Below the pieces are notes generated by a model, which worked only from the letters and a program-made list of their open reading frames with translations, did no database searches and was not told the DNA's origin. From a virus, in the IMG/VR virus record IMGVR_UViG_3300047490_000073, positions 1 through 25,701 of that record: a stretch of 25,701 bases of DNA; one strand, written 5' to 3'. Both the position numbers and the translations under genes were made by a program. Of this stretch, positions 1-25,701 are shown piece after piece. Positions within the stretch are counted from its first letter, which is position 1. The number at the start of each line of letters is the position of its first letter.

Positions 1-415
1 TTGTCATTGCGATAGAGTCAATAGAATCTGCTAGGTTGAATGCAATGATGTTAGCAATTGCTGGGTCAACATCTGCTAATGAGAATAACTCAAGAGCACG
101 AGTTACCAACACTGAGTTACCGTACTCTGCAAGAGTAATGGTTACTGAGGTTGGTGTTGACATTGCTACTGCATCTGGGTCAGCATCCTCTGTAAGGGCT
201 GTAGTTGCAACGGCTAGGTCAACGTACTTCTGTAGAACTACTGTTGAACCTGGAATTGCTTGGCGTGCTGGACGCTTGTCTGCGACTGAACGAATTAGTG
301 GTTCAGAACGGAGAGCAAACTCTAGAAGACGGTCATACGCCTTCTGTACTAAACCAGCATTACCAGCGGTACCACCTAAAGAGGCAGAACCTGTTGATAC
401 GTAGGCATTAGCCAT
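1..415 (-). CDS. Major capsid protein, N4-gp56 type (N-terminal part, runs off window)
   Basis: The gene reads leftward from ATG at 415 and has no stop before base 1, so only about 138 N-terminal residues are visible. It forms the phage head shell. The visible part matches my memory of the N4-gp56 major capsid family: an AYDRLLEFALRSEP helix near residue 28, a KRPARQ..PG..V segment, VDLAVATTALTEDADPDAVA in the middle, then LAEYGNSVLVTRALEL and a NIIAFNLADSIDSIA stretch. A strong ribosome site (GGAGG, complement of 422-426) sits 6 bases upstream of the ATG. It follows the scaffold-like gene by 34 bases, the usual scaffold-capsid order. Family assignment is by sequence pattern only. Confidence 0.85.
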   Translation of the reverse strand, partial: MANAYVSTGSASLGGTAGNAGLVQKAYDRLLEFALRSEPLIRSVADKRPARQAIPGSTVVLQKYVDLAVATTALTEDADPDAVAMSTPTSVTITLAEYGNSVLVTRALELFSLADVDPAIANIIAFNLADSIDSIAMT

Positions 416-449
416 TTGTCACCTCCAAGTGACTATGAACGGAAATTGA

Positions 450-920
450 TTATTGTTGTGACCGCAATAAAGCAATTAACTCATCAGCAGATTGAGCATT
501 GTCAATCTTTGTATTGAAGTCTTGCTCACGGTCTGGTGTAACCGCACCTTGAGTAACTACATCCTGTTGGCGTAATGCCGCAAGAGATGCGTTATCTGCA
601 TTAGACTCAGTAGGAACTTTAATTCCAAACAAATCTGCGTTATCGTCAAGCCAGTTATTAACTGTATCTTCGTTAACATCATCTAAGTCTTTTAGTACTA
701 GTCTTGCTGCTTTAAGGTTTACACCTTTCTTTTCTAGGACTTCTTTGACGGTTCTCTCACGCTGCGCCTTGGAAAATGTCTCAAGTTGCTCAGTAAGTTC
801 CTTAATACGTTTTTCATCTGCACGTTTGGCTTTTCTTAGTTTCTTAACTAAGTCATCTCCCTGCAGAGGAGTATCGTTATCTTGGTCTTCGTCTTCGTCT
901 TCCCAGTAATTGTTGCTCAT
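450..920 (-). CDS. Putative capsid scaffolding protein
   Basis: A 156-residue acidic, largely helical protein directly upstream of the capsid gene. It opens with an Asp/Glu-rich run (residues 7-15), followed by a charged K/R/E-rich segment (about 25-60) with coiled-coil character, a helical middle, and a C-terminal helix ending in ADELIALLRSQQ. Size, composition and position between the other structural genes and the capsid gene fit a scaffold that guides head assembly and is then removed. ATG at 920 is preferred, with AAAGGG/GGTGG just upstream; an in-frame GTG at 929 would place the ribosome site almost on top of the start. The function is inferred from context and composition. Confidence 0.7.
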   Translation of the reverse strand: MSNNYWEDEDEDQDNDTPLQGDDLVKKLRKAKRADEKRIKELTEQLETFSKAQRERTVKEVLEKKGVNLKAARLVLKDLDDVNEDTVNNWLDDNADLFGIKVPTESNADNASLAALRQQDVVTQGAVTPDREQDFNTKIDNAQSADELIALLRSQQ

Positions 921-1044
921 AGCAACCACCCTTTCTATTCGTTGTTAGTTCGCAGACCACAGTTCAGTTAGGGGAAACTGGCTGGCTTCTACTCCCAGAC
1001 TTATACACCTCACGGGGCTGGTAGGTCCGTGTAGGGAATCTATT
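921..1044 (-). other. Non-coding leader with hairpin upstream of the scaffold gene
   Basis: This is the only gap above 100 bases in the leftward operon. No ORF is convincing here. It holds a hairpin with arms 1008-1015 (CCTCACGG) and 1027-1035 (CCGTG, bulged T, AGG), and it is GC-richer than its surroundings. No T-tract follows on the minus strand, so it does not look like a simple terminator. It could be a leader, an RNA processing site or a promoter region that raises scaffold and capsid expression (inference). Confidence 0.35.
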
Positions 1045-2385
1045 TTAGAATTGTCCTCCAGAGGATGTTCTTCTTAGGTACTGCGTTGATAAAGCACCAG
1101 AACTTAATGCAGTTCCAGATGAACCTTGGAAGGCTGCTTCCTCGCGGGAAACAAGTTGTTGTCTCTTACGTTTAGCAGATTCTAAACCTTTAAAGGTTGC
1201 TTGCTCTGCTTCAGTTTGTCCGTATGTAATTCCTTCTTCATCATAAATCTGACCTAACTTAGTAGCAGTAGGAAGTTCTTGAGCAATGGTTGAATAACCA
1301 ATTTGTGCTTGTTCTCTACTAATACCAAATTTAGCCAAATCTTCTGCGCTAGTCATTGTTGCTGGTAGTCCTACTCCAATAGCAGCACCACCTATCTCTG
1401 CAGATAAGGCTTTCTCTTTAAGAGTTACTAAAGTCTTTGTTGGGTCTAAGAAATACTTAGCAAGGTCTGCTTCACCAATACCATAAAATTGTTGGAAAGC
1501 ACTCTTAGTGGCTGGGTCAGCCATCTTAACTCTATCTACTGCGGTAGATACTCTGTCCTTAAATTCAACAGCAGATATATCAGCACCAATAACATTGGCT
1601 ATTTCTTTTTGACGACTCTTACGTTGCTCTGGAGTTACACCTACACCAAAGTAATCTTGCAATCCATATGCTTTAAGAGTCTCTGAGTAACTATTCTCTA
1701 AATCTAAATACGCAGCCTCACTTATAACATTTCTGCCAGAAGCAAGCCTCAATTCATTTCCATAGAATCTATCTTTATAAGATTTAGATTGTTTTAATAA
1801 AATAGTAGCCTGATTAGTACCGATACCCTGCTTCATATAACTTTCAATTTCGCCAGCCAATTCTGCTAAACCGTAAGAATTAAATACATCTCTAAGTAAA
1901 GCAAAAGCATCTGTTCTGGCTTTTTCATCCATCATTTTTTGATAATCAGTTACTGAAGAATCAGTACTTTGACCATCTTGTTTAGATGTATCACCATATA
2001 ACCAGGCGTTAAATTCTTCATCAGATACTAAACGACCTTCAATATATTTTTTGCCAGTATCAGAAGTACCACTCCTACCCTCTGATACATAGGAAGCATC
2101 TGACCTGTTGCCAGGATTTATAATTACTGCGCCACCCGTACTAGTATTTGTTCCGCTAAGAGTGGCTCCAATTTTTGCTAATTCTTTTAAAGAATCTTTT
2201 ATACCAGCAATACCTTTATCAATAGCAGATTGATTAGATGTAACACTTTTCTTTTGAGGAGCAGGTGTAGAACCCTTTGTTACAGTTGTAGGAATACCAC
2301 TATAACCACCAGAGACTGTTTTAGGGGCAGCAACTGGTGTACCACGTACGGTTGCTGGGGCTGCTGGAGTTTTTTTAGTTGCCAT
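1045..2385 (-). CDS. Structural protein of unknown function (446 aa)
   Basis: A 446-residue protein with no recognised enzyme motif. The N-terminus (1-55) is low complexity, rich in Ala, Pro, Thr, Lys and Ser. Residues about 150-330 are helical, with a GNELRLASGR...ISEAAYLDLENSYSE-type segment and YGLQDYFGVGVTPEQ. The C-terminus is charged, with a KRKRQQLVSREEAAF run and a Ser/Gly-rich tail. The YFGVGVTPEQ segment resembles YLGVGATKAQ in the neighbouring 533-residue protein, which suggests related folds or an old duplication. The ATG overlaps the preceding stop by one base (TAATG), so translation is probably coupled. I recall similar proteins in actinophage head operons, function unknown; a minor or internal virion protein is the best guess. 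Confidence 0.6.
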   Translation of the reverse strand: MATKKTPAAPATVRGTPVAAPKTVSGGYSGIPTTVTKGSTPAPQKKSVTSNQSAIDKGIAGIKDSLKELAKIGATLSGTNTSTGGAVIINPGNRSDASYVSEGRSGTSDTGKKYIEGRLVSDEEFNAWLYGDTSKQDGQSTDSSVTDYQKMMDEKARTDAFALLRDVFNSYGLAELAGEIESYMKQGIGTNQATILLKQSKSYKDRFYGNELRLASGRNVISEAAYLDLENSYSETLKAYGLQDYFGVGVTPEQRKSRQKEIANVIGADISAVEFKDRVSTAVDRVKMADPATKSAFQQFYGIGEADLAKYFLDPTKTLVTLKEKALSAEIGGAAIGVGLPATMTSAEDLAKFGISREQAQIGYSTIAQELPTATKLGQIYDEEGITYGQTEAEQATFKGLESAKRKRQQLVSREEAAFQGSSGTALSSGALSTQYLRRTSSGGQF

Positions 2386-3986
2386 TATGCCATCAATCCG
2401 AAGTCTTTAAGAATGTCATATGCATACTTAGAGGCTTCTTCTCTAGCGTTTTTAGTTTTAGCCCAACGTGGGTCATTACGTATTAATCTGTCAAACTCAG
2501 TCAAATTCATAGTTCCTTTGTTTCCATTATTTTTTAAGGCTAACTGAATAGTTGGGTCCATTACATCAATACTATTAGGGTCTATCTCTAATAGTGTACC
2601 CATTGTTAATCTATGATTACTTGTAAGTTCATTCAAATTAACATCCTCTGATATTAAATCCGCTAAATTTGAATAGGTAGATTTAGCAATTGATAGTATC
2701 TTTGAATTGATTTTCTTTACACTCTGCTCATCTTCTTGACCAGTAGATAACTCATTGGCTACATAACTTAAAGCATCTTTATTACTTATGTTAATACCAT
2801 AACGTTTAGCATAGGCCATTACGCCATTAACAGCCTGAGCAGCACCTGCACCTGCTTTTAATACTTTATCAATATCAGAACCGTTAAGGGCTTTGCCAGC
2901 CACCTTACGCATTAGTTCTGCTCTATCTAAATCATCAATGTATTCGCCTTTAAACTTAACATTAGAATCTGTTTCTATTGTAGTTTTAATTGCTTTTCGT
3001 TCTAGTGCTCTTAGTTGCTTATAGTACTCATCATGTTGTGCTTTAGTAGCACCTACACCAAGATAATTCATAAAAAATCTATTTAAGTCAGAGGCTGCTG
3101 TATCTCTCGTAGTTTCTTGAGTAGATGATTTAATGCTTGGACCAGCAGGTTTAAACTCTTTATCTAAATAGTCATCAAATGTAGTAGGTTCTTTAATACC
3201 AAGAACTTGGTAATCACGGGCTGTCTTTAAAGTGTATTCATTTAAAGCATACTGTAATCCACCAGCAAAGTCACTATTTAATTTTCTATTAACATAGGTA
3301 TCTTTATCAATTAACTGTGCTTTGTATAGTCTATCAAACAGAGCCTGTAAACCACCAGGTTTTGCAGTAGCATCTTCAAGAATTTTCTTTTCTATATCAT
3401 TATAACTATATGCTATCTCTACATTAGTATCTTTTATAGTACTGCTAAATCCAGGCAGTTTACTTTGAAAACCTTTTTTAGTTGACCATATAAAGTGAGG
3501 ACTACCTTGGCCATCGTAACCTTGCATAGTAGAATTTAGACGACTAGTACCTCTTTCGTCAGTATCTACTATTAAACCTTTTTCCCTAAAAGCATTACCT
3601 AAAGTATCACCCTCAACATACATAGGACCTTCTATGTTGGTGTCACCAGTTCTATTAATGGCTGCGTTTATGCGATTAAGGTCTTCTTGAATCCTATTTG
3701 CTTCATCAGTATTACCAGAATCTTTTGCTTTTTCTAAAGCCTCTTCTACTTTAGATTTTTTCTTAAGAGCAAGTTCTTTTTCTAACTCACCAATTTTATC
3801 GTCTAAAGTATTTTTATCTTTAAGTGCTTTATTATACTCAGGTGTTCCTCTACTATATTTATTTAAACGAGAAATTGGACCATTAAAAGCATTTAAATCT
3901 TGTTTGTATTTATTAATTTGTTTTTCTATTTTTAATTCTGCAGTACGTTCTTTTGATGGAGGTGGGTTATAACCTATGCTAGCCAT
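2385..3986 (-). CDS. Structural protein of unknown function (533 aa)
   Basis: A 533-residue, Lys/Asn-rich and largely helical protein. Residues about 10-115 are strongly charged (many K, E, D) and likely coiled coil. The middle carries FFMNYLGVGATKAQHDEYY, comparable to a segment of the next gene's product. The C-terminus ends with a TEFDRLIRNDPRW...ARE...YAYDILKDFGL motif. No signal peptide, membrane span or catalytic motif was seen. Its ATG overlaps the stop of the giant gene (TAATG) and has an AGAGGA ribosome site about 5 bases upstream. Sitting between the giant protein and the scaffold, it is probably a virion or assembly component; this comes from context, not homology. Confidence 0.6.
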   Translation of the reverse strand: MASIGYNPPPSKERTAELKIEKQINKYKQDLNAFNGPISRLNKYSRGTPEYNKALKDKNTLDDKIGELEKELALKKKSKVEEALEKAKDSGNTDEANRIQEDLNRINAAINRTGDTNIEGPMYVEGDTLGNAFREKGLIVDTDERGTSRLNSTMQGYDGQGSPHFIWSTKKGFQSKLPGFSSTIKDTNVEIAYSYNDIEKKILEDATAKPGGLQALFDRLYKAQLIDKDTYVNRKLNSDFAGGLQYALNEYTLKTARDYQVLGIKEPTTFDDYLDKEFKPAGPSIKSSTQETTRDTAASDLNRFFMNYLGVGATKAQHDEYYKQLRALERKAIKTTIETDSNVKFKGEYIDDLDRAELMRKVAGKALNGSDIDKVLKAGAGAAQAVNGVMAYAKRYGINISNKDALSYVANELSTGQEDEQSVKKINSKILSIAKSTYSNLADLISEDVNLNELTSNHRLTMGTLLEIDPNSIDVMDPTIQLALKNNGNKGTMNLTEFDRLIRNDPRWAKTKNAREEASKYAYDILKDFGLMA

Positions 3987-6900
3987 TAATTCCTCTCCCT
4001 TGCTGTGTAGGTATCACGGGAGTAATAATCAAGGATAGCCCTGAATACAGCCCTGTTTGCTTCTTTCAAAATTGGGTCTCCAACCTGTAACTGATTAATT
4101 AAAGCATTGATATCTTGTTTTATATCTCTCTTAAGTTGAGAGAAGTTACTCATTTCCCTCTTAGAAGGGTCATTAGCGGTAGAAACAAACTGCCTTACCC
4201 TTGATGCAACCATAGCCATTCTCTGTCTAGTACCTGCATCTAAGTTAAATTTATTATCAATAATGATTTGCTCTATGCTATCTAACATTGCCAACTCACT
4301 ACCTACTTCATTACCGCCACCAGTTAATGCTGGTTCTAATAATGGATTCTTGGCCTTAAGGGCATTTCTTTGTAGGGTAGATGACTTAATAATCGCTCTA
4401 CGAGCCATAGTATCACCAGATGTAGCAAGGAATTCTTTTTCTTCTCTGGCTATATCGTAGTAAGCCTGCTTATCTTTAGATACTAATACATCTCTGTAGT
4501 AATTCTCTAATGATTTATTAGCAATTAAACCAGCACCTTCTAGCCAAGCATAGGTACCAATATCAAAGTCACCAGTATTAGGAGCAAATACAAAGGCTGC
4601 TTCGCCATAAGCCTTAATCTTATCTTCGTTTTCTATAGCCCAGTTCTTTAATTCTTTAGTCTTATTAATAATTACATTAGTCTGTTTCTCATCACGAGAG
4701 ACTGTATATATTAATTTACCTGGGTTCTTACCTACATATGTAGCAACTGCTAACTCATATGGGTCTTGAATATCACCTTTATACTTCTGAGTTACTGCAT
4801 TTAGAATATCAAAGAACTCTGGACGTAATCCAGTTATACCTACCTCTTTAAGATAGTCAGGTACTCCAATAGACTCTTGCATTGATGGAGCAACTGGAGA
4901 TATTAAACCTAGGATAGAACGCATAACTATAATGTTATGTGCTGATAAACGAATATTCTTTAGGTAATCAGCCTTCTCTTGAGGAGAAGCAGATGGGTCT
5001 AGCATATAACCTTGAGATGCATTGTATGCAATAGCCTGCATTGCTGCAGTAGCCTCTTGTCTGCTTTTCTCATTTTGAGGTAATATGTTCCATAACTTCT
5101 GTAAAGAAGATGGAACTATAGCCCTTACTACATCAATATTATCGCCTATTTCACCAAGGGCAAAGTTATCTATTTCTTGTCCAAGTTTCTTACCACCTGC
5201 ACCACCTACTCGGCCTAGAATATTTTTCATAGCAATAACGCTTAATGCACCAAGTGGACCTGACAATGTAGGCAAACCTGCATCTGGAGTAAATGATGGG
5301 TTAGCCAACTTTAACTTCATAGTAAAGTCATTGAATATAGGTTGCTTAAATCCTGCTTCACCTGGAGTTAATGTTCTAACAACGTTGTCTACTGTCTTAA
5401 ATATAACATCATCTAGTGGCATCATTACATATGGGTCACCATTTTGGTCCTCATATATACCACCAGCAGCATCTAAACCTATATGGGCTAGTCGTGTTCT
5501 ATATAAAACTCGTGGAGTTACATCCTTCATACGAAGAATACGGCGCCAAAAATCTTCAGTAGCACGATAGTATCTACCTACATTTCGTGCAGATACTGCA
5601 AAGTTAGAACGAATAGTAGGGTTATCAACAAACTTTAATACTTCATCTGCAGCCTGTTGAATAGATACTTCAGTAAAGTATTTATTAGATTGAAGTCTTG
5701 CTAACTCTTCTTCTTGTATTCTGTTAAATGTTTTACCAGCCTCATAGGCTTCTGCTTCTGCATTATCTAGAAGTTTTTTCGTATAATCTTTCTCTGCTTG
5801 AGAATAGAACTTGCGAAGTTTTAGATAGGTAACCATAACTGCAGGTTGACGAATAATACCTGTAACCTGACGGTCCATAATTTCCATTGCTTTGTTTCCA
5901 AAGCGTCTATATAAATTACCAAAATCATCTAGTCCCTCTATAGCAAGGGAGGTATACATCTTACCTGCTGGCTGGAAACCTTTAGTTAGTTCTGAAAACT
6001 CATCAAAAGTAATAGCCTTAGCAGCCTGTCTCCAAGCACCTGCAACAAACTCTGTGCCACCCTTAGTTATCTCACTATGTTTTGCTTTAATAACATCAAC
6101 TAATGCTTGGTTATATTTATTGGCATCGCCATGGAAATATCTATAAGTATCAACTAAAATTTGCTCTACTAAGTCACGGGCTATATCTACATCATCTTTA
6201 CCCTGTGAACGTAGGGTATTAGTATAACCTCTACTTTGTAGGAAACTATCTAAAGCCTTTTTGTCTCTTACGCTAAATAGGAACTTACCACTTAGTTCAT
6301 CTAAAGTTTGCTGGGTAACATCATCGTATACACCCTCAACGTTACGCTCAATACCTACCTTGGACAGTAACTCATTACGAGCACGGTTCCAATCATTGGT
6401 ATCTCTTAATGCATTATTCTTTAAAAATACTGTGGCTGGATTAAAGTTATAGGTTTGAGCATCACCAAAAATACTCTTACGGTTTCCATAAAAACGCTTT
6501 ATAAAGTTTTCAAAGTGGATAACACTGACACCCATACCGTTAAGTATGTTATCTCTTACTAATTCAGAAACAACAACTTCTTTACCCTTTAAACCTTTTT
6601 CAATCTTAAAAGTTTCCTGAAGATACTTAATTAAGTTATCAAACTGGTTCATATCCAAGAACTCTTCGGCTACTTCTGGAGCCTGTCTACCAGTAATATT
6701 AGATGCGCTACTGATAGAGCGAGTTGCTGAACCTAAGTATTGAGAGTTTAAAGCAAGGGCTTGAATTAAGAAATCTGCTTCTTCATCAGATAGTTTACTC
6801 AAAAGATTATTGTTATAAATATCTGTAGCGGCTAAAGCCTGAGCCATTCTGCGTTGCTCTGAGGTTAACTCACCAACATTCTCTATACCATTATCAGCAG

Positions 6901-9157
6901 CAAATTTTTCAAGTGCATTTTGTCTTGCTGGTATATCTAATGCTTCTGAAGGTGTTTTAAATCCTAGTTTACGTGCAAGTCCTTGACGTAGTTTTTCACC
7001 AGACTTAGAACCAGAAAAGGCTGAAGCAATATTTGAAGCAATACTACCTTTTCTACCAAGTGCTTTATCACCTTTTAATATACCAGGTACAAAAACATCC
7101 ATAATATTCTTAGCAGGGGCTGTAAGAAGATACATCATTGCTTCATCTATGGCGCTTCGTATACCAAGACGTGGGAAAAGTGTAAACAAAGACCAGAAGT
7201 TAACTACTTCAGATGCAGTTTTAGACTGTGTAGCCCCACCTAAAGATAAAAATAAATTCTTTTTGTTCTTTAATTCATAAGCATATTGACTTAATGCAAA
7301 ATAATCAAGGGCAGATACAGCATTTGTTTCTTGGAATGGCTGGATAATGCTACCAGTCTTCTTATAAGGGATACCATCTTTGTAAACAATGCTATCTTTT
7401 GACAAAATTTGTGCTACATCTGGACGAACTGGCATTTCTGCAATCTCATCCATAGCATTGGATACACCATACTTGGTGTTAATAATTTCCATTGCTAGTT
7501 GTTTACCATAAGGATGACCAGTAATACCATAACGCTCAATAATTGCGTAGTCAATTGCTTTCATAATAGCAATCTGGTCATTTTGTTTAGCATTAATAAA
7601 CTTCTGAGTCATAAACTCAGCCATATCTTTAGGCAAAACCTGACGTGCAGTTAATCTAAAAGCATTTGCTGTCTTATAAGCATCTTCACCGAGTTTAATC
7701 ACAGAACCTTGGGCTGAACGGGTTAATTGGCGAGATAAACCAGCCTTGAATTTCTGAACCTTATTTAAACTATTATGAAGTTTCTTTATATCTGTTGCTT
7801 CTGGAAGAATAAAGCCATTCTCTGGAGATTGTTTTATTAATCCGTCCCATATATCCTGAGTTTTTGCTAATGTTTCTTCTGCACTACCATAAAGTTTTGG
7901 ATTAATAATCTTATCTATGGTTTTATTTATACCAACAGATAATCTTCTATGAGCATTTGCAGTGGCTATACCGTTGCGGAAGTATTGAACTCCATCTACA
8001 CGGCCTGCCATAAATAGTGGTAGATTTTCTGCTTGCTCAAAATACTCTAATGCACTTTTAGAGTCAGTTAAACCTTTACCCTTTATACCAGTTTCAAGTA
8101 TTTTAATTGCTTCATCATTATTAAAAGCAGGATGATTAAGTTTTATATCTTCAATAATTGAAGGTCTATTTGCTTCATCTGCTTCTTTAAGGGCTTTTAC
8201 TTTAGGACCTAGTTGGTCGTCCCATAGTTTACGAACACCAGTCTTTTCATCTTCAAACACCATTCTGACACCAGTAGCATTAGGAAACCTTCTCATAGTT
8301 TCTGCCGCTCTAGAACCAGCACGGGCTGCAGATGATAAACCACCTGTTGCCCAAGTAAGTGGGTCAACTGCTAACTGATAAAAGAAATCAATAAAGCCTG
8401 ATACGTTTTTAGTTTTGCCATCTATTAAATCTCCAGCAGCAGTGCTGGTATTTGGGTCTTTACTAAAGAATGCACGAGCAATATCTCTACCTGGAGATAC
8501 TTGTGCATACTTAACACCATCTAATACTTGACGAAAATCTTCTGGATTATTAAGTGACTCTTCTAATGCTGCTAATAATTTTTCATTTAGCACCCCATTG
8601 GATGAAGATATAATTTCTCCAGGAGTCTTGCCAGAAAGTAAACCTTTTGCTACCTCTACCTTTTCATTTCCAAAGTAATTGATAACTTCAGCCAATGCGC
8701 CATGGTCAAATACTCTACGTCCGTCCCAAGCATCTTTCCAAGTTTGAACAGAAAATAAACCTTCACCCTGAGAAGCCTGACGTGCTACTAGGTATGGGGT
8801 ATTAATAATTCTATTGTATGCACCAGCAGCCTTGAATATACCAATCAAAGGGCTTGCTACAACTTTACCAACAGTCTTTAATGCACCAATTGCATAATCG
8901 CTAGCATCTGGTGGTGCTTGCAAATAATCTGCTTTAGGAAATAGATACTTAAGTTTTTCCTGAACCTCTGGGTCTAACTCATTGTATTCTTTTCTTGCAG
9001 CCTCATCAGACATTTGATTTAATTTTTTATTCTTATCAACTGTCCAAGAAAACTGTTCTAATTGAGATACCTGACTTTGCGGAAGGTTTGCAGCCTTAGC
9101 AGCAGCGTATAAATTAGGATTAGTTTTGGCTACAATAAAATTAACTTTTACAGCCAT
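3986..9157 (-). CDS. Giant virion-associated protein of unknown function (1723 aa)
   Basis: The largest gene in the window, one uninterrupted 1723-residue frame. The product is mostly predicted helix with several hydrophobic or amphipathic stretches: residues about 87-110 (YAIGALKTVGKVVASPLIG), a region near 680-720 (SLFTLFPRLG...MMYLLTAPAKNIM), and one near 1270-1300 (LPTLSGPLGALSVIAMKNIL). I saw no polymerase DxDGD, lysozyme or transglycosylase catalytic motif. It lies in the head operon between the proline-rich protein and two other unknown structural proteins, upstream of scaffold and capsid. A tail tape measure is less likely because the gene precedes the capsid gene. An internal or ejected virion protein is my preferred guess. 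ATG overlaps the preceding stop (TAATG), with AAGGA 6 bases upstream. Confidence 0.6.
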   Translation of the reverse strand: MAVKVNFIVAKTNPNLYAAAKAANLPQSQVSQLEQFSWTVDKNKKLNQMSDEAARKEYNELDPEVQEKLKYLFPKADYLQAPPDASDYAIGALKTVGKVVASPLIGIFKAAGAYNRIINTPYLVARQASQGEGLFSVQTWKDAWDGRRVFDHGALAEVINYFGNEKVEVAKGLLSGKTPGEIISSSNGVLNEKLLAALEESLNNPEDFRQVLDGVKYAQVSPGRDIARAFFSKDPNTSTAAGDLIDGKTKNVSGFIDFFYQLAVDPLTWATGGLSSAARAGSRAAETMRRFPNATGVRMVFEDEKTGVRKLWDDQLGPKVKALKEADEANRPSIIEDIKLNHPAFNNDEAIKILETGIKGKGLTDSKSALEYFEQAENLPLFMAGRVDGVQYFRNGIATANAHRRLSVGINKTIDKIINPKLYGSAEETLAKTQDIWDGLIKQSPENGFILPEATDIKKLHNSLNKVQKFKAGLSRQLTRSAQGSVIKLGEDAYKTANAFRLTARQVLPKDMAEFMTQKFINAKQNDQIAIMKAIDYAIIERYGITGHPYGKQLAMEIINTKYGVSNAMDEIAEMPVRPDVAQILSKDSIVYKDGIPYKKTGSIIQPFQETNAVSALDYFALSQYAYELKNKKNLFLSLGGATQSKTASEVVNFWSLFTLFPRLGIRSAIDEAMMYLLTAPAKNIMDVFVPGILKGDKALGRKGSIASNIASAFSGSKSGEKLRQGLARKLGFKTPSEALDIPARQNALEKFAADNGIENVGELTSEQRRMAQALAATDIYNNNLLSKLSDEEADFLIQALALNSQYLGSATRSISSASNITGRQAPEVAEEFLDMNQFDNLIKYLQETFKIEKGLKGKEVVVSELVRDNILNGMGVSVIHFENFIKRFYGNRKSIFGDAQTYNFNPATVFLKNNALRDTNDWNRARNELLSKVGIERNVEGVYDDVTQQTLDELSGKFLFSVRDKKALDSFLQSRGYTNTLRSQGKDDVDIARDLVEQILVDTYRYFHGDANKYNQALVDVIKAKHSEITKGGTEFVAGAWRQAAKAITFDEFSELTKGFQPAGKMYTSLAIEGLDDFGNLYRRFGNKAMEIMDRQVTGIIRQPAVMVTYLKLRKFYSQAEKDYTKKLLDNAEAEAYEAGKTFNRIQEEELARLQSNKYFTEVSIQQAADEVLKFVDNPTIRSNFAVSARNVGRYYRATEDFWRRILRMKDVTPRVLYRTRLAHIGLDAAGGIYEDQNGDPYVMMPLDDVIFKTVDNVVRTLTPGEAGFKQPIFNDFTMKLKLANPSFTPDAGLPTLSGPLGALSVIAMKNILGRVGGAGGKKLGQEIDNFALGEIGDNIDVVRAIVPSSLQKLWNILPQNEKSRQEATAAMQAIAYNASQGYMLDPSASPQEKADYLKNIRLSAHNIIVMRSILGLISPVAPSMQESIGVPDYLKEVGITGLRPEFFDILNAVTQKYKGDIQDPYELAVATYVGKNPGKLIYTVSRDEKQTNVIINKTKELKNWAIENEDKIKAYGEAAFVFAPNTGDFDIGTYAWLEGAGLIANKSLENYYRDVLVSKDKQAYYDIAREEKEFLATSGDTMARRAIIKSSTLQRNALKAKNPLLEPALTGGGNEVGSELAMLDSIEQIIIDNKFNLDAGTRQRMAMVASRVRQFVSTANDPSKREMSNFSQLKRDIKQDINALINQLQVGDPILKEANRAVFRAILDYYSRDTYTARERN

Positions 9158-9564
9158 TAGTATCCTTCGTCAACTAATTGTCTATATACCAGTTCTGCAT
9201 CGCCTGATGGGTCATATGCAATTAAGTTTCTAAATACATCTGCAATTGTATATGCTTGATTAGGTAATGTTCCTAATGCATCTGAACCAGGTCCATCACC
9301 TCGGTCAATACCAGCAGTAATAGGCTCATTAGGTCTAGCAGTAGGTGCTAGTAATGGTGTTGGCATTTCCATTTTAGGAATTGGATTACCAGCCATAGGT
9401 ACTGCTACTTGATTTGAGTAAGTTTCTTGTCCTTGTCCGTATGGTAATCCTGGGATGTAGGTTGCAGGTTGTGTTGGACCCCCGTCAGTGCGTTGACTAA
9501 GAGAGCCAGGGCCTGATACTGGTGCTGGGTTACTTGGTTTTCTATATCCACCTTGCTGTGCCAC
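9157..9564 (-). CDS. Proline-rich small protein of head operon
   Basis: A 135-residue protein. Residues 1-90 are rich in Pro, Gly, Gln and Thr and probably disordered (KPSNPAPVSGPGSL followed by QRTDGGPTQP). The C-terminal 35 residues look folded (AYTIADVFRNLIAYDPSGDAELVYRQLVDEGY-like helices). The start is GTG at 9564, supported by a strong AGGAGG just upstream. I recall similar proteins beginning RKPSNPAPVSGPG next to structural genes of actinophages; no function is known to me. It follows the HslV-like hydrolase by 8 bases and overlaps the giant gene by one base, so it is part of the same transcript. Confidence 0.65.
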   Translation of the reverse strand: MAQQGGYRKPSNPAPVSGPGSLSQRTDGGPTQPATYIPGLPYGQGQETYSNQVAVPMAGNPIPKMEMPTPLLAPTARPNEPITAGIDRGDGPGSDALGTLPNQAYTIADVFRNLIAYDPSGDAELVYRQLVDEGY

Positions 9565-9572
9565 ACTTCCTC

Positions 9573-10142
9573 CTACTTAGTAAATTGTGTTTTAACATTT
9601 GCGGTACCACCGCACCACACATTGTATTGAATTGCTATATTGATTGCTTTTTTTGCTGCACCACTTGCTTTTGCATGGGTTTTAGTTTCTAACTCCATTG
9701 CTGCTAATGCACCAAGGGCTAAGGTTCCACCAGAACCTATTGCGTATAAACCTTTATCATCTCGCATATATCCATAGTCATCACTAACTTGATATAACCT
9801 ACCGTTAAAACAAACTAATGCATCCCAACCTGAATCATCATCTGGTTTAGATTTAGGTGCAGGTTCATATCCTGCATCAGTTAAAGTTTGTTTAATAGAT
9901 GGTAGTACTCTAATCATCATAAATCTATCTGGGTCTTGTGTCTTAATTACTTTAGGTGGTTGCCATAAGTTATTAAGAATATCTCCTACAATTGCATCGC
10001 CTGCAACTGCAATTAGATACTCACCAATCTTAACTATTTTGTCGCAGCCTTTGGCTACATACGGTCTATCTTGGTATGAGGTTACAGTATCTGCACCTAA
10101 TACAGCCCAACCTTTACCTTGAATACCTACAATTGCAGTCAT
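9573..10142 (-). CDS. HslV/proteasome beta-like Ntn hydrolase, candidate head-maturation protease
   Basis: A 189-residue protein with the N-terminal-nucleophile fold signature of HslV and proteasome beta subunits. After Met removal, Thr becomes residue 1 (MTAIVGIQ). Asp falls at mature 17 (LGADTVTS), and a Lys in KGCDKIVKI at mature 34 fits the catalytic Lys33. YLIAVAGDAIVGD follows like the HslV AGFAGG region, and YAIGSGGTLALGALAAMEL (residues 133-151) matches the conserved GSGG helix start. Length is close to bacterial HslV (about 175). No HslU-type ATPase gene is visible. It sits immediately after the portal gene, where many phages carry the prohead protease, so processing of scaffold or other head proteins is likely (inference). 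The fold call is firm; substrate and activity are not. Confidence 0.82.
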   Translation of the reverse strand: MTAIVGIQGKGWAVLGADTVTSYQDRPYVAKGCDKIVKIGEYLIAVAGDAIVGDILNNLWQPPKVIKTQDPDRFMMIRVLPSIKQTLTDAGYEPAPKSKPDDDSGWDALVCFNGRLYQVSDDYGYMRDDKGLYAIGSGGTLALGALAAMELETKTHAKASGAAKKAINIAIQYNVWCGGTANVKTQFTK

Positions 10143-10156
10143 AGTCCCCTACTTAG

Positions 10157-11902
10157 TTATCTTCTTACTACTGTCCTTGCACTTGCACTAGCCTGTCCAC
10201 CTGCGGTCAAACTAGATAAAAGACTTTGTAATCCACCTTGTGGTTGTGGAGAAGGGATGCCTCCTACTGGAGCAGCGGGAGCAGGGGACGTTTGCTCAAC
10301 CTGAGGGGCGCCAGCAGGAGGTAATTCTTCAGGTTTGAAGATTTCTTCAATTGCATCCTCAATTGCTACTCCCTTTTGACGGGCTTTAATTACATCTGAA
10401 ATCTTAACAATGATATCAGATGGGTCCATTCCTTGTGTAGCCATTTGAGGTATTGCTTGAGTATATGCCCCTAACGCACCCAGTAATGAGTTACGCATTT
10501 CTTCAATCTCAATTTTTTCTTGTTCTTGAGTTACGTTAATACCAAATGGTAGTTCACGCATAACCATGTCTTTAGAAATAATCTTAGCGCCTAATGCTTG
10601 CAGCATGAAGATAAGTCCCTGTGCTGGATTAAGACCAGCAAGCATGCCGTATCTAACATCGGCTGAATAATCTTTCTTGATATCCTTTGATGGTTTGTAA
10701 TCAATGCTGTATGGAGAACCAGCATCTACACCACGAACTGTCTTTTCAAAGTCAAAGAACTTCTCATCTACTTCAAAGCAGACAGAGATAACATCCTTAA
10801 GTGCTGAAGCAAAAATAGCCTGAGCAGATTTAACCTGTGTATCAAAGCCACCCATAAGGGCTTGAACGCCTTGACCAGTAATAATACTTGCATCAAGATT
10901 ACCAGTACGTGACTCTGGATAACGTGTACCAGTTCTTAACTCTTGTTGTAATAATGATTGTTCAGTAAATGCACCATTAGGTATAGGAAGTTCAACACGT
11001 TTTACACCTGCTGGGTTATTGGTACGAATAATTGCATCGCCACCAAATTCAATTTCTTGAACATCTTGTGGAACAACAATTGGTGATTGAACAGATTTCT
11101 CTGCTGCTTCCATCGCAAGTAATGCGAACCTATTACGAAGTAGTTGGATACCTAGTACATCATCAAACTGTCCACGCATCTCACCATCAACGCTTGGTCT
11201 TTTAGCAACAACAACCATCATCTTTCCAAGCGGATTAATTGCTTGTGAAAGAACTAGATTGCTACGGCTAGGAACATAAATAACAGATTGGTCTTTGTCG
11301 TAATAACGAACAAAGTCAACTCTAGCCATTAAGTTTTGTTGATAACCATCTGGTCCCAGTAATTGCATTTCATATTCTGGGAACTGTGATACTAACTCAG
11401 CGATTGATAGTTCATATCTTTTAGCGAAGGCAATGCAACGTCCGTAGCGGTCAAACTCTGGGTAAGCCCCAATTGGACTTTCTACTCTGATACGTGGCAG
11501 CCCTGCTTCTTCGTCTAATTCAATAATGAAAGGGACGAAACCGAATGTGATGTAATGGTCTGCACCTATGTACATCTGCACTTGTAAATCTGAATGAGCA
11601 AAATAGTTAGCAGCAATGCGAGTACGCTTATCGGCAAAAGAACGAGCACGGTCACTAACCTGATTAGCCGCCGAGCAGTTAACTGCTGGAAGCGGGGCCA
11701 TAACTTCTGACAAGTCTCGAGCAACAATGTCAATAAAATTTGCAACGACATTTGCATCTACACCTTCTGGAAAGAACTCTGGATATACAGATGCAATTTT
11801 ACCTTTACGGACAGCAAGTACATCTTGCGCTCTTGCATCTCTATCGGCAGCACGGTCTTTAAGAGAATCTACCCTTGCTGCAATTTGGCTTATTGATAAC
11901 AA
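10157..11902 (-). CDS. Portal protein
   Basis: A 581-residue protein placed between the terminase block and the protease, where phage portals lie. It forms the dodecameric DNA channel at one head vertex. It has a mixed alpha/beta N-terminal half and a long helical segment near 250-280 (LLRNRFALLAMEAAEKSVQ). A middle section reads NNPAGVKRVELPIPNGAF, and ELRTGTRYPESRTGN follows like the portal wing/stem region. The C-terminal tail (about 520-581) is Pro/Ala/Gly-rich and probably disordered. The start appears to be TTG at 11902, directly after the preceding stop (TAATTG), with AGAAAGG about 7 bases upstream; the next in-frame Met is only at residue 67. The call rests on context and general pattern. 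Confidence 0.8.
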   Translation of the reverse strand: MLSISQIAARVDSLKDRAADRDARAQDVLAVRKGKIASVYPEFFPEGVDANVVANFIDIVARDLSEVMAPLPAVNCSAANQVSDRARSFADKRTRIAANYFAHSDLQVQMYIGADHYITFGFVPFIIELDEEAGLPRIRVESPIGAYPEFDRYGRCIAFAKRYELSIAELVSQFPEYEMQLLGPDGYQQNLMARVDFVRYYDKDQSVIYVPSRSNLVLSQAINPLGKMMVVVAKRPSVDGEMRGQFDDVLGIQLLRNRFALLAMEAAEKSVQSPIVVPQDVQEIEFGGDAIIRTNNPAGVKRVELPIPNGAFTEQSLLQQELRTGTRYPESRTGNLDASIITGQGVQALMGGFDTQVKSAQAIFASALKDVISVCFEVDEKFFDFEKTVRGVDAGSPYSIDYKPSKDIKKDYSADVRYGMLAGLNPAQGLIFMLQALGAKIISKDMVMRELPFGINVTQEQEKIEIEEMRNSLLGALGAYTQAIPQMATQGMDPSDIIVKISDVIKARQKGVAIEDAIEEIFKPEELPPAGAPQVEQTSPAPAAPVGGIPSPQPQGGLQSLLSSLTAGGQASASARTVVRR

Positions 11903-12130
11903 TTATTTGCCTTTCTTAAGATACTTACTTCTATCTATTGGCTTTCCAGTTTTTCTTTCAATCTCTTTAAATGTTTTTTCTCTTAACTTTGCTAAAAACT
12001 CTGGAGATGGTCTACCACCACGGGCTTCTAGTTCTTTTTCTCTCTTAGCCTCAGCACCACGAATTTGATAAGTCTTTTGTTTGTTTGTTAATTTTTTAAC
12101 AGCCTTACCTACTTTTTTAATATTAGCCAT
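11903..12130 (-). CDS. Small very basic protein (75 aa)
   Basis: A 75-residue protein dominated by Lys, Arg and Glu (MANIKKVGKAVKKLTNKQKT at the start, ending DRSKYLKKGK). It is probably helical with a strong net positive charge. No domain recognised. It is the last of four basic genes between terminase and portal. Its ATG overlaps the previous stop (TAATG) and the TTG of the portal gene follows directly. Possible roles are nucleic-acid binding during packaging or a minor head component; neither can be shown from sequence. Confidence 0.6.
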   Translation of the reverse strand: MANIKKVGKAVKKLTNKQKTYQIRGAEAKREKELEARGGRPSPEFLAKLREKTFKEIERKTGKPIDRSKYLKKGK

Positions 12131-12774
12131 TATCTGCCCCGTCTATTTCTTTTTTCTACTTGTTTAACTTTCTTTTCTGCTGCTTTAATTTCTTGTAAGG
12201 CTTTTTTAACTCTTCGGTCTGCTTCTTGTTGTTGTACCTTAAAAGCAAGTGGATTTACTCCACCTTCGTAATAATCACGTTTTCCAACTTCACGTAAAAT
12301 TTTAGTTTCTAACTTTGACAAAGGTCTTGGGCGTGGTTCACGCTCATCTATTTTAGAAGTAAACTTTAAACCTGATGGACGATTTTTAGGTCCAGGTGGA
12401 TTAATTGGTCCAGTATATTTTTTAGGTTTATTTGCAGGAACGCCAGTTCCTTCTCTAACGGCTTTCTTAATTCTTTCTTGATAAATACTATACTTACCAG
12501 GTGGTGGTGTAATTTTTTTAACAGTAATTTTTTTAGATACACTTTTACTTGGTCTAGTTGGAATAGTTCCGCCAGAACGTTTAAAAGCAGTTAAAGTATT
12601 TTCAACTTCAAAACCTGCACCAACACGTCTTGTACGACTTGTGCTACCAATAGGCCTACGTGCTTCACGAGCAACTTCGCTGGCTTCTTTAGCAGATACC
12701 TTTGCTACTTTTTTCTTAGCAATATCTGCAGCACGCTTTTTAGCAATGATGCTTGCAATCTTTGATATAGCCAT
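12130..12774 (-). CDS. Basic Lys/Arg-rich protein (214 aa)
   Basis: A 214-residue protein with extreme Lys/Arg content. The N-terminal 40 residues (KKRAADIAKKKVAKVSAKEA) look like an amphipathic basic helix. The middle is Pro/Gly-rich and probably unstructured (ITPPPGKYS, GPINPPGPKNRPSG). The C-terminus is a long charged helix ending in KKVKQVEKRNRRGR. The composition recalls histone-like or DNA-condensing proteins, but no known domain is visible. One-base TAATG overlaps join it to both neighbours. It may bind DNA or RNA in packaging or the virion; this is composition-based inference only. Confidence 0.6.
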   Translation of the reverse strand: MAISKIASIIAKKRAADIAKKKVAKVSAKEASEVAREARRPIGSTSRTRRVGAGFEVENTLTAFKRSGGTIPTRPSKSVSKKITVKKITPPPGKYSIYQERIKKAVREGTGVPANKPKKYTGPINPPGPKNRPSGLKFTSKIDEREPRPRPLSKLETKILREVGKRDYYEGGVNPLAFKVQQQEADRRVKKALQEIKAAEKKVKQVEKRNRRGR

Positions 12775-12986
12775 TATCTACCCATGTTTCTATAAACTTT
12801 GCTTACAAACTTTGCACCCTTTTTAGTGATACCACCAACGGCACGGCCTATTGGTCCACCTGCTGCTAACCATGCATAATCTGCTTTGTTGGTTGGGTCA
12901 AAGACATAATCTTTAATAAACTTAACATTGCCAGATGGTTTAGATTTTTTGGTAGGACCAAGATTTATTTTTTTATAGGTAGCCAT
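12774..12986 (-). CDS. Small basic protein with Gly-rich hydrophobic centre (70 aa)
   Basis: A 70-residue protein: a basic N-terminus (MATYKKINLGPTKKSKPSG), a short hydrophobic and Gly-rich centre (YAWLAAGGPIGRAVGG, residues about 37-52), and a basic C-terminus ending KVYRNMGR. The centre is too short and too glycine-rich for a clear membrane span. Unrecognised. It lies third in the four-gene basic cluster and is coupled by TAATG overlaps on both sides, with a GAGG ribosome site 7 bases before its ATG. Confidence 0.6.
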   Translation of the reverse strand: MATYKKINLGPTKKSKPSGNVKFIKDYVFDPTNKADYAWLAAGGPIGRAVGGITKKGAKFVSKVYRNMGR

Positions 12987-13348
12987 TATTTACCTCGTCT
13001 TTTTATTGGCACTTTATTAGTACTTTTTTGGTGATGAGAAGACCACATCTCTAGTCTTTGTTTGTTTGTTGGCATTGTCCGTTTTGCTGTTTTAATAAGT
13101 TTTCTAGGTTTTATCTTAAGAGGTTTACCTCTATCACCTAAAATAGGTTTATTTTCATAAACGTTTTTTCTTACTCCTTTATTATCCTCAATTACAGTCT
13201 TTAACTTATAAAATTTATTATTTTTATAAGTTGATTTTGCATTATGCACTTCTAGGATATTATCAATTGGTCCAAATTGTCGTTTTACTTTTTCCTTACC
13301 TTTAGTGATACTTTTAACAGTCTTGACTGCTTTAATTGGGTTTGGCAT
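12986..13348 (-). CDS. Basic protein downstream of terminase (120 aa)
   Basis: A 120-residue Lys/Arg-rich protein (MPNPIKAVKTVKSITKGKEK at the start, VPIKRRGK at the end) with no recognised domain. I place the start at ATG 13348, which follows the terminase stop (13357-13359) and has an AAGGA site 5 bases upstream. An in-frame ATG at 13378 would add 10 residues and overlap the terminase gene but lacks a ribosome site. A TAATG overlap links it to the 70-residue gene. Function unknown; see the basic-cluster finding. Confidence 0.6.
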   Translation of the reverse strand: MPNPIKAVKTVKSITKGKEKVKRQFGPIDNILEVHNAKSTYKNNKFYKLKTVIEDNKGVRKNVYENKPILGDRGKPLKIKPRKLIKTAKRTMPTNKQRLEMWSSHHQKSTNKVPIKRRGK

Positions 13349-13356
13349 ATTTGTCC

Positions 13357-15243
13357 TTATCCGTATATTTCTTGCCATTGCTCTGCAAAGGCTTCGTCTA
13401 AATTAACTGAATATCTTTTTTCTTTTTGTGCTCTGGTTGCCCAGCGGTTTTTTGCATATCTTTGTATGCCACTGGATTGTTGCATAAATTCCCTTGCCCT
13501 GAGCACGGTAAACCATAAAGCCATAACGCAGTCAGTTTTACCACGAGTATTAGGCTTCCAAGTTATTAACTGTTGGATTAAAGCCTTCATACCCTCTGAG
13601 TGTTCTGTAGAGGGAAACTCTATTATGTTGTTCTTTTGGAATTTATCTTCTCTCAAGGTACCCATTAGCATAGACATACCTGCTACACCAAAGTTAGTAT
13701 CCCATTTGTTTTTATTAGTAAAGTGAGATTCTAAACGGCACCCATACGAAGCAAGCCAGTTTCTTAAATCATCATCTAGCGCATAGGCTTTCTGGTGAGC
13801 GTTAATCTCTACTCGTAATTCCTGTGGTCTGTACTTATCAACCAGATGCTCAATAATGTCTTGAATCTTTTGTGGTGTAGGTTCTGACATATTGATGCAG
13901 TCAAGAACATATATCTTGCCATCATATCTGTTATATGTGGTCACCACAAACGCAGCATTCCCGCCCATTGCGGGGTCAAACCCTATTATCGTATACCCCT
14001 CAATGTGCGAGGGATGGCCTACGGCTCCCGCTTTCAGCGGGCCACGTTTGCGTTGACCATTGATACAACCCTGCACTATTGCTGGTGGAAATATAGAATC
14101 TTCTTGAACATCTTCTTGTTGGTAAACCAACGCCCATGTTGATGGTGTTACTTCACTACGTCTTCTGAATAAGGCTTTGCCGTCCCACTTTGGGAAAAGT
14201 CCTTCTTCGTCAGGAATCTCAGAATCCCCATCCCACGGAGAGTCCGATTTAGGCCAGAGCGTTTGCCACTCTTCAGGCTTTTCCGAATACTCCAAAACAG
14301 CAGGCATACCCATATAAGTAAAAGGGCTTTTACCCCCAGACCAATATTTGGTTTCTCGGATTTCTTTATAGAAGTCTTGTGGTGCAATTCGTGTCCCTAC
14401 GATTAATAACTTACCGTTTTTACCCAAACGAGTAATAACTTCTTTTTGTAACCAGTTAATCTGTTTATCAAACTCATGTGCGTTTGCTGTAGTTATGCAG
14501 TCATCTAAAATGATGAGGTCAGCACGGGCACCGTAAATCTGTCCACCCATACCAAGTGCTTGGATGGTAGGGTCTTTCTCAGATGAGTTACGGGCATCGC
14601 CCCCAAGGTAAACGGTATCAACTCGCCAAGTATCTGAGTCTTCTTTCCACCCCCCTTCAGGTCCAAATGTAGTTTGCATTTTTAACCATCTTGGATGGGA
14701 GAGTCTCTGCTTGATTGCGTACACGAACTCACGTGCTTTGATTAACGTTTTAGAAACCACTATGATGCGGATATTAGGATTGAGGGCGATACGATATGTG
14801 GAATAGTTTACGGTGATGACTGTGCTCTTGGCGTGCTCAGGTGGCACATTTACCAAGAGACGGGCTGGGTCACCTTTCTCGTAAACCATACTAGGATGGA
14901 GCCATGAAGGCTCTCTATCCTCTAGTAGGTCAATCCAATCTTGATGATGAGGGAATACCCTCTGTTGCAGAAATATCTCAGAGAATCTTGGGAAATCTAT
15001 TTCTTCTTTTGGGATACCTAGGGATGCAAGGGAGGCATCCTTTGCGGTCTCCTTAGCCTCGGCTAGGTCGGCAGCAAACTTTTTATCCCTAAGACACCAG
15101 ATTCTTACGGTGTCGGGTTTCTTGTTACATAACTCCATTGCTTTGTGGACAGAGTGGCCTTCGGCCACAAGGGCCAAAACTTTGGCCTTTGCCTCTGCCA
15201 TCGCAATGGTTTTTGGGTTAGTAGTACCCTTGTTAAAAGTCAT
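13357..15243 (-). CDS. terL: Terminase large subunit with N-terminal HTH-like segment
   Basis: A 628-residue packaging motor. Residues about 15-70 (KVLALVAEGHSVHKAMELCN, then KPDTVRIW) look like the DNA-binding HTH of small terminase subunits. The ATPase follows: a degenerate Walker A PPEHAKST (134-141), Walker B LIILDDCI (243-250) and a coupling motif LIVGTRIAPQDF (280-291). The RNase H-like nuclease has Asp423 (IIGFDPAMGG), Glu479 (LRVEINAHQ) and Asp571 (TDCVMALWF). It cuts concatemeric DNA and pumps it through the portal. ATG at 15243 has a GGGACAGGA site close upstream. It is the first gene of the leftward operon. No separate small terminase gene is visible nearby, which fits a fused arrangement. 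Confidence 0.92.
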   Translation of the reverse strand: MTFNKGTTNPKTIAMAEAKAKVLALVAEGHSVHKAMELCNKKPDTVRIWCLRDKKFAADLAEAKETAKDASLASLGIPKEEIDFPRFSEIFLQQRVFPHHQDWIDLLEDREPSWLHPSMVYEKGDPARLLVNVPPEHAKSTVITVNYSTYRIALNPNIRIIVVSKTLIKAREFVYAIKQRLSHPRWLKMQTTFGPEGGWKEDSDTWRVDTVYLGGDARNSSEKDPTIQALGMGGQIYGARADLIILDDCITTANAHEFDKQINWLQKEVITRLGKNGKLLIVGTRIAPQDFYKEIRETKYWSGGKSPFTYMGMPAVLEYSEKPEEWQTLWPKSDSPWDGDSEIPDEEGLFPKWDGKALFRRRSEVTPSTWALVYQQEDVQEDSIFPPAIVQGCINGQRKRGPLKAGAVGHPSHIEGYTIIGFDPAMGGNAAFVVTTYNRYDGKIYVLDCINMSEPTPQKIQDIIEHLVDKYRPQELRVEINAHQKAYALDDDLRNWLASYGCRLESHFTNKNKWDTNFGVAGMSMLMGTLREDKFQKNNIIEFPSTEHSEGMKALIQQLITWKPNTRGKTDCVMALWFTVLRAREFMQQSSGIQRYAKNRWATRAQKEKRYSVNLDEAFAEQWQEIYG

Positions 15244-15264
15244 TAGTCCTGTCCCGTTTTCATT

Positions 15265-15308
15265 CTGTTACAGTCAGTTAGTAACAGGTAGTAGATACAG
15301 TCTGTAAC
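15265..15308. repeat. Overlapping CTGTTAC/GTAACAG inverted repeats
   Basis: CTGTTAC at 15265-15271 is repeated inverted as GTAACAG at 15281-15287. GTTACAG at 15267-15273 also has its inverse CTGTAAC at 15302-15308. The left arm can therefore pair with either right arm. It lies just upstream of the terminase start, where it could affect late transcription or the 5' end of the late mRNA. Confidence 0.5.
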
Positions 15309-15329
15309 GCAAGTTCCTGAAGAACTTGC
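15309..15329. repeat. Perfect 8-bp inverted repeat GCAAGTTC-N5-GAACTTGC
   Basis: Arms are 15309-15316 and 15322-15328/9, loop CTGAA. There is no T-tract on either side, so an operator or RNA hairpin in the late leader is more likely than a terminator. Confidence 0.55.
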
Positions 15330-15376
15330 TACTGTAAAAAATAAACAGTCTCTATATAGTATTAACCTGTCCAACA

Positions 15377-15399
15377 GGCCAAAACGGACGCTTTTGGCC
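15377..15399. repeat. Perfect 8-bp inverted repeat GGCCAAAA-N7-TTTTGGCC
   Basis: Arms are 15377-15384 and 15392-15399. It overlaps a smaller repeat, CCTGT-CCA-ACAGG (15366-15378), so the two stems compete. An AT-rich stretch (AGAAATATTTTT) follows on the plus strand, which could give weak termination of rightward readthrough or a melting region. Confidence 0.5.
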
Positions 15400-15533
15400 A
15401 GAAATATTTTTACAGCCTGCCCAAAAATAGTACAAAATAGGACAAACTACTACAGTAGCATAGGATGAACACTGTACGGGAAAATCTTTTTGGTAGATAC
15501 ATATACCTGCTCAGCACAGTATTAATCAGTCTG

Positions 15534-15552
15534 GGGTCAAGATAGTTGACCC
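15534..15552. repeat. Perfect 7-bp inverted repeat GGGTCAA-N5-TTGACCC
   Basis: Arms are 15534-15540 and 15546-15552. Each arm contains a TTGACC hexamer resembling a -35 box, one on each strand, so this could be a symmetric operator overlapping divergent promoters. Convincing -10 boxes at 16-18 bases were not found. Confidence 0.45.
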
Positions 15553-15573
15553 ATAGCCTATTGCTACTACCTA

Positions 15574-15586
15574 CTATACAGTATAG
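15574..15586. repeat. 13-bp palindrome CTATAC-A-GTATAG
   Basis: A perfect 6+1+6 palindrome containing one ACAGT site. A second palindrome of the same 6+1+6 geometry, TAGTAA-A-TTACTA, lies at 15728-15740. Both have the size of a dimeric repressor operator. Confidence 0.45.
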
Positions 15587-15665
15587 AAGCGTGCTGAACG
15601 GAAAGCAGTCTTCGGCCCTTGCTTCAAATAATCTGGCGCCTCAGATAAATTTAGTTTGTCTTCTG

Positions 15666-15710
15666 ACATGGCAGTAAAGCCCAGATAAAGCCTGGGCTTG
15701 ACAGCCATGT
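15666..15710. repeat. Long 45-base stem-loop upstream of early genes
   Basis: The outer arm ACATGGC (15666-15672) pairs with GCCATGT (15704-15710). The inner arm AAGCCCAG (15677-15684) pairs with CTGGGCTT (15692-15699). Between them 2 bp also pair, flanked by single mismatches, leaving a 7-base loop. In total about 17 of 19 positions pair. No direct T-tract follows. It is the strongest secondary structure in the region and could be an RNA element, a cruciform or a binding site. Confidence 0.6.
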
Positions 15711-15750
15711 AATGTGGGATTTGTTTTTAGTAAATTACTAGAAACCGCAT

Positions 15751-15790
15751 GGGATTTTCCCCTGCGCCGAGTGCTGGGGGAAAAGTCCCC
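15751..15790 (+). promoter_or_regulatory. Leader with mutually exclusive hairpins before first early gene
   Basis: TTTTCCCC (15755-15762) can pair with GGGGAAAA (15777-15784) as one 8-bp stem. The same bases can instead form two local hairpins, GGG/CCC (15751-15753 with 15759-15762) and GGGG/CCCC (15777-15780 with 15787-15790). The segment ends 6 bases before the AAAGGAG ribosome site (15797-15803) of the first rightward gene. The competing pairings resemble an attenuator or translational switch; no ligand is implied. Confidence 0.4.
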
Positions 15791-15811
15791 TAGTGTAAAG
15801 GAGATAGCACC

Positions 15812-16114
15812 ATGAACTCATTCTCGTTTGAGAATGTTAAGGTTAACAAGGTTTGGGATAATAAATCCCGTTTCAACCTTGGTATCCTTGATACCCGCGC
15901 AGTTGCTCAACCTGACGGTTCCTACCAATCCGTCTTTGTTGCTTCCCGCATCGTCACTACTGCTAACCCTGACCACCTTGAGTTCATCCGCAAAAATCTT
16001 GTGGATACTGAAGACGCAGTGGTTAACATCCGTGGTTATATGGAAACCAAGGCTGGCAAAAAGCCTAACACTTGGTATGACAACCTAGTAATCACAGATA
16101 TCGTTCTGGCCTAA
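15812..16114 (+). CDS. Early protein, possible OB-fold single-strand DNA-binding protein
   Basis: A 100-residue protein, first gene of the rightward arm, with an AAAGGAG site 8 bases before ATG 15812. The pattern is beta-rich: FSFENVKVNKVWD, then FNLGILDTRAV, a polar loop QPDGSY, QSVFVASRIV, and a C-terminal AVVNIRGYMETKAG...WYDNLVITDIVLA. The alternation and the final VNIRGYMETK...WYDNLVITD segment resemble the C-terminal strands of SSB-type OB folds, but the protein lacks a typical acidic SSB tail. The early position and nearby replication genes fit ssDNA binding. The gene is certain; the function is tentative. Confidence 0.5.
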   Translation: MNSFSFENVKVNKVWDNKSRFNLGILDTRAVAQPDGSYQSVFVASRIVTTANPDHLEFIRKNLVDTEDAVVNIRGYMETKAGKKPNTWYDNLVITDIVLA

Positions 16115-16125
16115 CAACCCAACAG

Positions 16126-16557
16126 ATGACATCATTTGCTTTGTCATCTTCTACGCAGTCTTTCTCATGCTCCCATGAGAACCCAGCCACTAAGTTGGAT
16201 TCTCATGAGGAGTATTGCGTAGAATGTAATCTAGAACAAGAAGGTTCTAGTTGCGAATCAGCACTAAACCTTCATGAGATTAATAGATGTGAGCAAGAAT
16301 CAGAACCTGCTCTATCTATAAATATACCTGATGAGAAAGGGTTCGGCCATCAATGGACTAACCGTGATGGCGAATACCTAGAAGGTGTATACGATATAAC
16401 CAATCGTCTTCCCAGTTGGTTATTCCTAGGCAAACATGTCTTCCCTATGTTTGAGCCAGATGAACTAAATGCTTATCTTGCTCTACCATCATGGGCTACT
16501 ATTTGTAGCACATGCCATTACCAAATCAATAAATACATGGGTTGCTTAGAACATTAA
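16126..16557 (+). CDS. Cys-rich protein, possible zinc binding, unknown function (143 aa)
   Basis: A 143-residue protein starting 11 bases after the previous stop, with no clear ribosome site, so translation may be coupled. The Ser-rich N-terminus is followed by CSH (about 14-16), a CVEC knuckle (about 31-34), more single Cys residues, and a C-terminal CSTCHYQINKYMGC (about 126-139). The Cys pairs suggest one or two zinc sites. The middle (GHQWTNRDGEYLEGVYD, then LPSWLFLGKH) looks globular. No family recognised. It ends just before a strong terminator, so it closes the first early transcription unit. Confidence 0.55.
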   Translation: MTSFALSSSTQSFSCSHENPATKLDSHEEYCVECNLEQEGSSCESALNLHEINRCEQESEPALSINIPDEKGFGHQWTNRDGEYLEGVYDITNRLPSWLFLGKHVFPMFEPDELNAYLALPSWATICSTCHYQINKYMGCLEH

Positions 16558-16563
16558 GCAACA

Positions 16564-16612
16564 GGCAAGGTGGGGTTGGTGCCTCACCTTGCCACCACAA
16601 ATTTTTTTTATT
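16564..16612 (+). terminator. Rho-independent terminator
   Basis: A 12-bp stem GGCAAGGTGGGG (16564-16575) pairs with CCTCACCTTGCC (16582-16593, one G-U pair), loop TTGGTG. A T-rich run (16602-16609, then TTTT) follows 8 bases later. It lies 6 bases after the stop of the Cys-rich gene and should end the first early transcript or act as an anti-terminated checkpoint. Confidence 0.75.
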
Positions 16613-16667
16613 TTATGGAACCGCAAAGTAGGTTCAGTGGATAACTACGAGTCGAACAGGAGTATGT

Positions 16668-16799
16668 ATGTGCACAACAAAAGTATGTAAAGAATGTAAT
16701 CAAAAACTATATAATATTATACAACAAATTGCACACATAACAGATTGTCCAGAAAGTCCTATTAATAAAATGTTAAAGGAGAACTCAACATGTATCTAG
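16668..16799 (+). CDS. Micro-protein with CxxC motif (43 aa)
   Basis: A short gene, ATG at 16668 with a GGAG site (16659-16662) 5 bases upstream. The 43-residue product begins MCTTKVCKECNQKLYNIIQQ, with CKEC (7-10) plus Cys2, Cys27 and Cys42, possibly a small zinc-binding unit. It overlaps the next gene by 10 bases. No family recognised. Short length lowers certainty, but the ribosome site and tight packing with neighbours support expression. Confidence 0.5.
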   Translation: MCTTKVCKECNQKLYNIIQQIAHITDCPESPINKMLKENSTCI

Positions 16800-16945
16800 A
16801 CACAGGAACAATGATAGCAATTATGATAGCCCTACTAGCCAGTATCTTTACAGTTGGCTATTGTATCTATATAATCAAGACACAGAACGAAATCATTCAG
16901 CGCATGAGTAGTGCCGCTTCAACTAGACGCAAGATGCAAAGGTAA
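16790..16945 (+). CDS. Small single-pass membrane protein (51 aa)
   Basis: A 51-residue protein with AAAGGAG 8 bases before ATG 16790. A hydrophobic span covers residues about 8-29 (MIAIMIALLASIFTVGYCIY). A cytoplasmic-type tail follows that is positively charged near the end (STRRKMQR), predicting N-out/C-in topology. A holin-like or envelope-interfering role is possible because a secreted transglycosylase is encoded 600 bases downstream, but nothing in the sequence proves it. Confidence 0.55.
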   Translation: MYLDTGTMIAIMIALLASIFTVGYCIYIIKTQNEIIQRMSSAASTRRKMQR

Positions 16946-16948
16946 CCA

Positions 16949-17122
16949 ATGACAAAAACAAAAGAAGAACTGCTTCAAATCAAAGAAGCATTTGCCTACG
17001 CAATGCTAGACCTATTAGATGTATACGATGAGTTAATTGCTAACACCCCACGCAAACTCTGGTCAGCCCCAGAGCCAACAATTAACGACATCCTCAAGAA
17101 CGAAGAGGAATCCAATGCATAG
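16949..17122 (+). CDS. Small helical acidic protein (57 aa)
   Basis: A 57-residue protein, ATG 16949 with AAAGG 7 bases upstream and only 3 bases after the previous stop. It is predicted helical (KEELLQIKEAFAYAMLDLLD) and acidic at the C-terminus (ILKNEEESNA). No recognised domain. It overlaps the next gene by 8 bases. Typical of small accessory proteins in phage early regions. Confidence 0.55.
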   Translation: MTKTKEELLQIKEAFAYAMLDLLDVYDELIANTPRKLWSAPEPTINDILKNEEESNA

Positions 17123-17267
17123 GATGGCTATACTTCAGGCTGAATATGCACGGGCATTTATGCAGCCACTATTCGATGAGCCAGAAAAATACTGCGTATT
17201 ACTAGACCTAATACAAGATGCAATAGACGAGGAACGAAAGAAGTTGGAGTGGAACCCTAATGCTTGA
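17115..17267 (+). CDS. Small helical protein (50 aa)
   Basis: A 50-residue acidic helical protein (MHRMAILQAEYARAFMQPLF, ending RKKLEWNPNA). ATG 17115 has GAGG (17105-17108) 6 bases upstream and is preferred over the longer upstream opening of the same frame, which lies inside the preceding gene without a ribosome site. A second ATG at 17124 is possible. It overlaps the next gene by 8 bases. Function unknown. Confidence 0.55.
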   Translation: MHRMAILQAEYARAFMQPLFDEPEKYCVLLDLIQDAIDEERKKLEWNPNA

Positions 17268-17445
17268 AGAAGATACCCCAGTATGGGAGCACACCGTGTG
17301 GATTATGGCCAAAGTTAGGCGTAGAACTACACACGTAAATGTAGACACAGCAGGTGATGAAGCCCTTGATGACCCAGACGAATGGTATGTGCTAGAGTTT
17401 GATAAAGGTATAAAGCACAGTCAAGAGATTGTTAGGGTGAAATGA
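17260..17445 (+). CDS. Small acidic protein (61 aa)
   Basis: A 61-residue protein with two likely strand segments (HTVWIMAKVRRRTTHVNVDT and EWYVLEFDKGI) separated by an acidic loop (DEALDDPDE). GGAG lies about 9 bases before ATG 17260, within the end of the preceding gene. Unrecognised. Its stop overlaps the next start by four bases (ATGA). Confidence 0.55.
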   Translation: MLEEDTPVWEHTVWIMAKVRRRTTHVNVDTAGDEALDDPDEWYVLEFDKGIKHSQEIVRVK

Positions 17446-17540
17446 TTGAACAGTTCATTGCAAGTTCATACCTCACGCCATCACAAACCTGGACATTCCT
17501 CATACTCTTTGGCTATATCACATGGAGGATTATTAGATGA
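17442..17540 (+). CDS. Tiny membrane peptide before transglycosylase (32 aa), holin candidate
   Basis: A 32-residue peptide with ATGA overlaps at both ends (17442-17445 with the gene before, 17537-17540 with the transglycosylase). Residues about 17-31 (TWTFLILFGYITWRIIR) form a short hydrophobic span capped by Arg. Tight coupling to a secreted cell-wall enzyme suggests a role in lysis or envelope delivery. Its own ribosome site is weak (AGGG), so it may depend on readthrough from the upstream gene. A mere translational leader for the next gene is the alternative. Confidence 0.45.
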   Translation: MIEQFIASSYLTPSQTWTFLILFGYITWRIIR

Positions 17541-17956
17541 AAAGATTATTAGCAGGATATTTCAGTTGGCTACTAACGCTATTCTCAACACCATTCTTAC
17601 CCAATCCAGCACACGCAGCAGCAGTAGCCACACAAATACAAGCCAATTGCATAAATACATCTCTATGGACACCAGCCATGGCAAAGTCATACGCCAAGGC
17701 ATTAATGAAATGGGAGTACCCACATTGGAACAAGTCTGAATACAGAGCACTAGTAAAACTTTGGGGTAAAGAATCAGCCTGGCAACAACATGCAGATAAC
17801 CCTGAGTCTAGTGCATATGGCATAGCCCAAATGCTTAACACTAAACCACAAACCCCAGCCCCGCTTCAGATTGAGCGGGGGCTGGAGTATATCCAGCATC
17901 GCTACGAGAAACCATCAAAAGCATGGGCGCATTGGCGTGCTAAAGGATGGTACTAG
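17537..17956 (+). CDS. Secreted lytic transglycosylase (aggregation-promoting-factor type)
   Basis: A 139-residue cell-wall enzyme. Residues 1-27 form a signal peptide: MKR, a hydrophobic core, and an AHA cleavage site at 25-27. The mature part carries the actinobacterial SLT-like core LVKLWGKESAWQQHADNPES (72-91) with catalytic Glu79, then SAYGIAQML, and RGLEYIQHRYEKPSKAWAHW ending GWY. This matches the aggregation-promoting-factor C-terminal domain found in Actinobacteria and their phages. It would cleave peptidoglycan glycan strands. GGAGG (17524-17528) lies 8 bases before ATG 17537. Placement on the early arm is unusual for an endolysin; a host-derived wall-modifying role is the alternative. 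Confidence 0.82.
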   Translation: MKRLLAGYFSWLLTLFSTPFLPNPAHAAAVATQIQANCINTSLWTPAMAKSYAKALMKWEYPHWNKSEYRALVKLWGKESAWQQHADNPESSAYGIAQMLNTKPQTPAPLQIERGLEYIQHRYEKPSKAWAHWRAKGWY

Positions 17957-18098
17957 ATTTCTACGAGAGATGCAGGCCTAGCCAGCGTAATCGTAGATTA
18001 GTCCATTAGAAGGGTAAGGACTTTAAACCAAACTCCCGTTTCGTCCTGAGCATGACGGTTAATAAAACTGCTCATCAACTAACTAACAAAGGAGATAT
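17957..18098 (+). ncRNA. Structured leader RNA, candidate riboswitch or regulatory element
   Basis: A 142-base gap with three folded units. Hairpin 1: TCTACGA (17960-17966) with TCGTAGA (17991-17997), enclosing GC-A-GGC/GCC-A-GC (17972-17986). Hairpin 2: AGTCC (18000-18004) with GGACT (18018-18022). Unit 3 is an H-type pseudoknot: CCGTT (18036-18040) with GACGG (18054-18058), and TGAGCA (18047-18052) with TGCTCA (18069-18074), joined by an A-rich TTAATAAAAC. AGGAC (18017-18021) can also pair with GTCCT (18043-18047), competing with hairpin 2. AAAGGAG at 18088-18094 serves the next gene. I could not match it to a known class. Confidence 0.45.
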
Positions 18099-18527
18099 AT
18101 GGCAAGAGGAAATGGCAGGACAATTAATGTAAAGATACCTACAACAAAGGTTATCAAAGCATTGGAAAGCAGACTCGCAGTAATCAAGGCTGAGTACAAG
18201 GCTCAAGATGAACTTGAAGCCAAGTATCAACAATCATATGAACAATGGAAAAACAAAGTTGCTAAGTTAGCAGTTAATAAAATTAAAGAAGCAAATAACT
18301 TACGCACTAACTATCGTTCTTGGAATAAAACACTCAATGTAGATTTTGATGTTACCATTGATGAAAAAGATTTTCCCAAAGAACCTGAACGTGCATACGA
18401 AGTTATAAGTGCACATACATACAATGATACAGTTGATGAGATTGAGAATGCACTTCGTATTCTTAAACTTACTGATGATGAATTAGTATCTACATCTACA
18501 TACAATTCAATAGCCCAGTATCTATAG
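18099..18527 (+). CDS. Coiled-coil protein of unknown function (142 aa)
   Basis: A 142-residue protein, ATG 18099 with AAAGGAG 4 bases upstream. The N-terminus is basic (MARGNGRTINVKIPTTKVIK), then a long charged helix with coiled-coil pattern (about 20-70), a short strand section (LNVDFDVTIDEKDF), and a C-terminal helix (NDTVDEIENALRILKL). No recognised domain. The preceding structured leader suggests that its expression is controlled at RNA level (inference). Confidence 0.6.
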   Translation: MARGNGRTINVKIPTTKVIKALESRLAVIKAEYKAQDELEAKYQQSYEQWKNKVAKLAVNKIKEANNLRTNYRSWNKTLNVDFDVTIDEKDFPKEPERAYEVISAHTYNDTVDEIENALRILKLTDDELVSTSTYNSIAQYL

Positions 18528-18530
18528 TAT

Positions 18531-18560
18531 CGGGCGCCGCCAACAGGGGCGAAGCGCCCT
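18531..18560 (+). promoter_or_regulatory. GC-rich alternative hairpins between genes
   Basis: GCGCCC at 18554-18559 can pair with GGGCGC (18532-18537). Alternatively CGCCC (18555-18559) closes a tight hairpin with GGGCG (18547-18551). This GC island stands out in AT-rich sequence, lacks a T-tract, and ends 9 bases before the AAAGGAG site of the next gene. Confidence 0.4.
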
Positions 18561-18578
18561 CAAAACAAAGGAGATAAA

Positions 18579-19133
18579 ATGATAGACATGGATAACTTAG
18601 ATGCACTTCGTGATGAAGTAAAGCATGAGTTAACTAAGCAAGAAGGAACATACAATCCATTTGACCGTGATACAAATGTCCGTATTGTTGAGGACATACG
18701 TAAAGCAGTTGATAATGTAGCAGATGGAATTACACCTACGGCTACACACATAGCAGAGGTAGCCATTGCTACTAACGAGAACCTACAAATCCGTGATTTT
18801 ATTATGGGTTTACACCTAGAAAAAGACATTGATTATGTAGGTCAATACATATCATTACTTGGTAATGTTATTGTTAAAGATAAAGCAATCCCATTAGCCA
18901 CAATCTTTGCTGGCTATTTGTATCAGACTAACCAAATACTTAATGCTAATTCAATGTTAGTTGATGTATTAAATACTCAACCAGATTATCCATTAGCAAA
19001 ATTATTACGCAGAGTATTCGATGCAAATTGGGCACCAGAAGAGTTTGCAATGATGGCTCAACAATTACATTCAAAAGTTATAGATATAATCTATGCTATA
19101 GATGCAGAGGAGATAAAAAATGACAGCAACTAA
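18579..19133 (+). CDS. DUF4192-like protein
   Basis: A 184-residue protein, ATG 18579 with AAAGGAG 5 bases upstream. The C-terminal half, with RDFIMGL, PLATIFAGYLYQTNQILNAN, then DVLNTQPDYPLAKLLRRVFD and APEEFAMMAQ, follows the pattern of the actinobacterial DUF4192 family (RDA/LL..., A..LA.W..GD..A..AL..A....P.YPLA.LL...), whose role is unknown. It is shorter than the usual host proteins of about 300 residues, lacking the typical N-terminal part. It overlaps the DUF932 gene by 14 bases. The family supports an actinobacterial host. Confidence 0.6.
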   Translation: MIDMDNLDALRDEVKHELTKQEGTYNPFDRDTNVRIVEDIRKAVDNVADGITPTATHIAEVAIATNENLQIRDFIMGLHLEKDIDYVGQYISLLGNVIVKDKAIPLATIFAGYLYQTNQILNANSMLVDVLNTQPDYPLAKLLRRVFDANWAPEEFAMMAQQLHSKVIDIIYAIDAEEIKNDSN

Positions 19134-20109
19134 AGAAGTTATACATGGTAAAACTAGAACAGCAGCCTGGCACAAAGCAGGTGTAGCAGTAGAGGCTACA
19201 TCAGCCAGTGAAGTAGCCAGTCAAGCAGGACTAGATTGGTCAGTATCATTACATGATATCGAGGCTAACTATCAGATACCAGGTAGCGATACAGTTAATC
19301 GCATACCAGTAGCAGATAAGAAAGCAGTCATAAAGACCACACCTTTCGGTGAAACAACAGCCATTGGTGTAGTAGGTAGTCGCTACAAAGTATTTCAGAA
19401 TGCAGAAATCTTTGGAGCATTAGATAACCTAATTGATTCTAGTGGTCTTAGATATGCAGCAGCAGGTGAGTATGATGGTGGTGCAAAGGTATGGATGCTA
19501 ATGGAAACACCATTGGAAATGACCATTGCAAATGACCCACACTCAGCCTTCTTGTTAGCCAGAACTAGTCATGACGGCAGCAGTTCAGTTCTAATTAAAC
19601 CAGTAATTGAACGGCTATTTTGTATGAATCAAGTTAATAAAATATACAAGAACAAAAACAAATATACTTACAGTTTGAATCATACAAGTAATGCAATGCT
19701 ATCAGTATCAGAAATAGCCAACATCATACAACTAACATATGATATGGCTAATGACTATACAGATTTGGCTAACTATTTACTAGATAAAAAGGCTAGCCAC
19801 GAGCATGCCAAAAATTACTTTAAGAAAGTATTTCCATTACCTTCTAAGATAGAAGAAGTGCCATACGAAATGCTATCTAAGCCAGAGAAAAGACAGTATA
19901 CAAACGCAGTCTCAGCCAGAGCAAAAGTGTTTGATATATATACAGCCTCACCTACACAAGAAAACATACAGAACACAGAGTTTGGTATGTGGCATGCAAT
20001 TGTAGAGTGGGCTGACTACAATGCTAAAGGCAAGAACCTTGCAGTTAGCACAATGGCTGGTCGTAATGACAACATCAAATCTAGAGCACTTGAATTGTTG
20101 GTATCATAA
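19120..20109 (+). CDS. DUF932 / phage-plasmid-like protein (TIGR03299)
   Basis: A 329-residue protein with the typical order of this family: an N-terminal WHKAGVAVE segment (about 16-24), TAIGVVGSRYKVFQNAEIFGALD (about 79-101), a core GGAKVWMLMETP, and SHDGSSSVLIKPVIERLFCMNQV (about 150-172). A helical C-terminus ends FGMWHAIVEWADYNAKGKN and RALELLVS. The family is common on phages and plasmids; its biochemical role is not established to my knowledge. Being followed by exonuclease, helicase and resolvase genes, it may take part in recombination or replication (inference). ATG 19120 has GGAG about 8 bases upstream inside the DUF4192-like gene. Confidence 0.88.
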   Translation: MTATKEVIHGKTRTAAWHKAGVAVEATSASEVASQAGLDWSVSLHDIEANYQIPGSDTVNRIPVADKKAVIKTTPFGETTAIGVVGSRYKVFQNAEIFGALDNLIDSSGLRYAAAGEYDGGAKVWMLMETPLEMTIANDPHSAFLLARTSHDGSSSVLIKPVIERLFCMNQVNKIYKNKNKYTYSLNHTSNAMLSVSEIANIIQLTYDMANDYTDLANYLLDKKASHEHAKNYFKKVFPLPSKIEEVPYEMLSKPEKRQYTNAVSARAKVFDIYTASPTQENIQNTEFGMWHAIVEWADYNAKGKNLAVSTMAGRNDNIKSRALELLVS

Positions 20110-20270
20110 TGAGTATAATATCTGCAATCAAAGAGTGTAATGTATGTAGAAAAGAAAAACGAGTAGTATCAGAATCACTTTTTGCCAATGGCCTATATGG
20201 TTATTGGTGTAAAGAATGTGATGCACTTGAAGGCGCAAGCCCTATACAAACATCTATTAAGGTTAAATAA
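20109..20270 (+). CDS. Small zinc-finger-like protein (53 aa)
   Basis: A 53-residue protein with two Cys pairs, CNVC (10-13) and CKEC (34-37), spaced like a treble-clef or zinc-ribbon unit. TAATG overlaps join it to both the DUF932 gene and the following gene, so it is translated by coupling; no separate ribosome site is visible. Likely a small nucleic-acid or protein-binding adaptor, function unknown. Confidence 0.6.
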   Translation: MSIISAIKECNVCRKEKRVVSESLFANGLYGYWCKECDALEGASPIQTSIKVK

Positions 20271-20548
20271 TGGGTAGTAATTTTGCACAAGATTTAGCGT
20301 TATCAACTATACCGCTAGACCAACAGATAGCAATGCATCTGCGAAATAATCATTACCCACCAGTACCATTAACAATGGTACAACCTTGTTTGCATGCTAT
20401 TGAAGCATGTAATGATGAAAACTATAATAGACCAATAGAACTACCAGAAGGTGTATTTTGGCGTGGTCAGAAAACTGCGCCTGCCCACGCCATTGTGGAA
20501 GGACACCACCTTGATGCGTGGTTAGTACAAGAATGGGAGATAGAATGA
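20270..20548 (+). CDS. Conserved phage protein of unknown function (92 aa)
   Basis: A 92-residue protein containing HLRNNHYPPVPLTMV (about 23-37), an ELPEGVFWRGQKTAPAHAIVEGHHLDAWL core (about 57-85) and an acidic end. I recall proteins with NHYPPVP and HHLDAW segments in actinophages, without a known function. AAGG lies 7 bases before the ATG at 20270, which overlaps the preceding stop by one base. Conserved His and Trp residues might bind a metal or nucleic acid, but this is speculation. Confidence 0.6.
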   Translation: MGSNFAQDLALSTIPLDQQIAMHLRNNHYPPVPLTMVQPCLHAIEACNDENYNRPIELPEGVFWRGQKTAPAHAIVEGHHLDAWLVQEWEIE

Positions 20549-20991
20549 GATATGTAGAAGTAGATGGTGCTGAACCAACAGTATCTATTGAAGTAAATGG
20601 TAACAATTACGTATTTACGCACGACTCTTTAGTAAATACTATTAATAAAGACGAAGCATATAAAATAGAAATAAAAGAACTAGAGCGCAAAATGCTTAGC
20701 CTTAAGTATGATGTAAGAGAGTTCTTTCAATCTAGATATGAAACAGACCATCCAGAAATCGTAGCCGAAGTAGATGATGTCAATCAACTACTAAAAGATA
20801 TAGGCATTGATGAACTAACTAAGTCATGGTCAGCAACAGTAAGTATCACAGCCACAGTTACAGGTATAGAAGCACCTAATGCAGATGCAGCCAGAGAGAT
20901 TATTGAAGATGCATTTGAAATTAACCTGACAGTTGATGGCGATGTATGGGTAGACGACCTTACTGTAGAGTCGTGTTATCCTGAAGCCTGA
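20545..20991 (+). CDS. Acidic protein of unknown function (148 aa)
   Basis: A 148-residue acidic protein. The start at ATG 20545 overlaps the preceding stop (ATGA) and has GGGAGA about 5 bases upstream; an upstream GTG in the same frame has no such support. It has an N-terminal beta part (MRYVEVDGAEPTVSIEVNGN), a charged helix (about 42-65), and a C-terminal alternating strand/helix part (WSATVSITATVTGIEAPNAD, then REIIEDAFEINLTVDGDVWVDDL). The C-terminal segment recalls small alpha/beta phage domains. No family assigned. Confidence 0.55.
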   Translation: MRYVEVDGAEPTVSIEVNGNNYVFTHDSLVNTINKDEAYKIEIKELERKMLSLKYDVREFFQSRYETDHPEIVAEVDDVNQLLKDIGIDELTKSWSATVSITATVTGIEAPNADAAREIIEDAFEINLTVDGDVWVDDLTVESCYPEA

Positions 20992-21008
20992 TGTGATATA
21001 CTAATCTT

Positions 21009-21061
21009 GAGCAGCCCTGGTTTCGGCTATCTCCTTTCTCAGGGCTGACTCATAAAGGAGA
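21009..21061 (+). promoter_or_regulatory. Pseudoknot leader sequestering the exonuclease ribosome site
   Basis: Stem 1 is CAGCCCTG (21012-21019) with CAGGGCTG (21040-21047), extended by GAG/CTC (21009-21011 with 21049-21051) past one bulged A. Its 20-base loop contains TCTCCTTT (21030-21037). This is the exact 8-base complement of AAAGGAGA (21054-21061), the ribosome site of the gene starting at 21064. Pairing of loop and ribosome site gives an H-type pseudoknot that would block translation, as in preQ1-type riboswitches or the T4 gene 32 type of autoregulation. The geometry is seen; the function is inferred. Confidence 0.6.
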
Positions 21062-21063
21062 AC

Positions 21064-21843
21064 ATGGCAAGAGTAGAGATAGATAGAGATAGATATGGTA
21101 GACCACTAGTAGTTCCACCATCAGGTGGTAAGCCAGTTGCTTATACCAGAGCAACTACAATTGCTAATTCATTAGATGATGCCTCAGCATTAACCGCTTG
21201 GAAAATGCGGATGGCAGCAATTGGATTAACTACACGTCCAGATATACTTCTATCAATTACAGCAGCACAAGAAGATAAGATGGCAGTTAACTCTTTGATT
21301 GAAGATGCTATGGAAGTAGCAGGTGCAAACAAAGCAGCCAATATAGGAACAGCCATACATTCATTTGCTGAACGATTAGACTTAGGTCAAGACTTAGGTA
21401 TAGTCCCACCGCAATGGGCACCAGATATTATTGCTTATGAAAAAACAACTAAGATTCTCAACAAGAAATTCATAGAACAGTTTAGTGTGTTAGATAAATA
21501 CAAGATTGCTGGCACACCAGACAGAGTTGTTGAGTATAACGGTGAGTTATTTATTGCAGATATTAAGACAGGTCGAATAGACCATCCTAATAACATAGCA
21601 ATACAGTTGGCTATATACGCCAACGGCTTGCCGTATGATAGTGCAACGGCAACCCGTGGCACATGGGGAAATGTAAACAAAGACAAGGCAATCATTATCC
21701 ATCTACCTGCAGGAACAGGCACATGTAAGTTAATGTGGATAGATATTAAAGAAGGTCTTAAAGGTTTACAATTTGCTATGAAAGTAAGAAAATGGCGAGA
21801 CCAAAAAGGTCTAGCCTATCCGTTCGAACAGGAGAACAAATAG
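21064..21843 (+). CDS. PD-(D/E)XK exonuclease, Cas4/RecB type
   Basis: A 259-residue nuclease. Motifs in order: GTAIHSFAE (His99 area), GTPDRVVEYNG with Asp153, FIADIKTG with Asp166 and Lys168 (the D-x-K catalytic signature), and QLAIYANG with Gln181 and Tyr185 (RecB motif QxxxY). This is the lambda-exo/Cas4/RecB-like core expected to resect DNA ends or process replication intermediates. No Cas4-type cysteine cluster is visible, so iron-sulfur binding is unlikely. AAAGGAG precedes the ATG by 3 bases, a tight spacing, and lies within the pseudoknot leader. The neighbours (DUF932, helicase, resolvase) support a replication-recombination role. Confidence 0.85.
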   Translation: MARVEIDRDRYGRPLVVPPSGGKPVAYTRATTIANSLDDASALTAWKMRMAAIGLTTRPDILLSITAAQEDKMAVNSLIEDAMEVAGANKAANIGTAIHSFAERLDLGQDLGIVPPQWAPDIIAYEKTTKILNKKFIEQFSVLDKYKIAGTPDRVVEYNGELFIADIKTGRIDHPNNIAIQLAIYANGLPYDSATATRGTWGNVNKDKAIIIHLPAGTGTCKLMWIDIKEGLKGLQFAMKVRKWRDQKGLAYPFEQENK

Positions 21844-22271
21844 TGTCTCACACAGAAGCACCAATCAGCATCACAATCAAGACAGCAGCAGGTAGTTTAG
21901 TAACAGTCCGTGCAAGTGACGGAACAGAACTAGATAGCATAGTTGCTCAAGGATTAGATGCAATTACATCAGCCACAATGGAACTTGAAAAAGCAATTCG
22001 TGGCACAATACCTACACCTATGACAGTAGGACAAGTTGCATCAGCACTAGGCGCCAGTATCAGTCCAATAGATAATTCAACTACTACGCTTGGTGGACGC
22101 AATTGTCCACATGGAAAGATGACAGCAATACAAGGAACAGGTAAAGATGGTTCAATGTATCGTGGTTATTTCTGCCCAGCACCTAAAGGTTCATTTGATA
22201 AATGTAAAAATGTTTATCTAAAGACAACTGATTCAGCATGGAACACATTCGTTCCAGACCAGGTCAAGTGA
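21843..22271 (+). CDS. Phage protein with C-terminal zinc ribbon
   Basis: A 142-residue protein. I choose GTG at 21843, which overlaps the preceding stop by one base and has GGAG 8 bases upstream. An ATG at 21792 in the same frame would overlap the exonuclease gene and lacks a ribosome site. The N-terminal half is a beta segment (ISITIKTAAGSLVTVRASDG) plus a helix. The C-terminal half has NCPHGKMTAIQGTG, YRGYFCPAPKGSFDKCK, a C..H...C...C pattern typical of a zinc ribbon that I recall in actinophage early proteins. It is probably a DNA-binding accessory of the replication module; function unknown. Confidence 0.6.
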   Translation: MSHTEAPISITIKTAAGSLVTVRASDGTELDSIVAQGLDAITSATMELEKAIRGTIPTPMTVGQVASALGASISPIDNSTTTLGGRNCPHGKMTAIQGTGKDGSMYRGYFCPAPKGSFDKCKNVYLKTTDSAWNTFVPDQVK

Positions 22272-23083
22272 AAACACTTAGACGCTCAATTAAAAAAGCC
22301 GAGGTGGGGGGCGAACCATTGCCCCCTGCCTTTCAGGCATTTGAAAGAGCAGGAATTATATTACGTAGAGCAGAGGTAACAGTTATAGCAGGCACTCCAG
22401 GTGCAGGTAAATCCTCAATTGCACTAGCAATTGCAGCCAGAACTAAACTACCAACGCTTTACTTCAGCGCAGATACTAATGCTCATACTATGGCTATGCG
22501 TTTAATTGCAATGGCAGGTAATATGAGTCAGCAGATGGCTGAGAATTTACTAAAGAAAGACCCAGACAAGGCAAACGAAATACTATTATTAAACAATCAT
22601 TTGTTCTGGTCTTTTGAATCTACACCTACACTTAAAGATTTAGATGAAGAAGTATCTGCATTCGAAACAGTATGGGGCAGAAGCCCAACACTTATAGTTG
22701 TAGATAACTTGATGGACATAGCAATGGATGGACACGAAGAATTCCAAGGTATGCGTGCAGCAATGAAAGAACTAAAGTATTTGGCAAGGGATACCAATGC
22801 TGCAGTTTTAGTTCTGCACCATACCAAGGAAGGATTTGAAAACTATCCATGCCAGCCACGGTCAGCAGTTCAAGGTTTAGTTAACCAAATACCAGCAATG
22901 GTATTAACTATTGGGCAGATGAAACAGGGAGATGATAACTTTTTGTGTGTAGCCCCAGTTAAGAATCGTTATGGCAAGGCTGACCAAACAGGAAACAACT
23001 ATGTAACTCTTTCATTTAATCCAGAGTCTATGCATCTAGATGATGTTATGATTCGTTACCTACAACAACAGGAGTTAGGATGA
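22268..23083 (+). CDS. DnaB/RecA-type ATPase, probable replicative helicase
   Basis: A RecA-fold motor of 271 residues from GTG 22268, which overlaps the preceding stop (GTGA). An ATG at 22238 would add 10 residues but has no ribosome site. Motifs (from GTG): Walker A GTPGAGKSS at about 42-50, YFSADTNAHTMAMRLIAMA (DnaB-like helix after the S-D-N motif), Walker B TLIVVDN at about 141-147, LVLHHTKEG (H-motif), and a late VKNRYGKADQTGNN segment like the DnaB arginine-finger region. It lacks the DnaB N-terminal domain, as do several phage helicases. It lies two genes upstream of the primase, fitting a replisome pair. Confidence 0.82.
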   Translation: MKTLRRSIKKAEVGGEPLPPAFQAFERAGIILRRAEVTVIAGTPGAGKSSIALAIAARTKLPTLYFSADTNAHTMAMRLIAMAGNMSQQMAENLLKKDPDKANEILLLNNHLFWSFESTPTLKDLDEEVSAFETVWGRSPTLIVVDNLMDIAMDGHEEFQGMRAAMKELKYLARDTNAAVLVLHHTKEGFENYPCQPRSAVQGLVNQIPAMVLTIGQMKQGDDNFLCVAPVKNRYGKADQTGNNYVTLSFNPESMHLDDVMIRYLQQQELG

Positions 23084-23421
23084 GTAATCCACGCAAGGCT
23101 AAGGGTTCCAAAGCAGAAGCAGATGTGGTTAAATGGTTAAAGAAATGGTTCCCTTACGCTGAGCGTAGGATTGCAGGCTCTCAGTTAGACAAAGGTGATA
23201 TAGCAGGAGTTAACGGTGTAGTAATAGAAGTCAAGAACCATTATCGTTTAGACCTATCAGCATGGGTAAAAGAACTAGAGGTAGAAATCAAAAACGATAA
23301 TGCATGGACAGGTGCAGTAATACATAAACGAATAGGTAAAGGAGATGTAGGAGAATGGTACGCTACAATGCCAGCAAAAATATGGATAGAGTTAATCAGA
23401 AAAATTCTAAATGATAAGTGA
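23080..23421 (+). CDS. Holliday-junction resolvase-like PD-(D/E)XK nuclease
   Basis: A 113-residue nuclease of Hjc type. KGSKAEADVVKWL gives the helix with Glu13. The core is SQLDKGDIAGVNGVVIEVKNH, with Asp40, Glu50 and Lys52 (D...ExK). YATMPAKIWIELI forms the C-terminal helix. It would resolve branched DNA formed in replication or recombination before packaging. ATG 23080 overlaps the helicase stop (ATGA) with AGGAG about 6 bases upstream. The short length matches archaeal and phage Hjc-like enzymes. A related VRR-type nuclease is the alternative. Confidence 0.78.
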   Translation: MSNPRKAKGSKAEADVVKWLKKWFPYAERRIAGSQLDKGDIAGVNGVVIEVKNHYRLDLSAWVKELEVEIKNDNAWTGAVIHKRIGKGDVGEWYATMPAKIWIELIRKILNDK

Positions 23422-23472
23422 ACTATTAGTTTTATTAACATACTTTCAACAAGAAATGATAGGATTGTTGTT

Positions 23473-23829
23473 ATGGATAAGCACAGTATTGCTGCCTACC
23501 TAGAACATATAGGCGCCACCCTACCAGCCGTGGGACATGGTTGGCGCAAGATGAAGTGCCCTTATCATGGCGACAAACATGCATCAGCAGCAATTAATTA
23601 TGAAGAGAATAGATTTAAATGTTTTGGTTGCGAAGTGCAAGGCGATGTTTACGATTTAATTATATACAGACAAGGAGGTAGTTACAGTGAGGCTCTCAAA
23701 TTCGCAGAGGACATATCTTTACCAAGCAACGGAGGAGTACGCAAAGCATCTGCATCTAGCAGAAGAGTATCTTTTAACCCGACATCTCTCGGTAGAAGAG
23801 GCAAGGAAATTTCATCTAGGGATAGTTAA
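23473..23829 (+). CDS. DnaG-type primase, zinc-finger part (split gene, first frame)
   Basis: A 118-residue protein holding the CHC2 zinc-binding domain of DnaG primases: Cys29-Pro-Tyr-His32, then Cys50-Phe-Gly-Cys53, followed by GDVYDLIIYRQGGSYSEALK, all as in DnaG. The frame then continues with a basic, Ser/Arg-rich tail and stops at 23829. The rest of the primase (toprim) lies in the +1 frame starting inside this gene, with about 143 bases of overlap. ATG 23473 has a weak TAGGA about 8 bases upstream. The zinc domain would recognise template initiation sites. Whether the product works alone or is joined to toprim by frameshifting is open. Confidence 0.85.
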   Translation: MDKHSIAAYLEHIGATLPAVGHGWRKMKCPYHGDKHASAAINYEENRFKCFGCEVQGDVYDLIIYRQGGSYSEALKFAEDISLPSNGGVRKASASSRRVSFNPTSLGRRGKEISSRDS

Positions 23830-24319
23830 AGAACCATTACCAGGACATGAGTCCTACAAAAGTAGGCTAGCAATTCCATATATAACACCATCAGGTGTTG
23901 TTGATATTAGATTTAGAAGTGTCAACAATCATCCAGATGAACCTAAGTATATGGGTGTACCTGGGGCTAAGACTACAATGTATAACGCTCAGGCAGTTTT
24001 AACTGCAGGTAATTACATATGTGTAACAGAAGGTGAACTAGATACAGTAGTTTTATCAGCCAAGACTAACCATCCATCTATTGGTATACCAGGAGTTAAT
24101 AATTGGAAACCATTTTATTCTAAGATACTAGATGATTTTGAAACAGTAATTGTATTAGCAGATGGTGACAATGCAGGACTAGAGTTTGGTAAGAAGTTAA
24201 GTAGAGAACTACCTAATGTTAACTTACTACAAATGCCAGAAGGACATGATGTAAACAGTATCATAATACAAGAAGGAAAGGAGTGGATAGATGAGCGAAT
24301 CAGAAAATGCTTGGGATAA
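23687..24319 (+). CDS. DnaG-type primase, toprim part (split gene, second frame)
   Basis: A 210-residue protein with the RNA-polymerase half of a DnaG primase. LAEEYLLTRHLSVEEARKFHLGIV (about 24-47) is the usual helical lead-in. SRLAIPYITPSGVVDIRFRS and YNAQAVLTAG follow. The toprim motifs are VTEGELDTV with Glu115 and VLADGDNAG with Asp159 and Asp161. The start is GTG 23687, with a strong AAGGAGG (23672-23678) 8 bases upstream inside the zinc-finger gene, so independent initiation is credible. The two halves together equal a compact phage primase. It overlaps the next gene by 29 bases. Confidence 0.85.
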   Translation: MRLSNSQRTYLYQATEEYAKHLHLAEEYLLTRHLSVEEARKFHLGIVKEPLPGHESYKSRLAIPYITPSGVVDIRFRSVNNHPDEPKYMGVPGAKTTMYNAQAVLTAGNYICVTEGELDTVVLSAKTNHPSIGIPGVNNWKPFYSKILDDFETVIVLADGDNAGLEFGKKLSRELPNVNLLQMPEGHDVNSIIIQEGKEWIDERIRKCLG

Positions 24320-24602
24320 TGATGAAGAGTTTTGGAATTTTGTAGGAGAGAACAGACGTATGGTTGGCCTAGCCATATCAGATGGCCAAGGGCTAGATAT
24401 ACTAAATGCATTACGAGATATATATTTAACAATACAAGATGACCCAGAAGGCTCAATGCGTATGATTACACTATTGGCTACAGTTATATACGCCAGCAGT
24501 GTAGGCGAAGGCAAAGAGTTTACAGATGAAATACAGATAGCAGCAGCAATGGAACAATTTGATACCAGTATTAAGGAGATACTAGATGAAGAACCCAAGT
24601 GA
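24291..24602 (+). CDS. Acidic helical protein of unknown function (103 aa)
   Basis: A 103-residue acidic protein with AAAGGAG 7 bases before ATG 24291, overlapping the end of the primase gene. Three or four helices are likely (NDEEFWNFVGENRRMVGLAI, LDILNALRDIYLTIQ, RMITLLATVIYASSV, AAMEQFDTSIKEIL). No recognised domain. The helical, acidic nature and the position before a MazG-like gene might suggest a partner in nucleotide metabolism or replication, but this is weak inference. Confidence 0.55.
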   Translation: MSESENAWDNDEEFWNFVGENRRMVGLAISDGQGLDILNALRDIYLTIQDDPEGSMRMITLLATVIYASSVGEGKEFTDEIQIAAAMEQFDTSIKEILDEEPK

Positions 24603-24867
24603 TGTAGATACAATTACTAAACAACTAACTGAAATCCTATTAAAAAAACAGCACGACTACGGCCCATTAAATATATCTCACGCCCCAGGTGGGGCTATGA
24701 ATGGGTTACGAGTTAGGATGCATGACAAACTAGCCAGGCTAAATAACCTAGTAGATAAGGGCAACACACCAAACTATGAATCAATAGAGGATACCCTTAT
24801 AGACCTGGCTAACTATGCTATAATAGGACTATTAGTACAAAGAGGACAGTGGGAAGGTGTAGATTAA
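24586..24867 (+). CDS. DUF1599 / MazG-like all-alpha protein
   Basis: A 93-residue protein of the DUF1599 type (nucleotide modification associated domain 1; all-alpha NTP pyrophosphohydrolase-like). Signature segments are LLKKQHDYGPLNISHAPGG (18-36), RVRMHDKLARLNNL (42-55), and NYESIEDTLIDLANYAI (63-79), where the ESIEDTLIDLANYA helix carries the likely metal-binding Glu/Asp. The family is common in phages and probably handles nucleotides, but exact substrates are unclear. ATG 24586 has AAGGAG 7 bases upstream and overlaps the previous gene by 17 bases. TAATG couples it to the next gene. Confidence 0.72.
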   Translation: MKNPSDVDTITKQLTEILLKKQHDYGPLNISHAPGGAMNGLRVRMHDKLARLNNLVDKGNTPNYESIEDTLIDLANYAIIGLLVQRGQWEGVD

Positions 24868-25007
24868 TGTGGAAAGTTAGGTCTCCATTTTATCGTATAG
24901 TTAATCCCAAAACAAGCACACTTGTAGTTTGTTATGATTGTTCAAAATCTTTTGAATGTAGTGTAGATAATATAAGAGTTTATAATTATTGTATAAGTTG
25001 TAGGTAA
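24867..25007 (+). CDS. Small zinc-ribbon-like protein (46 aa)
   Basis: A 46-residue protein with two Cys pairs, CYDC (22-25) and CISC (42-45), plus Cys31, spaced as in a zinc ribbon. ATG 24867 overlaps the preceding stop (TAATG), and the sigma-like gene starts directly after its stop. Unknown function; perhaps a small nucleic-acid-binding or transcription accessory given its neighbour. Confidence 0.6.
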   Translation: MWKVRSPFYRIVNPKTSTLVVCYDCSKSFECSVDNIRVYNYCISCR

Positions 25008-25667
25008 ATGAATAACGAGGAGTGGGTACAAGAGTATGAGTTGCTTGTATCCTCCCTTGCCTCTGAGTATTACAAAAAATATTCAATGCTTGACCCTGAT
25101 GATATCAGGCAGACTTTATGGATGTGGTTTGTTACCCATCCAAATAAATATAAAGAATGGTCTAAACTACCAGCCAAAGATAAAGAAAAATTAATTGCTA
25201 AATCTCTGCGGAACGCAGCAATAACTTTTTGCGAAAAAGAAAAATCTCAAAAATCAGGTTATGATTTAATAGACTTATACTATTACGACTCTTCAGTGAT
25301 AGAAGTATTCTTACCTTCTATAATCTCAGGCAGTTATGAAATACCTAGTAAAATAAAAGACCTTAACTTTAAGTTTGGTAAAGGCGAAATTACAGATGGT
25401 AACAATTGGTTAGTTTTACGGTCAGACATAGAAAAAGCATACAATCAGTTGGCAGAGGCTAAACAAAATATTTTAAGACTACGTTTTACGACAGATAACT
25501 GCGAGTGGACTGAGTTAGGTAAAGAATTAAATACATCTGCAGACGGTGCAAGAAAACGAGTTGAACGTGCAGTTAATTCTTTAATTAGAATACTAGGTGG
25601 ATGGCGTACCTATATTGATACAGATAATATAGAAGTTAAAAAAGAAGAAGATGACACAAGAGCCTAA
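25008..25667 (+). CDS. Sigma-70-like transcription factor
   Basis: A 219-residue protein with two-part sigma architecture. Residues about 10-45 (LLVSSLASEYYKKYSMLDPD then DIRQTLWMWFV) resemble sigma region 2, including the DD-I-R-Q turn. Residues about 141-195 (IEKAYNQLAEAKQNILRLRF, then WTELGKELNTSADGARKRVERAVNSL) resemble region 4 with its helix-turn-helix for the -35 box. The middle is divergent and the C-terminus acidic. It may redirect host RNA polymerase to later phage promoters. No anti-sigma gene is visible. The ATG directly follows the zinc-ribbon stop; the ribosome site is weak (GTAGG). Confidence 0.72.
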   Translation: MNNEEWVQEYELLVSSLASEYYKKYSMLDPDDIRQTLWMWFVTHPNKYKEWSKLPAKDKEKLIAKSLRNAAITFCEKEKSQKSGYDLIDLYYYDSSVIEVFLPSIISGSYEIPSKIKDLNFKFGKGEITDGNNWLVLRSDIEKAYNQLAEAKQNILRLRFTTDNCEWTELGKELNTSADGARKRVERAVNSLIRILGGWRTYIDTDNIEVKKEEDDTRA

Positions 25668-25701
25668 AGAAATAAAAGATTTATTTAAAAAAGATTATAG
25701 C
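25651..25701 (+). CDS. Start of a further early gene (partial)
   Basis: An open frame begins at ATG 25651, overlapping the end of the sigma-like gene by 17 bases, and runs off the window after 17 residues (MTQEPKEIKDLFKKDYS). Only a weak AGAAG ribosome site precedes it. Too short to assign. Confidence 0.35.
   Translation, partial: MTQEPKEIKDLFKKDYS

Follow-up and report, generated by a model that had tools for sequence, protein, structure and literature searches.

A leader element with loop to Shine-Dalgarno complementarity at the head of a replication/recombination operon in relatives of Planktophila phages E7 and F5

The leader and its operon

The window, by which we mean the whole 25,701-nucleotide stretch of viral DNA analyzed here, carries an operon with the gene order exonuclease, gp49-like gene, DnaB-like ATPase, RusA-like resolvase, and primase genes, in which the genes 3' of the exonuclease abut or overlap one another. 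The start of the gp49-like gene is placed at GTG 21844, abutting the exonuclease stop (21841-21844); the open reading frame list has ATG 21792. The same genome contains an SSB-like gene and a sigma factor. The leader of the operon and its first genes are made up as follows.

20994..21002, + strand: extended -10 element TG-A-TATACT (TG at 20994-20995, TATACT at 20997-21002), assigned from sequence
21009..21011, + strand: 5' strand of outer S1, GAG, pairing with CTC at 21049-21051; GAG/CTC covaries to GGG/CCC in homologues
21012..21020, + strand: 5' strand of inner S1, CAGCCCTG plus G; covariation across homologues
21021..21029, + strand: loop 1, UUUCGGCUA; nearly invariant in the phage group of the window
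21030..21037, + strand: 5' strand of S2, the loop anti-Shine-Dalgarno UCUCCUUU; exact complement of 21054-21061, pairing kept with some compensatory change
21039..21047, + strand: 3' strand of inner S1, T plus CAGGGCTG; from sequence and covariation
21048..21053, + strand: loop 3 of the pseudoknot state, ACUCAU, including bulged A21048 and the outer S1 CTC (21049-21051)
21054..21061, + strand: Shine-Dalgarno sequence AAAGGAGA, also the 3' strand of S2; from sequence and pair counts
21064..21843, + strand: PD-(D/E)XK (Cas4/RecB-like) exonuclease, first gene of the operon (phrog_466, E 4e-63; Pfam PDDEXK_1)
21844..22271, + strand: L5/D29 gp49-like gene (Pfam Phage_gp49, 5.6e-5, below the curated cut-off)
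22238..23083, + strand: DnaB-like helicase/ATPase of the same operon (phrog_243, 6e-74)

A preliminary description of this DNA had proposed a hairpin whose loop exactly complements the Shine-Dalgarno (SD) sequence of its own gene, and the sequence at 21009-21061 bears this out. Hairpin S1 presents the loop sequence TCTCCTTT (21030-21037), which is the exact reverse complement of the SD AAAGGAGA (21054-21061), and the latter ends 2 nt 5' of the exonuclease ATG (21064). The core of S1 is formed by CAGCCCTG (21012-21019) and CAGGGCTG (21040-21047) together with a G-U pair (21020/21039), and the stem is prolonged beyond bulged A21048 by GAG/CTC (21009-21011/21049-21051). The leader in full reads TGATATACT-AATCTT-GAG CAGCCCTGG UUUCGGCUA UCUCCUUU C UCAGGGCUG A CUC AU AAAGGAGA AC AUG. 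As the upstream open reading frame ends at 20991, the leader is noncoding, and its conservation therefore does not have protein constraint as its cause.

The position of the extended -10 element predicts a transcript start at about 21009, the first base of S1. Among the leaders scored, TGNTANNNT ends 6 to 8 nt 5' of S1 in 120 of 191, an arrangement that would place S1 at or beside the mRNA 5' end. A consensus scan returned no sigma-70 -35/-10 pair, and no intrinsic terminator of the upstream gene, a GC hairpin with a T run after it, was found at the leader.

The arrangement of hairpin, loop:SD complementarity, and start codon exceeds chance. A scan for this combination gave a single match in the window and a single match in the whole 39-kb genome of phage E7, compared with 10 matches per 2.6 Mb, none of this strength, in shuffled sequence. 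When 7.4 Mb of phage DNA (both strands of fetched loci) was scanned in a similar way, 92 of the 100 distinct matches had an exonuclease-leader loop. The nested fold energy is unremarkable (z -0.08, with 84 of 200 shuffles equally good), a value that is uninformative on a pseudoknot because nested folding cannot score one. Searching 85,000 prokaryote genomes with the exact loop pattern yielded 96 stretches from unrelated phyla, none with a visible stem enclosing the loop, and these were set aside as chance matches.

Conservation and covariation among homologous leaders

A first scan yielded 80 viral contigs with exonucleases 86 to 100% identical to that of the window, and the element is present in all 78 of those in which upstream sequence was read. 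In these 78 the loop UUU(C/U)GGCUAUCUCCUUUC is near-invariant while the stem changes; in L454 this loop is enclosed by a stem of completely different sequence, GAACAGTCCGT/ACGGACTGTTC. Targeted scans of relatives 59 to 81% identical revealed further groups with other stems and loops:

loop UUUUGAUUAGUCUCCUUU, with SD AAGGAGAC
loop UUUUGGCUCUCUCCUUGU
loop UUUCGGCUCUCUCCUUGU, with ACAAGGAGA
loop UUUGAUCUCCUUU
loop UUUUAGUCAUUUU, pairing with GACUAA adjoining the SD

The last kind of pairing is exemplified by L398, in which the loop TTAGTC faces GACTAA next to the SD. Among homologous leaders S1 reaches 17 to 18 bp and lies 0 to 9 nt from the SD. Loop 1 begins with GUUU in most exonuclease-type leaders and not in the E7 type, and it is nearly deleted in L549; the anti-SD core stays across groups.

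Altogether, 192 distinct leaders were looked at and 173 were retained as being of this type. Those not retained have the leader 5' of an inserted open reading frame (L355, L496), were misassigned by the finder (L518, L399, L400), hold a different pseudoknot (the L441 group and L415), or show nothing similar (L467, L318, L319, L385). The cultured Mycobacterium, Streptomyces, and Propionibacterium homologues that were checked have no leader of this kind, and in them the exonuclease overlaps or closely adjoins the upstream gene.

The L441 group, with exonucleases 77 to 80% identical, instead has a compact pseudoknot of a different design, which lies close to the predicted start of the mRNA and leaves the SD unused. 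It reads GATGG-GTG-GTCCCG-CCATC-TGCGAACA-CGGGAC and lies about 70 to 20 nt 5' of the exonuclease start (1989). The same type is found in L444, L446, L449, L452, L458, L462, L466, L474, and L415, with compensatory changes from GGTCCCG/CGGGAC to GGCCCCG/CGGGGC (L466) and from GATGG/CCATC to GTTGG/CTAAC (L415); compared with Rfam, it gave no convincing match. A separate peculiarity concerns the subgroup of L059, L093, L098, and their relatives (AAAGGAGACCATCATAGAAATA), in which ATG, GTG, and TTG are all missing from the usual place and the exonuclease would have ATC or ATA as its start.

To assess covariation, 43 distinct sequences were aligned without gaps on common anchors (alignment A7). Because MAFFT misaligned the SD when given unspliced leaders, pairs were counted on segments that had been anchored and spliced, a procedure that excludes five leaders lacking CTCC in the loop. 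In each of the eight S1 pairs tested, both positions change, and 97.7% of the S1 cells are paired. For the structure as a whole, 88.1% of cells are paired, against 67.6% in shuffled data and 46 to 56% with slid partners, and the covariation score of 0.584 (versus 0.18) was reached in none of 500 shuffles. The S1 arms comprise 44 distinct pairs, 95.5% canonical compared with 61% after shuffling. Mapped on a tree built from 169 exonuclease coding sequences, the S1 pairs show 80 compensatory events on branches and 11 breaks, whereas slid partners give 3 to 10 compensatory events and 38 to 71 breaks; where groups differ in S1 length, a single indel may be counted as several changes, for true and slid partners alike.

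The evidence for S2 is weaker than that for S1. Taken alone, S2 scores 0.142 versus 0.080 (reached in 0 of 500 shuffles), and 4 of its 10 pairs show two-sided changes: a change from U-A to G-C at columns 17-30, which never breaks and is confined to one clade (nuc2/E7), and others at 10-37, 18-29, and 19-28. Pairing of TCTCC with GGAGA is maintained through U-G variants, and between clades S2 takes the forms UCUCCUUU/AAAGGAGA, GUCUCCUU/AAGGAGAC, and CUCCUGUC/GACAGGAG. When each loop was tested against its own and other SD sequences, conservation and not coevolution was seen within the large groups, and the claim made for S2 is therefore limited; S2 is mostly conserved because the ribosome itself constrains the SD. 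Compensatory change at the flanks and between clades thus gives moderate support to S2 pairing. Of the covariation in both stems that the preliminary description had proposed to look for, that in S1 is massive, whereas S2 covaries between clades and is mostly conserved within the main groups. Its proposal of an H-type pseudoknot leader with loop:SD pairing is upheld by this conservation and covariation, and we regard the leader element as confirmed to be real by sequence comparison.

Retention of the leader at the operon head

A blastn search with the operon of the window gave two weak matches, OX376640 and OX376641. These records belong to two phages whose isolation host was Ca. Planktophila LanE-43, namely Planktophila phages E7 and F5 (PMC10202952). 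Compared with the corresponding proteins of the window, their helicase shows 56% and their primase about 50% identity, and relatedness to these and other actinophages is the basis on which a host of the window may be assigned. The first gene of E7 and F5 is a nuclease of another PD-(D/E)XK family, encoded in two overlapping open reading frames, and it is preceded by a leader of the same fold with an S1 of 18 bp. In E7, S2 consists of the 9 bp TCTCCTGTC/GACAGGAGA (in RNA, UCUCCUGUC/GACAGGAGA); in F5, it is CUCCUGUC/GACAGGAG.

The leader lies directly 5' of the E7-type nuclease in L714, L728, and E7-like contigs; in other relatives of this nuclease it stands 5' of a gene inserted at the operon head, and several further S1 sequences occur. 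A UUUUGGCUCUCUCCUU-type leader precedes the second nuclease family in L595, L602, L605, and L623. Reading through L623, the gp49-like and helicase genes that are homologues of those in the window come after the second-family nuclease, so that the gp49-like homologue is retained 3' of the leader. In L355 and L496, a small open reading frame is found between leader and exonuclease (1493-1589 in L355). One inserted frame of this kind would encode a cysteine-rich product of about 31 amino acids, and the leader would control this newcomer first.

As the leader is kept despite nuclease swaps or insertion of an open reading frame, it marks the head of the operon and not one gene. The earlier assignment to a recombination nuclease is accordingly right insofar as the element sits 5' of one, but the element belongs to the head of the exonuclease/gp49-like/helicase operon. 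Its persistence at loci where the following gene has been exchanged or shifted away suggests that operon-head regulation can outlive the gene it controls.

The split PD-(D/E)XK nuclease of E7, F5, and L623 could be a nuclease of two subunits or could contain a site of recoding. The two reading frames lie at 5713-5898 and 5882-6490 in L669 and at 4553-4738 and 4738-5361 in L623.

Proposed function and alternatives

The demonstrated structure, covariation, position, and operon-head retention of the leader are likely, in our judgment, to be best explained by an H-type pseudoknot at the 5' end that acts in cis, masking the SD and thereby repressing translation of the replication/recombination operon. 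The transcript would begin at or beside S1, and the anti-SD of the apical loop would fold back on the SD of the first cistron, creating the pseudoknot and hiding the SD. Translation of the nuclease would thereby be lowered, and that of the following genes may be expected to fall with it through coupling, since no gap separates the exonuclease stop from the next start (21841-21844) and later genes abut or overlap.

In many leaders a complete S1 competes with S2 because the linking nucleotides are too few. In the window, the outer S1 pairs (GAG/CTC) must open for full S2, because the connection to the SD would otherwise be only about 2 nt long. Such competition means that the RNA could exchange between a full hairpin with the SD free and an inner S1 plus S2 with the SD masked, the basis for a switch. 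By a length rule of about 6 Å per nucleotide and pseudoknot energies that, like the steric rule, are approximations, all representatives tested can form the pseudoknot, with estimated gains of about -1.7 to -18.5 kcal/mol before penalty; in L478, where six S1 pairs must open, the gain is small (-3.2). For the window, the estimate is -8.6 kcal/mol before a pseudoknot penalty of roughly 7 to 10 kcal/mol, and its pseudoknot is probably near balance. Two pairings that are conserved and yet compete suggest a switch. More tentatively than the masking itself, one can hypothesize a phage riboregulator of a new class: a two-state 5'-terminal switch, responsive to a phage or host factor, that would set the timing of translation for the operon as a whole. 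Such switches would act in phages that infect freshwater Actinobacteria, Ca. Planktophila among them, and would have outlived replacement of the gene under their control. As a first guess at the trigger, a nucleic acid-binding early phage protein could give feedback, or ribosomes could compete for the site.

Precedents exist for control of this kind. In the rpsO (S15) leader of E. coli, the loop of a hairpin base-pairs with the region where ribosomes bind for the same gene, and two exchanging conformations provide translational control. The phage leader shares this pairing and differs in its sequence and in serving a phage operon, not a ribosomal protein gene, with a 5'-terminal S1 of 11 to 18 bp. 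In the preQ1-I and SAM-II riboswitches, a small H-type pseudoknot masks the SD. A specific link to preQ1, suggested in the preliminary description, is not supported, there being no Rfam preQ1 match at E values up to 10, and neither is the likeness drawn there to the T4 gene 32 operator in its specific form: in T4 the pseudoknot precedes the SD and serves as the nucleation site from which gp32 binds cooperatively along an unstructured UUAAA stretch (PMC535899), whereas here the SD is itself a pseudoknot strand, the first gene encodes a nuclease and not an SSB, and no UUAAA/UAAA repeats like those of gene 32 were seen in the leader. Common to the two is a phage replication/recombination gene that has a pseudoknot in its 5'-terminal leader (PMC535899).

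Rfam searches at gathering and permissive thresholds returned chance matches only. The L31-Coriobacteria leader (RF03128) resembles the element in having a hairpin GCCCUG/CAGGGC shortly 5' of AAGGAG, but the match reaches 16.6 bits (E 0.5) where the gathering score is 33, and the gene downstream is an exonuclease and not L31; we regard the match as chance because the matched S1 sequence changes completely in homologues. No earlier report was found in the literature searched, from which most subscription papers were out of reach, and on both counts the element appears to be undescribed. The leader thus adds a structured, putatively regulatory RNA that is strongly supported by sequence comparison and is represented neither in Rfam nor in that literature. 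Its carriers are phages of bacteria that rank among the most abundant in fresh water, and its two members in cultured phages (Planktophila phages E7 and F5; PMC10202952) make its role directly testable.

Among other explanations, a translational repressor could read the stem and the conserved loop of the hairpin as an operator, with loop:SD complementarity being secondary. We consider this possible, if rather doubtful: loop 1 (UUUCGGCUA) is nearly invariant in the window group though SD pairing does not need it, S1 varies in sequence with its pairing kept, as is typical of recognition of shape plus loop, and the operon is an early one in a genome with an SSB-like gene and a sigma factor; but loop 1 differs between groups and is nearly lost in L549 while the anti-SD core stays, and in the E7 clade the anti-SD tracks the SD. 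A role of S1 as a 5'-terminal hairpin stabilizing the mRNA against 5' decay, with the anti-SD merely fine-tuning translation, strikes us as unlikely, for it leaves the loop:SD complementarity conserved over all groups unexplained, even if S1 is at the predicted 5' end and in the L441 group a related exonuclease is preceded by another pseudoknot, close to the predicted 5' end, in which the SD takes no part.

A metabolite-sensing riboswitch of preQ1-I or SAM-II architecture would account for the H-type fold with the SD as an S2 strand and for strong loop conservation within groups. It is nevertheless quite improbable, as Rfam gives no match, the element occurs in the collections searched at one phage operon only and not at metabolic genes, and loop 1, unlike an expected aptamer core, is not conserved between groups. 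Least probable by far is that the loop mimics the 16S rRNA 3' end and acts in trans. The loop CUCCUUUCU presumably matches the actinobacterial anti-SD tail, and its sequence identity in the window group would fit; the E7 type (CUCCUGUC) and the L398 type (UUAGUC), however, depart from 16S and still complement their own downstream strand.

Elsewhere in the window, a long hairpin, GGGATTTTCCCC ... GGGGGAAAAGTCCC, occupies 15751-15790, 5' of the OB-fold/SSB-like gene (start 15812), and strong hairpins of variable sequence likewise lie 5' of its homologues and, in related phages, of more distant SSB-like genes.
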